Source of the DNA: Deltaproteobacteria bacterium
Lineage (GTDB): Bacteria; Desulfobacterota; Binatia; HRBIN30; CADEER01
Assembly (NCBI GenBank): GCA_029262455.1
Contig: JAJCZJ010000088.1
Coordinates: 334,273-398,272 of the forward strand
Length of the DNA: 64,000 nucleotides
Direction: 5' to 3'
Shown: in pieces, positions 1 to 64,000 of the stretch
Layout: every line of letters begins with the position of its first letter
How positions within the stretch are numbered: the stretch's first letter is position 1
Translations under genes and position numbers: made by a program
The notes under the pieces: generated by a model
What the model was told of the DNA's origin: nothing
Database searches by the model: none
What the model saw: the letters and a program-made list of their open reading frames with translations, nothing else

Positions 1-510
1 GCCGACGTCCGCATCTTCGTGAGCTACGCGCATCTCGATCCAATGTTGTTCCGCAAGTTGATCGAGAGTCTGCTGCGGTGGCCGGGTGTCGATGTAAACG
101 TATGGACGGACGAGCACATCATGACCGGAACAGTACCCGATCAACACATCCGTACGGCCCTCGATGAGATGCATATCTTCATCGCGCTGATATCACCGTT
201 CTTTGACGCATCCACCTACATTCAAGAAGTAGAGGTGCCGGTCGCCAAACAGCGCTACAATAACGGCGACGTGCTCGTCGCCCCTGTCGTCGTCAGCGAT
301 CCCGGCGGCACAAACTGCGACTGGCTGCTCGGCCTCGAACGTCTTCCGCACAAGCAGAAGTCATGGGCGGACATTCGCAAAGAGTGTCGGGCCAGCGAAG
401 GTGAATACGATCAAGCGATCAAACCGCTGCGCGACGGAATCAAGAGCCTGGTCGATCAGGTGCGCGACCGCGACGGCAATGTCACCCGTCAAGCCAAAGG
501 AAAGCCATAA
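1..510 (+). CDS. TIR-domain protein, 5' end outside window
   Basis: The frame is open from base 1 and begins ADVRIFVSYAHLD, the first strand and box 1 of a TIR domain, so the true start lies to the left. An internal GTG at 19 would cut into the domain. The TIR core fills most of the fragment: box 1 (VSYAH), a middle segment with VWTDEHI, then IALISPFF and a following acidic stretch (IQEVEV) where TIR NADases carry their catalytic glutamate. About 60 residues follow with no recognised domain. Bacterial TIR proteins either cleave NAD+ in anti-phage defence or act as adaptors; which applies here cannot be told because the N-terminal partner domain, if any, is missing. A hairpin lies about 120 bases downstream. 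Confidence 0.8.
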   Translation, partial: ADVRIFVSYAHLDPMLFRKLIESLLRWPGVDVNVWTDEHIMTGTVPDQHIRTALDEMHIFIALISPFFDASTYIQEVEVPVAKQRYNNGDVLVAPVVVSDPGGTNCDWLLGLERLPHKQKSWADIRKECRASEGEYDQAIKPLRDGIKSLVDQVRDRDGNVTRQAKGKP

Positions 511-629
511 CCGAACGTAGAACCCCCCGCGCTGCAACAGATTCGCGAACCACAGCCGACTCACCCAGTTTTGCGCCTGTGGGCTCCAACGCGTCCAGCT
601 TTCGATCCGGATCACTGAAAAAAGTCTCG

Positions 630-662
630 CCGATCAGCCTCGCCCCCGGCCAGGCTGATCGG
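630..662. terminator. hairpin, possible terminator
   Basis: An 11-bp perfect inverted repeat (630-640 with 652-662) has an 11-nt loop. On the minus strand the stem is followed within seven bases by a run of T (the A run at 618-623 on the plus strand), so it fits a Rho-independent terminator read leftward. Read rightward it lacks a T tract. Confidence 0.45.
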
Positions 663-780
663 CACCCTCCCGAATGAACTCCCGCAGCACTAGACATTGC
701 CAAACGACAATCCTCTGCGTTTGAAATAGATGCGTTAAGCGTCTACTTACACTCAAACATCATGGGGTGGTCAGCACCAA

Positions 781-826
781 GGAGTACCCAGAGTACCAGG
801 AGCACCTAGGAGCACCTAGGAGCACT
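781..826 (+). repeat. short tandem repeat, 10-bp unit
   Basis: The unit GAGCACCTAG occurs twice in tandem (801-810, 811-820), with a partial third copy to 826 and degenerate GAGTACC forms from 781. The 511-1173 gap otherwise shows no gene. Confidence 0.6.
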
Positions 827-1058
827 GCCAAAGTACTTCAACTATTTGATTTTCTTGGATGTATGAACGAGAGAGATTTCAACTCAGCTCACGAGTTCGG
901 AGTCAAATTCGCTTTTCAGAACCATTAAACTCGCGATTTTTTCGCCCGTGGCAACAAAGAGTTCCCGTAAGTCACTGATTTAAAGAACTTAATGCCAAAT
1001 ACATCTCGTACTTGCCAACATCGACTCGTGCGATGTATGTTGCTCGAACAGGGGTGAG

Positions 1059-1140
1059 CCGAGGCAGCAGCGGTGTCCAAGACCACGGCTGCCTCGGGGC
1101 GATTCTCCCTGAAGGGCCAGGGCCTCCAAAACCCTGGCCC
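1059..1140. other. two consecutive hairpins before an unassigned gene
   Basis: Two perfect inverted repeats sit side by side: 1059-1068 with 1088-1097 (10-bp stem), and 1114-1122 with 1132-1140 (9-bp stem, 9-nt loop). They end 33 bases before the next start codon. There is no T tract, so they could be an untranslated leader structure or a factor-dependent terminator. Confidence 0.35.
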
Positions 1141-1173
1141 GACACAACCCAACGCTAGCAGAGGTAGATATCG

Positions 1174-1680
1174 ATGCCCAGGGCTGACACATCCAGGATC
1201 GCGGCAAAACAGTTGAAGCTTCGCGAAAAGCTGTGGCCAGATCTGGACGAGACTACGTTATGGATTCGAACCCAAAAGCAAGGATTCACCACAATCCCAA
1301 GAACAATGCCTCTAGTCCTCCGAATCATGGATTCACTATCAAACGGCCGACCTGTCGGCTCGACCTACTTTGAGCTCTGGTGCCGCGCACGTGACGACTG
1401 CTTCGTCACTCTGAACAGACCTGACGAGATGGCTTTCCACGCGGGATTTGCTGGTCAAAGAGGCGTGACGACATGGCGCGGAAGACTGCGCATCCTTAAC
1501 GAAATCGGGTTCATTGACGTCAAACCTGGCCCGTCTGGGCCATACAGCTACGCTTTATTCTGGAATCCCTACCTAGTGATACGGCGACACGCCGAGGTGC
1601 AAACTCCCGGACTCGAGGTCGCGACCTACAATGCACTTCAAGCAAGGGCCATTGAGATAGGCGCTAGCGATCTTGACTGA
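1174..1680 (+). CDS. conserved hypothetical protein
   Basis: 168 residues, no signal peptide or membrane segment. The central part (about residues 38-135) has a recognisable conserved look: TIPRTMPLVLRIMDSL, then STYFELWCRARD, an aromatic-rich stretch, WRGRLRILNEIGFI and YALFWNPYLVIRR. I have the impression of a family of uncharacterised proteins scattered in proteobacterial accessory regions, with a winged-helix-like pattern near WRGRLRILNEIGFIDVKPG. A role in DNA binding or plasmid/ICE replication is possible but not shown. Start at ATG 1174; a GAGG (1160-1163) lies 10 bases upstream. It stands alone between a TIR fragment and repair genes on the other strand. Confidence 0.6.
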   Translation: MPRADTSRIAAKQLKLREKLWPDLDETTLWIRTQKQGFTTIPRTMPLVLRIMDSLSNGRPVGSTYFELWCRARDDCFVTLNRPDEMAFHAGFAGQRGVTTWRGRLRILNEIGFIDVKPGPSGPYSYALFWNPYLVIRRHAEVQTPGLEVATYNALQARAIEIGASDLD

Positions 1681-1751
1681 ACTTGCCGCTTCAGAGCCCC
1701 TTAGCATGCCCTCGTCGGAACCCTGTTACAGATGGAGAAACTCCACGGCAA

Positions 1752-2234
1752 TCAGATCACCGCGCCCTCGAGTTGGAGTAGCGTGCGCTTCACGTCCGTA
1801 CCGGCGGCGAACCCGGTTAGCTTTCCGTCGCTGCCGATGACTCGGTGGCAAGGGACGATGACCGGTAGTGGGTTTTGACCGTTTGCGGCGCCGACGGCTC
1901 GTACCGCCTTTGGTCGACCTATTGTCCGCGCGACGTCGGAGTAAGTCACTGTCGCTCCGTAGGGGATTTCACGTAGGGCCTGCCACGTGCGTTGCTGAAA
2001 CTCCGTGCCTTGCGGGTCGAGGGCGACATCGAACGATCGCCGCTTGCCCGCGAAGTACTCTTCGAGCTGCCGCGCCGCATCGTCGAACGCTGACCGGTCT
2101 TCTATCCAGCCGTCTTGCGGACCATACGTCGTCTTGCTGGTCTCAAACTCGATCCGCTTCAGCCCGCGTTCGGTCCCGGCCAACATCAGTCGTCCGATCG
2201 GGGTCTTCACATATCGATATCGAATCTCGTTCAT
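1752..2234 (-). CDS. ogt: methylated-DNA--[protein]-cysteine S-methyltransferase
   Basis: 160 residues, the usual length for a stand-alone Ogt/MGMT. It transfers the alkyl group from O6-alkylguanine (and O4-alkylthymine) onto its own cysteine, a suicide repair reaction. The active-site motif PCHRV is at 128-132, so Cys129 is the acceptor. The helix-turn-helix and arginine-finger region QRTWQALREIPYGATVTYSDVA (81-102, given in part as YGATVTYSDVA) is intact, and the asparagine hinge is at NGQNPLP. Start ATG at 2234 is preceded by a strong AAAGGAGAG ribosome site; longer in-frame extension upstream is the shadow of the neighbouring gene. The start overlaps the stop of the Ada/AlkA gene by four bases (ATGA), so both are translated as one repair operon. 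Confidence 0.95.
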   Translation of the reverse strand: MNEIRYRYVKTPIGRLMLAGTERGLKRIEFETSKTTYGPQDGWIEDRSAFDDAARQLEEYFAGKRRSFDVALDPQGTEFQQRTWQALREIPYGATVTYSDVARTIGRPKAVRAVGAANGQNPLPVIVPCHRVIGSDGKLTGFAAGTDVKRTLLQLEGAVI

Positions 2235-3709
2235 CGTATCTCTCCTTTCAAATCCGTCATTCGATCCGCGCTCAACGATCCCCACAGCAGCAACGCTGCG
2301 TACGCGCGCCACGGGCGCCAGCTCTCGCTTCTTTTCGCCAAGAACGCCGCCGATACCGGTTCGCCCGTCAACGCCGCTAGCGCTTTGCGCAGACCAAGGT
2401 CCGACGCCGGGAAAGCGTCCGGCGCGCCCAATGCTCGCATCGCCACGTACTGCGCTGTCCACGGGCCGATGCCCGGAATCGCACACAGCCGGTCCACCGC
2501 TTCGTCAAAGCCCAGTGATCCATCCAAAAGACTTGGAGACTCGATCATCGCGGCCGCGAAGTTGCAGATCGTCTCGCCTCGCCTGCGCGGCATGCCGAGG
2601 CTGGCGATATCGGCATCCACAAGTCGCTCCGGCGCCGGAAAGAGACGATCGACAGACGGATCGACCGAAGCTACTTCTGTACCGTACCGCTCGACCAGCC
2701 GACCGGCCAACGTCGTCGCGCCGCGCACCGTCACTTGTTGCCCGAGGATCGCACGCACGCCGAGCTCGAATGGCTCCCAAGCGCCCGGGACCCGCACTCC
2801 GGGCCTCTTTGTTATGAGCTTGCGCATCACCGGATCACTGGCGAGCTGTTCGCCGATCTGCATTGGGTCGGCACCGAGATCGAAGATCGTACGCACCCCA
2901 GCAACGAGCTTCGGCAGTACCGGCGCCGCGTCACCCGACACTTCCAAAACGAGATACTCGCCGCTGCCCGGCGCAACTCGAATCGTACCGCGAAACTCGC
3001 CACACGCTACGGTCCGCACATACGCCTGCTCATCCACTGCTTCGACTCGCGGGATCGCGCGCAACTGCAAGAAGGATGTCACTTGCTGCCAATCAAACGG
3101 TGGACGATAGCCGAGCCGCAGCTTGATCGTGGGCTCAGAAGGGGCCGCGACGCGGCGCTTCCGCAAATCGCGCGGGCTGCGTCCGTACACGCCGCGCAAA
3201 GCGGTGTTGAATCTCCGTATGCTGTTGAACCCGGCGCTGAACGCCACCTGTGTGATCGGCAAATCTGTTTCGTCGAGAAGCTTCTTCGCAAAATGCACCC
3301 GGCGGGTCTGCTCGACCGCAACCGGTGACGCACCGAGGTGTTGCTCGAAGAGCCGGCGCAACTGTCGCGAGCCCACTCCAAGTCGCGACGCCAGATCATT
3401 TATGCCCGCATCGACCAGCGCCCCGTCGCAGATTAAGCGCAGCGCGCGACTGACCGTCGCCGACGTCCCGAGCCACGCCGGCGTACCCGGGGATGTTTCC
3501 GGGCGACAACGCAGACAAGGGCGGTAGCCTCCCTCGGCCGCCGCCGCCGCGCTCGAGAAGAAGTAGCAGTTGCGGCGCAGCGGTGTCCGCGCCGGGCACA
3601 CCGGCCGGCAGTAGACCCCCGTGCTCGACACCCCGGTGTAGAAGCGCCCATCGAAACGCGCGTCGCGCGCCTTCAGCGCTCGGTAACAAACCGTCTGATC
3701 GAGTTCCAT
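2231..3709 (-). CDS. alkA: Ada N-terminal / AraC / AlkA DNA-3-methyladenine glycosylase fusion
   Basis: 492 residues in three parts. Residues 1-75 are the Ada zinc domain with four cysteines (Cys34, Cys38, Cys65, Cys68), which takes methyl groups from phosphotriesters and acts as the damage sensor. Residues 85-185 are an AraC-type helix-turn-helix. Residues 195-485 are an AlkA glycosylase with a helix-hairpin-helix (IPGIGPWTAQY, 411-421) and catalytic Asp437 in FPASDLGL. The protein should both excise alkylated bases and activate its own operon when methylated. The O6-methylguanine activity, fused to Ada in E. coli, is the separate downstream gene. The architecture is known in actinobacteria and several proteobacteria. 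Confidence 0.93.
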   Translation of the reverse strand: MELDQTVCYRALKARDARFDGRFYTGVSSTGVYCRPVCPARTPLRRNCYFFSSAAAAAEGGYRPCLRCRPETSPGTPAWLGTSATVSRALRLICDGALVDAGINDLASRLGVGSRQLRRLFEQHLGASPVAVEQTRRVHFAKKLLDETDLPITQVAFSAGFNSIRRFNTALRGVYGRSPRDLRKRRVAAPSEPTIKLRLGYRPPFDWQQVTSFLQLRAIPRVEAVDEQAYVRTVACGEFRGTIRVAPGSGEYLVLEVSGDAAPVLPKLVAGVRTIFDLGADPMQIGEQLASDPVMRKLITKRPGVRVPGAWEPFELGVRAILGQQVTVRGATTLAGRLVERYGTEVASVDPSVDRLFPAPERLVDADIASLGMPRRRGETICNFAAAMIESPSLLDGSLGFDEAVDRLCAIPGIGPWTAQYVAMRALGAPDAFPASDLGLRKALAALTGEPVSAAFLAKRSESWRPWRAYAALLLWGSLSADRMTDLKGEIR

Positions 3710-3765
3710 GCCAGCCCTTGTAGTATGGGCCGTCCAAGCGAACTAGCCGTTTTCGGACATATCCA

Positions 3766-4215
3766 TCAGTTCGCCCCGCGGTCCGTGATCAGCAGGGTTC
3801 CCTGCGCAACGCAGGCCAGACGATCGCCGTCCGAGACGTCGCAGCGCACGACCGCCGTCCTCTTCGTCATGCTCAGCACGGTGGCCGTCGCCTTCAACTC
3901 GCCGCCGCGAATTGCCGCCAAATAGTTCAATTTGAACTCTGTCGTCGCCGCCCACTGCCCCTTTGCCATCAGCGGGTACAGAACGCAGCCCATGACGTGG
4001 TCGACAAACCCGGCCATGGCACCACCGTGCATGGTTCCAAAGGGAGTGATGACGTCGTCCGGGACGCGCATCGTCGCCTCGAGTCGGCCGGCGAGGAGCT
4101 CGTCAAACGTAACGCCGAGATACTTCGAGAACCCGGACGTTGCATCATTGTTGAGCTTGATCATCCCGCGCGCGATCTCCGCGTTGTAGCGCTCGTCTAA
4201 CGTCGGTGCTGGCAT
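3766..4215 (-). CDS. PaaI-like hotdog thioesterase
   Basis: 149 residues, the usual size of a PaaI/4HBT-family acyl-CoA thioesterase. The nucleotide-binding loop and catalytic region read FGTMHGGAMAGFVDHVMG (about 59-76), with HGG before the central helix. The core then has the usual strand pattern (TEFKLNYLAAIRGGELKATA, in parts). It would hydrolyse a CoA thioester, but the substrate is not evident. The start lies 3 bases after the stop of the KARI-like gene, and its ribosome site (AAGGGTGAG) lies inside that gene, so the two are probably co-translated. Confidence 0.85.
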   Translation of the reverse strand: MPAPTLDERYNAEIARGMIKLNNDATSGFSKYLGVTFDELLAGRLEATMRVPDDVITPFGTMHGGAMAGFVDHVMGCVLYPLMAKGQWAATTEFKLNYLAAIRGGELKATATVLSMTKRTAVVRCDVSDGDRLACVAQGTLLITDRGAN

Positions 4216-4218
4216 ATC

Positions 4219-5196
4219 TCACCCTTTCTTGGCGACACGTGGTCCCAACCGATCTCGCAGTTCATCTTCAAAAGCCTCGATCTCCGGACCGGCATGTTCG
4301 CGCGACAGTTCCCCGAGCCGACGGTACTCGTTCTCACTCTCGGCGTCCCACTCGTCGGCGAACCGACCCGACGTAATCGCTGCCGTCAGTTCCCGCATCT
4401 TCGCCAACATATCGAGGTGGTCAAACGAACCACGCCGCGAAAGCTGGCCGTACTGGCTCGTCGGCGAGTGAAATCCCAACTGTTTCGCAAACCCGACATC
4501 GCGCAGAATGCGGTAATTGCGCTCGACCTCGCCGGACAGAACCAGCTCGGTGATCACCGCCTCGAGCGGGATCCCCTCGTCCAACATCGTCGCAACGAAA
4601 CTTTGGCTAACGTGGGTCAGAGCCGGCGACAGGACTTGTTCGACCGCCAGATCGAGCACCGCTTCCTGTTTCGCGGTCATCTCGATGGCACCCTGCTTCA
4701 GTCCGCCAATGCACTGCGCCACCGCCAGAGTCCGCGCCAGCGCTGTGCCGGTGACATCTGCATCGACACCGAGGGCTGTGATAAAACCGTTCCCTTCTTC
4801 GTAACACCCTCGAACCTCCGGTCCGAGCATGCGCGGTGCAATCATCGCGATGTCGCCCTGCGGGCGGAAGCGTTCGAAACCGACACTGTAGCCGCTCGCA
4901 ACGATCGTCAGGTTGCCGGCATTGCGTTCGATCGGCAGCTTCGGGATCACATCATCCGGCACCAACAAACAGACGATGTCGGCCGCACTAGCTTCCGGCA
5001 GATCTCCCGTCTCGAAGCCATCCCGACGCGCCAGTGCGCGCGAGTCATCGGCGCGAACACAAACCCGCACGTCGACGCCCGAGTCACGCAGGTTGAGCGC
5101 CCACGAACGCCCCTGATTGCCGTATCCAACGACAGCGACCTGCTGCCCGTCGATGGCGGCCGGATCAGCGTCTGATTCGTAGTAGATCTTCGTCAT
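4219..5196 (-). CDS. ketol-acid reductoisomerase-like protein, altered active site
   Basis: 325 residues, close to class I KARI length. The N-terminal Rossmann fold has the NADP-binding loop VGYGNQGRSWALNLRDSG (23-40), typical of KARI, and the C-terminal helical domain follows. Active-site positions deviate: the usual APKGPGH becomes APRMLGP (about 120-126), and the metal-binding ETDLFGEQ motif is IEMTAKQE (171-178), which loses the Asp and Glu Mg ligands. The C-terminal AEYG becomes SQYG. Branched-chain amino acid synthesis from acetolactate is therefore doubtful; I read it as a KARI paralogue with another 2-keto or hydroxy acid substrate. It precedes the thioesterase gene, which may share its pathway. 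Start ATG 5196 with GGAG upstream. Confidence 0.75.
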   Translation of the reverse strand: MTKIYYESDADPAAIDGQQVAVVGYGNQGRSWALNLRDSGVDVRVCVRADDSRALARRDGFETGDLPEASAADIVCLLVPDDVIPKLPIERNAGNLTIVASGYSVGFERFRPQGDIAMIAPRMLGPEVRGCYEEGNGFITALGVDADVTGTALARTLAVAQCIGGLKQGAIEMTAKQEAVLDLAVEQVLSPALTHVSQSFVATMLDEGIPLEAVITELVLSGEVERNYRILRDVGFAKQLGFHSPTSQYGQLSRRGSFDHLDMLAKMRELTAAITSGRFADEWDAESENEYRRLGELSREHAGPEIEAFEDELRDRLGPRVAKKG

Positions 5197-5282
5197 CGCA
5201 CGCTCCTAAGCCCGAAAACGAGAGCTTAGTCCGGGCGGGAGCGAAGCGTAAAGCGAGCTAGGGGATTGGTCGCACTTTTTCT

Positions 5283-5314
5283 ATGCGCAGATGACGCTGA
5301 TGACCGCAGATCGG
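5283..5314 (+). repeat. degenerate 12-bp tandem repeat
   Basis: CGCAGATGACGCTGATGACC and the bases after it match the 12-bp unit seen more clearly at 5580, 10084, 34500 and 36920. It lies in the 5197-5730 gap, which I otherwise read as repeat remnants only. Confidence 0.5.
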
Positions 5315-5521
5315 GTTGCCAGGCTCCAGGGTTGAGTCTTGTCTCAAGGAAGCATCTTGTTGTGGGGGCGCGGGTAGACCTCGACCTTCAGATGCGCAGC
5401 AAACATCTCGTTCCTGCGCGGCGCGCGTACGGGAGCAACATTAAGACAAGGCTGAGACGATCAGAGAAAACCAGATCCGCTACGCGGCTCGGCAGGCGCC
5501 TCGCCCTCCCGATTTTCCGGA

Positions 5522-5693
5522 TCCGTGTAACAAGCATCACGTTTCTGCGCGGCGCGCGAAGATTTTCATCGGCAACAAAGATCCGTGTTCATCAGTGTTC
5601 ATCCGTGGCCTTTTTTTCGAGCGCAGCCTCAGCGTTCACCTGCGTCCATCAGCGGTTTCGTTCCGGCCAGCGGCCGGGCTGGGTAATCTGCGT
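5522..5693 (+). repeat. dispersed intergenic repeat element, copy 1
   Basis: This block matches, in reverse orientation, 34384-34584, and its right half (5580-5693) matches 36988-37100 in the same orientation. It contains ATCCGTGTTCATCAGTGTTC, two 12-bp units of the complement of ATGAACACGGAT, then a segment ending in the GGCCAGCGGCCGGGCTGGG region. A further partial copy of its left part (CATCTCGTTCCTGCGCGGCG) starts near 5406. No coding capacity is convincing. The element lies between two minus-strand genes. Confidence 0.75.
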
Positions 5694-5730
5694 CTCCTGC
5701 GGATAAGTCTTTTCCCACAGATCTCCGAAA

Positions 5731-7620
5731 CTAGTCGGACGAAGCAGACTCAGCTTCTGCGGGAACAACTTCTTCAGCTTCGAAGTTGCCGCGTACCCAC
5801 GCGCCGCCGTCGGGGTCCAACATGACCCGACCGACCCCTCCTGGGACTGCTACTCGGACGTTTCGCGTGACGTCGCCGACGAGTAGCTTTCGTTCGACAG
5901 GTTCCATTCGCTCTAGAACCGTCTCAACCGCTGGCGCGTCGAAGTCTAGGAATCGCTCTCGGATTTCGGCGTCGCCGGAGCTCGGGCACAAGGCCTCGTC
6001 GACTTGCAGCACGCGGCGCGCAGCATCGACTAGATCGGCAGCATCGTGCTCCGCCAGCCATGACTCGACGGTCGTAGCGACGACGTCGTAGGTTCTGGTG
6101 CTGTTCGCAATGAAAAGCTGAAACAACTCGGCGCGATTCTCGTAGACGTCCATTCGCCCCGGCCCCACCAGATCCGGAGCGTCAGCGGCAAACTCGTCGA
6201 GCAGACTGCGCAGTACGGTGCGCAGCAATGCTGCTACGGGCAAACGTTTCGTAAATGCGAGGTGGCGCGCTGTCAGGGGCATGATCTGACCGCGTGCGAG
6301 GATGATGTACGCGGAGATCAGGAAGTACCCTTCGACGCCCTGGTCACGCGAGAAGGTGTGGCACCCTACGACGTACTCGCCCTTGGCCTTGCCGTAGCCG
6401 GCGACAGGAATCGTTTCGAGCTCGTACTCTTCGCGCAGCTCGTAAAACTCTGTCCCCGGCAGCAGGGTGTAGCCGAAGATGTTGATGTTCGGAAACACCG
6501 CGAAGAGGTGGTCGAGGTTCGCTTCGAACTCCTCGAGCGTGTCGCCCGGCAATCCCCAAATCAGCTCGGCAGCGACCGGTATTCCGTCCTCGGCCAGCGA
6601 TTTGACGATCGGCTCGTAGTCATTGGCACGCATGTTCGTCCGGTGACTCAGCTCGAGCGCAAGCGGCGTCAAGGTCTGCAGCGCGAGATGGTAGTGCGAG
6701 AGCAGTTCGTTTGCGTGGAGCAAGCGGACAACCTTCTGCACGCGCTTGTTGTGGTTCTTCGACCACGATGTCGCAAACGTCCTCGGCAAACCGTAGCGAT
6801 CGCGCAGCTCAATCACGATCTCAGCTTTTCCGAGATCCTCGCGCAGCGCGCCGAAGTTCGAATCACAGAGCCAAATGTCTTGGATTCCGCCCTGCACCAG
6901 ACGCTCCAGGTCGGTGCGGATGCGGTCGAGTGAAAACTGATACATCTTCGTGCCGATGGCACCCGTACCCCATTCACAAAACGAGCACTTGTACGGACAG
7001 CCGCGGCTCGTTTCGTAGGCAACCTGCTGATACAGCGGCTCACCGTCGGCGTCGCGCAGCTCGATGTGCTCGAGAGCCGGCGGATACAGATCGAGCTCCG
7101 TCGAACGCGGGCGCGGGGCGGTCTCTGCAACGTTTCCCGCCTCGTCCAGGTAGGCCAAGCCTCTGACCGAGCTCCACTCCGCGCGCGACGAGCAGTCGAG
7201 CAATTCGGTAAGGGTTTCCTCGCCCTCGCCGAGAACGACAACGTCGATGCCGTCCTCGTACAGGAAGTCCTCAGCCCGCTGAACATGCGGACCACCTGCG
7301 ACGACGAGAGCGTCGGGGAACGCCGTCTTCACGCGACGCGCAATGTCGACAAACTCAGCAACGTTCCAGGTGTAGCAAGAGATCCCGAACACCGGCTGCA
7401 GCCCTTGATCGATGGCCGCCTCGACCCGGGCCTGCACCGGCCCCGGCCACTGGTGTTCGTTCCAGGCCTGGAGTTGATCGACGCCCAGTAAATGGACCAG
7501 CTCGATATCCGCCTCGCTGCGTCCCTTGGCGACGAAGTGCGCCTTGAGCGCACCCGTGGTCATCGGCGGAGCGTCGAATTGCTCCGTATCCATCGAGAAA
7601 AGCCAAACCGGTCGTCGCAT
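5731..7620 (-). CDS. B12-binding radical SAM protein
   Basis: 629 residues. Residues 25-145 form a cobalamin-binding Rossmann-type domain, with ALVVAGGPHV (104-113) and DVVVLGEGEETL (126-137) as in class B radical SAM enzymes. The radical SAM core follows with CPYKCSFC (Cys208, Cys212, Cys215) for the 4Fe-4S cluster and continues to about 430. The C-terminal 200 residues are helical and unassigned. Relatives do methylations or rearrangements in secondary metabolism, but the substrate is not evident. Start ATG 7620 is chosen; a TTG immediately upstream is also in frame. There is no clear ribosome site. It is separated from the SnoaL-like gene by about 85 bases on the same strand. Confidence 0.85.
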   Translation of the reverse strand: MRRPVWLFSMDTEQFDAPPMTTGALKAHFVAKGRSEADIELVHLLGVDQLQAWNEHQWPGPVQARVEAAIDQGLQPVFGISCYTWNVAEFVDIARRVKTAFPDALVVAGGPHVQRAEDFLYEDGIDVVVLGEGEETLTELLDCSSRAEWSSVRGLAYLDEAGNVAETAPRPRSTELDLYPPALEHIELRDADGEPLYQQVAYETSRGCPYKCSFCEWGTGAIGTKMYQFSLDRIRTDLERLVQGGIQDIWLCDSNFGALREDLGKAEIVIELRDRYGLPRTFATSWSKNHNKRVQKVVRLLHANELLSHYHLALQTLTPLALELSHRTNMRANDYEPIVKSLAEDGIPVAAELIWGLPGDTLEEFEANLDHLFAVFPNINIFGYTLLPGTEFYELREEYELETIPVAGYGKAKGEYVVGCHTFSRDQGVEGYFLISAYIILARGQIMPLTARHLAFTKRLPVAALLRTVLRSLLDEFAADAPDLVGPGRMDVYENRAELFQLFIANSTRTYDVVATTVESWLAEHDAADLVDAARRVLQVDEALCPSSGDAEIRERFLDFDAPAVETVLERMEPVERKLLVGDVTRNVRVAVPGGVGRVMLDPDGGAWVRGNFEAEEVVPAEAESASSD

Positions 7621-7705
7621 CAACTGGCCAGGCTAGCACAGACAGCGCCCCCGGAGCGAGGCGGATCCGTACACCGAGTACTTGTTCGGGTCTAGTCGGT
7701 AGCGA

Positions 7706-8215
7706 CTACTGCTTCATGTCTTCTTTGAGGGTGCCGATGTGGCGCTTCTCGGCTGAAGACTCTCCGGCCTCACAGCGCCTGCGAGCCTCCATCCAGCCCA
7801 TGATCATGGTGCCGAAGTTGACCGGGTTGTAGGCGTCTTCCTCGTAGCTGAACAGTCCGTCGCCGGCATACTTGAGCAGAGTCAGGTTGCCTTCTTGGTG
7901 CAGCGTCCCGTCTCCGGGATCGGACATGCGGTTCCACACGTAACAGGAGATCCAGCCGCGGCTCTTGTCGATCAAGTACCATTCGATCGGGAAAAACTTC
8001 ATCTCGCAGTTGGGAAACGGCTTCATGATGGTCGAGATCCAGTTGTAGATCGCCTCGCGCCCACAGATCGTTCCGAAGCCGTGCTCGACGTAGGTCGCAT
8101 CTTCCGTGAACAAATCGGCCCACGGCCTCCAGTCCCCTGATGTTCCAGCCTTGAGTGCCACCTTTTGGTAGTTTTCAAACGCTACTTCCAGCTCATTCCT
8201 CGACCAGCGACCCAT
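7706..8215 (-). CDS. SnoaL/NTF2-like protein
   Basis: 169 residues. The fold pattern is that of the NTF2 superfamily: an N-terminal helix, DWRPWADLFTEDATYVEHGF (28-47), then REAIYNWISTIM and four strands. The family includes polyketide cyclases, steroid isomerases and dehydratases, and many members of unknown activity. The conserved D/E-H pair (DATYVEH) fits a catalytic pocket. A strong GGAGGAAC precedes ATG 8215. It is upstream of the radical SAM gene and could be co-transcribed with it. Confidence 0.8.
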   Translation of the reverse strand: MGRWSRNELEVAFENYQKVALKAGTSGDWRPWADLFTEDATYVEHGFGTICGREAIYNWISTIMKPFPNCEMKFFPIEWYLIDKSRGWISCYVWNRMSDPGDGTLHQEGNLTLLKYAGDGLFSYEEDAYNPVNFGTMIMGWMEARRRCEAGESSAEKRHIGTLKEDMKQ

Positions 8216-8306
8216 TTTTCGTTCCTCCTACAAAACGCTCCAATTTCGTTTGGCACAGGTCGCGCGATGATGAAAGGTTGTAGACCCTCTAACAGTGGAG
8301 CAACCG

Positions 8307-9023
8307 ATGGCCGATTCGTTCCCACCAGCGCAGCCACATGATCCGCCACGCGAGATCTTGCCCGACGTTCTCTACGTACACGGCAGCTTTCGGATGGGCC
8401 CGGGAATGACGATCAGCCGCAACATGATCGTCCTTCGACACCAGGGTGAGCTCACCTTGGTGAATCCGATCCGCATGGACGCGGCAGGAGAAAAAGCCCT
8501 CGAAGAGTACGGAACCGTGAAGCACGTCGTGCGGCTCGGTCATCTACACGGCCTGGATGACCCGTACTGCGTCGATCGATTCGGCGCCCAATTCTGGAGT
8601 CAGGCGGGCGGCGGTGAGTACCCCGCGCCAAAGCCGGACGTCATCATCGAAGACGGCACACCCGCCCCGGTCCCCGACGCAGAGTTCATCCTATTCCACG
8701 AAACCAAGTCGCCAGAATGCACGCTGTTGCTGCGCCGCCACGGCGGGCTGTTGATCGGTTGCGACGGACTCCAACACTGGGAATCCACATCGCGCTGTTC
8801 CCTCCTCGCGAAGGGTGTCTGCCACGCCTTCGGCTTCATGCACCCGGCAAACATCGGCCCGTTCTGGATCAAGCTCATGACCAAAAACGGCGGTTCCCTG
8901 AGGCCAGATTTCGAGCGCCTGCTCGAGCACGATTTCGACAATCTGGTCGGCGCCCACGGCCAGTATTTAAAGGGAGGCGCCAAAGCGGCCCTCAAGAAAA
9001 CCGTCGATCGAGTGTTTCCATAG
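8307..9023 (+). CDS. MBL-fold-like (DUF4336-type) protein
   Basis: 238 residues from ATG 8307, which has GGAG six bases upstream; a GTG at 8295 is also in frame. The order of motifs resembles the metallo-beta-lactamase fold as in DUF4336 proteins: SRNMIVLRHQGELTLVNP, KHVVRLGHLHGLDDPYCV and a late TLLLRRHGGLLIGCDGLQHW. The classical HxHxDH metal site is reduced to GHLHGLDD, so hydrolase activity is uncertain. It is divergent from the SnoaL-like gene and convergent with the 2OG dioxygenase. Confidence 0.65.
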   Translation: MADSFPPAQPHDPPREILPDVLYVHGSFRMGPGMTISRNMIVLRHQGELTLVNPIRMDAAGEKALEEYGTVKHVVRLGHLHGLDDPYCVDRFGAQFWSQAGGGEYPAPKPDVIIEDGTPAPVPDAEFILFHETKSPECTLLLRRHGGLLIGCDGLQHWESTSRCSLLAKGVCHAFGFMHPANIGPFWIKLMTKNGGSLRPDFERLLEHDFDNLVGAHGQYLKGGAKAALKKTVDRVFP

Positions 9024-9040
9024 TCAGTTTCGCCGCCGCC

Positions 9041-9072
9041 TATCCGCGTTCATCAGCGTTCATCTGCGGTTT
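9041..9072 (+). repeat. 12-bp tandem repeat block
   Basis: TATCCGCGTTCATCAGCGTT and the continuation CATCTGCGG form about three imperfect 12-bp units, the same family as the repeats near 5.6, 10.1, 34.5 and 37 kb. It abuts the stop codon of the next gene. Confidence 0.65.
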
Positions 9073-10048
9073 ATTCGAGCGAAAGCCAAAGTCGCAGCAA
9101 GTGTCTCTGCTTCGCAGGGTCGGAATCGTCCTGGTACGCGGTGCGCGCGTGCAGCGTAAAGTGGTTGGAGATGAGCTGGATGTCGCCGGCCTCGAAGTTC
9201 ATGTCGAGATACAACTCCGGGTCGGATCCGATTTCTTCGTAGAGGTCGAGTAACTCGCGCTCTTCGTGCGTAAACTCAGGCACGTCTGCGTGGCGCGGGG
9301 CGGAGCGGAAGTAGTCGCTGTGATAGAAGGTCCGCAACACACCATCGGCGTAGCTACACGGGTTGACCGGGACATACGGCGTACCGACATCGTTGCGTGT
9401 GTCGAGGCAGAACGGCTCAAACAATCGATCGACAAGGTCGGGGCGACGAGCCAACAACTCGTTGTAGACCGCAACCGAGCTGACGATCCGACTGGCTCCA
9501 CCCGAAACCGCCGGTCGCAAGCAGAGCAAGCCGACAACATCGGCAAGGTCACAGTGGTACGCGATGTCGCCGGCCGTGCGGTAGCGCCGAACAAACGGAT
9601 CCGCGGCCTCTTCGCCCATATCGCGGACATGGCCGAGCAACTCCTCGTCTGGGTTCTGCCCGCCCGGAACTCCTAGATGCTGCCCGATCCCCCAGTAGAC
9701 GAGCGAAGTGTCCGCCTCGCTCCAGCGGTCGACCGGCAGGCCGCGCACCAACAAGAACCCACGGCCAGCCCGCAGTTCATCGGCCCAAGACCGAATCCGC
9801 TTCGACAGCGCCGGCAACGCGAAATCATCGCGGCCAACGGTGTCCAGGCTGCGCCCTCGCACCCCGCCAAGTGCCGATTCGATCTCGACAGTGTCAGCGT
9901 CCGCCAGCCGGCAAATCCAAGAGTCATCCCGCGACACCTCGACCCCGCGCCAAGCAGCAGCCGTAGTAATCTGCCGACGACACACCCCATCCTGCGGCCT
10001 GTCGTAGTAGTGCAACGCCTGCTCGGCAAAAGAACGAAATTTGTTCAA
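9071..10048 (-). CDS. TauD/TfdA-type Fe(II)/2-oxoglutarate dioxygenase
   Basis: 325 residues. The facial triad is visible: HCD (His165, Asp167) in GDIAYHCDLADVVGL and a distal histidine (His300) in SNHFTLHARTAY. The 2OG-binding arginine is probably Arg319 in RHLLRLWLS. The family hydroxylates small molecules such as taurine, aryloxyacids, carnitine precursors or secondary metabolites, using O2 and 2-oxoglutarate; this substrate is unknown. The start is a TTG (10048) with a weak ribosome site. A 12-bp repeat palindrome separates it from the DUF2333 gene upstream. Confidence 0.88.
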   Translation of the reverse strand: MNKFRSFAEQALHYYDRPQDGVCRRQITTAAAWRGVEVSRDDSWICRLADADTVEIESALGGVRGRSLDTVGRDDFALPALSKRIRSWADELRAGRGFLLVRGLPVDRWSEADTSLVYWGIGQHLGVPGGQNPDEELLGHVRDMGEEAADPFVRRYRTAGDIAYHCDLADVVGLLCLRPAVSGGASRIVSSVAVYNELLARRPDLVDRLFEPFCLDTRNDVGTPYVPVNPCSYADGVLRTFYHSDYFRSAPRHADVPEFTHEERELLDLYEEIGSDPELYLDMNFEAGDIQLISNHFTLHARTAYQDDSDPAKQRHLLRLWLSLE

Positions 10049-10083
10049 CCGACCACCCAGAAAAAACCCTTGTTCCGCGACAT

Positions 10084-10181
10084 GAAACCGCAGATAAACG
10101 CGGATGGACGCAGATCGCGGGCGACGCCCGCATTTGAGTAGCGAAGCTTCTCAGCGTTCATTCGCGTTCATCTGCGGTTCG
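10084..10181. repeat. inverted pair of 12-bp repeat arrays
   Basis: The left arm starts AACCGCAGATAAACGCGGAT (from about 10086) and the right arm ends GCGTTCATCTGCGGTT (to 10179). The two arms are imperfect reverse complements and could fold a long hairpin between two minus-strand genes. Confidence 0.7.
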
Positions 10182-10219
10182 AAAAGAACGGTTCGGCACT
10201 CTCGAGAAGATTTGGTTCG

Positions 10220-11146
10220 TTACTTGTCCAACTCCTCGCGAATCGAGTACATCTTCTGCCGCGCCTCATCCATATAAACCACGAGGTTGCGCCGATGGTT
10301 CGCCATCACGCTGGCGTTCCCACCATCGAGAACCACGAACGGCTTGAGCACAGCCGCCTGCCCGAGCGCGTCAGCCACCTCGTCGAACAGTTTGCCGACG
10401 GCCGGTCGCGCCGCAAGCTCTTTGAAGTACTCGCGCCGCAACGCCTTGGTCAGGTGGTACATGACGTGGGCGTTACCCTGCGCGTGGTAGAAGTAGTTGT
10501 CTGTAACCCAGGGCATGATCGAGGATCCATCGTCTTCCCGTGTCTTGTAGAGGCTAGCGTGTGCGTCACCTAAAAGATCGGTCCACGTCTGGAACAAGCG
10601 GATCGCCTCGACGTTGCGCAGATTCAACGGACTCGACGTCTGCGGCTCACTCTTTAGCCCTTCAACATACGCGTCAATCAGACCGACCGCGGCGCGATAC
10701 TTGCCTTCCGCCGACGGCAGGATGAATTTCTCCGGGTCGTTGCGAAACAAGTTGTCCGCTTCGACCAACTGTTGATCGAAGCTATCCGACGAGATCTTCG
10801 TCAGATTGTCCTTCAAAACCCGAGAGCTTTCTTTCACCGCCTGGATGATCCCCAGTTGCCGGTGGGAGTTGTTGTCCGCCATCAGACTCGGTCCCCACAG
10901 GGGGACGTCGTTTGGACGCCAACCCGTCGTACCGTCCAACTCGTGCCGCATGATCTCGGCGAGAGTCGAAGCAAAGGCAACTCCGGGCACGATCTCCGTC
11001 TCGAGCGGAAACGCCTCTTCGACGACCAGCGGCAACTCATTGTGCGACCGTTGACCGAAATGCAGGACCAACGGTCCCACGGTGAGACACACCGCCATAA
11101 CCAGCAAGAAAATTAACCCGATACCGCCGCGTTGGTTGAGGATCAT
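10220..11146 (-). CDS. DUF2333 family membrane-anchored protein
   Basis: 308 residues. One N-terminal transmembrane segment (about 9-29, IGLIFLLVMAVCLTVGPLVL) anchors a large periplasmic or cytoplasmic helical domain. TGWRPNDVPLWGPSLMADNN followed by RQLGIIQAVKESSRVLKDNL matches my memory of the DUF2333 family, which is widespread in gamma- and delta-proteobacteria and has no established function. ATG 11146 has AGAAGGG upstream. It reads away from the FMN-barrel gene, with about 96 bases between the two starts for a shared promoter region. Confidence 0.8.
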   Translation of the reverse strand: MILNQRGGIGLIFLLVMAVCLTVGPLVLHFGQRSHNELPLVVEEAFPLETEIVPGVAFASTLAEIMRHELDGTTGWRPNDVPLWGPSLMADNNSHRQLGIIQAVKESSRVLKDNLTKISSDSFDQQLVEADNLFRNDPEKFILPSAEGKYRAAVGLIDAYVEGLKSEPQTSSPLNLRNVEAIRLFQTWTDLLGDAHASLYKTREDDGSSIMPWVTDNYFYHAQGNAHVMYHLTKALRREYFKELAARPAVGKLFDEVADALGQAAVLKPFVVLDGGNASVMANHRRNLVVYMDEARQKMYSIREELDK

Positions 11147-11242
11147 CCCTTCTCGCTACCATAGGTTCAGGTGCGGCGCACGGCCTTCCGCAGCTTGCAA
11201 GTCTGTTCCGGTCCGAACAAGAATGACGCAGGGAGATCTGAA

Positions 11243-11698
11243 ATGTTTCAAGCAATAGCCGTTGTCGCCACACTCACGGCACTCTTGGTGGTACCAACGC
11301 CGGTGTCGGTCCTATCGGCCGATATCGAGAAACAACTGACTTCCGCAGAATACGTTTACATCGCATCCACTCGTAAAGACGGCACTCTGGGTGAGCCGGC
11401 TGAGATCTGGTTCCACTACCACGATGGCGCGGTCTACGTTGGAACACAGACCACCTCTTGGCGCGTCAAACGCATCAAATGGGGCCGTCCGCAAGCAAAG
11501 ATCTGGGTAGGAAAACGCGATGGTTTGTCGTTTGGCGCCACTGGCGAGTTGGTCGAAGACGAAGCCATGGAAGCGCTGCTCATGAAGAGATTCGCCGCCA
11601 AGTATCCCAAGGGCTGGGAAAAGTACGCTGATAATTTTCGCAAAGGTTTCGCCGGCGGCGGCCACGTCGTCGTCAGGTACACGCCCGCCACTTCTTAG
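11243..11698 (+). CDS. secreted PPOX-like split-barrel (FMN-binding) protein
   Basis: 151 residues from ATG 11243, chosen because GGGAG sits seven bases upstream and a signal peptide begins there (MFQAIAVVATLTALLVV, cleavage near VLSA). The mature part follows the pyridoxamine-phosphate-oxidase-like split barrel: YVYIASTRKDGTLGEPAEIWF, GAVYVGTQTTSWRVKRI and KIWVGKRDGLSFGATGELV, in order. Such proteins bind FMN or F420, or haem in some branches. A predicted exported version is unusual, since most members are cytoplasmic. Confidence 0.75.
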   Translation: MFQAIAVVATLTALLVVPTPVSVLSADIEKQLTSAEYVYIASTRKDGTLGEPAEIWFHYHDGAVYVGTQTTSWRVKRIKWGRPQAKIWVGKRDGLSFGATGELVEDEAMEALLMKRFAAKYPKGWEKYADNFRKGFAGGGHVVVRYTPATS

Positions 11699-11736
11699 GG
11701 ATTTCGGCGGCTATCGAGTCAACACAGGGAGAAAAC

Positions 11737-12141
11737 ATGGGACTATTTTCGTTCGCAAAAACCATCGGTAAGAAGCTCTTCGGATCATCCGACGACGCAG
11801 CCGGTAAGATCAAAGAGCACATTGAAGAGGACAATCCTGGGGTTGAGGGGCTCGAAGTAAGCTATGAAAACGGCCAGGTACGCCTCGGTGGCAACGCTTC
11901 GAAGGAGGCGATGGAAAAGGCCATCCTAATGGCCGGAAACGTCGAGGGCGTCGAAGCAGTTGAAACAGAAGCAGTCGCCGAAGCTGTATTCGTCGAGATC
12001 AAGAAGGGCGACACCTTATGGAAAATCGCCAAGCAACATCTCGGAGACGGCAACCGCTATCCCGAGATCTTCGAGGCCAATAAGGAAGTCATCAAAGATC
12101 CGGACCTGATCTACCCGGGCCAGATGATCCGCATTCCATAG
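11737..12141 (+). CDS. kbp: BON-LysM protein (Kbp/YgaU-like)
   Basis: 134 residues, against about 149 in E. coli Kbp. Residues 20-85 are a BON domain (EDNPGVEGLEVSYENGQVRL, then EGVEAV) and residues 86-134 a LysM domain (VEIKKGDTLWKIAKQHLGDG, ending LIYPGQMIRIP). E. coli Kbp is a cytoplasmic K+-binding protein linked to osmotic stress. No signal peptide is present, in line with that. The gene has its own leader after the FMN-barrel gene (38 bases) and is followed by a clean terminator. Confidence 0.92.
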   Translation: MGLFSFAKTIGKKLFGSSDDAAGKIKEHIEEDNPGVEGLEVSYENGQVRLGGNASKEAMEKAILMAGNVEGVEAVETEAVAEAVFVEIKKGDTLWKIAKQHLGDGNRYPEIFEANKEVIKDPDLIYPGQMIRIP

Positions 12142-12169
12142 CTAGCGCCTATCTTTTCAACAACTTGTG

Positions 12170-12210
12170 TCGGGCGAAGGGGCCAGATTCCTTCGCCCGA
12201 TCCTCGTTTT
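12170..12210 (+). terminator. Rho-independent terminator after kbp
   Basis: An 11-bp perfect stem (12170-12180 with 12190-12200, TCGGGCGAAGG) with a 9-nt loop is followed by TCCTCGTTTT. Confidence 0.85.
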
Positions 12211-12233
12211 AGAGGCACGGCACAGGAAGTTTG

Positions 12234-12263
12234 ATACATACTACACACGCGTGTAGCATGTAT
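12234..12263. promoter_or_regulatory. palindromic operator of vapBC
   Basis: 13-bp arms (12234-12246 and 12251-12263) match at 12 of 13 positions around a 4-bp centre (ACGC). The arms read ATACATACTACAC and the complement of ATACATGCTACAC. The site ends four bases before the preferred vapB start, so VapB bound here would block both transcription and translation. This is the normal autoregulatory arrangement of VapBC. Confidence 0.75.
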
Positions 12264-12266
12264 CCC

Positions 12267-12521
12267 ATGGCATTGAACATCCGTAACCAGGCAACGGAAC
12301 AACTTGCCGCCGACCTCGCACGCCTTACCGGCGAAACAAAGACGGAGGCCGTACGGCGGGCTCTCGCAGACCGTCTCGAAAGAATCATGCGCGAGCGAAG
12401 TGATCGCCCCCTGGCGGATCAACTCAATGAAATCGCCCAACGCTGTTCCGCACTGCCCGTCCTCGACGACCGCAGCGCCGAGGGAATCCTGGGCTACGAC
12501 CGCGATGGGTTGCCGAGCTGA
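12267..12521 (+). CDS. vapB: VapB-family antitoxin (Rv0623 type)
   Basis: 84 residues. The N-terminal MALNIRNQATEQLAADLARL and ETKTEAVRRALADRLER form the DNA-binding and dimerising half typical of the Rv0623/PSK family; the C-terminal tail should wrap the toxin. The start is taken at ATG 12267 (MALN). An in-frame ATG at 12258 lies inside the operator. No ribosome site is visible, so a leaderless transcript is possible. The stop overlaps the toxin ATG by one base. Confidence 0.9.
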   Translation: MALNIRNQATEQLAADLARLTGETKTEAVRRALADRLERIMRERSDRPLADQLNEIAQRCSALPVLDDRSAEGILGYDRDGLPS

Positions 12522-12910
12522 TGGTCATCGACACCTCAGCGCTCGTGGCAATTCTCTGCAACGAAGCAGAGCGGCCGGCGTTTGTGGAGGCATTGTCATC
12601 CGTCGAGCACGCCATGGTCTCAGCGGCTACGCATGCAGAAACCTCCATCGTCATCGATCGAAGATTCGGAGCCGAAGGGGTTCGAGACCTCGACCTGCTA
12701 CTCGCCGCCGCTTCGGTCGAGATCGTTCCGGTCGATGCGAACCACGCACTGGTCGCCCGCCAAGCCTACAGAACGTACGGCAAGGGGCGGCATCCCGCGG
12801 GCCTCAACTTCGGCGCCTGTTTCTCGTACGCACTGGCGAAGATTGAGCAACGACCTCTGCTCTTCAAGGGCGACGACTTCGCACACACCGACCTGCAAGC
12901 CTATCGCTAG
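12521..12910 (+). CDS. vapC: VapC toxin, PIN-domain ribonuclease
   Basis: 129 residues, normal for VapC. The PIN fold shows MVIDTSALVAIL with Asp4, an ETSIVIDRR segment with the second acid (Glu41) and the C-terminal LLFKGDDFAHTDL with Asp117-118. The third conserved acid, usually the Asp of LNFGDC in this subfamily as I remember it, is Ala here (LNFGACFSYALA). The toxin would cut a specific RNA, usually a tRNA or rRNA loop, when free of VapB. The Asp-to-Ala change could weaken it or could be a natural variant of the subfamily. Confidence 0.9.
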   Translation: MVIDTSALVAILCNEAERPAFVEALSSVEHAMVSAATHAETSIVIDRRFGAEGVRDLDLLLAAASVEIVPVDANHALVARQAYRTYGKGRHPAGLNFGACFSYALAKIEQRPLLFKGDDFAHTDLQAYR

Positions 12911-13016
12911 TAGCGCCCAACCCGCCGCGGTAGAGTCCGATGGCAAGTCGCAGCCCCGGCCAGAAGGTGTTGCCTCGCCAAACGTCGTCTGTGGTCGACG
13001 ATGCCCATCCAGCGAT

Positions 13017-14894
13017 TCATCGAAGCGCCGCTGGGCCGACAGCGAGGCGTCTGCTGATTTGAGAAACGACACTGTCAAGATCGAGGCCTGCAGAACCAAG
13101 CTGCGCGGCGCGCGGCGCGTGATCGACGAAGATGTCCGGGAGCGCGAGCGTTACAATCGGCGCGTAGCACCCATTCGACTCGGCGGCCCTGTGTTCCAGA
13201 ACAGCCGAACCGAAACCTCCTGCCCGAACATGGTCCTCGAGAGTAAAGACAATCGGCTGGCTCGAGAGCTGCGCACCTATCGTCTCACGGTCGAGCGGCT
13301 TGATGCTGCGAGCGTCAACAACTGACAAGCAGCGGCCAGTCCTCTTCTGGATCCGGCGTCTGGCTTCCAAGGCCGTGTAAGCCATCGGGCCGCAAGCCAA
13401 GATGCAGCCGTCCTCGCCGTCGGCGAGGACCTCGGCGCGGTTGATACCACTTTGGGTGTTCGATCGAACCTGCGCTTCGACTCTGCGAGAGGGACCGCGG
13501 GGATATCGAATCACTACGGGTCCTGTCGCACACCGCACCGACTCGCCGATCATTCGCTGAAGCTCACCGGTGTCGCGCGGGGCGAGGATCGTGAACCCCG
13601 GCAAGCAGCGTGCATACGCGATGTCGAAGACGCCGTTGTGTGTCGCGCCGTCGCTCCCGACCAAACCGGCGCGGTCCACACAGAACACGACCGGTGCGCC
13701 CTGCAGCGCCACTTCCTGAAAGAGCTGATCGAATGCGCGCTGCAAGAATGTCGAGTAGATGCAGCACAATGGCCGCAGACCCGACAGCGCGAAACTCGCC
13801 GCCAGCGCGACCCCGTGCTGCTCGGCCATCCCGACATCGTGAAACCTCTCCGGATATCGAAGTGCGAAATCACTCAAACCCGTCCCGTCGGCCATTGCCG
13901 CCGTGATCGCCACAACACGCTCGTCGTCGGCTGCAAGCTTGCACGCGGTTTCGCCGAGCACCGCAGTGAAAGTCGGGCCGTCTTGCAACGGATACTCGAC
14001 GGCGTCGCACGCCTCGGAGTTGTAGCCCGACACCGCGTGGACGCGGTTGCGATCGCGCTCGGCGGCCGGCGCGCCGCGGCCCTTTTCCGTGAGCACGTGT
14101 ACGAGCACCGGAGCTCGACGGAATCGCGCACGTCGCAAAGCCGCCCGCAGTGCGGCAATATCATGTCCGTCGACCGGGCCGATGTACTCGAAGCCCATCA
14201 ATGCCGCCAAGCCCGCGGCTGGATGCACCGTGGCAGGCGACCGCGGACGGCGGAAGCTCTGGTGAACCGCACCGACGCTCGGGCTAATCGCCATCCCGTT
14301 GTCGTTCAACACGACAATCAGTCCGAGATCCGAGTATGTCCCCGCGTGGTTCAACGCTTCGAAGGCGTTGCCCTCCTGCAACGAGCCGTCGCCGATGACA
14401 GCAACCGCACGTCTGGCCTTGGCGCCGTGGAGCGCGTTGCGCAGCGCAAACCCCAGCGCCGTCGAAATACTGGTGCCACCGTGACCCGTCTTCACCGTGT
14501 CGTATTGTGATTCTTTCGGGTCGGGGAATCCCGACATGCCCGCCGATCGCCGCAGGGTGGCGAAACGACCGGCGCGGCCCGTGAGAATCTTGTGCGGGTA
14601 ACACTGATGCCCAACATCCCAGACCAGAGTGTCGCGCGTCTCGAATTCAAAGACCCCGAACAACGCGCTCGTCAGCTCGACGACCCCCAGCGCAGCTCCC
14701 AGGTGGCCGCCAACCCGCGGCACGACGTCGAGGAGGAAATCTCGGATTCGGTCTGAGATTTCCTCCAGCTCAGAAGTCTGAAGATCCTTTAGTAAGGCCG
14801 GCTCGGGAAGCGGTCCAAGCCGCGCCAGCGCTCGTCTAATACCGAACTCCTCAGTCCCAACCAGTGCCTCACTTCTCCGCGTGCTCTTATTCAT
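13017..14894 (-). CDS. dxs: 1-deoxy-D-xylulose-5-phosphate synthase-like protein
   Basis: 625 residues, about DXS length. Transketolase domains occur in the DXS order: WDVGHQCYPHKILTGR near 95-110, the thiamine-diphosphate loop GDGSLQEGNAFEALNHAG near 165-182, and the pyrimidine domain with GMAEQHGVALAAS, where the Glu activates the cofactor. It would join pyruvate and glyceraldehyde-3-phosphate to start MEP-pathway isoprenoid synthesis. Some usually invariant positions vary: GHGGTSIS in place of GHSSTSIS, and VLTEKGRGAPAAE in place of the usual KGKGY segment. It may be a second, divergent copy. The start (ATG 14894) lacks a good ribosome site. Confidence 0.8.
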   Translation of the reverse strand: MNKSTRRSEALVGTEEFGIRRALARLGPLPEPALLKDLQTSELEEISDRIRDFLLDVVPRVGGHLGAALGVVELTSALFGVFEFETRDTLVWDVGHQCYPHKILTGRAGRFATLRRSAGMSGFPDPKESQYDTVKTGHGGTSISTALGFALRNALHGAKARRAVAVIGDGSLQEGNAFEALNHAGTYSDLGLIVVLNDNGMAISPSVGAVHQSFRRPRSPATVHPAAGLAALMGFEYIGPVDGHDIAALRAALRRARFRRAPVLVHVLTEKGRGAPAAERDRNRVHAVSGYNSEACDAVEYPLQDGPTFTAVLGETACKLAADDERVVAITAAMADGTGLSDFALRYPERFHDVGMAEQHGVALAASFALSGLRPLCCIYSTFLQRAFDQLFQEVALQGAPVVFCVDRAGLVGSDGATHNGVFDIAYARCLPGFTILAPRDTGELQRMIGESVRCATGPVVIRYPRGPSRRVEAQVRSNTQSGINRAEVLADGEDGCILACGPMAYTALEARRRIQKRTGRCLSVVDARSIKPLDRETIGAQLSSQPIVFTLEDHVRAGGFGSAVLEHRAAESNGCYAPIVTLALPDIFVDHAPRAAQLGSAGLDLDSVVSQISRRLAVGPAALR

Positions 14895-15199
14895 CGAAGC
14901 ACCGGACCATTGCGATTGGGCCTCGATCGCGCAGAGTATTGAAGACTCGGCACCAAAGTTGTGACAGGCCTGCGCAACCCGCGGCCCGCACCCGGGGCGA
15001 CTGCACTGAGCCGCCGAGTTTCGCCCGCTGACGGGTCCGACGCGGCGGTAGAGTTCGCAAATCGGGCGGCGAAGCGAACGGATTGGCCGGCGTCGAGGAC
15101 CCACTTGAGCATTCTGTCCGGATTCTCCCCATTTCCGCCTCATTTTCGTCACATTTCCGTGCTCTAATTTCGTCAGACTTGATTGGAAGGAGCACAGCC

Positions 15200-15895
15200 G
15201 TGGCAGTGATTTTGGTGGCAGACGACGATGGACACATTCGCGAGGTGGTTCGCTTCGCCTTGGAGAAGGCAGGGCACAAGGTACTCGAAGCGGCCAATGG
15301 AGCGGCGGCGCTTGCAACCGTCCAGGAGCGTTCCGTCGATCTCGTCGTCCTCGACATCATCATGCCCGAGGAGGACGGTCTCGAGGTCTGCCGAAAACTT
15401 CGCCAGAACGGTCGCCTGCCGATCCTCTTTCTGTCGAGTCGCGACGACGAGGTCGATCGCGTGCTCGGACTCGAGCTCGGGGCCGACGACTATGTCACCA
15501 AGCCGTTCAGTCCGCGCGAGCTCGTCGCCCGGGTCAAGGCCGTCTTGCGACGCGCCGGAGACGCGTCGATCGAGGGCGATGAAGAACAACCTTTGCGCCG
15601 CGGCGCACTCTCGATCGACGCTCAGAGACACCGTTGCACCTGGGGTCACGACGAAGTCGGTCTCACCGCAACCGAGTTCGCCCTCCTGCGTTCGCTCATG
15701 ACCACTCCTGGGCGCGTCTATTCACGCAACGAGCTCGTCGACAAGGCGTGGGGTTATGGCCATCACATCACAGATCGCACCGTAGACAGTCACGTGCGAC
15801 GAATTCGCCGCAAGTTCGACGGTGTCGGCGCCGATCCGATCGAGACCGTCTATGGAGTCGGGTATCGCGTTCGCGAGTGCGAACAAGCCGCCTGA
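15200..15895 (+). CDS. OmpR/PhoB-family response regulator
   Basis: 231 residues from GTG 15200, which has GGAAGGAG seven bases upstream; the frame is open further left without support. The receiver domain (1-120) has the acidic pocket DDD (8-10), phospho-acceptor Asp52 in VVLDIIMPEEDG, and the conserved Lys of VTKPFSPREL. The C-terminal winged helix (130-228) has the OmpR pattern LTATEFALLRSLMTTPGRVYS (in part) and VDSHVRRIRRKF. It overlaps the kinase start by one base. Confidence 0.93.
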   Translation: MAVILVADDDGHIREVVRFALEKAGHKVLEAANGAAALATVQERSVDLVVLDIIMPEEDGLEVCRKLRQNGRLPILFLSSRDDEVDRVLGLELGADDYVTKPFSPRELVARVKAVLRRAGDASIEGDEEQPLRRGALSIDAQRHRCTWGHDEVGLTATEFALLRSLMTTPGRVYSRNELVDKAWGYGHHITDRTVDSHVRRIRRKFDGVGADPIETVYGVGYRVRECEQAA

Positions 15896-17394
15896 TGAAG
15901 CTCCCCCCTTTTCCACAGCGGTTGCGGATAAAACACCTGCTGCTCATCACCAACGCCTTCATTCTCGTTCTGGCGCTGCTCGGTCTCGTCTTTTTCCGGC
16001 TGTGGGATGGACACCTCGTCCGAGTGACCGAGCAGCGCCTGATCGCCGAGTCGGTATTGGTCGCCGAAGCCTTGCGCCACGAACTGAAAGGCGCCGGCGT
16101 CGAGGTGACGACCGCGTTTGCCACCCCCCGTCTCGAGCTCAACTACGATGTGGTCGAACGACAGAAGCCTGTATTTCCCTCGGAGGAAGTTCCCGCGACC
16201 AAGCCGCAACTAGCGAGCGCCGTCGCCGCACTCGCCGATTTCCTGGAAGACGCGCGCACCCGGGATCTAAGCTTCACGCAGATCCTCGACGCCTCGGGAT
16301 GCCGCGCCGAAGCTGCCCGGAAGAGGAAGTGCCTCGATAGCCAGCCAGAAGTCTTGCGTGCCCTGGGCGGCGAGTACGCCGCCGTCGCCCGGGCTCTACC
16401 GGAGAGCGCACCGTGGTGGGCCTGGAACGTGGCGGTCGCCACCGCGCTACCCATCCTTGGAAGTGATGGCGTCACGGCTGTCGTCCACATGGCGCGCAAC
16501 AGCTTCTCACCGTTCGAAGTGGTGTGGAATCTCCGCTGGACCGTCCTTCTCGGAACCCTCGCCTGCCTGGCGTTCACCTTTGCTTTGACCCACTTCTTCT
16601 CGCGCGTTATCTCGCGGCCGGTCAGTGCCTTGACCGAGTCGGCGAAGTGGATCTCGCGCGGCGAACCGAGGCGGCCGTTCACCCCGGACCGGTTCGCCCC
16701 CGCCGAGGTTCACGAGCTCGCCGGCGCACTCGATCAAATGACGCAAAAGCTGACCGAGCGAGCCGAGTACATCGCCGGCTTCGCCGCCAACGCCAGTCAC
16801 GAGCTGAAAACCCCCCTCACCGGGATCCGCGGCGCCGTCGAGCTGCTGCAAGAAGACTGGGACTCGATGCCGACGGAGCAGCGCGACCGCTTTTTGCAGA
16901 ACATCGACAGTGACGCGGAGCGCATGCAGCGTTTGGTAAGCCGTTTGCTCGAGCTCGCCAGGATCGAGAGCTCGACTGACGAGGTCGACCAAACCCCGCT
17001 GCGTGAAACGATCGAAGAGATTTGCAATGGATTTGGCGAACAAGTGCGCATCGATGTGTCGCAGGCGCCTCCGACGATCGCGATGAGCCGAGAACACCTG
17101 GAAACCGCCGTTCGCAATCTCGTCGACAACGCCGTACGCCACAGCGGAGGCAAGCCGGTCGACCTGCGCGTCTGGCACGACGGGACTCGCGTACAGATCG
17201 CCGTCAGCGATCGCGGCCACGGTATCAGCGCTGGCAATCTCGGCCGGATCTTCGACCGTTTCTTCACAACCGACCGAGACAACGGCGGCACCGGGCTCGG
17301 GCTCGCGATCGTCAAAGCGATCGCCGATCTGCGCGGAGGCGAGATCGCTGTCGTAAGCAACTCGAACGGGACCACCTTCACACTCGCCGTTTAG
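15895..17394 (+). CDS. sensor histidine kinase
   Basis: 499 residues. Transmembrane segments at about 14-36 and 215-237 enclose a periplasmic sensor region of about 180 residues without a family I can name; two cysteines (136, 146) are 10 apart. A HAMP linker follows, then HisKA with SHELKTPLTGIRG (His302), and an ATPase domain with NLVDNAVRHSGG, DRGHGIS and GTGLGLAIVKAI. It should phosphorylate the upstream regulator; ATG 15895 shares the A of the regulator's TGA. The signal is unknown. Confidence 0.93.
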   Translation: MKLPPFPQRLRIKHLLLITNAFILVLALLGLVFFRLWDGHLVRVTEQRLIAESVLVAEALRHELKGAGVEVTTAFATPRLELNYDVVERQKPVFPSEEVPATKPQLASAVAALADFLEDARTRDLSFTQILDASGCRAEAARKRKCLDSQPEVLRALGGEYAAVARALPESAPWWAWNVAVATALPILGSDGVTAVVHMARNSFSPFEVVWNLRWTVLLGTLACLAFTFALTHFFSRVISRPVSALTESAKWISRGEPRRPFTPDRFAPAEVHELAGALDQMTQKLTERAEYIAGFAANASHELKTPLTGIRGAVELLQEDWDSMPTEQRDRFLQNIDSDAERMQRLVSRLLELARIESSTDEVDQTPLRETIEEICNGFGEQVRIDVSQAPPTIAMSREHLETAVRNLVDNAVRHSGGKPVDLRVWHDGTRVQIAVSDRGHGISAGNLGRIFDRFFTTDRDNGGTGLGLAIVKAIADLRGGEIAVVSNSNGTTFTLAV

Positions 17395-17463
17395 CCGCCA
17401 CAAAATCGCTACCGGTTAGCAATACAGCGAAGAATCCACGAATAGTGCGGGCCGGAGGGAGCG

Positions 17464-19086
17464 ATGGTTGAAGTCGAAACCGAAGTCGCGATCATCGGCG
17501 GCGGTCCGGTGGGCTTGTGCCTGGCCGTCGAGCTGGGCTCGCGCGGTGTCCATTGTAAGGTGCTCGAGCAACGGCGGCGCGACGCGCCGGCGTTCCCGAC
17601 CGCCAACCATATCGGTGTGCGCACGATGGAACATCTGCGCCGACTGGGCCTGGCCGATGAGGTTCGAGCGGCGTTCCGTCCCGGCTGGGGCGGTCACTGG
17701 GTGGCGCTCACCTATCTTGGCGGACCGGAAGTGGCGCGGGTCGAGGATGCCCTCGCCGCGTCGTCGCCACGGCCCGACTCGCCCGAACACGAGGTCTGGG
17801 CGCCCAAGCCGTGCTTCGATCCGATCTTGGCTCGCGCCGCCGAGGGATTCGACACCGCCGACCTGTGTTACGGCGCGCGCGTAGACACGGTCGAGACGCA
17901 AACGGAGGGTGTCCTGTGTTGCGCTAGCGACGGGACACGCGTTCACGCCCGGTTCGCTGTCGCTTGCGACGGAGCAGGGGGCTCGGTGCGCCGCGCCCAC
18001 GGGATAGAGATGGTCGGTCCGCCGCCCATGCCTATACGGGTTCACTCCGCGCTTTTCCGATCACAACGCGTCGCCGACCTGGTCCCGGCCGCTGTCCAGT
18101 ACTCTCTGCTGGGTACACCTACTGGTCCGATCGAAACACCCGTTGGAGCAGGACTGATGGTGGCCGTAGACGGCTACGATCTCTGGCGTCTGCACGGACC
18201 GGGACTAGATGCCGAAGACGAGGCCGCCAGCTTGGCGCACCTAGTGGCCCTCGGTGCGGACGACGCGGAGATCCTTGCGATGAGCGCGTGGACGCCAAGT
18301 CAGGGCGTCAGCACGGATTTTCGCGTCGGCCGCATCTTCTTCGCCGGCGACGCAGCCCATGTAGCGACGCCCTTCGGAGGCCTCGGCGTCAACACCGGGA
18401 TGGCCGACGCCTTCGACCTCGGATGGAAGCTAGAGGCGAGTCTGCGCGGCTGGGGCGGACCGGCATTGCTCGAAGACAGCTACCACCACGAACGGCGCGG
18501 GGCGGCGCTCGATCTCTTGGGCTACCAAGGTGTCGACTATGCGGGAGACGAGCCGCAGCGCCTACGCTTGTCGCTGCCGATCTACGACGCGCCCGACGAG
18601 ACACTGTGGCAGCCGGGCGACGCCGGCACCGCCGCGCGACGCAGCTACGGAGCAGGGCTCGTCGCATCGCGCGGCGATGAGTATGAGAAACCTCAGATCG
18701 ATCTCGGCTATCGCTACGACGGGTCGCCCATCATCTGTGACGACGGATCGCCCGCGCCCGATCGGTCGAACCCGCGCGAATATAGCGCGACAGCGAAACC
18801 CGGAGGGCGAGCGCCGCACGTTCGGCTCGAGGACGGCCGGTCGACCCTCGATCTGTTCGGACCTGGTTTCACGTTGCTGCGAACCAGCCCTGCCGTGAAT
18901 CCTTCTCCATTCGAGGAGGCCGCGCGCCAACGCAACATGCCGCTGCGATTCGAAACAGCGCCCGAGGCGTCCAAGGAATATGGTAAGAAGTTCACGCTGA
19001 TTCGCCCCGACGGCTTCGTCGCCTGGCGAGGCGACAAGCTGCCGACAGCACCCGGCGCGATCTTGGATACCGTCCGCGGCGCCTAG
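17464..19086 (+). CDS. FAD-dependent aromatic-type monooxygenase
   Basis: 540 residues, typical of the PheA/TfdB (UbiH-like) group A flavin monooxygenases. An N-terminal Rossmann motif GGGPVGLCLAVELGSRG (about 13-29), the mid DG-type motif VACDGAGGSVRRAHG, and the GD motif GDAAHVATPFGGLGVNTGMA (about 298-317) all bind FAD. The C-terminal 150 residues form the thioredoxin-like domain common in this class. It likely hydroxylates a phenolic or polyketide substrate with NAD(P)H and O2. GGAGGGA precedes ATG 17464. The two-component pair just upstream on the same strand is a possible regulator. Confidence 0.9.
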   Translation: MVEVETEVAIIGGGPVGLCLAVELGSRGVHCKVLEQRRRDAPAFPTANHIGVRTMEHLRRLGLADEVRAAFRPGWGGHWVALTYLGGPEVARVEDALAASSPRPDSPEHEVWAPKPCFDPILARAAEGFDTADLCYGARVDTVETQTEGVLCCASDGTRVHARFAVACDGAGGSVRRAHGIEMVGPPPMPIRVHSALFRSQRVADLVPAAVQYSLLGTPTGPIETPVGAGLMVAVDGYDLWRLHGPGLDAEDEAASLAHLVALGADDAEILAMSAWTPSQGVSTDFRVGRIFFAGDAAHVATPFGGLGVNTGMADAFDLGWKLEASLRGWGGPALLEDSYHHERRGAALDLLGYQGVDYAGDEPQRLRLSLPIYDAPDETLWQPGDAGTAARRSYGAGLVASRGDEYEKPQIDLGYRYDGSPIICDDGSPAPDRSNPREYSATAKPGGRAPHVRLEDGRSTLDLFGPGFTLLRTSPAVNPSPFEEAARQRNMPLRFETAPEASKEYGKKFTLIRPDGFVAWRGDKLPTAPGAILDTVRGA

Positions 19087-19404
19087 CCGTCCGGTGAAAC
19101 GGTACAGACTCCCCCGCTCCCTACAGACAATTCCAGCGGCCCACCCGATGGAACCCCCATCCCCCATTCATTTACTTCGTCAATTTGGCTAATGCCACTA
19201 TGAGAAGTGGGAATCCGGAACAAATCTCACTGAATACGAAATTTCGCCGCGACCATTCACGCGACCCACACAACCCGGCTCGGGAAAAACGGCAGCAACG
19301 GGCCCGATGCATCCCCGACTGGATTCGCGTTTGGCGACGTGGCATGATCGTCCCCTTTCCCGGCGTTGTGCTGGGCTGCAAAGCGTTAGAGGAGCTTTCC
19401 GAAC
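19087..19404. other. intergenic region, no feature seen
   Basis: No convincing gene, hairpin or repeat. The leader of the next gene contains GAGGAG at 19389-19394, its ribosome site. Confidence 0.4.
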
Positions 19405-19680
19405 ATGGCCAGCAACAAGGGCACCTGCAAGGCCGATAGCTGCGATAAGGACGTACGAGCCAAGGGCTACTGCGACCAGCACTACCGAAAGTGGCGAAAA
19501 GGGTCGATGGGCAAGCCCCGTCATCGGGCCTGCAACGCCGACGACTGCGGAAAAATTCCTTACCGACGCGGTCTTTGTGAAGAGCATTACAACAAGAACT
19601 TCGGCAAGAAACCGGTGGAGCCAGCCGCAGCCGAGGCCGCGCCTGCCGCGGCACCAGCCGAAGAGGCAGCCACAGAGTAG
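19405..19680 (+). CDS. small zinc-cluster protein with duplicated C-C-C-H motif
   Basis: 91 residues. Two copies of the same motif are visible: CKADSCDKDVRAKGYCDQHY (8-27) and CNADDCGKIPYRRGLCEEHY (42-61), each C-x4-C-x8/9-C-x2-H, which should hold one zinc each. Basic residues (YRKWRKGSMGKPRHR) lie between them, and an Ala/Glu/Pro-rich tail ends the protein. Similar small proteins occur in delta-proteobacteria, sometimes labelled vegetative proteins. RNA or DNA binding is plausible but not shown. It sits 60 bases upstream of rpmH, where dnaA often lies in other genomes. Confidence 0.75.
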   Translation: MASNKGTCKADSCDKDVRAKGYCDQHYRKWRKGSMGKPRHRACNADDCGKIPYRRGLCEEHYNKNFGKKPVEPAAAEAAPAAAPAEEAATE

Positions 19681-19740
19681 ACTAGGGACCACTCCATTTG
19701 GTGGCGCTGATGCCGCCTTATCAAACATTCCGGGGATGCG

Positions 19741-19899
19741 ATGAAGCGCACATTTCAGCCAAGCAATCGGCGTCGCAAACGACGCCACGGGTTTCGGTCT
19801 CGCATGAGCACTCCAGGTGGACGCCGAGTGCTCAAGCGTCGGCGAGCCAAGGGCCGTAAGCGGCTCGCTGCCGTCATTCCGCCAAAACAGCCGTTTTGA
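19741..19899 (+). CDS. rpmH: 50S ribosomal protein L34
   Basis: 52 residues. The sequence [19 protein letters not shown] and the later [16 protein letters not shown] are diagnostic for L34. The C-terminus is extended by about eight residues ([10 protein letters not shown]) compared with the usual 44-46. Its stop overlaps the TTG start of rnpA by four bases. Confidence 0.98.
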
Positions 19900-20255
19900 T
19901 CGCGGACTCGACGGTCGAAGAGCGGTCTGAGCACTACCCCCGACGATTTCGAATCCGCAAACGCCGCGAGTATTTGGCGTTGCAGCGGGGTGGTAAGCGC
20001 CGCCGGTCGGAACACTTCACCGTGATCTCACGGGCGCGTAGCAATGCGTCTTCGCGGCTCGGAATCACCACCAGTCGTAAGGTCGGAAATGCACCTCGCC
20101 GCAACCGCATTCGACGCATGGTCCGCGAATTCTTCCGGCGCAATCGGACAGCGATTTCGCCACCACGGGACGTGCTCGTCATCGCACGGCCCGGCGCCCA
20201 TGCCATCGCCTACGGTGATGTAGAGCGCGAACTGCGTGGCGCGATTCAGATTTGA
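19896..20255 (+). CDS. rnpA: ribonuclease P protein component
   Basis: 119 residues, normal size. The family signature is the basic segment [20 protein letters not shown] (61-80), which binds the RNase P RNA and the pre-tRNA leader. The start is TTG at 19896, sharing TTGA with the end of rpmH, as is common for this pair. It helps the catalytic RNA mature tRNA 5' ends. Confidence 0.96.
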
Positions 20256-20258
20256 GCC

Positions 20259-20495
20259 ATGTCGATCTTCCAACGCCTCGCCATCTTTCTGATTCGGGTC
20301 TATCAACTAGGCGTGTCCCCTCTTCTTGGTTCGAATTGTCGCTTTCACCCAACTTGCTCGACGTACGCCTCTGACTCTGTAAGAGCCTTCGGAATCTTCA
20401 AAGGAACAGCTCTAGCACTGCGCCGCCTCAGCCGCTGTCATCCGCTCAGCGCCGGTGGTTACGACCCGGTAAAGCGCGTAACGCCTGGAAGCTAA
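20259..20495 (+). CDS. yidD: membrane protein insertion efficiency factor YidD
   Basis: 78 residues. The YidD core LIRVYQLGVSPLLGSNCRFH and PTCSTYASDSVRAFG are intact, with the three conserved cysteines (27, 33 and 60) and the C-terminal HPLSAGGYDPV. A short amphipathic protein at the inner membrane that aids YidC-dependent insertion. It lies 3 bases after rnpA and 1 base before yidC. Confidence 0.97.
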   Translation: MSIFQRLAIFLIRVYQLGVSPLLGSNCRFHPTCSTYASDSVRAFGIFKGTALALRRLSRCHPLSAGGYDPVKRVTPGS

Positions 20496-20496
20496 T

Positions 20497-22191
20497 ATGG
20501 AACGCAACGCTCTTCTCGCAGTCGTACTCTCGTTACTCATCCTGGTGCTGTGGAACGAGTTCGTCGTCAAACAGTACGCCCCACCCCCAGCCCCGGTCGA
20601 CAGCGAAACCTTGCCGCAACGCGACCCACGCTCGATCGACCCGCAACCGCAAGCACCGACGGCACCAAGCGCTCCCGAAGCACCTGGCGCACCGGAGCGA
20701 GTCACTGCTCAACCGGCGACGGCCGCCGGCATCGGGGGGTCGGACGTCGTCGTTGAATCCGATCTCTTCCGCGCGGTCTTCACAACTCTCGGCGCCCGCC
20801 TCAAGAGCCTAGAACTGAAGAATTATCGAGCGAACATTCGAGAGAACAGCGCTGCGCAGAATCTGGTCAACACACTACCCGGGGCGACTCTACCGCTCGG
20901 TGTGCATTTGCGCGGCGGTACGGAGTCCAAAGACGACGCGTCCGTCCTGTATGAGGCCTCGGCAAAATCCCGTTCCGTCAGCGGCTCCCAGAGTGAAACG
21001 ATCGAATTCGTCGGTTCGCTCGGCGGCGCCCAGATCACCAAGAGGTTCGAGATCACAGGCGACGTCTACCTGTGGCGCGCTACGGTCGAGGTGTCGAATC
21101 CGCCCGCATTTGCCTCCGAGATCGGCATTACCTGGGACGGCTCTCTGGAAGATGCCGGCCGTTACGGATCTACCGACACCTCTGCCGCCTTTCCGTTCAA
21201 CAATATCCTCGCACTCGAGGACGACACCCTCCAAACCAATGCCCGTTCCGATCTGATCATCGATGCGGAAAACGCCGGGGCATCCTTCAACGGTCCCACA
21301 GAGTGGATCGGCTTTAGCGGTCAGTATTTCTTCTCGGGCCTCATCAGCGGTGGAGAGCCAAGCGACCAACACGTCCGCGCCTGGGCCGGCAACAAGGACA
21401 ACCGCGTCCGTGCGATGATGCGTTTTGTCGGCCAGACCGAGCGCGCCGAACTTCTAATCTACACCGGCCCCAAAGACATTGATCTGCTGGAGGCGTCCGG
21501 GCACTCCCTGCGCCGTGCGCTCGACCTCGGCTGGTTCACGGTCGTTGCGTTGCCGATGCTGCAGTTCTTGCGCTTCCTGTACCAATTCACGGGGAACTAC
21601 GGCGTCAACATCATCCTCCTCACGATCCTGATCAAGATCCTATTCTACCCTCTGACAAAAAAGAGCTTTCAATCCATGAAGGCGATGCAGAAACTGCAGC
21701 CGCGCATGGAGCGCCTCAAGGAAAACTACAAGGACAAACCCGACGAGCTCAACAAGGCCGTCATGGAAATGTACCGAGAGGAAGGCGTCAATCCGCTCGG
21801 CGGCTGCCTGCCTATGTTTCTCCAGATTCCCGTCTTTGTGGGCCTCTACAACGCTCTTCTCAACGCTGTCGAGCTGCGCCACGCGCCGTTCGCAGGATGG
21901 ATTCAAGACCTAGCCGCGCCAGACCGATTGGGGTCGATGCAACTCCCCTTCGTCACCGGTGCGGGGATTCCGATCCTGACGTTGATCATGGGCGCCAGCA
22001 TGCTCATCCAGCAGAAGATGACGCCGACCACGACGGCAGATCCGATGCAGCAGAGGATGATGATGCTGATGCCCGTTGTCTTCACGTTTATGTTCATCAA
22101 CTTCCCAGCTGGGCTGGTCCTCTACTGGCTCGTCAACAATATCCTGACCATCGGCCAGCAGTACATGATCAACCGGCAGCAGGACGCCTGA
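20497..22191 (+). CDS. yidC: membrane protein insertase YidC
   Basis: 564 residues, gram-negative type. TM1 (about 5-24) is followed by a Pro-rich linker and the periplasmic P1 domain (about 75-340). The C-terminal core has five helices, with the cytosolic hairpin MKAMQKLQPRMERLKENYKD and then GGCLPMFLQIPVFVGLYNAL, the conserved insertase motifs. It inserts and folds inner-membrane proteins with or without SecYEG, including ATP synthase subunits. The last residues lack the strongly basic tail seen in some marine bacteria. Confidence 0.98.
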   Translation: MERNALLAVVLSLLILVLWNEFVVKQYAPPPAPVDSETLPQRDPRSIDPQPQAPTAPSAPEAPGAPERVTAQPATAAGIGGSDVVVESDLFRAVFTTLGARLKSLELKNYRANIRENSAAQNLVNTLPGATLPLGVHLRGGTESKDDASVLYEASAKSRSVSGSQSETIEFVGSLGGAQITKRFEITGDVYLWRATVEVSNPPAFASEIGITWDGSLEDAGRYGSTDTSAAFPFNNILALEDDTLQTNARSDLIIDAENAGASFNGPTEWIGFSGQYFFSGLISGGEPSDQHVRAWAGNKDNRVRAMMRFVGQTERAELLIYTGPKDIDLLEASGHSLRRALDLGWFTVVALPMLQFLRFLYQFTGNYGVNIILLTILIKILFYPLTKKSFQSMKAMQKLQPRMERLKENYKDKPDELNKAVMEMYREEGVNPLGGCLPMFLQIPVFVGLYNALLNAVELRHAPFAGWIQDLAAPDRLGSMQLPFVTGAGIPILTLIMGASMLIQQKMTPTTTADPMQQRMMMLMPVVFTFMFINFPAGLVLYWLVNNILTIGQQYMINRQQDA

Positions 22192-22212
22192 CAAATCCGC
22201 GGGGGGGAACAA

Positions 22213-23052
22213 ATGGAGTACGTCGAAGCAGAAGGGCGCAGCATCGACGCCGCCATCGACACGGCGCTCAGCCAGCTCGGCGTGTCCAGGGAAAAGGTCG
22301 ATGTCGAGATTCTGGCCAACGCGACCAAAGGATTGTTCGGCCTAGGCGGAAAGAAGGCCCGAGTTCGGGCAACGCTGCGCGCACCTATTTCGATCACCGA
22401 GGAAGAAAGCCACCCGCCCGACAGGCCCAACAGGCCCGCACCGGCAAAGGACGGCAAGGGGAAGGCTCCGCAAGCCGCTGCATCCGCCAAAGCTCCGGGC
22501 CGTGCGCGCACCAAGCGACCTCGCGACGAACAAAAGAAAGAGTCTCGTCCGCCTCGCCAGCGCCGCGAGGAATCTGACAACCGACCAGCCCGACCAATCG
22601 ACGAGGCGACTCTCGAGAACGCACGCGCCGTACTCGAACAAACAATCCGATTGATCGGGACCGACGCCTCGGTACAGATCTCACGCGATGACCTCGGCAT
22701 CGGGCTGCTGATCGAAGGCGACGAGAGCGGTATTCTGATTGGCCGACGCGGTCAAACCCTCGACGCACTCGAGTACATGATCAACCGCGTCGCCTCACGC
22801 GATACCGGGCACACAACCCGCATTGTCGTCGACTCACACAGTTATCGACAACGCCGTCGTGAATCGCTCGAAGCCCTGGCCAAGCGCATGGGCGAGCGGG
22901 CCATCGAACGTGGCAAGCCCGTTACGATGAACCCGATGAGCCCACGCGATCGCCGCATCGTTCATCTCGCCCTGCAAGACGAGACCGGCCTCGAGACCCG
23001 CAGCGCAGGAAAAGGTTACTTCCGAAAACTACTCGTCGTTCCGAAACGCTAG
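22213..23052 (+). CDS. khpB: RNA-binding protein KhpB (Jag)
   Basis: 279 residues. Jag_N domain at 1-58 (EGRSIDAAIDTALSQLGV, KGLFGLGGKKARVRA), a basic Pro/Lys/Arg-rich disordered linker to about 130, a KH domain (LIEGDESGILIGRRGQTLDAL) and an R3H domain (NPMSPRDRRIVHLAL). Jag/KhpB binds many mRNAs with KhpA and affects cell division and elongation in Gram-positives. It directly follows yidC, the conserved order. The stop overlaps by four bases the stop of the convergent GT39-type gene. Confidence 0.95.
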   Translation: MEYVEAEGRSIDAAIDTALSQLGVSREKVDVEILANATKGLFGLGGKKARVRATLRAPISITEEESHPPDRPNRPAPAKDGKGKAPQAAASAKAPGRARTKRPRDEQKKESRPPRQRREESDNRPARPIDEATLENARAVLEQTIRLIGTDASVQISRDDLGIGLLIEGDESGILIGRRGQTLDALEYMINRVASRDTGHTTRIVVDSHSYRQRRRESLEALAKRMGERAIERGKPVTMNPMSPRDRRIVHLALQDETGLETRSAGKGYFRKLLVVPKR

Positions 23053-24677
23053 AAGGCGCCGGCCTCGCGCGGGTCAAACGTGAGTAATCCTAGACGCGGA
23101 TGTGCCTCGCCTACGACGAGACCGCGGCGTTGCATCCCCTTCACCAGCAGGTTGTCCATCGCATCAATGGCCAGAACATCGCTCTTGCTGGCGTGCTTTC
23201 CGAAGAGCACATGGATACGAGCCGTCGGCGATCGCCGGGCGGCTAGGACGTCGTCTACTTCTGCGGCGATCGCCCGCGGGCTACGGTCAACCAGCGCCGC
23301 GTCGAGACTTGCCGGCGTTCGCTCGGTAGCCCTCGGATACATGAGACAAGCGAAAGAAATACGGTCGTCGCGACAAACAACACCGGTGCGAACGATGCCC
23401 ATCTTCCGCAACTCATAGAAGAGCGGAAGACCGAGCAGGTTCGTGGCCACGACGACGTCGCCGTTCGAAACACCCCGCATCAGCGCCGCCGCGACCGCTC
23501 GGTTGCCACCACCGCCGGCTGTGCTGTGATAGTTCCACAACTGCACCGAGACTGGGACTAGGTACGCCACCAAAACACCAAGGGCCAGTCGGGGTATCCA
23601 CTCTCGCAGAGCTCCTAGGCCAAGTCCCAGCACCAGAACAAGGGCGGGCAACGCAACCAGATCGTAGCGCCCGACAACGTAGATCGGTCGGATCCACGAC
23701 ATCAGCCATAGGCTCCCCAGTGAGCCAATGAAACACGCGATCAAGAACCCGCCCGCCGCGCGGCGACCTGTGCCAGTGCGCAAATTCGCCGCAAAAGAAA
23801 GTACGAGGCAAGCGCCGACACCGGCGATGCGCAAGAGCGGAGAGACCGTTTCGGAAAACGCCTTGAGGCGAATCGGTACGAATCCCTCGTGCGGACCTAT
23901 CGTCAAGACTTCGAACGATTTCGGTACAGCCAATAGCGGCGGCGTGGCCGCAAATATCTCGGCGATCCACTGGGTACCGGTGTTCGGATGCGAATGGACC
24001 AAGAAGCTCCAGACGAGCCAGGGAGTGACGAGGACGACCGCTCCGAACACCCCCGCCAAGTACCCGCGCCAACGACTCGGATTCGCTAGGAGCAGTACCG
24101 CGGTTGGGGCGAGCGCGAAGAGACTGAGATAGTGAGACAGCATCGCCGCCGCGCTCGCCACGGAGAACCAAGCCCAGCCGCGGCGTCGATCTTGCTCGGT
24201 CGCACGCCAAACACAGCCATACGCGAGCACCAAGAAGAGGACTGCAAACGAATAGGCGCGAGCTTCCTGCGAGTAGTAAACATGAATCGGCGACAGCGCC
24301 GCGAACAATGCCGCAAAAAGACCGACCTCGCGATCGCCCCCTGATACCTTCCGCGCCGACCAAAACGCCGCCACCACAAACGCGACTCCAGCAATAGCGG
24401 AAGGGAAGCGCAGAGCTGTCGCACCAAGGCCGGCAATCTGCGACCAGAGCCACAGGGAAACGTAATATAGCGGCGGAGTGTGTGCGATCGTCAGCTGTTC
24501 GACGACTTCGCCCGCCGCGACGATATGAAAGGATGCCGCTTCATCGAGCCACACGTCGCGCGTACCCAGATTCAACAGGCGCACCGTTGCGGCAATCAAT
24601 AGCAGTACCGCCGCTGGCAGGATCGAAGCTCGCCCGGCAACTTTACCACTGGTCGTAGCGCTACTCACGGTCCCCAA
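23049..24677 (-). CDS. GT39/ArnT-like membrane glycosyltransferase
   Basis: About 542 residues with 10-12 hydrophobic segments. The first periplasmic loop reads RDVWLDEAASFHIV, with the Asp-Glu pair expected of GT-C enzymes that use a polyprenyl-phosphate sugar donor, and a later HTPPLYYVSLWLW motif is typical of the family. It would transfer a sugar on the outer face of the inner membrane to lipid or protein. The start is a TTG (24677); GTG 24668 is an alternative. It runs against jag. Confidence 0.85.
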   Translation of the reverse strand: MGTVSSATTSGKVAGRASILPAAVLLLIAATVRLLNLGTRDVWLDEAASFHIVAAGEVVEQLTIAHTPPLYYVSLWLWSQIAGLGATALRFPSAIAGVAFVVAAFWSARKVSGGDREVGLFAALFAALSPIHVYYSQEARAYSFAVLFLVLAYGCVWRATEQDRRRGWAWFSVASAAAMLSHYLSLFALAPTAVLLLANPSRWRGYLAGVFGAVVLVTPWLVWSFLVHSHPNTGTQWIAEIFAATPPLLAVPKSFEVLTIGPHEGFVPIRLKAFSETVSPLLRIAGVGACLVLSFAANLRTGTGRRAAGGFLIACFIGSLGSLWLMSWIRPIYVVGRYDLVALPALVLVLGLGLGALREWIPRLALGVLVAYLVPVSVQLWNYHSTAGGGGNRAVAAALMRGVSNGDVVVATNLLGLPLFYELRKMGIVRTGVVCRDDRISFACLMYPRATERTPASLDAALVDRSPRAIAAEVDDVLAARRSPTARIHVLFGKHASKSDVLAIDAMDNLLVKGMQRRGLVVGEAHPRLGLLTFDPREAGAF

Positions 24678-24736
24678 ACAATATCTCGAGCCCGTACGGT
24701 CTACGCAAAGAGCTCGCGCCGCACACGGCGCGCCAA

Positions 24737-26578
24737 CTATTGCGAAAGTCCGAGAATCTCAATCGCGTTTTTCCATGCGACACGCTCGCCAGCATCCGCG
24801 GCGACCGCAATACCGCAGGCGCCAGCAGCTGGATGACCCAGGCCAGCTCCAGTCGTTTCCATCGTTCCGCGGCATGTGTTCGCAAAGGATCGCTGTACCC
24901 CGGCCGGGCCCATCAGACCGTGGCACCATGCCCGATACGAATTCTCCGCACACCCGCTATCAACCCTGATGTCTGTACCCAGGACAATCTGGGTCGGATA
25001 GTCCGCGACGAATTGCCGCAAAATACATCCCGTATCGGCGAGGATCGGTTGGGCCAGGTCGACGCTCAAGCCGGCATCCAAGACAACCCGCAGTCCCACC
25101 AGATCGTCTTGAAAATAGCCCAAGTGAGCCAAGACGATCCTGCGGCGCGCCTGCGGTGTCAGATTCGCAACTGCCCACGCTGCGAAGTCGAATACCGCCG
25201 CCTTCGCGACGTCGTGACATGGCTGCAATCCGCCACCGGTGCTTGTGCACATTTCCGGACTCGTGATCCAGGGGATTGCGTGCGTCAGCAGCGGCACGGC
25301 GCGGACCTCGACGAGCTCGCGCACGAGATCTCGCCACGGCGCATCCATCAACGGGAACCGCGCACCTGGTTCGGTCATGCAATCCCGGTTCGGCGTCGTG
25401 CTCGCCGGCGAGGGACTGCACCACCCGGCGAGGCGATTATACGCGCCGGCCCACCGGGTCGTGTCCAATGTTCCATTGTCGAAGGTTGCCCCAGCATGGT
25501 CTTTAAAGCCGACGGCTCCCGCCGCTAGCCACTGGTCCGCGTCCGCCAGACAAGCTGTCAGCCATCCCGGGTCCGACGCCGGCGTGTCTTTGAGGCAGTC
25601 GAGACTTGCCAGGAACACCACTTGATCAGAACGCTCGGCAGTCAACCGGTTGGTTTCGTTCTGTACATCAAACAGCTCCGCCCCGGGCGGGATCGGATCA
25701 CCGAGAGTTGCCGCGATCGCGTAGTGCTCGAGTGATGCTGTCGCAACCAGCATGTTTCCGTCCTGCAACGATTCCACGTCCTCCGCTGCACACGGTTCTG
25801 CTTCCGCGCAGTGCGTATGGAAGTCGGCCAATGAATACGGCCCCGGATCGAGCCCCGGATCGTAGCCGTCGCCCGAGCACGCCACTGAACCGACGCTGCA
25901 GTCGTTGGCGCAGCCGTCGCTATCGACCAAATTTCCGTCATCACATACTTCCGGCGACTCGGTGATCCCGTTGCCACAGGTCTGCGCCGGGCAGATCGCT
26001 GGTTCCGGAGCGCGCTTAGCCCTGAACCGATCGAGCTCGTTTTTGCTGATATCGCCGCCAAATTCCGCACAGAGGCGACGTGCGCCGATATGAAAGTGAA
26101 CCTGCGCAGAGTCGTGCGGTCCACCGATCTTCCACGGCCAGCCCTCGCCGCGTACAACGACCTTCATCTTGCGTTGCGTCGACGTCTGTTTGTAGACGAT
26201 CTTCTTAACGCCACCCCGCGTGCCATCGCGGTCCTTGTAAAAGTAACCCTTCGTACCAGGAGGATTGCCGAGTCCGCGCCACATGGCCGGATCGAGCGTT
26301 ATCAGCTCGGAACGCGCCGCATTCGCTCCGTTCCAAACAAACAGCAACTGGGACGGCAAGACGGTCGGATCGTACGGGAAGGTCGTAACAATCTGCTTGC
26401 TGGCCCGAAGCTTGATCGAATGCCTCGACGGATTCTTGCGCGTGTCAGCACGAAGCTGATCTCCTTCAACCGGGATGTGCTCGACGATCTGCGCTTGCAC
26501 CGACGCCACGCCACGCAACCCGATCAGGAACGCGAAAATGCCAACGATCGAAAAAAACGTTCGTACTAAGGCGCGCAT
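24737..26578 (-). CDS. secreted DUF4215-amidohydrolase-like protein
   Basis: 613 residues from ATG 26578, chosen for its GGAGGAG and the signal peptide starting there (MRALVRTFFSIVGIFAFLIG, ending near VQA). Residues 30-195 are an unassigned beta-rich domain. A Cys-rich DUF4215-type repeat follows with CGNGITESPEVCDDGN and CANDCS. The rest resembles an amidohydrolase TIM barrel: DFHTHCAE, GAVGFKDHAG, LTHAIPWI, VLAHLGYF, VLGTDIRVDSG and a final KNAIEILGL. These positions supply the His, Lys and Asp metal ligands. Substrate unknown. Cell-surface or periplasmic location is inferred. It is 73 bases downstream of the six-gene overlapping operon. Confidence 0.78.
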   Translation of the reverse strand: MRALVRTFFSIVGIFAFLIGLRGVASVQAQIVEHIPVEGDQLRADTRKNPSRHSIKLRASKQIVTTFPYDPTVLPSQLLFVWNGANAARSELITLDPAMWRGLGNPPGTKGYFYKDRDGTRGGVKKIVYKQTSTQRKMKVVVRGEGWPWKIGGPHDSAQVHFHIGARRLCAEFGGDISKNELDRFRAKRAPEPAICPAQTCGNGITESPEVCDDGNLVDSDGCANDCSVGSVACSGDGYDPGLDPGPYSLADFHTHCAEAEPCAAEDVESLQDGNMLVATASLEHYAIAATLGDPIPPGAELFDVQNETNRLTAERSDQVVFLASLDCLKDTPASDPGWLTACLADADQWLAAGAVGFKDHAGATFDNGTLDTTRWAGAYNRLAGWCSPSPASTTPNRDCMTEPGARFPLMDAPWRDLVRELVEVRAVPLLTHAIPWITSPEMCTSTGGGLQPCHDVAKAAVFDFAAWAVANLTPQARRRIVLAHLGYFQDDLVGLRVVLDAGLSVDLAQPILADTGCILRQFVADYPTQIVLGTDIRVDSGCAENSYRAWCHGLMGPAGVQRSFANTCRGTMETTGAGLGHPAAGACGIAVAADAGERVAWKNAIEILGLSQ

Positions 26579-26651
26579 CAAGACTCCTCCCGCGCGACGA
26601 CCCTCGCCCGATTCACCCGTCGGCACAAGGGAAAACACTGAATCAGGCCGC

Positions 26652-27485
26652 TCAACCGGCCGCCAGCAGCGCACCAGCAATCCGGCGACCGCCCTCGTCC
26701 AAACCTTTGTAGTTGGCAATGTGGGACGGCATCTTCGCCAGAGCTTCCGCCAAAACGGCGCGTTGCCCCAGATCCAACTCCGAAAACTTGTACAAATAGA
26801 CGCGGATCAGAAACAACGATGCCGAGACTCCGGGAAATGGCACGGTGACCTGGCGTTCGACACGCAGCCAGCCGTCGCTGGCACCCTGCCAACTCGAACG
26901 CGGCCAGCGGTCGGGGTGGTGATCGAGTCGATCGTCGGCGGTGATCGTCCAAACGAATCGCACGTACGGTCCACGCTCGAACATCGCAGCGACCATGGAT
27001 TCCACAACATCCGATCGCTTGGCAAAGTCAGGCACCGGTCCATGGATCGCTCGAAAGTCAGCGCCGACAATCCTCTCCGGTCGCCAGCTGCTCGGAAAGG
27101 AAACACAGACCGCAACCGCTCGTTCGCGCTCGCCCTCTCGTCGATGTAGGACCGCAAAGTCTTCCTGAACGAGGTGCGCGAGGTCCGCGTACGACGTGAT
27201 CTCTGCGTCAAGCAACTTCGGATGCTCACCACCAACCGTCGCCCTCATCCAAGCCAAGACGGTCGTGTGACAATCGCCCAGACTCTCATCGTCGAGCACC
27301 TGGAACGAATCCGAGGCGCTAGCGCGAGCCGAGCGATAACGCTCCAGTCTGTCGTCGACTTGGAAGTAGTGTTGGTCGCGTTCTCCGTTGCCGAAATCCG
27401 TGCCCATCGGAAACAGTCCCGCCGACATGCGGTACGCGCCCGGCCGCACCGGAAAATAGCGCGCTGGTGAGTCCACAAAGCTCAC
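26652..27485 (-). CDS. haem-dependent oxidative N-demethylase-like (DUF3445)
   Basis: 277 residues. The pattern of the DUF3445 family is visible: FPMGTDFGNGERDQHYFQVDD, the segment around QEDFAVLHRREGERERAVAVC and SFPSSWRPERIVGADFRAIHGPVP (in parts), then FERGPYVRFVWTI and RVERQVTVPFP. The characterised member (HODM of Pseudomonas) uses a haem-PAS fold to demethylate dimethylamine with O2. The GTG start overlaps the kinase stop by four bases, making it the last gene of the GTPase operon. That is odd for a metabolic enzyme and suggests a haem/PAS-like sensing role or a coupled output. Confidence 0.85.
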   Translation of the reverse strand: MSFVDSPARYFPVRPGAYRMSAGLFPMGTDFGNGERDQHYFQVDDRLERYRSARASASDSFQVLDDESLGDCHTTVLAWMRATVGGEHPKLLDAEITSYADLAHLVQEDFAVLHRREGERERAVAVCVSFPSSWRPERIVGADFRAIHGPVPDFAKRSDVVESMVAAMFERGPYVRFVWTITADDRLDHHPDRWPRSSWQGASDGWLRVERQVTVPFPGVSASLFLIRVYLYKFSELDLGQRAVLAEALAKMPSHIANYKGLDEGGRRIAGALLAAG

Positions 27486-28987
27486 GGGTCACTGGGACGT
27501 AAGCGAAACCAGAACCGCGTACCGCCACCCGACATCGGCTCACATCCGAGCTCGCCACCCCATCGCTCGATGGTGATGCGACAAAAGTAGAGCCCGAGTC
27601 CCGCCTTGCCTTTCTTGTCGCCACGCCCCTGCGAGAGCTTTTCGAAGATCGTTTTCGCAAGGTCCGGGTCGATTCCCTCGCCCTGATCTTCGACGCAAAC
27701 AGTTACCCAGTCGCGGGCGCTCTCCACTCCGACCGACACTGTCGATCCGCGCGGACTGTAGCGCAAGGCATTCTCGATGAGGTTGAAGAGGACACGATCC
27801 AGTCGCGACTTCTCACCGACCACCCGGAGTGCGGCCTGGTCCAGAACATCGCAGCGCAACCCGACGCCGCGTTTGCCAAAGACCGGCACCATCGATTCCA
27901 CCGCCTCACGAACACAGCCGACGAGATCGGGCGCGCCTCCCGCATCGAAGCGAAAATCACTCAGATCTCGACGTTCGGCCGCAAAGACATCGAGAATCTC
28001 ACCGACCATCTCCTGCTGCCGAATCGATTGTCGCATCGCTGTCGTCGACAACTTCCGCAGCTGCGGTGGCAATTCGACGTCCTCGACCAACTGGAGAAAT
28101 CCTTGCATCGCCGTCGCTGGCCCGGACAGGTCGTGAACGATCGTATGCAGCAGCACTTCCTTGTGCTCGAGGTCGCGCAGCAGTTCGTAGTGACCCAAGC
28201 GTGCTTCACGTGCTTTCTGTAGAGTTTCGGTGGCGTCGCGATGGCGCGCCCCGAGGCGTTCGACCAACAGCAACGATCCACGCGGAAGCGCGATCGCCGT
28301 CGCTTCGAGATCGATAAAATCGCCGTCCGGCGTATCTTCCCGCCAAGGTCCAGAGCGCAACCGGTCGGGGCGCCGCTCGTGCCAATGCGGGTCGGCATCG
28401 ATCAAAAAGTTCTCGAGAAAGGGCGACATCTCCGACGGATTGGCGACACCATCGGCGAGCGGGAAGAGAGCCAACGCCCAATCCGGTGGCGTCCCTACCA
28501 CCGAAAAGCTCCCGTCCGGGCGCCGCGCCAGGGCCAGAATCCCGAGCACGGAGTACAGTTCTGCCACCGAGCTCGCCGCCGCCGGGGCCGGTGATGCGTC
28601 GCTTTCACCGCCATTGCGCGCCAGCTGCAGCTCGTTGCGCAGTTGCTGGACGGACGCTTCGCCGCGCACTTCGCGCGTCGAATCGAGGAGGATGATCCAG
28701 TCCTCGGCGCCGTGCGGAACCAGGTGAACATCTGCAAACACACCTTCTGTCTGCATGCGAAACCACTCGGCAGGCGTATCGGCCAGAGGCAACAGGCCGG
28801 TCAGAAACGGTATCTGATCCGCGACCGCCAGCCCAGAAGAAAGCTCGCCGATGCCATACGCACGTAGCGAACCCCCCCATCGCAGAGCATTGCCATCGCT
28901 GTCCGACGTGACAAACGCCGGGCGACGCGACCGAATCACCGCGCGCGCAAGGGCTGACGCAACCGTCTCGGGAACATTGTCCCTCAT
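27482..28987 (-). CDS. soluble sensor histidine kinase of the GTPase operon
   Basis: 501 residues, no transmembrane segment. Residues 20-120 and 140-250 look like two PAS-related sensory modules (RFADVHL-like GVFADVHLVPHGAEDWIILLD; DADPHWHERRPDRL). A coiled linker leads to KEVLLHTIVHDLSGP with phospho-acceptor His285, then an ATPase domain (NLIENALRYSPRG, DQGEGID, GLGLYFC). The HDLSGP variant of the H-box matches a group of kinases I associate with Rab-like GTPase neighbours in cyanobacteria and other phyla. It overlaps the GTPase gene (ATGA) and the HODM-like gene (GTGA). Confidence 0.9.
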   Translation of the reverse strand: MRDNVPETVASALARAVIRSRRPAFVTSDSDGNALRWGGSLRAYGIGELSSGLAVADQIPFLTGLLPLADTPAEWFRMQTEGVFADVHLVPHGAEDWIILLDSTREVRGEASVQQLRNELQLARNGGESDASPAPAAASSVAELYSVLGILALARRPDGSFSVVGTPPDWALALFPLADGVANPSEMSPFLENFLIDADPHWHERRPDRLRSGPWREDTPDGDFIDLEATAIALPRGSLLLVERLGARHRDATETLQKAREARLGHYELLRDLEHKEVLLHTIVHDLSGPATAMQGFLQLVEDVELPPQLRKLSTTAMRQSIRQQEMVGEILDVFAAERRDLSDFRFDAGGAPDLVGCVREAVESMVPVFGKRGVGLRCDVLDQAALRVVGEKSRLDRVLFNLIENALRYSPRGSTVSVGVESARDWVTVCVEDQGEGIDPDLAKTIFEKLSQGRGDKKGKAGLGLYFCRITIERWGGELGCEPMSGGGTRFWFRLRPSDP

Positions 28988-29487
28988 TGCGTAACCATGG
29001 CAGCGATCTTCTCGAAGGCAGCCTCCACGCCCTCAGCGTTCAGCGCGCTGGTCGTAAGCCAGCACCAACCGTCTTCGCTCAACGCCGACAGCTGTTTGTC
29101 GTCGATCTCCCACGACGAACGAAGATCCGATTTATTGACGACCAGCAGACACGGTGCACCTGGCGTCATCTCGGCTGCCAGATCGCGCAGACGAATCGCG
29201 GTCTCGAGCGTCGCACCGCGCGTGCCGTCCGCCACAATCAAGTGGCCCGAAGCACCGCGCAAGTACGTCGCACGCAGGTTGTTGAAGTCATCCTCTCCCT
29301 GAAGATCCCAAAGGATCAGGTTGACGTCTCCCCGTGCCTCGACGGCCACAACTTTTCGGTCGATCTTTACTCCAACGGTGGTGAGGTACTTTTCCGAGAA
29401 AAGTCCATCGACAAAGCGCTGCACCAAGCTTGTCTTGCCGACGGCAAAGGCGCCGAGCATGCAGATCTTCTTCTGAGTCGCGGCCAT
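28984..29487 (-). CDS. Rab/Ras-like small GTPase
   Basis: 167 residues, a single G domain. G1 is GAFAVGKT (12-19), switch I has EKYLTTVGVKID with Thr37, G3 is DLQGE (61-65), G4 NKSD (118-121), G5 TSA (146-148). In Ras the residue after the G3 Gly is the catalytic Gln; here it is Glu65, so hydrolysis may depend on a partner. No prenylation-type tail. It belongs to the bacterial Rab-like group that I associate with sensor operons, distinct from Myxococcus MglA by its motifs. The start overlaps the OmpA-domain gene stop by one base (TGATG). Confidence 0.92.
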   Translation of the reverse strand: MAATQKKICMLGAFAVGKTSLVQRFVDGLFSEKYLTTVGVKIDRKVVAVEARGDVNLILWDLQGEDDFNNLRATYLRGASGHLIVADGTRGATLETAIRLRDLAAEMTPGAPCLLVVNKSDLRSSWEIDDKQLSALSEDGWCWLTTSALNAEGVEAAFEKIAAMVTQ

Positions 29488-31217
29488 CAGCCTTTTGGCT
29501 GCACGCGCAGGGTCACACTGCGGTTCTCGGCGTCAGCGCGATCCTCCGGGGCGGCAATACGGTCGAGATCGCCACGCCCTTCTACGTCGAGCGCCATCGT
29601 CACACCACCCGCCATCAACGCGTCCTGTACATGTCGGGCGCGCTGCAGGCTGAGTTCGAGGTTGGGAACACTCGAACCGCTTCCGTCCGATCGACCGATC
29701 AACCCGAGTTCGATCGACACCCCAAGCTCGCCGGCCAGTCGCTGCAATTCGGCGACATCGGATACGACCGTCGCCAAATCTTCCACGGGTTCAAAAGATT
29801 TCGCTCCAAAATGCAGGCGACGGCCATCGACGCGCGACACAGCCGCTGCGTACTGGCTGGCAGTCACATCGACCACGCCGCTGGCATCGATCTCACGAAC
29901 GCCGGGAACAGCTCGTGCAAGAGTCAGCGCCTGAGTCATCCAGCTGTGCGGCGCTTCGCCGCGCAGCAGTAGCCGATCCCCGTCCAGATCCACGTCCACC
30001 CCCGTCGGCGGTGACAGAATCTGTCGAGCTCGAGCCAAGACGAGCTCCGGTTCGAGAGATTGATACGGTTGCCAACGGGCATCGATCCGCGCCGGGTCGA
30101 TCCCCGCCGCTTCCGCAGAGTCGCCGGGCGAGGCCGCCAACGGATCTCGTAGCCCCCGCACCATCCCACCGCTCAACGATGTGCGGCGCGCATCGGTCAC
30201 CACCACGCCGGGCTGCATCTGTAGAGTGTCGAGGTAGTCCTGCCAACGCCACCGCGATTGCAACGATAACCAGGACCAAAGCGCAATCCCGATGATGCTG
30301 GCAACCAAGACAACCCAAAACCACTTCGGCAATGCCATGGTCGCGTCATCTTCGGCGTATTGCGCGGCAAGGCAGCGCTCCAGCTGATCCCGCGTCGGCT
30401 CAAATGGCGCAGTATCGCCGCTGAACTTCTCGAACGCGTAGCCGTACTCGCGATGCAAACTCTCGACCGTAGAAACCAGTGCCTCGCGTAGTTCAACAGG
30501 CGGCTGTCCACGGACGACCGCTGCCAGCACCGCACCCGGACCATGCTCGAGTACCACGGTCAGATCGCCTAGTCGCAATGAGTCCAGCCCCTGACCCCGC
30601 GGGCCCTCGAAGGAGTCGTGCACAAAGTCCTGAATCGCCGTAAGCATCGCGGAGATGACGTCGGCATCCGGCGACTCCACGGATTCCGCAACCACGTGCT
30701 CGAGCAAGAGCCCCGTCTCGCGGTGAATCAGGAAAACCTGCTCGACGCGGTAAATCAGGCTGTGCTTCAGGACAACCTCGGCGAACGGTCGCCCCGAGCG
30801 GCGCGCTTCCAGACGCCACTTCAACCCCTTGGCAGTAAAGCTGTGTTCGAGCGAGCGATTGATCGACTGCACCAGCCCATGCAGAGACGCGGCGATCGAC
30901 TTGCGGATCGCCGGTCCGATGGCCGGGAAGATCGCATCGGCAACGGTATCGGGATCGTCACGGATGAAACTCCGCACCGCCTTCTCGACCGGTGGACCCA
31001 ACTCGAGGTCGAGTTCTTGTTCCTGCTCGGCACTATGGCGAAGCGCGGGAATCAGGACGTCGCCAACCGCCTGCGCGAACTTGGCAGGGTCGTCTAGACG
31101 CTCCTTCAGGCTCCGGATCTCTGCCTCTTCCGGACCAACCAGCAACGAACGTAGGGGCCCGAGGTCGTCCGGCTGCTGGCCGTTCTCCGGTGGAAGATCT
31201 GATGACGAGCGTGTCAC
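29487..31217 (-). CDS. inner-membrane protein with roadblock/longin-like, BON and OmpA domains
   Basis: 576 residues. Cytosolic residues 1-295 include a longin/roadblock-like stretch (about 155-262: VFLIHRETGLLLEHVVAE, MLTAIQDFVHDSF, LRLGDLTVVLEHGP). One transmembrane segment lies at 298-319 (WFWVVLVASIIGIALW). Outside follow a linker, a BON-like fold (about 388-447, GDRLLLRGEAPHSW, PGVREIDAS) and an OmpA-type peptidoglycan-binding domain (about 465-573, ELSLQRARHVQDAL, NRSVTLRV). Roadblock/longin folds are the usual partners of small GTPases, so this subunit could tie the GTPase to the cell wall. GTG start overlaps the coiled-coil gene (GTGA). Confidence 0.85.
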   Translation of the reverse strand: MTRSSSDLPPENGQQPDDLGPLRSLLVGPEEAEIRSLKERLDDPAKFAQAVGDVLIPALRHSAEQEQELDLELGPPVEKAVRSFIRDDPDTVADAIFPAIGPAIRKSIAASLHGLVQSINRSLEHSFTAKGLKWRLEARRSGRPFAEVVLKHSLIYRVEQVFLIHRETGLLLEHVVAESVESPDADVISAMLTAIQDFVHDSFEGPRGQGLDSLRLGDLTVVLEHGPGAVLAAVVRGQPPVELREALVSTVESLHREYGYAFEKFSGDTAPFEPTRDQLERCLAAQYAEDDATMALPKWFWVVLVASIIGIALWSWLSLQSRWRWQDYLDTLQMQPGVVVTDARRTSLSGGMVRGLRDPLAASPGDSAEAAGIDPARIDARWQPYQSLEPELVLARARQILSPPTGVDVDLDGDRLLLRGEAPHSWMTQALTLARAVPGVREIDASGVVDVTASQYAAAVSRVDGRRLHFGAKSFEPVEDLATVVSDVAELQRLAGELGVSIELGLIGRSDGSGSSVPNLELSLQRARHVQDALMAGGVTMALDVEGRGDLDRIAAPEDRADAENRSVTLRVQPKG

Positions 31218-31780
31218 CCCTTTTTCCGAGGACCGCCACTGAGCCGTTCGGCTATTTCAGAGAACATCACGGCGAGATCCGCACGATCCGCCTTGCGGTC
31301 CTGCAACTCGTCAGAAGCAGCGGAAAGAGCCGCCTTCGATGCGTCGGCCAAGCCTTGGATATCGTTGCTGAGGGACTCGCGATGTTTGGCAACGGCCTGA
31401 TCCAAAGCCGTCAGCGACGCGCGTAGATTCTGGTCTGCGCTGTCGAGTTTGGCGCTCAACTCGGATGACGACCGGTCGAGGTCGACCGAAAGATCCTTCG
31501 CCGAATCGACCCGAGCCTCGGTCTCGCGCTCAATCGCGACTCGCAACGCTTCGACGCGCGCGGCGTTTGCCTTTTCGGCTGCTTCGAAGCGCTTGCTGAT
31601 ATCGGCCTGCAGCGCCGAAAACTCCTTCGAAATCCTCTTTTCTAAACGTCCGAGCTGATCCTCGACGCTGCGCGCCTGCTCGCCGAAGAGAATCTCCCGG
31701 ACCTGGTCCAGACTGCTGGCGGTTGGTTCCGTTTGCTTCGTTGGGTTGCCGTTCTTACCGCCGTTCTTTGATGCACTCAT
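31214..31780 (-). CDS. coiled-coil protein of the GTPase operon
   Basis: 188 residues, highly charged and almost entirely predicted helix. After a disordered N-terminus (to about 22) the conserved-looking segment SLDQVREILFGEQARSVEDQ leads into heptads up to about 175. There is no catalytic motif. It likely serves as scaffold or dimerisation partner of the membrane protein or kinases. It overlaps the upstream response regulator-kinase (ATGA) and the downstream OmpA-domain gene (GTGA), so translation of all is coupled. Confidence 0.8.
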   Translation of the reverse strand: MSASKNGGKNGNPTKQTEPTASSLDQVREILFGEQARSVEDQLGRLEKRISKEFSALQADISKRFEAAEKANAARVEALRVAIERETEARVDSAKDLSVDLDRSSSELSAKLDSADQNLRASLTALDQAVAKHRESLSNDIQGLADASKAALSAASDELQDRKADRADLAVMFSEIAERLSGGPRKKG

Positions 31781-32943
31781 TGTTTCCTGCCTCCAGTAAC
31801 GTCCTTCGATTCGGGGAGATGTTCCAACAGATTCGGAAGCGATACTTGGAAGATAGCCCCGCCAGCCGGCCGATTCGCGGCCGAGATCGAACCGTCGAGA
31901 AGAGAAACCAAGCGTTTCGCAAGAGCGAGTCCAATACCCATACCGCCGGCGCGTCTCGTAGCCGAGCTATCACCCTGCCGAAAATCCTCGAATATAGTTC
32001 CCAGTATCTCTTCTGGGATGCCCTTGCCAGTGTCTGATACCTCGAGAGTCACACCGCGCCCGACCGCGGCTACGCGGACCCAGATATGTCCGGTCTCCGT
32101 AAACTTCCGTGAATTGTCCAAGAGCAGACCGACGAGACGACGCATCAAGTCCGGATCGGCCCGAACGATCCCCAGTTCCGCCTCAATCTCAACCTTGTAG
32201 ACGGGCCCAGCGACCCCATCGCTGCGATCTTCGACAGCGTCCAAAATCAGCTGCCCGAGGTCGGTGTCCGCGGCGTTCACCGAGCACGCCCCCGCGTCGA
32301 TATTGGTGAGCAAGAGAAGATTCTCCACAATCCCAGCCAGACCGCGGGCACTGTCCATCAGCCGTGTAAGATCCGACTCCTGTTCGGAGCCCTCCAAATC
32401 AGCCGCCAGAAGGTCGCCGTAGCCAAGAATCACGTGGAGCGGCGTGCGCAGCTCGTGTGAGACGTTCGCCAAAAAGTGCGTCTTCAGCTCGTAGACCTCC
32501 TCGAGCCGTCGCCGCATCTGTTTCTCGGTGGTTAGTTCGTGCCGCAAGCGCCTCGTCTCGAGACAGCGCTCGACGACGCGATGCAGGTCACCCGCGTCGA
32601 TCGGCTTGAGCAGATAGTCACAAGCCCCGTCTTTGAAGGTCTTGATGGCGCTGCGCAACGTCGGGAAGCCGGTTACGACGACGATGTCCGTCTCCGGGGC
32701 TTCGGATTTGATCCGACGGAGCAAATCCTCGCCCGACAGGGTGGGAAGATGCAGGTCTGTGAACACAATCGTCTGGCGGTGCTGATCAAACGAGCGCCAA
32801 GCGTCCCCACCGTCGGCGATCACGTCGAAGGGGATCGACATGATCTCGAGCGCTCGCTCCGCCATGAGACGGACAGTCTCGTCGTCGTCGACGAACAGAA
32901 TCCTATCGGGGCGCTCGCTCAGCGCATTCTTGCCTGGCTCCAT
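31777..32943 (-). CDS. response regulator-histidine kinase hybrid (receiver first)
   Basis: 388 residues from ATG 32943; the open frame continues upstream but the receiver begins at residue 13. Receiver: ILFVDDDE, phospho-acceptor Asp63 in FTDLHLP, and Lys113 in LLKPIDAG. A coiled linker leads to HisKA FLANVSHELRTPLHVILGYG (His163) and an ATPase domain (LLLDNSRKFTETG, DTGKGIPEE, GGMGIGLALAKRL). A receiver in front of the kinase suggests control by another kinase, possibly the one at the end of this operon. First gene of the six-gene overlapping operon, divergent from mnmE. Confidence 0.9.
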   Translation of the reverse strand: MEPGKNALSERPDRILFVDDDETVRLMAERALEIMSIPFDVIADGGDAWRSFDQHRQTIVFTDLHLPTLSGEDLLRRIKSEAPETDIVVVTGFPTLRSAIKTFKDGACDYLLKPIDAGDLHRVVERCLETRRLRHELTTEKQMRRRLEEVYELKTHFLANVSHELRTPLHVILGYGDLLAADLEGSEQESDLTRLMDSARGLAGIVENLLLLTNIDAGACSVNAADTDLGQLILDAVEDRSDGVAGPVYKVEIEAELGIVRADPDLMRRLVGLLLDNSRKFTETGHIWVRVAAVGRGVTLEVSDTGKGIPEEILGTIFEDFRQGDSSATRRAGGMGIGLALAKRLVSLLDGSISAANRPAGGAIFQVSLPNLLEHLPESKDVTGGRKQ

Positions 32944-32970
32944 GGTGCGGTATCCGGTGGTACGATATCC
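32944..32970. promoter_or_regulatory. paired direct repeats in divergent promoter region
   Basis: GGTGCGGTATCC (32944-32955) and GGTACGATATCC (32959-32970) match at 10 of 12 bases and are 15 bases apart, immediately upstream of the regulator-kinase start and 56 bases from mnmE. They could bind a dimeric regulator. This is inference from position and repetition only. Confidence 0.3.
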
Positions 32971-33025
32971 AATAGTAGCGCAATTCAGCGAAAGCGCATG
33001 CTCCATTAGCCAACTAGTAACCGCT

Positions 33026-34360
33026 ATGTATATACGAGACACCATCGCAGCGATCGCCACCGCAGCGGGGCCCAGCGCCGTCGGCATCGTCCGCATCAGC
33101 GGACCGGATGCAGCCCAGGTCGGCGCCAAGCTTTTCCAGCGCGATACCTGCCATTGGGAACCACACAAACTCACCCGAGTCGCGATCTACGGAACCGATG
33201 GGAAAACTCTCGACGACGGCCTCGCTTCACTGATGAGAAGCCCGAGAAGCTACACCGGCGAAGACGTCGTCGAGGTTCAGGGCCACGGCAGCCCCGCCGT
33301 CCTCCAAGCGACGCTCCAAGCCGCTTTTGCCGCCGGAGCCAGGCCCGCGGAGCCCGGGGAGTTCACAAAACGGGCCTTTTTGAACGGAAAACTCGACTTG
33401 GCGCAGGCCGAAGCGGTGATGGACCTGGTTCGATGTCGAACACCGAGCGCGGCGAACCTGGCTGCCGACCAGCTCTCCGGAGCTCTGTCGCGACATCTCG
33501 GATCGATCAAAAACCGTCTGATCGGGCTCAAGGGGCACCTCGAGGTCTTGATCGATTTCACCGAAGAGGACGTCGATCTCGACCCAGATGCCGTGACCAG
33601 CTCCGCATCCGTGCTTCAACGAGATCTCGAAGCCCTCCTAAAGACCTACCAGCGCGGCCGCATCTACAGAGAAGGCTTGCGGATTACCATCAGCGGGCGT
33701 CCGAACGTCGGAAAGTCCAGCCTCCTGAACGCCCTGGCGCGATCCGAACGCGCCATCGTCACCGATATCGCCGGAACCACGCGCGACGTCATCGAAGAGA
33801 GCATCGACCTCGGCGGTGTACCGGTCGTCATCAGCGATACAGCCGGAATGCGCCAAGCCACCGATCGAGTCGAGGAGATCGGCATCGAGCGGGCGCGCAA
33901 CTCAGCGGCTGCCGCAGATGTGGTACTCGCCGTCGTCGATCAGTCGCAACCGTATCAGGAGCCTCCAGAGTTGGGACACGCCGAGCAGCGAACCTTGTTG
34001 GTCATCAACAAGATCGATCTTCCCTCGCGGTGGGACGACGTCCAGAGTGCGGATGCCATTCGGGTATCGGCGCGAACCGGGCAGGGCATCGAAGACCTCG
34101 AGCGAGCAATCCTCGGAATCACCGAAGAACAATGGAGCGATGCCCTCCCACCACTGACCAACACGCGCCAACGCGACGCCATCGCCAAAGTCGCCGAGAG
34201 CGTCCGCCAAGCAACAGAAGCCGCGCGAGCCGGTCATCCCCCCGACATCGTCGCCGTCGACATCCAACTCGCCCTCGACCAACTCGGCACGGTCACCGGC
34301 GAGATCATCAACGACGACGTCCTCGACTTGGTGTTCCGCGAATTCTGCATGGGCAAGTAG
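33026..34360 (+). CDS. mnmE: tRNA U34 carboxymethylaminomethyl GTPase MnmE
   Basis: 444 residues from ATG 33026 (MYIRDTIAAIATAAG); longer frames upstream belong to the opposite gene. The N-terminal folate-binding TrmE domain, helical domain and inserted G domain are in order: ISGRPNVGKSSLLNA, DIAGTTRD, ISDTAGMR and NKID. The protein ends in FCMGK, the conserved C-terminal cysteine motif (usually FCIGK). With MnmG it installs cmnm5 on U34 of tRNAs reading split codon boxes. It normally neighbours mnmG but is separated by 5.6 kb here. Confidence 0.97.
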   Translation: MYIRDTIAAIATAAGPSAVGIVRISGPDAAQVGAKLFQRDTCHWEPHKLTRVAIYGTDGKTLDDGLASLMRSPRSYTGEDVVEVQGHGSPAVLQATLQAAFAAGARPAEPGEFTKRAFLNGKLDLAQAEAVMDLVRCRTPSAANLAADQLSGALSRHLGSIKNRLIGLKGHLEVLIDFTEEDVDLDPDAVTSSASVLQRDLEALLKTYQRGRIYREGLRITISGRPNVGKSSLLNALARSERAIVTDIAGTTRDVIEESIDLGGVPVVISDTAGMRQATDRVEEIGIERARNSAAAADVVLAVVDQSQPYQEPPELGHAEQRTLLVINKIDLPSRWDDVQSADAIRVSARTGQGIEDLERAILGITEEQWSDALPPLTNTRQRDAIAKVAESVRQATEAARAGHPPDIVAVDIQLALDQLGTVTGEIINDDVLDLVFREFCMGK

Positions 34361-34383
34361 CTCGCCCGCGGGAAAGGGATTTT

Positions 34384-34584
34384 TTGCGCCGATAGCCCAA
34401 CCCGGCCGACGGCCTGAACTCAATCGCTGATGAACGCCGGTGAACGCTGAGGCTACGCACGACCCGACCAACCGCCTCACCAATCACGAATCACCAAGTC
34501 CACGGATGAACACGGATCTTTGTTGTCGATGAAATCTTCGCGCGCTGCGCAGAAACGAGATGCTTGTTACACAGATATTGGCTC
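34384..34584 (-). repeat. dispersed intergenic repeat element, copy 2
   Basis: In reverse orientation this matches 5522-5693 over nearly its whole length: the GTAACAAGCATCTCGTTTCT part, the ATGAACACGGAT unit, the CTCAGCGTTCACCGGCGTTC part and the GGCCGTCGGCCGGG end. It differs by one lost 12-bp unit and a roughly 35-base insertion. It begins 24 bases after the mnmE stop. The rest of 34361-34926 has no convincing gene. Confidence 0.75.
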
Positions 34585-34732
34585 TCAGGCTGGAGGGTTG
34601 CGGGGTGTGTACACGAATCTTTGGTGCCGAAGCCGGGCTGTTGCGAAGTTGAGCAAGAGTCCGGTGCATCATTCATGGATGACGACATCGAGGTTGAAAT
34701 ATTCACATAGGCAGAGCTGCCTTACCTGCGGC

Positions 34733-34810
34733 CATCTGCGGACAAAAATGAAGTGTTCCCAATGGTTTGCCATCACGACAACAATCTGCGGATCGAAGCC
34801 ACCCATGCCC
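34733..34810 (-). repeat. 78-bp repeat shared with 37093-37171
   Basis: Shared words include CATCTGCGGACAAAAA, GGTTTGCCATC and ACAATCTGCGGATCG. On the minus strand both copies translate to a similar start (FDPQIVVVMANHWEHFIFV here, YDPQIVVEMANRWEQVFF there), so they may be remnants of the 5' end of one gene. Confidence 0.6.
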
Positions 34811-34926
34811 CGATGCGTTGACGACCCCACAGCGATCATTGTACGGCGTATCTTCGCTCGAGTGAGGGACGGGATCGCATCCCGGCAGACCACCGATACT
34901 TCCGACTCCGCTGAGAGGGGTGAGAG

Positions 34927-36840
34927 ATGAGTCTATCGTCGAACCATCGAGCAGTCTTGCGGCGCGCGATTGGTATGGTCGCAGGATTATTCCTTCACAG
35001 CAGCTCGGCAATGGCAGGCATCGTACCCGCGGGTAGCGAGTTTCAGGTCAACTCTCACACGGCCGAAGAGCAGAGATTTCCGGCGATATCGTCGGCGGCC
35101 AATGGCGATACTGTAATCGTCTGGATGAGCCGTCTCCAGGACGGCAGTTCCGAAGGAATCTTCGGCCAACGCTACGCCAGTGATGGCTCCGCATTGGGTA
35201 CCGAGTTTCAAGTCAACACCTACACGCCAGATTACCAGGGTGATCCGGCAGTGTCGTCGGCAGCCAACGGCGACTTTCTTGTCGTGTGGCACAGCGTCGG
35301 CCAGGACGGCGATGACGAAGGCGTCTTCGGTCAGCGGTACGCCAGCGACGGCTCGCAGCGCGGCAGCGAGTTCCAGGTCAACACCTACACATCGCACTTC
35401 CAGGGGAGGCCTGCTGTGGCAGTCGCCTCCAATGGTGACGTCGTCGTCGCATGGACCGGGCGAGATGCAAGCGGAAACGGTATTTTCGCGCAGCGCTATA
35501 GCAGTAGCGGTCTCACCATGGGCTCTGAGTTTCAGGTCAACACTTACACGACGTCCGAGCAGATCCTCCCCACCATCGGCATCGAGACCGACGGCGACTT
35601 CGTTGTCGCCTGGTCAAGCCGTGACCAAGACACTGCCGACACCTTCTACGGTGTGTTCGCGCAACGCTACGCCAGCGACGGCTCGCAGCGCGGAGATGAG
35701 TTCCAAGTCAACGACTTCACGCCGGACGACCAAATAGCTCCTGGGGTAACCGTTGCAGCCGATGGCGACTTCGTCATCACCTGGCTGAGCAGCCTTCAGG
35801 ACGGTAGCGACACCGGCGTCTTCGCCCGGCGCTACGCCAACGATGGCTCAAGGATCGGGGCCGAGTTTCAGGTCAATTCCTACACGACCGGTCGCCAGTA
35901 TCGGGCGGCGGTCGCCGGGGCCGCCGACGGAGATTTTGTCGTTACCTGGGAGTCCCGGGGCGGCCAAGACGGCCATGAGGACGGTGTGTTTGCACAGTGT
36001 TACGACAGTGATGGCTCAAGGCTCGGGGCCGAGTTTCAGGTCAATTCCTACACAACGGACGATCAGGACAGTGTCGCTGTAGCAAGCTCAGCCGACGGCA
36101 ATGTCGTGGTCGTGGTCTGGGACAGCGCGGGGCAGGACGGCAACACGGATGGCGTGTTCGCACAGCGTTATACAATGCCCACGCCGACACCGACTCCCAC
36201 AGACATCGATGGTGACGGTGTATTGAATACCGTCGAGAGTTCCGGTCCGAACGGCGGCGACGCCAACGACGACGGTACCCAAGACGAGGTGCAAGAAGAG
36301 GTATCGAGTCTACCACTGCCGAATGGAGATTTTATCACCATGGTCACGTCGGGAGACTGTGGCCCGAACATGGTTGTGGAGACCTTCGGCGAACACGAAC
36401 TCGGCCACGATCCAGGCTTCTCCTACCCCTTCGGTCTGATCGGCTTCGAGTTGTCCTGTCCGCAACCTGGGGCGAGCGCCGACATCGTATTGCTATTCCA
36501 CGGCGCAAGCGATCTGTCGGAGGCAATTTATCGAAAGTTCGGCCCGCTGGCGCCGCTATTCGGTCCACCTGAGTTCTACACCCTGCCTGGAGTCACCTTC
36601 GGGACGACGGTGCTCGCCGGTGAAACCGTTGCCACAGTGCACCTCTCACTGACAGACGGAATGCTCGGCGACGACACGCCCGTCGATAGTCTCATCGTCG
36701 ACCAAGGCGGTCCGGCTTTTCCGATCGTCACCCCAGCACCGGCACTGTCTAGTCGTATGATTCTCGTCGGCGTAGCGATCTTACTCGCGATTTCATCCCT
36801 CGCATTGTGGCGGCGGCGCAGCCGGCGCACGAGCGCTTGA
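34927..36840 (+). CDS. secreted seven-repeat surface protein with C-terminal sorting signal
   Basis: 637 residues. A signal peptide (about 1-31) is followed by seven tandem repeats of 52-57 residues (about 34-415), each with GxEFQVNTYT, NGDFVVAW and GVFAQRYASDG. Then come a Thr-Pro linker, a Ca-binding-like Asp-rich segment (DIDGDGVLNTVE, DANDDGTQDEVQ) and a choice-of-anchor-U-like domain (SYPFGLIGFELSCPQPGASA, DGMLGDDTPVDSLIVDQGGP). The end (PALSSRMILVGVAILLAISS then WRRRSRR) is a Pro-x-x-Ser, transmembrane, Arg cluster of the IPTL/PEP-CTERM kind. This suggests export and processing by an exosortase-like system. GAGAGGGGTGAG precedes the start. The ligand is unknown. Confidence 0.85.
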   Translation: MSLSSNHRAVLRRAIGMVAGLFLHSSSAMAGIVPAGSEFQVNSHTAEEQRFPAISSAANGDTVIVWMSRLQDGSSEGIFGQRYASDGSALGTEFQVNTYTPDYQGDPAVSSAANGDFLVVWHSVGQDGDDEGVFGQRYASDGSQRGSEFQVNTYTSHFQGRPAVAVASNGDVVVAWTGRDASGNGIFAQRYSSSGLTMGSEFQVNTYTTSEQILPTIGIETDGDFVVAWSSRDQDTADTFYGVFAQRYASDGSQRGDEFQVNDFTPDDQIAPGVTVAADGDFVITWLSSLQDGSDTGVFARRYANDGSRIGAEFQVNSYTTGRQYRAAVAGAADGDFVVTWESRGGQDGHEDGVFAQCYDSDGSRLGAEFQVNSYTTDDQDSVAVASSADGNVVVVVWDSAGQDGNTDGVFAQRYTMPTPTPTPTDIDGDGVLNTVESSGPNGGDANDDGTQDEVQEEVSSLPLPNGDFITMVTSGDCGPNMVVETFGEHELGHDPGFSYPFGLIGFELSCPQPGASADIVLLFHGASDLSEAIYRKFGPLAPLFGPPEFYTLPGVTFGTTVLAGETVATVHLSLTDGMLGDDTPVDSLIVDQGGPAFPIVTPAPALSSRMILVGVAILLAISSLALWRRRSRRTSA

Positions 36841-36915
36841 ACCTGCATCTCGGTTCCACAGCACGCAAACAGCAGCAGTCGGTCATCTACCCGACATCGT
36901 CATAGAACGCTCAAG

Positions 36916-37020
36916 AAGGCCACGGATGAACACCGATGAACACGGATCCAAGAATCGGGAGGAAGCGGCAAGGAAAGTTCTTATGAAGATCCGTGTTCAT
37001 CTGGGTTCATCCGTGGCCTT
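36916..37020. repeat. near-perfect 33-bp inverted repeat of 12-bp units (element copy 3)
   Basis: Arms 36916-36948 and 36988-37020 match at 31 of 33 positions around a 39-bp centre. Each arm holds two and a half units related to ATGAACACGGAT. The right arm and the following bases to about 37100 also match 5580-5693. The 36841-37165 gap contains nothing else recognisable. Confidence 0.8.
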
Positions 37021-37092
37021 CTTGTCCTGCGCAGCATCAGCGTTCAACTGCGTTCATCAGCGGTTTGGTTCCGGCCGTCGGCCGCGATAGGT

Positions 37093-37171
37093 CATCTGCG
37101 GACAAAAAAAGACCTGCTCCCAACGGTTTGCCATCTCGACCACAATCTGCGGATCGTAGTTACTCATGCCC
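37093..37171 (-). repeat. second copy of the 34733-34810 repeat
   Basis: It matches 34733-34810 over about 78 bases and runs into the start codon of the PhyH-type gene, so that gene may have captured repeat sequence as its leader. Confidence 0.6.
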
Positions 37172-38377
37172 AACCACCCAACGACCGATCTCGTGGAGGT
37201 ACCGGAACTGTCTTTCAACGACTTTCACACGCAGTGGTTGCCGGGACGACTGACCACACCCGCCGCGGACGCTGCGGCGCGCGATGTCGACGGTATCGAG
37301 CCGCTGTCGTTGCGAGTGCAGACCGGACCGACCTTCACGTATCAAGCTAGGGACGGGAGACTGCAGGTCGTCGAAGGCGCTGCGAACGGCGCCGTTGTCG
37401 TCGAGTTCGACGAATCATCGTTTCGCGCTTTCCTCACCGAAGAACTGAGCGCCGCCGGCGTTTTCTATTCCGGACAGATCAAGGTCATCGCCGGCGAAGG
37501 CCACCGCTTCCTGCGCTGGGAGCCGGCACTGCGGGCGCTGTATCACGGCCGCCCGATTCTCGACCTCGATGCGATTGAACTACGCGATCGAGCCGGTGAC
37601 ATTCTCGACATCACCAACGGATTCGACTTCGAAGCTGCAATCGACAGCGCCGACGCGGCCCACTTCATGAAGACCGCGGGGTTCCTCCTGGTACACAACG
37701 TCTTCGCCATGGACGAGGTCGCGGCGCTGCGCGCCGAATGTGATCGAGCGCGCGCACTGATGACGCCGGGCGATCGCCGAGCGTGGTGGGGCAACCACGC
37801 CGACGGCACCTCGATCTGCACGCGGGTCAACTACGCCGGCGAGATATCCGAACTGGTCGGCAACCTTTACGACGATCCGCGTCTCGAGAAACTCATCGAG
37901 GCGACTGGCGACGAGGTCCGCCCCGCCCACGACCGCCTCGACGGCGCTACGGTGATCTTCAAGACGCCCGACATGCGCGAAGGGCTCTCCGACTTGCCGT
38001 GGCACCGCGACTGCGGGATGGGCGGTCATCCGGTGATGTGCCCGCTAATCAATCTCAGCGTACACCTGACGGCGGTTTCAGCCGAAAGCGGCGACCTGCG
38101 GGCGGTGCCGGGGTCGTTTGCCGGCACGACACATCCCGTCGATTCGCACCCCGGAGAATCGCTCGGAGTGTCGATGGCCGCGAAAGCGGGGGACGTCACG
38201 CTGCACTACGGTGATTTGGTTCACTCTGCACCCGCGCCAACGACTGGCGGAAAGCGGACTGGTCGGGTCACGATCAACCTGACGTACCCGAACGTGCGGT
38301 GTTTCGAAGTCGTCGGGCCAGGCCAGGGTTACAACGACGCGCTATTGAACGCCGCTGACAGTCCGATCTCGACCTAG
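37166..38377 (+). CDS. phytanoyl-CoA dioxygenase (PhyH)-type protein
   Basis: 403 residues. The C-terminal 240 residues carry the PhyH core: HRD (His280, Asp282) in LPWHRDCGMGG, distal His353 in HYGDLVHSAPAPT and Arg367 for 2-oxoglutarate. The first 150 residues are an extra domain, of which 50-125 resembles an SCP2-like lipid-binding fold by pattern only (VQTGPTFTYQ, VVVEFDESSF). A hydroxylase for a fatty or isoprenoid acyl substrate is likely; the substrate is unknown. The ATG lies at the edge of a dispersed repeat and lacks a clear ribosome site. Confidence 0.85.
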   Translation: MPNHPTTDLVEVPELSFNDFHTQWLPGRLTTPAADAAARDVDGIEPLSLRVQTGPTFTYQARDGRLQVVEGAANGAVVVEFDESSFRAFLTEELSAAGVFYSGQIKVIAGEGHRFLRWEPALRALYHGRPILDLDAIELRDRAGDILDITNGFDFEAAIDSADAAHFMKTAGFLLVHNVFAMDEVAALRAECDRARALMTPGDRRAWWGNHADGTSICTRVNYAGEISELVGNLYDDPRLEKLIEATGDEVRPAHDRLDGATVIFKTPDMREGLSDLPWHRDCGMGGHPVMCPLINLSVHLTAVSAESGDLRAVPGSFAGTTHPVDSHPGESLGVSMAAKAGDVTLHYGDLVHSAPAPTTGGKRTGRVTINLTYPNVRCFEVVGPGQGYNDALLNAADSPIST

Positions 38378-38408
38378 CCTCGACAAGACTTCGCGAGCAG
38401 AAGAACGC

Positions 38409-38654
38409 TTACGTCCAGTCGTCTTCCGGCTGAAGCATACACATCTCAGAGCCGAGCTTCGGAAGCACGACCTGCGTAACTTGCGCCTTGGCAGGCGAGG
38501 GCGCCTCCGCAGTGAATGTCGTTTCCGATCCCGTCGCAGAGACTCGCGTTTGTATGAGAGGTGCCGTGGCAAGTGTCATTGCCACAATGATCAACGCGAG
38601 GATCGGGCTGGGTTGGCTATAGGTGTCTGTTCCGCGTCCGTATCGATTATCCAT
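38409..38654 (-). CDS. possible small membrane protein
   Basis: 81 residues from ATG 38654. One hydrophobic segment (about 16-34, PILALIIVAMTLATAPL) is followed by a polar tail ending in CMLQPEDDWT. No family recognised and no ribosome site visible, so it may be spurious. The remainder of 38378-38878 holds nothing I can support. Confidence 0.3.
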   Translation of the reverse strand: MDNRYGRGTDTYSQPSPILALIIVAMTLATAPLIQTRVSATGSETTFTAEAPSPAKAQVTQVVLPKLGSEMCMLQPEDDWT

Positions 38655-38878
38655 GCGATAGATCAAAGCAACATTCGGGCCAGCCTGTTCGACGCGCTTC
38701 GTCTCGGCTAGCTACGGAGGCCAAACCCAGCCCTGTGACGACATCTGGACGACCCATCGCCGTTTGCTGTCGGTGGTGTATGCGCAGTGATTGGCGAGGT
38801 TGCGAGTCAGCCGTCAAGGCCAGCGAATGAACACTGTCCACTGCGGCTGCACCGCAGTTCGGAACAGCGGCAACGGGA

Positions 38879-39745
38879 CTACCGTCGCCGATCCGCCGCA
38901 GGGGCCCCCTCGGAAGTATCAGTCGGAGCAAGGCCTCCGCGAACCTGGACCGACCCATGCACACAACCTGTCGGCACACTGTTTCCGTTCGGATCGACAG
39001 CCCCAGGCCCGCTGCATCGTAGCGTAAAGTTACCGACCTGAGCGGCCTCGGCAATCTGCACCCGGCAGGTGTAGAGGACAGCGCCATTCGGAATCGGGGT
39101 GATATTTCCAAACATCGCCACCAGCGTGCTTAAGCCCGTACAGTCGACACCCGGAGTACACCCTCCGGGCACAAATACAAAGATCGACTCCTCCCTGGCC
39201 AACGCTGGGTTGACCTCGCAATCCTCGATCTTGCACTCGCCGTTGCAGTCGGCATCGGTGACGCAGGGGCTGCCGTTCCTTCGACAGGTTCTGCTTCCAA
39301 TCGGCACCTCGGGCACAAATACACCAGGACCGAAGAAAATATCGTTCTCGGTCGCTGCAACCGACGTGTTGCTCACCAGGCGGACCTCGATTTCGACGGT
39401 TCCTCCCGGAACTCCAGCGGCCGAGCCGATCTCAATTGTCGCTCCTGACGGAGGCGGAGTCGCCGTTGGCTCCGTTGTCGGGGGCGGAGTCGCCGGACAC
39501 CCTTTCAGCGCGTTCCCGACGGCGAGAACCATTTCATTGATTCGGACTAATCCGTCTCCAGACGCGTCCGCTACAGAACACGCATCCAGCGTCTGTACGC
39601 CGAGTGCGATGTTCACCATGCGGACCAACTCATGGATATCGACCCGGCCATTGGAATCGCAGTCGCCCGTACAGGCATCCGACGGCATAGGGACACCCCC
39701 CAGGAGCAGAGTCGAAGCAAGCACTGCCGTTGCAATCCTAGACAT
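38879..39745 (-). CDS. secreted dockerin-like and cohesin-like domain protein
   Basis: 288 residues. Signal peptide (about 1-24), then a pair of dockerin-like calcium loops: CTGDCDSNGRVDIHELVRMV and DASGDGLVRINEMVLAVGNA (25-82). A Pro/Thr linker follows, then a cohesin-like beta domain (IGSAAGVPGGTVEIEVRLVS onward to about 265) with an inserted Cys-rich loop. Strong GGAGGTAGGAG before ATG 39745. Proteins opening with this MVNIALG-type dockerin pair are very common in Candidatus Binatota-like genomes, as I remember them. They are probably structural or adhesive; no partner is evident. Confidence 0.78.
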   Translation of the reverse strand: MSRIATAVLASTLLLGGVPMPSDACTGDCDSNGRVDIHELVRMVNIALGVQTLDACSVADASGDGLVRINEMVLAVGNALKGCPATPPPTTEPTATPPPSGATIEIGSAAGVPGGTVEIEVRLVSNTSVAATENDIFFGPGVFVPEVPIGSRTCRRNGSPCVTDADCNGECKIEDCEVNPALAREESIFVFVPGGCTPGVDCTGLSTLVAMFGNITPIPNGAVLYTCRVQIAEAAQVGNFTLRCSGPGAVDPNGNSVPTGCVHGSVQVRGGLAPTDTSEGAPAADRRR

Positions 39746-39938
39746 CTCCTACCTCCTCAGGGACTCACTCAGACAATGAAGCATTTGTCGGGAAACTCCA
39801 GCAAGGTTGATCTCCCACACACTTCGTGCGGGCGCGGCGCTTCGGAAACAAGCTGGACACGCCGCACGATGGTCTGGACGCAGACGCCGTTTCCAGTCGC
39901 GATGGCTACAGCGGTTGGCACCGGGCCGCGGCCCCGGT

Positions 39939-41831
39939 ATGGGTCGATACGTGACATCGCACACGACCAAGAGCTTCGACGTGATCGTCGTTGGTGCCGG
40001 GCACTCGGGTATCGAGGCCGCTTTGGCGTCGGCTCGCCTTGGGTGTTCGACTCTCATGGTTACACTCAATCTCGACCAGATTGGCCAGATGTCGTGTAAT
40101 CCCGCTATCGGCGGTATCGGCAAGGGGCACCTGGTCAAGGAAATTGATGCACTCGGCGGCGAAATGGCGCTGGCGATCGACGAGACCGGGATTCAGTTTC
40201 GCCAGCTCAATACGCGCAAGGGTCCGGCTGTCAGAGCGTCGCGCGCACAGGCCGACAAGCAGGCCTATCGCAACCGGATGAAGCGGCGCGTCGAGAACGC
40301 TCCGAACCTCTTTACCTACCAAGCCTCGGCTCGATCCCTCGTCGTCCGCAGCGGCCGGGTTTGCGGCGTCGAGACCGAAATGGGCGAGACCATCGAAGCC
40401 GGTGCAGTGATTCTTACTACCGGAACCTTCCTCAATGGGTTGATCCATGTCGGCGATCGTCAGCAAACCGCTGGACGCGCCGGTGACTTCGCCGCGGTCG
40501 GCATGAGCGCGTCGCTCGCCGAACACGGTCACCTCATCGGGCGCCTCAAGACTGGGACCTGTCCTCGTTTGGACACCAGGTCGATCGACTATTCCCAACT
40601 CGAAGTACAACCGGGCGACGATACGCCAGTACCGTTTTCCTACGCCACCGAGCGCATTGAACAGTCCCAGATCCCTTGTCACATCACTTATACAAACCCC
40701 AAAACGCATGACCTTATCCGCGGCGGCCTTGACAGATCGCCGATGTACAACGGCACGATCGACAGCACTGGACCGCGCTATTGCCCGTCCATCGAAGACA
40801 AGATCGTTCGCTTCGCCGACCGCGACCGACATCAGATTTTCTTAGAGCCAGAAGGGCGAGAGACCGTTGAGGTCTATCCGAACGGTCTCTCCACGAGTCT
40901 CCCCTTGGACATCCAGGCAGCCATGGTCCGAACCATTCCCGGTCTTGAAGATGCGGTCATCATGAGACCCGGATACGCGATTGAATACGATTATTCAGAC
41001 CCTACGCAGCTCGCAGTTTCGCTAGAATCTAAACTCGTAGCAAACTTGTTCTTAGCTGGGCAGATCAATGGGACTACTGGTTATGAAGAGGCTGGTGCTC
41101 AAGGCCTGATAGCGGGCACGAATGCGGCGCGATCTATCCGCGGCGAGTCGCCCCTGACACTGCGCCGCGACCAAGCCTACATCGGTGTGATGATCGACGA
41201 CCTGGTCACACGCGGCGTCGGCGGTGAGCCGTATCGGATGTTCACCTCGCGCGCCGAACACAGACTTCTCCTGCGCGAAGACAACGCAGACTTGCGTCTG
41301 ACCGAGATCGGTCACCAGATCGGCCTCGTCTCGGACGAACGCTTGAACAGAACCGAAACCCGAAGAGTCTCGATTCACGACACCAGAGATCTTCTCGCCG
41401 CTGCTTCCCTGCGAGCGACAGAGGCAACCAACGATCGCTTGCAAGAGCTCGGCTCCGCCGCAATCAAACAGACCACGACCCTGGCCGAGATCCTGCGTCG
41501 GCCGGAGATTTGTTTTGGCGAAGCCTGCAGACTTGGCGATATCGACGCGACATCTATCCGTCCAGACGTCGCCGCCCAGGTCGAGATCGATATCAAGTAC
41601 GACGGCTACGTGAAGCGGCAGCAGCACGCCATCAAACGAATCGAAGGAATGGAGTCGGCCTCGATTCCCGATAGTCTCGACTTCCGCCAGATCCGAGGAC
41701 TCTCGAGAGAAGTGTCGGAAAAGCTGTCCAACGCACGCCCCACATCCCTCGGCCAGGCGTCGCGAGTCGCCGGGGTGACGCCGGCGGCGATCTCCCTTCT
41801 CGCGGTTCACTTGCGCCGCCCGGCACCGTGA
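39939..41831 (+). CDS. mnmG: tRNA U34 modification enzyme MnmG (GidA)
   Basis: 630 residues from ATG 39939 ([10 protein letters not shown]); GTG 39951 is also possible. The FAD site [19 protein letters not shown] (17-35), then [28 protein letters not shown] and the helical C-terminal domain are as in the family. It forms a complex with MnmE and reduces the methylene-folate adduct at U34. No ribosome site is clear, and the usual mnmE partner lies 5.6 kb upstream behind an accessory block. Confidence 0.97.
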
Positions 41832-42490
41832 CTCCCTCAAGCCAAGGCCCACAAGATCTGAACGAGCTCTATTCCTGGTGTGAGAACCACGGCCTCAGCT
41901 TTTCGCCAAAACAACGGGATCAGATCCGCAACTATCTAGAAACACTAGAGGTTTGGCTCCCTAAGGTTGCGCTCTTCGGAGCCGGCGAGGGGCCTTTGAT
42001 GGTCTCGAAGCATCTTCCGGACGCCTTTTTCGTCGCCACACTATGCCCGGAACGGGGCCACACAGCGGATTTGGGATCCGGTGGTGGACTCCCGGGAATC
42101 CCGATGGCGATAGCGAAACCTGAGCTCACAGTCGATCTGATCGAGTCCAAGTCCAAGAAGATCTCGTTTCTATCCGAAGCCGCGAAGACCATCCCGAACG
42201 CACGACCGCGAAACACGCGCATCGAAGCGCTGGGCTCGAACATGGACTCAGCCTATGACCTGGTCGTCGCGCGCGCGCTGGCGCCCTTGAAACGGCTCCT
42301 ACCGATGTCTCGACCGCTGTTGGACGACGGGGGCACCTTGCTGGCGATGAAAGCCTCTTCGTTTCAAGAGGAGTTGGCGGAAGTGACCCCGGCCGACGTC
42401 GGCTTCAAGCTGACAGACGCCCGGCCCTACGACCTGCCTTCCGGCGACACCAGAGTCGTTCTCAGTTTCGAGGCAATCCCCCAACTATAA
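41828..42490 (+). CDS. rsmG: 16S rRNA m7G527 methyltransferase
   Basis: 220 residues. RsmG signature: [20 protein letters not shown], the SAM-binding motif I, followed by [12 protein letters not shown], and the [13 protein letters not shown] segment. It methylates G527 near the decoding centre of 16S rRNA. GTG start overlaps the mnmG stop (GTGA). Confidence 0.96.
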
Positions 42491-42503
42491 CGCCAAAGGC
42501 AGG

Positions 42504-42827
42504 CTAAAGCCGGTAGCGGTTTTTCATCTCGAGGTACCGACCGTGGGCCTTTCCGTCGAGTTCGGGCGTCAGAACACGGTCGAGCAACGGAATCAGCGAG
42601 AGCCTCAGGAAGTCGCCACGCGCCATCCACTGAAAGTATCGCCGGCCCGAATGGTTGTACGGACCGTATAGCCGCCCCTCCGGGAGCTTCTCCTCCAGCC
42701 AGCGGAACAGATTCTCGTGATCCGTGTGCATCCGCAAGGTGATATGCGGTTGCTTTCCGTCGCCACCAAAATGTCCCTCACCGACCAGAATTCCCACCAA
42801 AAAACCTGTTTCGAAGTCTGTGAGCAT
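42504..42827 (-). CDS. LAGLIDADG-like homing endonuclease domain protein
   Basis: 107 residues from ATG 42827. DFETGFLVGILVGEGHFGGD (4-23) is a single LAGLIDADG helix plus the following acidic residue, followed by the beta saddle (PHITLRMHTDHENLFRWLEE, GRRYFQWMARGDFLRL). One copy means it would act as a homodimer, or it is a domesticated DNA-binding relative. It is not in an intron or intein: it is inserted antisense between rsmG and the parS-like sites. It starts 21 bases from the first parS unit. Confidence 0.75.
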   Translation of the reverse strand: MLTDFETGFLVGILVGEGHFGGDGKQPHITLRMHTDHENLFRWLEEKLPEGRLYGPYNHSGRRYFQWMARGDFLRLSLIPLLDRVLTPELDGKAHGRYLEMKNRYRL

Positions 42828-42847
42828 AGCCAATACCCCGTCTCGGT

Positions 42848-42926
42848 TGTTTCACCGTTGGGTTTCTCGTGAAACATCGCGCAAAAACACCCAAATTTGT
42901 TTCACCGTTGGGTAACACGTGAAACA
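42848..42926. promoter_or_regulatory. two parS-like centromere sites
   Basis: Two 29-bp units (42848-42876, 42898-42926), 50 bases apart, share TTGTTTCACCGTTGGGT and end in GTGAAACA. The right half of each unit matches the canonical parS palindrome TGTTTCACGTGAAACA at 14 of 16 (42861-42876) and 13 of 16 positions (42911-42926). Each unit also has an exact TGTTTCAC half-site 13 bases upstream. They lie 106 bases before parA, a normal place for parS. ParB from 43933 is the expected binder. Confidence 0.75.
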
Positions 42927-43031
42927 ATTGACCACAAATCCGCCTTTGGGGCACAAAATTTCGCGAACAATTTGAACGCGGCAAGACTCTTGTGATAGGA
43001 CCTGGCCCAGGCGAACTGAGGGGCGGATACA

Positions 43032-44075
43032 TTGGGCAGGGTTGTATGCATCGCCAACCAGAAGGGCGGGGTCGGCAAGACCACGACGGCAATCAATCTC
43101 GCCGCCAGCATCGCAATTTGCGGTCACAAAGCCCTTCTGATTGATCTCGATCCACAGGCGAATGCGACCAGTGGATTGGGAGTTCGCGACACCGACGACG
43201 GGCCCTCGACCTACGACTTGCTCATGGGCGAGAAATCGGCCGAAGACATCGTGCGGCCGACAACCCAGGAACGACTCGATATCCTACCGGCCCAGCGCGA
43301 CCTGGTTGGCGCCGAGGTCGAGCTCGTCCAGGCCTTGGCCCGAGAGCACCGTCTGAAAGAAGCGCTCGCCCCAATTCGCAATCGGTACGACATTATTCTG
43401 GTCGACTGCCCCCCATCCTTGGGACTTTTGACAATCAACGGGCTCACAGCTGCCGACGGCGTACTCGTACCTCTGCAATGCGAGTACTACGCGCTGGAGG
43501 GTTTGAGCGCTCTGATGGAAACCGTTCGGTTGATTCGGGAGCGCCTGAATCCCGATCTTGCCATCGAAGGCATCCTCCTAACGATGTTCGACACCCGCAA
43601 CAGCCTATCCCATCAAGTCGCGGCCGAAGTGCGCGAACACTTTGCCGACGACGTTTTCGAAACGACGATTCCGCGCAACGTACGACTAAGTGAATCGCCA
43701 AGCCACGGTATTCCCGTCGCCCACTACGACGCGACATCCAAGGGCGCCCAGGCCTACCTGGACTTGGCCAACGAGTTGCTTCCGCCAAGGAGCCTCGAGC
43801 CAAGCCGCGGCCTGGAATCTCCAGCTGCAGAGGCCGCTGAATCATCGCCACAAGAACAACCAACAACGACAGCAAGCGAATCACTGCCGCAGGAACAACC
43901 AGCGGAAGCAATCGATAGGGAGGTGGATGTAGATGGAAGCTCGGCGAAGAGCGCTTGGGAGGGGACTCGGAGCCCTGATCGGTCCCGACCAAACGAGCAA
44001 CAAACCGACGGCCATTCCGGCACGGCCGCTCCAACAGACACAAACGACAGCCCCGATAGAGACGATTATTCCTAA
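43032..44075 (+). CDS. parA: chromosome-partitioning ATPase ParA (Soj) with C-terminal extension
   Basis: 347 residues from TTG 43032, against about 255 for Soj. The core is complete: deviant Walker A QKGGVGKTTTAINLAAS (10-26), DLDPQANATSG, and VDCPPSLGLLTINGL. The core ends at LDLANELLPP near residue 256. About 90 Ser/Glu/Gln/Pro-rich residues follow, and the last 48 are read from DNA that also encodes the ParB N-terminus in another frame. ParA ATP dimers bind DNA and pull ParB-parS complexes. The tail may be a real flexible extension or an accidental read-through after loss of the original stop. Confidence 0.95.
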   Translation: MGRVVCIANQKGGVGKTTTAINLAASIAICGHKALLIDLDPQANATSGLGVRDTDDGPSTYDLLMGEKSAEDIVRPTTQERLDILPAQRDLVGAEVELVQALAREHRLKEALAPIRNRYDIILVDCPPSLGLLTINGLTAADGVLVPLQCEYYALEGLSALMETVRLIRERLNPDLAIEGILLTMFDTRNSLSHQVAAEVREHFADDVFETTIPRNVRLSESPSHGIPVAHYDATSKGAQAYLDLANELLPPRSLEPSRGLESPAAEAAESSPQEQPTTTASESLPQEQPAEAIDREVDVDGSSAKSAWEGTRSPDRSRPNEQQTDGHSGTAAPTDTNDSPDRDDYS

Positions 44076-44820
44076 CCAGTACCAACCACGTAATATATTT
44101 GACGATCAGGCAATTGAGGAACTTTCGCGCTCGATCAAGCAGAAAGGAATTCTCCAACCCCTTCTCGTGCGGGGCTCAGAGGGCCATTTTGAGCTGATTG
44201 CCGGCGAGCGAAGGTTCCGGGCCGCAAAGCTCGCGGGCTTGACAGAAGTTCCTATACAGATCCGCGATGTCGACGATCGGGAGGCGCTGGAGCTGGCCCT
44301 GATCGAGAATATCCAACGTGAAGATCTAAATCCGGTTGAGGAAGCTCGAGGCTACCAGCAGCTGGCAGATGAATTTGCCATGAGCCACGACGACATCGCC
44401 CTCCGGGTCGGAAAGACACGGGCTGCGGTGACCAACAGCCTCCGTCTATTGCAGCTGTCGCGAGAAATACTCTCGCACATCGAGGCCGGAAAGATGTCGG
44501 CCGGTCACGGGCGATCCTTGCTCGCAATACCCGCCGGCGACGAGCGCGACAAAGCCGCCGACGAAATCATCGGCCGCAAGCTCAATGTACGCGACGCCGA
44601 AAAACTCGTGCGAGAGCGAGCCCAGACCCCACAGGATCCAGACGCCGCAGACCGCATCAGTCTTGAGTCATCGCTCGGTCAAGTCCTCGGCACCAAGGTG
44701 CGAATCCGCACCAGTGGAAAGAAGAAGGGGCGGATCGAGATTGAGTTCTACTCGTTGGACCAGCTCGACGGACTGGTCGAGCGGCTAGCCCCAGATTCCC
44801 GGGCTGCGGCCTCCTTTTGA
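43933..44820 (+). CDS. parB: chromosome-partitioning protein ParB (Spo0J)
   Basis: 295 residues. Typical start MEARRRALGRGLGALIG (ParA-stimulating peptide), CTPase/ParB N domain with IIPNQYQPRNIF, GERRFRAAKLAG and ENIQREDLNPVEEA, a helix-turn-helix (SHDDIALRVGKTRAAVTNSL), and the C-terminal dimer domain. GGGAGGTGG before ATG 43933 supports this start, although it lies 143 bases inside parA. It should load on the parS-like sites upstream. Confidence 0.97.
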   Translation: MEARRRALGRGLGALIGPDQTSNKPTAIPARPLQQTQTTAPIETIIPNQYQPRNIFDDQAIEELSRSIKQKGILQPLLVRGSEGHFELIAGERRFRAAKLAGLTEVPIQIRDVDDREALELALIENIQREDLNPVEEARGYQQLADEFAMSHDDIALRVGKTRAAVTNSLRLLQLSREILSHIEAGKMSAGHGRSLLAIPAGDERDKAADEIIGRKLNVRDAEKLVRERAQTPQDPDAADRISLESSLGQVLGTKVRIRTSGKKKGRIEIEFYSLDQLDGLVERLAPDSRAAASF

Positions 44821-44900
44821 AGCCCCGTTTTGACACCGTGGGCGTCGACCGCTATAAGCAAGACGCCCATTTTCACCCCCCATTGGATTAGGAGAAGAAA

Positions 44901-45398
44901 ATGGCGCTGTTCACAAAAGACGACAAATCAGCCACTCCGGAACCGAAAAAAATGCCGGCCAGTCAACCAACTCCCGCCCCCACACGGCGCCTCGAAGTCA
45001 ATGCCCACCTCGGCCAAGGAGCGCGGGTCGAAGGAAAGTTGACGTTTAAAGGTAGTGTCCAGATCGACGGTGAAGTCGAAGGTGAGATTCATGCCGACGA
45101 CACCGTTACGCTCGGTGAATCGGCCCGGGTCAACGCTCGCATCAGCGCCGCGACCATTGTCGCACAAGGCCATGTCGAGGGAGATCTCGTGGCCAGCAAG
45201 CGTATCGAACTGCGCGCCCCAGCGTCGATCCTCGGGAACGTAACAACGCCCACTCTGATCATTCAGGAGGGGGTCCGTTTTGAAGGACGCTCTGATATGG
45301 GTGGCAAGACTAGCGCAGCAGACAGCGGCGATAAGGTCGCAATTTTTCCTACCGATGAGCGCGGCGCCAGCCGTCGCAAGAACGAGGCGTCAAAGTAG
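44901..45398 (+). CDS. bacA: bactofilin
   Basis: 165 residues. The DUF583/bactofilin beta-helix occupies 30-130 (KLTFKGSVQIDGEVEGEIHA, LGESARVNARISAATIVAQG, EGDLVASKRIELRAPASILG), flanked by proline-rich and basic tails. Bactofilins polymerise without nucleotide, and in Myxococcus they form scaffolds that position ParB-parS. The location right after parB supports such a role. The start has AGGAGAAGAAA. The gene symbol is by family only. Confidence 0.92.
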   Translation: MALFTKDDKSATPEPKKMPASQPTPAPTRRLEVNAHLGQGARVEGKLTFKGSVQIDGEVEGEIHADDTVTLGESARVNARISAATIVAQGHVEGDLVASKRIELRAPASILGNVTTPTLIIQEGVRFEGRSDMGGKTSAADSGDKVAIFPTDERGASRRKNEASK

Positions 45399-45503
45399 GC
45401 GCATCCTACCGAACACCGAAGACTCCCACCCACCAGACATTCTCAAGGAGACAGCAGACCTGCACCCGGTCGCGCAATCGGCCGGGTGCGTTTGCGCCGT
45501 AAC

Positions 45504-45932
45504 ATGAATCTGACACCAGACCATACGCTGATCTATCAGGTCATCCTCTTTATCTTTGTTTGGATCGGTCTCAGCCGCATGGCCTTCGCCCCCACGTCGG
45601 AAGTGCTCGACAAGCGACGAGGCAGAACTGTCGCGGCGGAGGAGGAAGCGGTCTCGATGGTAGCGTCGGCCGATTCAGATCGCGAAACCTACGATCGCAA
45701 GGTGCACGAGCGGCGCGCGCAACTCTCTGCCGAAACCGCAAGCGCCCGCGCCAGTGCACAGGAGGAGTCTGCGCAAGTTCTAAACAGCGCGCGCGAGTCC
45801 GCCAACCAAGCGCTCAATGCACAACGCGCAGCGGTCGCCGGCCAGATCGAATCAGCGCGCAAGACACTTGCCAACGACGTGGATGCAATCGCCAACCAGA
45901 TGTTGACGCGAGTCTCCGGAGGCAAGGCATGA
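45504..45932 (+). CDS. atpF': ATP synthase F0 subunit b'
   Basis: 142 residues from ATG 45504. One transmembrane helix (about 7-27, HTLIYQVILFIFVWIGLSRM), then a long Ala/Glu-rich helix. It is the first of two b-type stator subunits. Its stop overlaps the next gene by ATGA. Confidence 0.9.
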   Translation: MNLTPDHTLIYQVILFIFVWIGLSRMAFAPTSEVLDKRRGRTVAAEEEAVSMVASADSDRETYDRKVHERRAQLSAETASARASAQEESAQVLNSARESANQALNAQRAAVAGQIESARKTLANDVDAIANQMLTRVSGGKA

Positions 45933-46495
45933 GCCGAACTTCGCAACGCGTGATTCTCACCCTCCTAATGATCGCGCACCCGGTACTCGCATTCGCATCC
46001 GCGGATGAGCATCACGGAATGTCGACGCCTCTCAAGCTTGGCGTCATGACCATCAACTTGTTGATCTTCCTCGCCATCTTGCGCTCGTCGGCCTTGCCGG
46101 CCGTGAAGGAATGGGTGGCGGACCGGCGCAGCCAGGTGGTCGATGCGCTCGAAAAGGCGGCGAACGCCAAAAGGGAAGCCGAACAACTCAAACAACAGTG
46201 GACCGAACGCTTGGCGAGCCTCGACAAGGAAATCGTCGAGATGAGAGCGCAGGCGCAGACCCAGATCGAGTCCGAGCGTGACCAGATACTCGAAGCTGCG
46301 GCCAAGTTGGCCGACAGCATCCGCCGCGACGCCGAGCGTGCGGCAGAGCAAGAGCTCCGCAACGCCCGTGACCTGCTCCGCTCCGAGGTCGCCCAACGTG
46401 CCTACCAGATGGCCGTCGCTGCGGCGCCCAGCGCTATCGGTAGCGGCGAGCAACAGCGCTTCGTCGATGAGTTCCTCGATCAGGTGGCAAAATGA
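45929..46495 (+). CDS. atpF: ATP synthase F0 subunit b
   Basis: 188 residues. An N-terminal signal-like segment (MSRTSQRVILTLLMIAHPVL), typical of delta-proteobacterial AtpF, precedes the true membrane helix (about 38-56, KLGVMTINLLIFLAILRSS). A charged coiled-coil stator follows. It overlaps atpF' and atpH by four bases each. Confidence 0.9.
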   Translation: MSRTSQRVILTLLMIAHPVLAFASADEHHGMSTPLKLGVMTINLLIFLAILRSSALPAVKEWVADRRSQVVDALEKAANAKREAEQLKQQWTERLASLDKEIVEMRAQAQTQIESERDQILEAAAKLADSIRRDAERAAEQELRNARDLLRSEVAQRAYQMAVAAAPSAIGSGEQQRFVDEFLDQVAK

Positions 46496-47037
46496 GTTCG
46501 GTCGCTCGACGGTACGCCAGGGCCATTTTGGGCACGGCGGAGAAGGAACAGGACCTCGAGAAGATTCTCACCGAGCTGTCGACAATCGCCAGCTTGACTC
46601 TGGCGCCTGGGGTCTCGGCGGCACTGGAGAATCCGCTCCTCGCCGAGAGCAAGCGACGCCAGTTGGCATCGACCATCGCGTCCGAGGCCGGCGTGCAGCC
46701 GACCGTCGCAAACTTCGTCCAACTCCTCGGCGACAACAAAAGGCTCGATCAAATCCCCGCAATCGCAACGCAATTCATGGAGCTGCTCGACGAGAAGCTC
46801 GGCCGCGTGCGCGCTACGGTCACAACCGCGACCGAGCTAGACCAAGCGTCGCTCGACCGGATCATCGCAACTTTCGAAAAGAAGACGGGCAAGAAGGTCG
46901 TTCCAGAAGCCGTCGTCGATGCCGACCTGCTAGGCGGGATCATCGTCGACGTCGAAGGCAAGGTTTACGACGGTAGTCTGCGCAATCAGCTCAAGAAGCT
47001 GGCCAGCGACATTGCCGGCAGTCAGTCCTACATTTAG
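46492..47037 (+). CDS. atpH: ATP synthase F1 subunit delta
   Basis: 181 residues. N-terminal six-helix bundle (SVARRYARAILGTAEKEQDL) and the C-terminal signature GGIIVDVEGKVYDGSLRNQL. It links stator b-subunits to the top of the alpha3beta3 head. Confidence 0.94.
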   Translation: MSSVARRYARAILGTAEKEQDLEKILTELSTIASLTLAPGVSAALENPLLAESKRRQLASTIASEAGVQPTVANFVQLLGDNKRLDQIPAIATQFMELLDEKLGRVRATVTTATELDQASLDRIIATFEKKTGKKVVPEAVVDADLLGGIIVDVEGKVYDGSLRNQLKKLASDIAGSQSYI

Positions 47038-47068
47038 CCAACCTGCGAGACCACCTGTTTGAGAGACT

Positions 47069-47093
47069 TCGGGCGTCCGCCCGACCATTGACA
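47069..47093 (+). promoter_or_regulatory. hairpin and possible -35 box between atpH and atpA
   Basis: The 122-base atpH-atpA gap holds a 6-bp stem (TCGGGC at 47069-47074 with GCCCGA at 47079-47084) followed by TTGACA (47088-47093). No convincing -10 box follows at the normal distance. An internal attenuator or promoter is possible. Confidence 0.25.
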
Positions 47094-47159
47094 AAAATCG
47101 AGTACGAAGCTCGCCGACCATATCCATAGGTTGGAGCCGGCGAGGAGGGAGCACGGGGC

Positions 47160-48668
47160 ATGGAGATTCGCGCTGCGGAGATCAGCGACATCATCAAGAA
47201 GCAGATCGAGGATTACGAACGCGAGGTAGAGGTTCGCGAAACCGGACGAGTCCTGTCCTCCGGTGACGGAATCGCACGCGTTTACGGCCTTGATAAGGTC
47301 GCAGCCGGTGAACTGGTCGAGTTTCCGCACCAGGTCTACGGACTCGCTCTCAACCTCGAGGACGACAATGTCGGCGTCGCAATCTTCGGCGAAGTGCACG
47401 AAGTTGGCGAAGGTGACGAGGTCAAGCGTACCGGTCGAATCGCGGAGGTGCCGGTTGGCGATGCGCTGCTCGGCCGCGTTGTAAACGCACTTGGCCAGCC
47501 GATTGACGGCAAGGGGGCGATCGACACAAAAGACACGCGCCGCATCGAGCTGAAGGCTCCTGGTATCGTATCGCGTCAGCCGGTCACCGAGCCGATGCAA
47601 ACCGGAATCAAGGCGATCGACGCGATGATCCCGGTCGGTCGAGGTCAACGCGAGCTCATCATTGGCGACCGACAAACCGGGAAAACAGCTGTCGCGATCG
47701 ACACCATCATCAACCAAAAGGGCGGCGACGTCGTTTGCATTTACGTCGCCATCGGTCAGAAGCGATCAACGGTAGCGCAAGTGGTCGAGCGGCTGACCCG
47801 GGCTGGAGCCATGGACTACACCATCGTAGTCGCGGCAACGGCCTCCGACCCAGCACCGCTCCAATTTATCGCGCCGTACTCGGGTTGCGCGATGGGAGAG
47901 TTCTTTCGCGATAGCGGACGACATGCTCTTTGCGTCTACGACGACTTGTCGAAGCAAGCCGTCGCCTACCGGCAACTCTCGCTTCTGCTGCGTCGCCCGC
48001 CGGGACGTGAAGCATTCCCCGGAGACGTCTTCTACTTGCACTCCCGCTTGCTCGAGCGCGCCGCCAAGATGAGTGACGCCGAAGGCGGTGGGTCGCTGAC
48101 CGCCCTGCCGATCATTGAAACGCAGGCAGGCGACGTCTCGGCGTACATTCCGACCAACGTCATCTCGATCACGGATGGTCAGATCTTCCTTGAAAGCGAC
48201 CTGTTCTTCTCCGGTGTACGACCGGCGGTGAACGTCGGTCTCTCGGTGTCGCGTGTCGGTGGCAACGCCCAGATCAAGGCGATGAAACAGGTGGCGGGTA
48301 CGATGCGCCTCAATCTCGCTCAGTTTCGCGAGATGGCAGCGTTTGCGCAGTTCGGATCCGATCTCGACGCATCGACACAGAACATGCTCGCACGCGGGGA
48401 AAGATTGGTCGAAATCCTCAAGCAGGGGCAATACGTACCGATTCCCGTAGAGAAACAAGTATTGATCATCTACGCAGCGACCAACGGTTGGCTGGACGCT
48501 TACGAGCCGAGCGCTTTGGGGCACTACGAAGAAGAGCTGTACCGCTTCGTCGATAGTCGACACGCCGATGTTCTGGAACTGATCCGTACGGAGAAGAAGA
48601 TGAGCGACGACGTCAAGGAAAAGGTCGACGCAGTTCTCGACGGGTTCAAGAAAGAGTTCTCGGCCTGA
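47160..48668 (+). CDS. atpA: ATP synthase F1 subunit alpha
   Basis: 502 residues, standard length. P-loop [13 protein letters not shown] (about 169-181), the catalytic-interface arginine in the region around [15 protein letters not shown], and the N-terminal crown domain are intact. It forms the non-catalytic half of the F1 head. GAGGAGGGAG lies just before ATG 47160. Confidence 0.98.
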
Positions 48669-48703
48669 ACCGAGCACAACGACTGAAACACTGAGAGAAA
48701 TCG

Positions 48704-51051
<2,348 letters not shown>

Positions 51052-51054
51052 GAT

Positions 51055-51459
51055 ATGGCTACCAAGTTCCAACTGCGAGTCGTCACCCCGACCAGCGAAG
51101 CCGTCAACGAAGAGGTCTTCGAGGTCACGGCTCCGGGCACGATGGGAGAGTTCGGCATCCTGCCCGACCACGCGGCTTTTCTATCGTCACTCGAAACAGG
51201 CTGCCTGCGCTACCGAAGTGACTCTGGTGAGCAAAGGATCGCCATCCGCGACGGCTTCGCCGAGGTCAGCGGCAACGTCATGACCGTACTCTCGGAAGCC
51301 GCCGCACGGCCCGACCAAGTTGATACCGGCGAGGTGACGGCCGAACTTCAGCAGGCCACATCCCAGCTCAGTGATCTGTCGATCTACGACGACGGGTATC
51401 AGGACGCGGCAGCAGCCGTCAGCTGGGCGGAAGCACGCCTTTCGGCCGCCGCCCAGTAG
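51055..51459 (+). CDS. atpC: ATP synthase F1 subunit epsilon
   Basis: 134 residues. N-terminal beta sandwich (TPTSEAVNEEVFEVTAPGTM, GILPDHAAFLSSLETG) and a helical C-terminus. It couples gamma to the c-ring and inhibits ATP hydrolysis. It starts 3 bases after atpD and ends the operon. Confidence 0.95.
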   Translation: MATKFQLRVVTPTSEAVNEEVFEVTAPGTMGEFGILPDHAAFLSSLETGCLRYRSDSGEQRIAIRDGFAEVSGNVMTVLSEAAARPDQVDTGEVTAELQQATSQLSDLSIYDDGYQDAAAAVSWAEARLSAAAQ

Positions 51460-51486
51460 CCAACCGATCTCCCCCCTGTCGGTTGG
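51460..51486 (+). terminator. probable terminator of the atp operon
   Basis: An 8-bp stem (CCAACCGA 51460-51467 with TCGGTTGG 51479-51486) and an 11-nt C-rich loop directly follow the atpC stop. There is no T tract, so Rho may be needed. Confidence 0.5.
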
Positions 51487-51505
51487 GCGGAATCCGCGCG
51501 CCTTA

Positions 51506-51699
51506 GCAGCCCGTTGAAAAACAGGACACCCGCTGCAAATGGTCTTTAAGCGCCATGGCTGCGTTGCGAAATCCTCAACAAAAGCCCCGACTTTGCCTCC
51601 CTCCGCCGCCAAGGCTTCGGAGGACAGGCCGGTTTCGCGCCTTGCCCTGACACTCAAATCCTCATTTTCGCTTGCGCGCCTGTTTTTCAACGGCCGCTG
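51506..51699. mobile_element. 194-bp inverted-repeat element (MITE-like)
   Basis: The ends are inverted repeats with a 15-bp exact core (CCGTTGAAAAACAGG at 51511-51525, its complement at 51679-51693) and further partial matches outward. The inside has no open frame that looks like a gene and no transposase. I recall similar GTTGAAAAACAG-ended short elements in intergenic regions of other proteobacterial genomes. No other copy was found in this window. Confidence 0.6.
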
Positions 51700-51701
51700 G
51701 T

Positions 51702-51727
51702 TGCATATGCATGCACATGCATGTACA
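51702..51727. promoter_or_regulatory. imperfect palindrome before second TA pair
   Basis: TGCATATGCATGCACATGCA plus the next six bases make a 26-bp imperfect palindrome centred on a run of ATGCA words, 10 bases before the antitoxin start. Autorepression by the antitoxin is likely. Confidence 0.5.
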
Positions 51728-51737
51728 AGAAATCGGC

Positions 51738-51974
51738 ATGCGGACGACGATCGAAATGTCCGACGATGTGCGGGCCAGGCTCCTTGAGATCGCCGCCCGC
51801 CGCGGCATCAAGGGCTTCTCCCACTTGGTCCAGGACGCTCTCGAGGGCTATCTGGCCGGCCTCGACTCGGAAAACGAGCGGGTCCGCAGGGCGGTTCTTC
51901 TCAAGGGTTCATTCCGCGAAAAGGACGCAAACAACATGCGAATTGCCATTCGCGTCTTGCGCGGGCGCGAATGA
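51738..51974 (+). CDS. vapB: ribbon-helix-helix antitoxin
   Basis: 78 residues from ATG 51738. MRTTIEMSDDVRARLLEIAA is a ribbon-helix-helix DNA-binding start; the tail (RAVLLKGSFREKDANNMRIA) would bind the toxin. A longer start upstream would run through the palindrome. It overlaps the toxin ATG by four bases (ATGA). Confidence 0.85.
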   Translation: MRTTIEMSDDVRARLLEIAARRGIKGFSHLVQDALEGYLAGLDSENERVRRAVLLKGSFREKDANNMRIAIRVLRGRE

Positions 51975-52363
51975 TACTTGCCGACACCGACGTCCTCATC
52001 GATTTTCTCAGTGGAGTCGAACCGGGAGCTTCGCGTGTTCAGCTCGAACTCGAGCATGGTCAGCTCTTTACCACCTCGATCAATCGCTTCGAGCTACTGA
52101 GCGCCGCCAAATCGGCGCGGCAGGCACGCTTGATTCGCCAACTTTTGGAAGCCCTTCCCTGTATAGCGATCGATTCCGAAATTGCTGACAAAGCGGCCGA
52201 ACTTCATCGGGCAATTGCCCAGGGCGAAAACCCTGTGTCGATGAACGTTTGCTTGATCGCGACCGTCGCCGTGAGCCAGAAGGCACTGATGCTGACCCGC
52301 GAGCGGACCGCCTTCGAACAGATTCCCGACGTCGCCTTTGCCTCGATCGCCGACTCCGGATGA
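51971..52363 (+). CDS. vapC: PIN-domain VapC-like toxin with altered acidic site
   Basis: 130 residues. MILADTDVLIDFLSG carries Asp5 and Asp7, and SINRFELLSAAK the second acid. At the position where VapC usually has D-x-x-IA, the sequence is MNVCLIATVA, with Cys in place of Asp, and the last motif is LTRERTAFEQI rather than a TRN-x-x-DF form. The metal site may therefore be incomplete. The antitoxin is intact, so the pair may persist as a weakened or repurposed module. Confidence 0.85.
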   Translation: MILADTDVLIDFLSGVEPGASRVQLELEHGQLFTTSINRFELLSAAKSARQARLIRQLLEALPCIAIDSEIADKAAELHRAIAQGENPVSMNVCLIATVAVSQKALMLTRERTAFEQIPDVAFASIADSG

Positions 52364-52424
52364 TCCTTATAACTCCGGGGCGCTCGCAATTGCCGGCACT
52401 CGACCTGTCTGCGACACTTTCCCT

Positions 52425-53078
52425 ATGAAAAACACCACGATCAACGACGCTCTCTATGACTACCTCATCGCGCACGGCAATAACTCCGACCCCGTTCTCG
52501 CCGAACTAGCAGAGGTCACACAATCCAAAGTTCAGGATCTTTGGATCATGCAGATCGCACCTGAGCAGGGCACGCTGATGGAAATCCTCGTTCGAATCAG
52601 CGGCGCGAAATCCGCGATCGAAATCGGAACCTTCACCGGCTACAGCGCCATCTGTATCGCTCGCGGTTTGCCCAACGACGGGTCCCTTCTGTGTTGCGAC
52701 ACGAGCGAGGAATGGACATCGATCGCCCGCACGTATTTCGACAAGGCAGGAGTTTCGTCCAAGATCGATCTTCAAATCGCGCCAGCGATCGAAACATTGC
52801 GTGCACTTCCCGAGGATCGGGTCTTTGACTACGCCTTCATCGACGCCGACAAGGTCAGCTACCAGTTGTACTACGAGGAACTTCTGAAACGGCTCCCCAC
52901 CAACGGCCTCATGGTATTCGACAATGTACTTTGGGGCGGCAACGTCATCAACGGCGACGACGAGAGTGAAGCGACCGTCGCATTGCAGAAACTGAATCAA
53001 CACATCGCCACCGACGACCGCGTACAAGCTGTGATGCTCAGCATCTCGGACGGTCTGACGATCGTAAGAAAACGCTAA
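52425..53078 (+). CDS. SAM-dependent O-methyltransferase (CCoAOMT-like)
   Basis: 217 residues, the standard size of cation-dependent catechol/caffeoyl-CoA methyltransferases. Motif I AIEIGTFTGYSAICIARGL (64-82), YAFIDADKVSY with the metal-binding Asp, and DNVLWGGNV with the Asp-Asn metal ligands. It would methylate a vicinal hydroxyl of an aromatic substrate. ATG 52425 lacks a strong ribosome site. Confidence 0.9.
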   Translation: MKNTTINDALYDYLIAHGNNSDPVLAELAEVTQSKVQDLWIMQIAPEQGTLMEILVRISGAKSAIEIGTFTGYSAICIARGLPNDGSLLCCDTSEEWTSIARTYFDKAGVSSKIDLQIAPAIETLRALPEDRVFDYAFIDADKVSYQLYYEELLKRLPTNGLMVFDNVLWGGNVINGDDESEATVALQKLNQHIATDDRVQAVMLSISDGLTIVRKR

Positions 53079-53177
53079 CGCAGCAGAGCTTGGTGTCCCT
53101 CTCTCAAGCTCGACTCCAGGCGATCCGGCACGCGTCCGGAAGTTCCCTCACCCCCGACCAAACGCTAGGTTCTCTTC

Positions 53178-55223
53178 ATGCACACCAACCGGCTGATTGA
53201 CGAAACCAGTCCCTATCTCCTCCAGCACGCCCACAACCCCGTGGACTGGTACCCGTGGGGCGAGGCTGCCTTCGCGGCGGCCCGCGAACAGAACAAGCCA
53301 ATCTTACTCAGTGTCGGTTACTCGGCTTGCCACTGGTGTCACGTCATGGAACGCGAATCGTTCGAGGACGCGAAAATCGCCGCGTTGATGAACCAAAGCT
53401 TCATCAACGTAAAAGTCGATCGCGAGGAACGTCCTGACGTCGACCACATCTACATGAGTGCCGTTCAAATCCTCACCGGCCGCGGTGGATGGCCGATGAC
53501 CGTCTTCTTGCAACCAGACGGGCAACCGTTTTACGGCGGCACCTACTTTCCTCCCGAGGATCGCCACGGAATGCCAGGGTTTCCCCGCGTCCTCGTTACC
53601 ATCGCACAAAAATTCCGCGAAACACCTGACGACCTGGACAAAGCCGTTCGGGAGATCAGTTCCCGCCTAAAGCAGCATGAAACGATGACAGGCACGAATC
53701 TCTTGCCCGGTCCGGATCTGCTCCTGAGCGCTGCCGACACTCTGGCTAACTCCTACGACCCTACACATGGTGGTATCGGCACGGCTCCAAAGTTTCCCAA
53801 CACCGCAGCGCTCGATCTATGGCTGCGCGCATCGCACGCAAGCGGCGACCAACGCTACGCCGAGATGACCCTCCACACACTGCGCAAGATGGCTCGCGGC
53901 GGCGTCTACGACCAACTCGGCGGCGGTTTTCACCGCTACTCCGTCGACCAAGTTTGGCTGGTGCCGCACTTCGAGAAGATGCTCTACGACAATGCCCAGC
54001 TGGTTCCACTGTACCTATCGGCCTACCAGCTTACCGGCGACGCCTTCTTCGCAGACATCGCGCGCGACATTCTCGACTACGTAGTGCGCGAGATGCGCGA
54101 CGAAGAGGGAGGGTTCTACTCGACCCAAGACGCCGACAGCGAGGGCATCGAGGGAAAGTACTTCGTCTGGGATCGCGCAGAGGTCGAGCACGTTGTCGGG
54201 GCGGAAAATGCTGATCTCATCTGTCGCTACTGGGATGTAACCGACGAAGGCAACTTCGAGGGCAAGAACATCCTGCGCGTTCCTCTCGACAAAGCGCAGG
54301 CGGCGAAGAAGTTCGGTTTGGAAGCACAGGAGCTAACCGCCGTTCTCCAAGACGCGCGGCAAAAGCTTCTTGCCGAGAGAGAGACCCGAGTCCGCCCCGA
54401 TCGTGACGAAAAGATGCTCACGTCTTGGAACGGTCTCATGATATCGGCGTTCGCCAGGGCATCCGAAGTCTTCGGCGATGAGACCTACGCACGAGTCGCC
54501 ACCGACGCCGTGACACACGTCGAGCGCGTACTCCGCGATGGCGATCGCCTTCGCGCAACCTGCAAGGACGGCGTCGCAAAGCTCAACGCTTACCTCGACG
54601 ATTACGCTTTCTACGGCAACGCCCTCATCGACGTCTTCGAGGCAGTCCAAGAACCCGCCTATCTCACGCAGGCTACTTCGCTGTGCGACGCCATGCTGGA
54701 ACATTTCTGGGACGATCGCGCGAGCGGATTCTTCTTCACCAGCGATGATCACGAAGAGCTGATCATGCGGTCGAAACCGGCCTTTGACGGCTCGATCCCG
54801 TCCGGCAACTCGGTCGCCGTCCACCTATTGCTGAGGCTTTACCACCATACGACGCAGCCCCAGTATCTCGAACGGGCCGAGGCGGTCTTCAAACTCTTCG
54901 GTCAAACTGCCGACACCCAACCATTCGGGCTCGCGAATCTCATCGCCGCCGCCGACTTTCACGTTCGCAAGCCAAAAGAGGTCGTGGTCGTCATCCATCC
55001 CGAGAATGCTGCGTCGGATCCAATCCTGCGCCAACTCCGCTCGGCGTATATCCCCAACCGAACTCTGACTCTAGTCGACCCGGATCCCAGTACCCCGCGA
55101 CCGGCCTTGCTCGAAGGCAAGGGCCAGATCGACGGCGCCACCACAGTCTACGTTTGCCAGCGGATGACCTGCTCCGCACCCGTAACCGAATGGTCCGAGT
55201 TATCAACGCTCTTGGCCTCGTGA
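53178..55223 (+). CDS. YyaL/DUF255 thioredoxin-like and glycosidase-fold protein
   Basis: 681 residues. Residues 1-165 are the DUF255 thioredoxin-like domain with [18 protein letters not shown] and the CHWC redox motif (about 51-54, [14 protein letters not shown]). The rest forms an (alpha/alpha)6 barrel as in six-hairpin glycosidases ([33 protein letters not shown]). This is the family of Bacillus YyaL and human SPATA20; activity is unproven. 18 bases separate it from the LOG gene. Confidence 0.93.
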
Positions 55224-55241
55224 CACCTGCAGAAAGACGCG

Positions 55242-56243
55242 ATGGAATACCCTGACAAACGCACTCTCGATCCGAACACCAAGCGCGCTCAGAAACTCGT
55301 CGAGCAGTGCGTGGACGCGGCGAAAGAACTGCTCGAACACGAGGCCACAGTCGGCGACCTAAAGATCGTTCGATCGGTATTGCACGAGATGGCCGCCGGG
55401 TTCCGTATGTTCGCGCCCTACGGCGACCGCCATAAGGTGACTGTTTTCGGATCGGCCCGAACTAAGCGAGAGGACGAAGAATACCAGTATGCTATCGAAT
55501 TCGGCCGACGGATGGCCGATGCCGGATTTATGGTGATCAGCGGCGGCGGTCCCGGGATCATGCAAGCCTGCCTCGAGGGCGCGGGCATCGAGAATTCGTT
55601 CGGTGTCGGAATCCATTTGCCGTTCGAAAGCTCCGTCAACGAAGTCCTTGACGGCGATTCCAAGGTCGCGCTCTTCAAATACTTCTTCACCCGAAAACTC
55701 TTTTTCTTGAAAGAGGCCGAGGCCGTCGCACTGTTTCCAGGCGGTTTCGGTACGCAAGACGAGGGCTTCGAAACCCTGACTCTCGTGCAGACCGGCAAGG
55801 CTCAGCCAATGCCACTGGTCTTCCTAGAACCCGCCAAGAGTTCCTACTGGAAACGATGGGAGCGCTACGTCCACGACCAGCTTCTCGACAACCGCCTGAT
55901 CAGCGAGCAGGACCTCTCCCTGTTCAAGGTCACCAGCGATATGGACGAGGCCGTCGCCGAAATTGTCGATTTCTACCGAGTCTACCACTCATCTCGATGG
56001 GTTCGTGAGCAACTCGTCCTGCGCTTGAACAAGAGACTCACGAAATCCGCCGTCAGCAAGCTCGACACGGAGTTTGCCGACATCCTCAGCAAAGGCTCGT
56101 TCGAGCAGCGTGCGGCCTACCCCGCCGAACGCGATGACCCTCAGGTCTGGCACCTGCCTCGCCTCGCCTTTCATTTCGACCGCCACCAGTTCGGGCGTCT
56201 GCGTCAACTGATCGACAGGATCAATCAAAGTGAGGTCGAGTGA
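55242..56243 (+). CDS. LOG-family (TIGR00730-like) protein
   Basis: 333 residues. The LOG motif appears as PGGFGTQDEGFETLTLVQTG (about 166-185), with GGGPGIMQACLEGA upstream. Characterised members cleave nucleoside 5'-monophosphates to release cytokinins or free bases; this longer form, with about 80 extra N-terminal and 75 C-terminal residues, is common in bacteria and of unclear substrate. It follows the YyaL gene closely and converges with hxlR. Confidence 0.88.
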   Translation: MEYPDKRTLDPNTKRAQKLVEQCVDAAKELLEHEATVGDLKIVRSVLHEMAAGFRMFAPYGDRHKVTVFGSARTKREDEEYQYAIEFGRRMADAGFMVISGGGPGIMQACLEGAGIENSFGVGIHLPFESSVNEVLDGDSKVALFKYFFTRKLFFLKEAEAVALFPGGFGTQDEGFETLTLVQTGKAQPMPLVFLEPAKSSYWKRWERYVHDQLLDNRLISEQDLSLFKVTSDMDEAVAEIVDFYRVYHSSRWVREQLVLRLNKRLTKSAVSKLDTEFADILSKGSFEQRAAYPAERDDPQVWHLPRLAFHFDRHQFGRLRQLIDRINQSEVE

Positions 56244-56256
56244 CTCGTTCACTCGA
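56236..56256. terminator. hairpin between convergent genes
   Basis: TCGAGTGA (56236-56243) and TCACTCGA (56249-56256) form an 8-bp perfect stem that spans both stop codons of the convergent LOG and HxlR genes. There is no T tract on either side. Confidence 0.35.
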
Positions 56257-56704
56257 GCCGCGGCCGCCGCTCCCGGAGTGAAACATGGCGCGGGTCGATC
56301 GCACCACCGCAACATCCACACGTCAGGCGGGCATCCATCGGCTCGCCGCAACTTTGATGCACGAAGTCGACCGGCGGTCCGTCCTCGCCGGCCATCCAGC
56401 GATCCCCCCAACGCAAGAGCGTCGCTAGCACAGGATAGAGATCCCGCCCTTTGTCGGTCAGTCGATATTCGTACCGCGGCGGTCTGTCTTCGTAGATTCG
56501 TCGCACCAAGATGTCGTTCTCCACTAACTTCTTGAGGCGACCAGCAACGATATTGCGCGAGGCGCCTACGTTGCGCTGGATATCGTCGAAGCGGCGCGAA
56601 CCCAAGAACGCCTCGCGGATCACCAGCATCGTCCAACGATCACCAACCACCGACAGAGCCCGTGCCGCCGAACAGTCCTGTCGCGCAATCTCTGTCCACC
56701 TCAC
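56249..56704 (-). CDS. HxlR-family transcriptional regulator
   Basis: 151 residues. Winged helix with the HxlR pattern CSAARALSVVGDRWTMLVIR (11-30), SRRFDDIQRN and LVRRIYEDRPPRYEYRLTDKG (in part). A C-terminal CGCCGG cluster, with the earlier Cys119, may bind a metal. GTG start, 34 bases downstream of the molybdopterin enzyme gene, so probably co-transcribed and controlling it through the palindrome at 59122. Confidence 0.92.
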   Translation of the reverse strand: MRWTEIARQDCSAARALSVVGDRWTMLVIREAFLGSRRFDDIQRNVGASRNIVAGRLKKLVENDILVRRIYEDRPPRYEYRLTDKGRDLYPVLATLLRWGDRWMAGEDGPPVDFVHQSCGEPMDARLTCGCCGGAIDPRHVSLRERRPRLE

Positions 56705-56738
56705 CGCGCGCTACCTCTCGTCGACTGGGCCGCTTGCA

Positions 56739-59108
56739 CTACGCAGCGGCACTGACTTTGACGCGAACCATGCGGTGGTGCGGGCACCCAGTGAACGGAT
56801 CGCGATCGGCCACATCGGTAATCTCGTTGCAGTTGGCGCCGACTAACCGTGTTTCACCGTCCAAAGTTTCGGCGTACTCCATGCCAAAGCCGTTTGGCAT
56901 CCAGACATACCCCGGCATCGACAGATTCTTGTCGATCGCAACTGGCATCTCCAACGCGCCGCGTCTGGTTTCGACACGAGCCGTGTTGCCCTCAGCCAGC
57001 CCAAGCTTCTCGGCATCCGCCGCACTGACGTGCAACTCGCACTTGGCCCCGCTTCCCTTGCGCCACCCGGGATCACGTTGAATCGTGTTGGCCGTCCACC
57101 GCGTACGCAAACCGCTGCCGAGGACAAACGGGTAGTCCGCATCTTCTTTCGTGCCTTGCTCAATCGCCCGCTGGAGCTCTTCGCGTAGCTGCGGCGGCGC
57201 CAACCGCACTTTCTTGTCCGCGTATCCGATATGGTCCGAGAGATTCGTCTCCTCGGACAGCCGGGCGATTTCTACTCCTTCGGGATGTTCGAGGATTCGG
57301 CGAAACAGCTCTTCGCCAACTTCGCCTGGCGTCTTGTCGGCCCACTCATCCCCGAGCACGCGCAATACCGCATCGCGCCGACTCATTGCGTTGGCTTGGC
57401 ACTGAGCCCAGATCGCAACCACGCTTGGCGCCGGAAAATGGTGGCCGATCCCGCGATACCCCCAGAAAACAAGGTGTGACTCCCCGTCGTATCCGTCGGC
57501 AGCAAGGTCGCCGAGCTTACCCATGACCGTTCCGAGAAACGCCATTCGGGCTTCAGCGGTTTCCGGAAGGCCGACCGCTAAGAGATCCTCGGGAAGCGGC
57601 GCGATCACTCCCATCGCCTCGCCTAAGCGAGCGTAAATCTCGGGTTCCGGCAGCGCCTTGTCTGGACCCGGGATCACCGGCGGCCGCAGCTGCACGTCAA
57701 TCTGCGGATGCCGCTTGGGAAACAGAGCGATCTCCCACTTCTCGTAGCCGACCGGACACGGAAGAACGTAGTCGGCAACCCGGGCCGTCTCCGAAAACGC
57801 TGGGTCGATGACGACGAGCAACTCTAGACGGTCAATCGCTTCGCGCCAAGCACCCGTATCAGAATACGAGAGGAGCGGATTCGAACCCTCGACGATGAGT
57901 CCGCGGATGCGTTCCGGATGGTCCGTCATGATCTCTTCCGGAACCAACGACGGAGAAAACATGGCGAAGTTGCCAAGGGCTCGGATTCCGGGAATCCCGG
58001 AGACCACGGCCCGTTCCGGCTCTTCGTTGCGGTTCGCACTGAGCTCCGGCGGTGTGAAGTTCTCCATGAATACATCGCCGCCGACGCGTCCGAGATTCCC
58101 TGATAGCGCCAGATTCAAGCGGATCAGATACGACACGAGTGTCGAGAAGTGGGTCTGCTCGACACCGAGATCGTACATGATGGCCGCGCCATCAGCCGCA
58201 CAGAAAGCGCGTGCTTCGTCGCGCAACGTCGCCCCGTCCAGTCCACATCGCTTGCCCATCTCGTCGATATCGACATGTCCGAGAACATCGCGCACCTCGT
58301 CGTACCCAACGGTTTGCTGTGCGACGAAGTCAGCATCGTAGAGCTCGTTTTGCACCATCGCCGACGCCAAGCCGATCAACATGAAGGCATCCGTGCCCGG
58401 CTTCACCTGTAGGTGACGAGTCGCGCCACGTGTCGTCTCCGTTTTCCGGGGATCGGCGACGACGACACAACAGTCCTCTTTCTTGGCCAAGTGCTTGAAC
58501 GTCTCCGTCGGATTGTGGCCCCGGTTTGAAATCCGCGGATTGGTCCCCATGACGAGCAAGTAGCTGGCGCGCTCGAGATCGGCGTGTAGAAAAACCGACG
58601 GCGCGCTGTCCAGCATCCACGAGTCTACCAAGTGGTGCTGGGTCTTCTCCTGCGCATACGCGTTGAAGAGCCGCCTCGTGCCGACAGCTCGCAAAAACGA
58701 CGTCGCATACGGCGCGTCCATATGATTGGCCTGCCCGCCGATACCAACGAGCCCAATCGAGCGAGGACCGTGCTGCTCACGCATCGTCCCGAGCTTCGCT
58801 GCGATTTCGGATATCGCGACGTCCCACGAGATTTCCTCGAACGACCCGTCTGGGCGCCGTCGCATCGGGTGATGAAGCCTTTGCGGATGGTGTGCATAGC
58901 GATCACAGGTCACCGCCTTGTTGCACATGTATCCTTCGCTGATCGGGTTCGATTCATCGGCGCGAATCTTCGTGATTCGGCCATCCTCGACATCGACCCG
59001 AATCCCGCAGTTGTGACTGCAAAGGACACACACCGTCGCCAGCTCGCTGCCGTTCAGCGGAATCGGCGTTTTCGAAACAGACGGATCAACTGCACGCACG
59101 TCGGACAT
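56739..59108 (-). CDS. molybdopterin-dependent oxidoreductase (DMSO-reductase family)
   Basis: 789 residues, normal for a catalytic subunit. Cluster ligands C-x2-C-x3-C-x27-C at Cys27, Cys30, Cys34 and Cys62 hold one 4Fe-4S. The molybdopterin domains follow (GLVGIGGQANHMD, GTNPRISNRGHNPTETF) and the C-terminal cap (FVLGSGLRTRWTANTI, GYVWMPNGFGMEYAE). There is no Tat signal, so it is likely cytoplasmic. No iron-sulphur or membrane subunit adjoins it, suggesting a soluble acetylene hydratase-, formate- or resorcinol-type relative. The substrate is unknown. Confidence 0.9.
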   Translation of the reverse strand: MSDVRAVDPSVSKTPIPLNGSELATVCVLCSHNCGIRVDVEDGRITKIRADESNPISEGYMCNKAVTCDRYAHHPQRLHHPMRRRPDGSFEEISWDVAISEIAAKLGTMREQHGPRSIGLVGIGGQANHMDAPYATSFLRAVGTRRLFNAYAQEKTQHHLVDSWMLDSAPSVFLHADLERASYLLVMGTNPRISNRGHNPTETFKHLAKKEDCCVVVADPRKTETTRGATRHLQVKPGTDAFMLIGLASAMVQNELYDADFVAQQTVGYDEVRDVLGHVDIDEMGKRCGLDGATLRDEARAFCAADGAAIMYDLGVEQTHFSTLVSYLIRLNLALSGNLGRVGGDVFMENFTPPELSANRNEEPERAVVSGIPGIRALGNFAMFSPSLVPEEIMTDHPERIRGLIVEGSNPLLSYSDTGAWREAIDRLELLVVIDPAFSETARVADYVLPCPVGYEKWEIALFPKRHPQIDVQLRPPVIPGPDKALPEPEIYARLGEAMGVIAPLPEDLLAVGLPETAEARMAFLGTVMGKLGDLAADGYDGESHLVFWGYRGIGHHFPAPSVVAIWAQCQANAMSRRDAVLRVLGDEWADKTPGEVGEELFRRILEHPEGVEIARLSEETNLSDHIGYADKKVRLAPPQLREELQRAIEQGTKEDADYPFVLGSGLRTRWTANTIQRDPGWRKGSGAKCELHVSAADAEKLGLAEGNTARVETRRGALEMPVAIDKNLSMPGYVWMPNGFGMEYAETLDGETRLVGANCNEITDVADRDPFTGCPHHRMVRVKVSAAA

Positions 59109-59121
59109 TGCGAACCTCCCA

Positions 59122-59148
59122 GGGTAAGTTTCAAAACGAAACCTACCC
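59122..59148. promoter_or_regulatory. 27-bp palindromic operator
   Basis: Arms GGGTAAGTTTC (59122-59132) and GAAACCTACCC (59138-59148) match at 10 of 11 positions around AAAAC, 13 bases upstream of the molybdopterin gene start. HxlR dimers bind such sites; the regulator gene lies downstream in the same unit. Confidence 0.7.
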
Positions 59149-59233
59149 CGAATAGAGATTGTCCGTCAATCGACGGGTCGCGGGCGATCGGCCCCTCGCC
59201 AAAACACTCAATTGCGTGTGTGGTATTGGACTC

Positions 59234-60796
59234 CTATGCGCGGAGGCGCAGCACTTGGTGGGCGTCGAGCATCTTCTCGCGAATCGGCACGCCAATCGGG
59301 CACTGGTTCGTGCACGGAGCCGTACAAGTCACACACTGGCTCGAATTGTTCGTCTCGGCCAGCTTGGCGTAGAGGCGCATGCCCTCTTTTTCCCAGCCGT
59401 AGTCGTTGAAGTACATGCGGTAGCGCAAGATGTCGTTGATCGCGAGATCGTACTCGCACGAATCGAGGCACAACCCGCAGTGCGGCTGGCAGTAATCACC
59501 CTTCGTGAGCTCATCGTATCGCTCCAGCATTGCCACGTCGCTATCGCGTACCCCTTGCCCGGAGGCGTAGAGGTATTCGTCAACGCACTGAAGCTGCGAA
59601 AACGACACGACCAGGCACGATACGTCCGGATTCGACAACACCCAGCGAAACGCCGCCTGCGAGTAGGCCCCTGCCTCCTCGCGAAACTCGGCAAGGTTGG
59701 CGTGCTTGGCCCCCTTTAACGTCTTCATTGCGACGATGCCAACATCCGCCTTCTTCGCCTTCTCGAGGATGTGGCCGAAGTTCGGATACATTCCGTAGTG
59801 GTAGGCCAACATCATGACGTCGAAGCGGCCGCTGTCGATCGCGGTGTTCGCAACCTCTTCGAGGTTCGGCGTATGAGTGCTAACGCCAAGAAACCGGACT
59901 TTGCCTTGTTCCTTCAGGCGATCGAATGCCTCGTGCATGTTCGGCGCCATCAACCGGTCGACCCGATCGCACGAGTGGATGTGACACAGATCGACGTAGT
60001 CCGTATTCAGCCGCTGCAAGCTGTCCTCGACTGCTTTCATGATCTCGGGCACGGGTGTTTCGTTCGGAAGGTGGCCGTGCGCAACACAGAACTTCGTTGC
60101 GATGAACAGATCATCCCGCGGCACTTCTTTGAGCACTTCGCCCAGAGCAATCTCGGAGCCGAGCTCGGAGTAGTCAGGTGCGGTGTCGAAATAGTTGACA
60201 CCGCGCTCGATCGCCAGGCGCGCGACTTCCGCGCCTTGGAACTTACCGGTACCGACAGCTATGTCTGATACCATCGCGTTGGTCCTACCGAGGCGACGTC
60301 TGTTCTGAATCCTCGATCCTTCCCAAGCGGGAAGCACGCGACCGGCGGTCGTTTCGACCTCAGCGGTGACAATATTCTCAACCGTCGAGATCCAACCGCG
60401 GTTGCGGACCACCATCGCAGCGACGCCGCTGCCAAGAGCCGCGGCCGTGGCACCACCGGCCCCCAACGCCCGCAGCGCCATGCGGCGCTCGGTCGGCTCC
60501 GAACCCTTGCCAACGGTTCTCATCCACATCGGCAAGTCTTTCCAGCAACCCTCACAGACCGTGCGTCGACTCCGCCACAGCAGCGCGACCACCGATCCGA
60601 GCAAGACGACCGCCGGGACCACCAATTTCCACAACGGCAGGGCATCTCTCCGCATCCCCTCGACGAGGTCGTGAAGAAGCTGCCCACCGAGCGTATAAGC
60701 GAGAATCAATCCGACAGCGAAAACCGCGCCCGGAATCACTCGCTGAAGTCCGACGGTTCGATCGCGACGATCTTGCCCACAGGAAGTGCATTCCAT
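59234..60796 (-). CDS. membrane-anchored aldo-keto reductase with Fe-S C-terminus
   Basis: 520 residues from ATG 60796, chosen for AGGAGG nine bases upstream. N-terminus: a zinc-ribbon-like CTSCGQDRR, hydrophobic helices near 20-40 and 56-76, a CEGC motif, then an RRMALRALGAGGATAAALGS segment like a Tat signal (105-124 roughly). The aldo-keto reductase barrel runs from about 165 to 430 (GVNYFDTAPDYSELGSEIA, FIATKF, DLCHIHSCD). The C-terminus adds CQPHCGLCLDSC and CVTCTAPCTNQCPIGV, ferredoxin-like Cys clusters. It resembles the multidomain AKR-ferredoxin proteins of anaerobes but with an added membrane module. Confidence 0.85.
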   Translation of the reverse strand: MECTSCGQDRRDRTVGLQRVIPGAVFAVGLILAYTLGGQLLHDLVEGMRRDALPLWKLVVPAVVLLGSVVALLWRSRRTVCEGCWKDLPMWMRTVGKGSEPTERRMALRALGAGGATAAALGSGVAAMVVRNRGWISTVENIVTAEVETTAGRVLPAWEGSRIQNRRRLGRTNAMVSDIAVGTGKFQGAEVARLAIERGVNYFDTAPDYSELGSEIALGEVLKEVPRDDLFIATKFCVAHGHLPNETPVPEIMKAVEDSLQRLNTDYVDLCHIHSCDRVDRLMAPNMHEAFDRLKEQGKVRFLGVSTHTPNLEEVANTAIDSGRFDVMMLAYHYGMYPNFGHILEKAKKADVGIVAMKTLKGAKHANLAEFREEAGAYSQAAFRWVLSNPDVSCLVVSFSQLQCVDEYLYASGQGVRDSDVAMLERYDELTKGDYCQPHCGLCLDSCEYDLAINDILRYRMYFNDYGWEKEGMRLYAKLAETNNSSQCVTCTAPCTNQCPIGVPIREKMLDAHQVLRLRA

Positions 60797-60966
60797 CGCA
60801 CCTAGCCTCCTCACGTTAGACATTGAGCGCACAACCTATAGCTGCAATTGCGGCTCTGTCTAGAACTGCGGGCGCACAATCCGCGCCCGACCAAGAAACA
60901 TGCCCCGGCGGGCCTACCGCCATTGCCGCCCCAGAAGCCGCCAAATGTTCCAAGCGGCAGAAGATC

Positions 60967-63522
60967 TTAGTCGTCTTCGGCGTCGGTCGGTGGCTCCTCG
61001 GGGGCCCCACTTACGCCATCGGAGTCGTCTTCGGTGTCGGTCGGCGACTCCCCGGGAACCTCGGTTCCGCCATCGGAGTCGTCTTCGTCGTCCTCATCGT
61101 CCGCGAGGCGCGCTACGCCCACAACCTTCTCTCCGGCGATCAAATCGATCAACCGCACCCCCTGCGTGTTCCGGCCAATGATCGAAATGTCCTTCGCAGG
61201 CGTACGAATCACTTTCCCAGCGTCGGTGATCAGCATGATGTGATCATCCTGACCCACCATCTGCACGCCGGCCACCCGACCGACACGGTCAGTAACACGC
61301 AGGGTGAGAATCCCTTTGCCCCCGCGCCCCGTAATCCGGTACTCATCCATCTGGGTGCGCTTGCCGTAGCCCTTCTCAGCTACCGTGAGCAACGTGTGCT
61401 CCGGACTCACGACGTCTACCGCTACGACCTCGTCGTCGCCGTCGAGCGAGATCCCGCGAACCCCGGCAGCGGATCGGCCCATCAAGCGCGCCTCTTGTTC
61501 GCGAAACCGGATCGCCTTACCGTTCCGCGTCGACAGAATGATCTGCTGGTCACCGTCCGTAAGGCGGACACCGATCACGGAGTCCCCTTCGTTGATCTTG
61601 ATCGCGATGATCCCGGACGGTCGCGGATTGGAATATTCTTTGAGCGCCGTCTTCTTCACGGTTCCCCGACCGGTGGCAAAGATGACGTTCTTGCCTTCTT
61701 CGAATTCGCGGATCGATAGAAAGGCCGAGACCTTCTCGTCCTCACCGAGAGAAAGAAGGTTGACGATCGCTTTGCCACGGGCGGCGCGACCGACCTGCGG
61801 AAGTTGGTAGACCTTCTTCCAAAACAACCGACCTTTGGTTGTGAAGAACAAGATGTACGCGTGCGTCGAAGCGACGAAGACCTGCTCGATGAAATCGGAT
61901 TCCTTCGTCGCCGCGCCGACTTTGCCGCGACCTCCGCGCCGCTGTGCTCGATACTCGGTCAAAGCGTTCCGCTTAATGTATCCGGCGTGCGACACTGTGA
62001 CGACCATATCCTCTTCGGTGATCAGGTCCTCGGCGAGTATCTCGTTCTCGTGTTCGAGGATCTCCGTACGCCGCGCATCTCCGAAAAGCTCCTTCACCTC
62101 ACCGAGCTCTCGCACGATGATCTTTTCGACCTCCGCAGAGTCGGCGAGGATTTCCCTGTACCGTGCGATCAGCTTCGTGACCTCGCGGTGCTCCTCGAGA
62201 ATCTTGTCTCGCTCGAGGTTCGTCAGTCGCTGCAGGCGCATGTCCAGAATCGCCTGTGCCTGCAGCTCGGAAAGCGAGAACGTGCTCATCAGCCCTTGCT
62301 TTGCCACCGCCGGATCGCTCGCCGCACGAATCAACGCAATCACTTCGTCGAGCGCATCGAGGGCAATCCGCAGGCCCTCGAGAATGTGCAAGCGTTCCTC
62401 GGCCTTGCGCAGATCGTATCGCGTGCGCCGGGTCACCACTTCTCGACGGTGATCGAGGAACACACGCAGAGCTTCTTTCAGGGTCAGCAGCTTCGGTCGT
62501 CCCTCGACGATCGCCAGTAGGTTGATGCCAAACGACTCTTGCAGCGCCGTCAGCTTGTAGAGCCGGTTCAGAACGATTTCGGGCACGGCATCGCGCCGCA
62601 GCTCGATGACCATCCGCATGCCGTGCCGATCGGACTCATCGCGGAGATCCGAGATCCCTTCGATCTTCTTGTCGTTGACGAGTTCCGCCATCCGCTCGAT
62701 CAGCCGAGCCTTGTTCACTTGGTAGGGCAGCTCGGTCACGATGATCCGACTTCGGCCGGTCTTCTCGTTTTCCTCGATTTCGGTTCGTGCGCGCATCTTC
62801 AGCACACCGCGGCCGGTCTCGTAGGCCTCGCGAATCGCAGCTTTTCCGTGAATAAACCCGGCGGTGGGAAAATCCGGGCCGGGGATGTGCTGCATCAGCT
62901 CCAAAATCGTGATGTCCGGATTCTCGATCAGAGCAATCAAGCCATCGACCACCTCATCGAGGTTGTGTGGCGGGATGTTGGTCGCCATCCCGACCGCGAT
63001 TCCCGAAGAACCGTTGATCAGTAAATTCGGAACGCGTGCCGGAAGAACAACCGGTTCGACGATCGTATCGTCGTAGTTCGGTATAAAATCGACGGTCTCA
63101 CGATCGATATCGGCCAACAACTCGCTGGCGATCCGCGCCATGCGGACCTCGGTGTAACGCATCGCTGCCGCCGAGTCGCCGTCGACCGAGCCGAAATTTC
63201 CCTGCCCGTCGACCAACGGATAACGCAGCGAAAAATCCTGCGCCATGCGGACGATCGTATCGTAAACCGCCGTATCGCCATGGGGGTGGTACTTACCGAT
63301 TACGTCTCCGACGATACGCGCCGATTTCTTGTAGCCCCGGTTCCACTCGTTGTTGAGGTCGTGCATCGCGAACAGCGACCGCCGATGCACCGGCTTGAGG
63401 CCGTCCCGCGCATCCGGCAAGGCACGACCGATGATGACGGACATTGCGTAGTCCATGTAGGACTGACGCATCTCGTCTTCTATCGAAACGGGTAATCTGT
63501 CACCCGCACCGGTTTCGTCCAT
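60967..63522 (-). CDS. gyrA: DNA gyrase subunit A
   Basis: 851 residues from ATG 63522 (GGAAGGG upstream; GTG 63525 in frame). Catalytic Tyr in [10 protein letters not shown], the quinolone region [20 protein letters not shown], a C-terminal beta-pinwheel with GyrA box QRRGGRG, and a duplicated acidic tail (EDD-ending units, last 45 residues). With GyrB it introduces negative supercoils. Confidence 0.98.
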
Positions 63523-63645
63523 CACTACCCTTCCTTAACCCCAAGCTGTCGTTGTCGATTGCTCGAGATCTCGCGGAGAATTCTGTCGCTTCGGAACGTA
63601 TCTCCGCCTACCCCGAAGCCTCCCAAGGTCGCGGGGCTCCTAGTC

Positions 63646-64000
63646 CTAGATATCCAAATTCTTTACGGAGAGCGCGTTGTCTTCGATAAAGCGCCGTCGT
63701 GGTTCGACTTGATCTCCCATCAAGGTCGAGAAGATCTCATCGGCTTCGTAGGCGTCTTCGACACGCACTTGGAGCAAGGTTCGCGTATCCGGGTTCATCG
63801 TGGTCTCCCACAACTGTTCCGGATTCATTTCACCAAGACCCTTGTACCGGTTGATGTCGAGACCCTTGCGAGCGCGCGTGAGAATCTCACTCACGACCTC
63901 AGCTAACGTCGGAAGTACGACATCCGTTTCGCCAAACGTCACGGTAAACGGGCCCGTCCCGGCGATGCGCAGGTCCGCGGCAATCCGCGCCAACTCTGTA
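63646..64000 (-). CDS. gyrB: DNA gyrase subunit B, C-terminal part
   Basis: Only the last ~118 codons are in the window; the 5' part lies to the right. The C-terminal signature [20 protein letters not shown] and [17 protein letters not shown] are diagnostic. It lies 123 bases upstream of gyrA, in the common gyrB-gyrA order. Confidence 0.97.

Follow-up and report, generated by a model that had tools for sequence, protein, structure and literature searches.

The window, a stretch of 64,000 nucleotides from a contig of a Deltaproteobacteria bacterium (JAJCZJ010000088.1), carries six open reading frames on its minus strand between positions 26652 and 32943, all as first described. In the direction of transcription these encode a receiver and histidine kinase (P0001, 388 aa, 31777..32943), with Response_reg, HisKA and HATPase_c matches above the Pfam cut-off; a coiled-coil protein (P0002, 188 aa, 31214..31780); a membrane protein with N-terminal helices, a predicted longin domain, one putative transmembrane helix and an OmpA-type C-terminus (P0003, 576 aa, 29487..31217); a Rup-type small GTPase (P0004, 167 aa, 28984..29487); a soluble histidine kinase with predicted PAS domains of types A and B followed by HisKA and HATPase_c (P0005, 501 aa, 27482..28987); and a HODM-like protein (P0006, 277 aa, 26652..27485). 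The successive junctions read ATGA, GTGA, TGATG, ATGA and GTGA, i.e., overlaps of 4, 4, 1, 4 and 4 bases. The reading frames and the junction bases confirm the layout given in the earlier note: at each of the five junctions the neighbouring genes overlap by 1 or 4 bases, and the six genes form a real operon. The P0001 frame stays open upstream to a GTG at 33174 and the divergent mnmE gene starts at an ATG at 33026; as translation from that GTG would make P0001 run into the start of mnmE, we place the P0001 start at the ATG at 32943. A consensus scan for sigma-70-like promoters found none where 1.0 was expected, and is little informative.

With its coiled coil, OmpA-type membrane protein, GTPase and kinase, the locus is a new member of Group 1 Rup, a neighbourhood that Wuichet and Sogaard-Andersen defined computationally in 2014 and termed experimentally uncharacterised (PMC4316618). 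Their gene set comprises a Ras-superfamily GTPase without the G3 glutamine, a coiled coil, a protein combining a conserved domain with an inner-membrane helix and OmpA, and an output gene, either a histidine kinase or GGDEF/EAL; members include Cyanobacteria and Mesorhizobium loti. The same three kinds of gene adjoin the GTPase in the window. The earlier note gave related neighbourhoods no described function; the neighbourhood was already in print under the Rup name. The window differs by its tandem of A and B PAS types, the upstream receiver-kinase and the downstream HODM-like gene.

To find loci of this kind we used one pattern, taken from one conserved stretch; of the 135 loci confirmed we kept 80, half of them (40/80) rhizobial; scoring three candidates per genome gave at least 14 of 395. 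For gene order we dropped matches of 20 bits or less, which is why L109 counts as a coiled-coil miss, and used as denominators the loci with room for the gene in question. A relative of the coiled-coil gene preceded the membrane-protein gene, in the same orientation, in 31/32 non-rhizobial and 40/40 rhizobial loci, and a GTPase lay downstream on the strand of the membrane-protein gene in 36/38 and 37/37, respectively. An output with PAS type A or B was present in 37/37 rhizobial and 27/33 non-rhizobial loci, and was not detected in the remaining six. Many phyla keep this order. A Nostoc plasmid carries the genes in the same order as the window, bearing out the expectation that GTPase-OmpA neighbourhoods would be found elsewhere, cyanobacteria included, and the annotation of a Mesorhizobium WSM1497 record runs hypothetical, OmpA family, Rab family GTPase, adenylate-guanylate cyclase. 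Since the order is kept far beyond the genome of the window, across the scanned loci, the operon is more than chance. It was absent from all three congeners searched (G001, G002 and G003), and the membrane protein had no match in phage records.

The co-occurrence of families, proposed as a check in the earlier note, thus holds for the coiled coil, membrane protein, GTPase and PAS output, but not for the two outer genes. The receiver-kinase P0001 is outside the conserved Rup membership: kinase genes matching it overlap the coiled-coil gene from upstream in L056, L065 and L071 as well, and across loci it is no conserved member. P0006 matched PF11927 (HODM_asu-like; HODM stands for haem-dependent oxidative N-demethylase) over residues 102-266, at 104.8 bits (cut-off 25; E 6.7e-30). 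Only one of the 86 scanned loci, the window itself, has a HODM-like gene, with none found in the other 85, and in congeners G001 and G002 this gene and the longin gene lie on separate contigs. We therefore dropped it as a part of the pathway and regard it as a local operon neighbour, contrary to what had been proposed.

P0004 is a single-domain Ras-superfamily GTPase (PF00071, E 1.1e-27) with the full G1-G5 set of motifs (GAFAVGKT in G1, TVGVK, WDLQGE in G3, NKSD in G4, and TSA). Glu65 replaces the catalytic glutamine in G3. A glutamine after DxxG was likewise found in none of the 77 GTPases of the scanned loci. The best 60 of its 776 sequence matches among solved structures were all Rab-type, led by RABA1a (E 2.7e-21), which upholds the first description of the protein as Rab-like. 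K38 of Ypt7, the switch I lysine used by Mon1-Ccz1, appears to correspond to Leu35 in Rup. Group 1 Rup GTPases have been placed beside Rab, Ran, Ras and Rho, with a suggestion of gene transfer to eukaryotes (PMC4316618), and Rup has been described as the group closest to these four, in a relationship that trees left unresolved (PMC4915359).

The cytosolic domain of P0003 (residues 154-288, 30354..30758, minus strand) is predicted to be a longin, a fold close to the PAS and roadblock folds. The assignment comes from one AlphaFold2 model of one sequence (pLDDT 80.8 overall), whose predicted strands and helices follow the longin topology beta-beta-alpha-beta-beta-beta-alpha-alpha, with an extra helix at 145-152; the roadblock topology is alpha-beta-beta-alpha-beta-beta-beta-alpha. 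With VIA-align, the model matched Sec22b best (Z 14.9, with 124 of its 127 residues aligned at 2.4 A), followed by Ykt6 (Z 14.0), a chain of the CPLANE complex (13.5) and a Lokiarchaeal longin (10.9); the Rab-handling longins reached 11.2 in TRAPP and 10.5-11.0 in Mon1-Ccz1 chains. The 50 matches listed were longin-class chains, not PAS sensors. We rejected roadblock as the best fold because the model fits longin far better than MglB (Foldseek TM 0.43-0.50, rmsd 6.4-8.5) or archaeal roadblock proteins (TM 0.48-0.49, rmsd about 4). The first reading of this part as roadblock/longin-class therefore stands, the model pointing specifically to longin. In sequence searches, none of the six proteins matched Robl_LC7, and PDB sequences gave nothing longin-like; among the first 25 of 37 Pfam families listed for 40 relatives there was no significant longin match, one member reaching E 0.05 with Intu_longin_1. 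Bacterial longins may have been mentioned before, in De Franceschi 2014, which is cited for longin and roadblock domains in bacteria. Longin domains have been described in eukaryotes and Asgard archaea, and assigned to the PAS/GAF superfamily (PMC4917890).

A putative transmembrane helix follows at about residues 298-316 (30270..30326), read from the sequence KWFWVVLVASIIGIALWSW. The OmpA-type peptidoglycan-binding domain (residues 504-564, 29526..29708) matched PF00691 weakly in the window copy (E 2.2e-5; 25.2 bits, which falls slightly short of the cut-off of 27.2). We accepted it, as the earlier note had, because an OmpA-type NCBIfam model hits every one of the 24 full-length alignment rows, that of the window among them, with E no higher than 0.01; D511 and R526 are invariant in this alignment. 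The N-terminus of P0003 shares with P0002 a motif, L..VR.ILFG, at about residues 24-50 of the latter (31631..31711). Most coiled-coil relatives (86 of 93) carry this pattern. Aligning the N-terminal alignments of both proteins with hhalign gave a probability of 76 (E 2.2e-5), against 2 for the best of 30 column shuffles.

Conservation and erosion single out helix alpha-1 of the longin domain, with its flanks (residues 183-206, 30600..30671, minus strand), as the proposed GTPase-binding surface. In eukaryotes this helix is the joint Rab-binding surface of Mon1-Ccz1 and TRAPP (PMC5216073). Twelve positions of the region are kept in at least 80% of 36 relatives, a linked set that leaves out four of the 40 rows (L047, L050, L061 and L075). 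In the three congeners where no Rup GTPase was detected, the loss falls mainly on this helix: they keep 0-1 of the 12 positions in one comparison and 2-3 in another, against 42-44 of 62-63 positions in the rest of the region. The gene was not found in G001 and G002. A GTPase-like match in G003 was rejected as Rup; it sits in a 939-aa frame, and the 120 bases inspected read as leucine-rich repeats. The membrane proteins of these congeners are relaxed overall and OmpA is missing too, the assemblies are fragmented (95-97% complete), and the erosion amounts in essence to a single event within one genus. In G018, where no GTPase was detected, 7 of the 12 positions are kept against 52/63 elsewhere (p 0.12). 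Two genomes (G159 and G310) with a membrane-protein locus lacking the GTPase had the helix intact at 10 of 12 positions, and the GTPase was then found on another contig. The divergence matrices of GTPase and membrane protein correlate at 0.58 over 45 loci, the best of 2000 permutations reaching 0.21, although at just 17 of these loci do the two proteins have their nearest neighbour in common; this set left out L043 (on the same contig as L032), all but two of the rhizobial loci, and short rows. Such co-divergence is also expected from shared inheritance without contact.

HisKA and HATPase matches in Pfam support P0005 as a kinase, as first described, but that account missed two modelled PAS domains, which are predicted to lie in tandem at its N-terminus. 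Type A (residues 22-108, 28664..28924) resembles in the model the sensor region of a sensor kinase (2ykf; VIA-align Z 10.2, 2.3 A over 87 residues) and type B (residues 138-244, 28256..28576) the PYP domain of Ppr (1mzu; Z 8.5, a middling score, 2.9 A over 99). The exit helix of type A holds a conserved glutamine, Gln115 in P0005, present in 20/20 non-redundant type A domains. It is a candidate counterpart of the invariant glutamine noted in the N-terminal region of the outputs (PMC4316618). In type B, which stands in for type A at many loci, this position is Gln in 21 of 32 domains and Arg in 8. Twenty PAS-bearing outputs were re-scanned and comprise 8 kinases, 4 class III cyclases, 3 GGDEF, 2 HD, 2 sigma-54 activators and 1 SpoIIE, the L054 protein being cut by its contig end. 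These replace 34 downstream proteins picked by a cruder rule, of which at least six were wrong frames or unrelated genes (L042, L055, L056, L058, L070 and L111). At L046, a single GTPase precedes four matches in the order A, A, B, B. As the PAS types stay constant while the outputs vary, the GTPase module has the look of a front end that can be plugged into many outputs. In Thermosynechococcus, tll1859, a GGDEF/EAL protein that sets the direction of phototaxis, was considered as a possible output, and the accessible part of PMC9090330 makes no link between it and Rup.

Computation thus establishes the operon, the conservation of its genes, their co-inheritance and the conserved motifs. The reading we favour, with a probability of roughly 0.55, is a Group 1 Rup signalling operon in which a wall-anchored longin scaffold, a GTPase and a PAS-kinase form a switch; contact between longin and GTPase, the scaffold, coupling of GTPase to PAS, the direction of signalling and wall sensing are what we infer. 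P0003 would be tethered to the cell wall through its OmpA domain, span the inner membrane once and present its longin domain inside the cell, forming a scaffold with the coiled-coil protein, which has the N-terminal motif in common with it. Rup would bind the helix alpha-1 surface and so be recruited to the envelope, and this binding may also control its nucleotide state. GTP-loaded Rup would then act on the tandem PAS domains of P0005 and switch its kinase activity; in other bacteria the same PAS types are borne by cyclases, GGDEF or HD proteins, sigma-54 activators or a SpoIIE phosphatase. Phosphate could pass from P0005 to the receiver of P0001.

Among other readings, the longin protein could be, rather than an exchange factor or receptor, an MglB-like GAP that switches Rup off at the wall, with the missing catalytic glutamine supplied in trans. 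We consider this rather unlikely: a GAP of unnamed identity has been proposed to provide that residue (PMC4316618), which all 77 GTPases lack, and both GAPs and GEFs occur among the complexes that contain roadblock and longin domains (PMC9481161), but the glutamine conserved throughout type A is located in the output and not in the longin protein, and nothing puts R135 or R157 of P0003, invariant in 40 rows, near the nucleotide. The output PAS region might itself be the GAP, its exit-helix glutamine completing the active site so that the output would read the signal and also terminate it. The incomplete conservation of the residue in type B makes this distinctly doubtful in spite of its constancy in type A and the 2014 report of an invariant output glutamine, and its modelled site in a long exit helix suits ordinary PAS signalling equally.

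Co-transcription and co-inheritance could also exist without any contact between longin and GTPase, the longin-like domain being a PAS-family sensor that works through the coiled coil while the GTPase acts on the kinase only. Against this stand the selective erosion of helix alpha-1 where the GTPase was not found, and the longin-class chains among the fold matches listed. It gains from loci in which coiled coil and longin protein occur together without a detected GTPase (L033-L036) or with a convergently encoded one (L050, L127/L147), and from the place of longin within the PAS/GAF superfamily; overall we think it improbable. That all six genes make one pathway, with haem oxidation as the signal sensed or produced, is very improbable indeed: the junctions do overlap through all six genes, yet no HODM-like relative was found at the other scanned loci and two congeners keep it elsewhere in the genome.

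Several known systems resemble the favoured arrangement of scaffold, GTPase and PAS-kinase. The actinobacterial conservon (Cvn) consists of a kinase, an MglB-type roadblock protein, CvnC and an MglA-type GTPase; it likewise encodes a small GTPase with a kinase and a roadblock/longin-class partner, but the window has no Robl_LC7 match, its GTPase is nearest to Rabs, and the partner spans the membrane and bears a wall-binding domain. MglA/MglB of Myxococcus also pairs a GTPase with a partner of PAS-like fold and has two-component links, MglB being a free roadblock protein, while the P0003 model is far closer to longin. The Rab exchange factors Mon1-Ccz1 and TRAPP, whose longins bind Rab through the surface proposed here (PMC5216073), are eukaryotic longin heterodimers, unlike P0003; Mon1 has an extra N-terminal helix, as does the P0003 model. 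In its available part, PMC4316618 assigns no fold to either the cytosolic domain or the N-terminus of the output, which we model as longin and PAS, and the outputs named there are fewer than ours, which add class III cyclases, HD, sigma-54 and SpoIIE proteins.

New in this work are the longin model, the tandem PAS model, the gene order kept across many phyla with its wider range of outputs, and the loss of mainly helix alpha-1 in three congeners where no GTPase was detected. A predicted longin partner, encoded next to Rup in many bacterial phyla, would provide the regulator that the Rup system has been missing, and a bacterial candidate from which Rab-longin pairs could derive. As a tentative and rather unlikely extension, Rup GTPases would be physically paired with a true longin, and the Rab-longin partnership would predate eukaryotes, occurring in many phyla, Mesorhizobium included, and possibly being acquired ready-made by the eukaryotic ancestor from a bacterium and not from the archaeal host alone. 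Helix alpha-1 is the surface that these comparisons name for mutation.

The window locus fits the published gene set of the Group 1 Rup system and is a new member of it. Rup proteins are small Ras-superfamily GTPases near Rab, of which Group 1 was described by Wuichet and Sogaard-Andersen (PMC4316618). Excerpts of that paper list, as products of the neighbouring genes, a coiled coil, a protein that combines a conserved domain with an inner-membrane helix and OmpA, and an output protein, typically a kinase or GGDEF/EAL protein with an invariant glutamine in its N-terminal part; the GTPases miss the G3 glutamine. The same excerpts state, as of 2014, that no Rup member was experimentally characterised, and among the papers listed in our search of open-access literature we found no later experiments on Rup. 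As far as found, the system is experimentally untouched.

The six genes lie on the minus strand, from 32943 down to 26652, and encode in order a receiver-kinase, a coiled coil, a membrane protein, the GTPase, a kinase and an HODM-like protein. The five junctions, given in the earlier note as overlaps of 1 or 4 bases, measured 4, 4, 1, 4 and 4 bases. Pfam matched the receiver-kinase, Ras family, kinase and HODM-like protein, and weakly OmpA; the coiled-coil protein matched no Pfam family above cut-off. About 80 bases separate the start of the operon from the divergent mnmE; yidC and jag lie nearby, and the genome measures 7.3 Mb.

A scan of genome contigs with a profile of six aligned membrane proteins confirmed 135 loci, of which 80 (40 of them rhizobial) were kept. 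Their record titles include Acidobacteria, Deltaproteobacteria, Verrucomicrobia, Nitrospira, Gemmatimonadetes, Planctomycetota, gamma- and alphaproteobacteria, and Rhodothermales. Conservation of the GTPase-membrane protein neighbourhood beyond this genome, a question left by the earlier note, is seen among these loci. Where there was room, a same-strand GTPase followed the membrane protein in 36/38 non-rhizobial and 37/37 rhizobial loci; the exceptions are L050, with a convergent GTPase, and L075, with none found. Likewise, the coiled-coil gene lay upstream in 31/32 and 40/40, and an output with a type A or B N-terminus (two kinds of PAS) occurred in 27/33 and 37/37. A Nostoc plasmid has the window's order of coiled coil, membrane protein and GTPase, then a large downstream gene. 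Distances between GTPases correlated with those between membrane proteins (0.58 over 45 loci, against 0.21 for the best of 2000 permutations), but the two shared their nearest neighbour in only 17 of 45 loci. At least 14 of 395 genomes of the window's phylum, its own included, encode the full membrane protein, which is therefore sporadic there. The four membrane proteins closest to the window's, at 49-52% identity, belong to records from other phyla, a weak hint that its gene may have been transferred horizontally. The MAG of L043 bears the title Klebsiella pneumoniae, and its contig also occurs in G051 (L032), of the window's class; the label looks wrong. G199, of the window's phylum, has at least one identical 500-base stretch in common with L057, titled Desulfarculales bacterium.

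The cytosolic part of the membrane protein, previously read as roadblock/longin-like, is a predicted longin domain. Sequence searches alone recognised no longin there. A model built on an alignment of 40 sequences (pLDDT 80.8, pTM 0.57) gives residues 154-288 the order beta-beta-alpha-beta-beta-beta-alpha-alpha. The best solved-structure matches (VIA-align) are longin-class: Sec22b (Z 14.9), Ykt6 (14.0), a CPLANE chain (13.5), VAMP7 (13.1) and adaptor sigma chains (about 12), followed by TRAPP (at most 11.2), Lokiarchaeal longin (10.9) and Mon1-Ccz1 (10.5-11.0). Foldseek gives the same picture and ranks MglB and other roadblocks lower. In excerpt, PMC3521125 and PMC10933270 describe longins from eukaryotes and from Asgard archaea, and a table in PMC4917890 gives longin and roadblock, taken together, as present in bacteria. 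What gives the finding its value is a predicted longin encoded next to the bacterial GTPases that are closest to Rabs, and this is directly testable. One giant variant, an open frame of 3116 codons (L145:920-10267, contig G159:C59), starts with a Rup-type longin membrane protein.

Mon1-Ccz1 and TRAPP are described as binding Rab by a joint alpha-1 surface (PMC5216073, in excerpt); the corresponding helix here spans residues 183-206 with flanks. Three congeners (G001, G002, G003; L035, L036, L034) kept only the coiled-coil protein and a longin-TM protein lacking OmpA, and genome search found no Rup gene in them; we take a GTPase-like match in G003 for another protein, rich in leucine. In these three, alpha-1 kept 0, 1 and 1 of 12 conserved positions in a first alignment and 2, 2 and 3 in a second (Fisher p 0.0026, 0.00086 and 0.01), with 42-44 of 62-63 positions kept elsewhere. 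Two loci without an adjacent GTPase (G159, G310) had an intact alpha-1 (10/12), and genome search then found a GTPase on another contig in both (in G159 E 3.9e-39, on C40 with the membrane-protein frame on C59; in G310 E 1.6e-60). G018, with no GTPase found in the genome, was intermediate (7/12, p 0.12). This erosion where no GTPase was found, mainly in one genus, is consistent with a GTPase-longin contact.

The window's kinase carries types A and B in tandem, as do L047, L055 and L059; L038 has them on separate genes. A model of its residues 1-275 (pLDDT 86.9) contains two PAS domains (VIA-align Z 10.2 and 8.5); the best Foldseek matches are to a Brucella kinase, in its LOV-PAS region. Pfam assigned 20 PAS-bearing outputs to kinases (8), class III cyclases (4), GGDEF (3), HD (2), sigma-54 activators (2) and SpoIIE (1). 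The exit-helix glutamine is present in 20/20 type A and only 21/32 type B domains. L046 has a single GTPase followed by four PAS matches (A, A, B, B). In the acidobacterial L056, L065 and L071 no PAS output was found after the GTPase; a kinase gene overlaps the coiled-coil gene from upstream, the position of the window's receiver-kinase.

Near their N-termini the coiled-coil and membrane proteins have a motif in common, which suggests that they may assemble jointly; hhalign gave it a probability of 76 (E 2.2e-5), against at most 2 in 30 column shuffles. In the mechanism we propose, the longin scaffold would be anchored to the cell wall, and the GTPase, bound at alpha-1, would act on the kinase through its PAS input, with possible phosphate transfer to the receiver of the first gene. 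Fold, gene order and motif are computed; we infer every protein-to-protein link.

Two proteins flank the region, at 24737-26719 (a DUF4215 match below cut-off) and 34927-36840 (no Pfam match, repetitive by eye). The 40 rhizobial records (L060-L115) offer a cultured model for the Rup system: they encode a coiled coil, a long OmpA protein and a Rab-like GTPase. A type A output follows the GTPase, in most cases after 3 bases; in L060 and plasmid pWSM1497 (L139) this output is a nucleotide cyclase.
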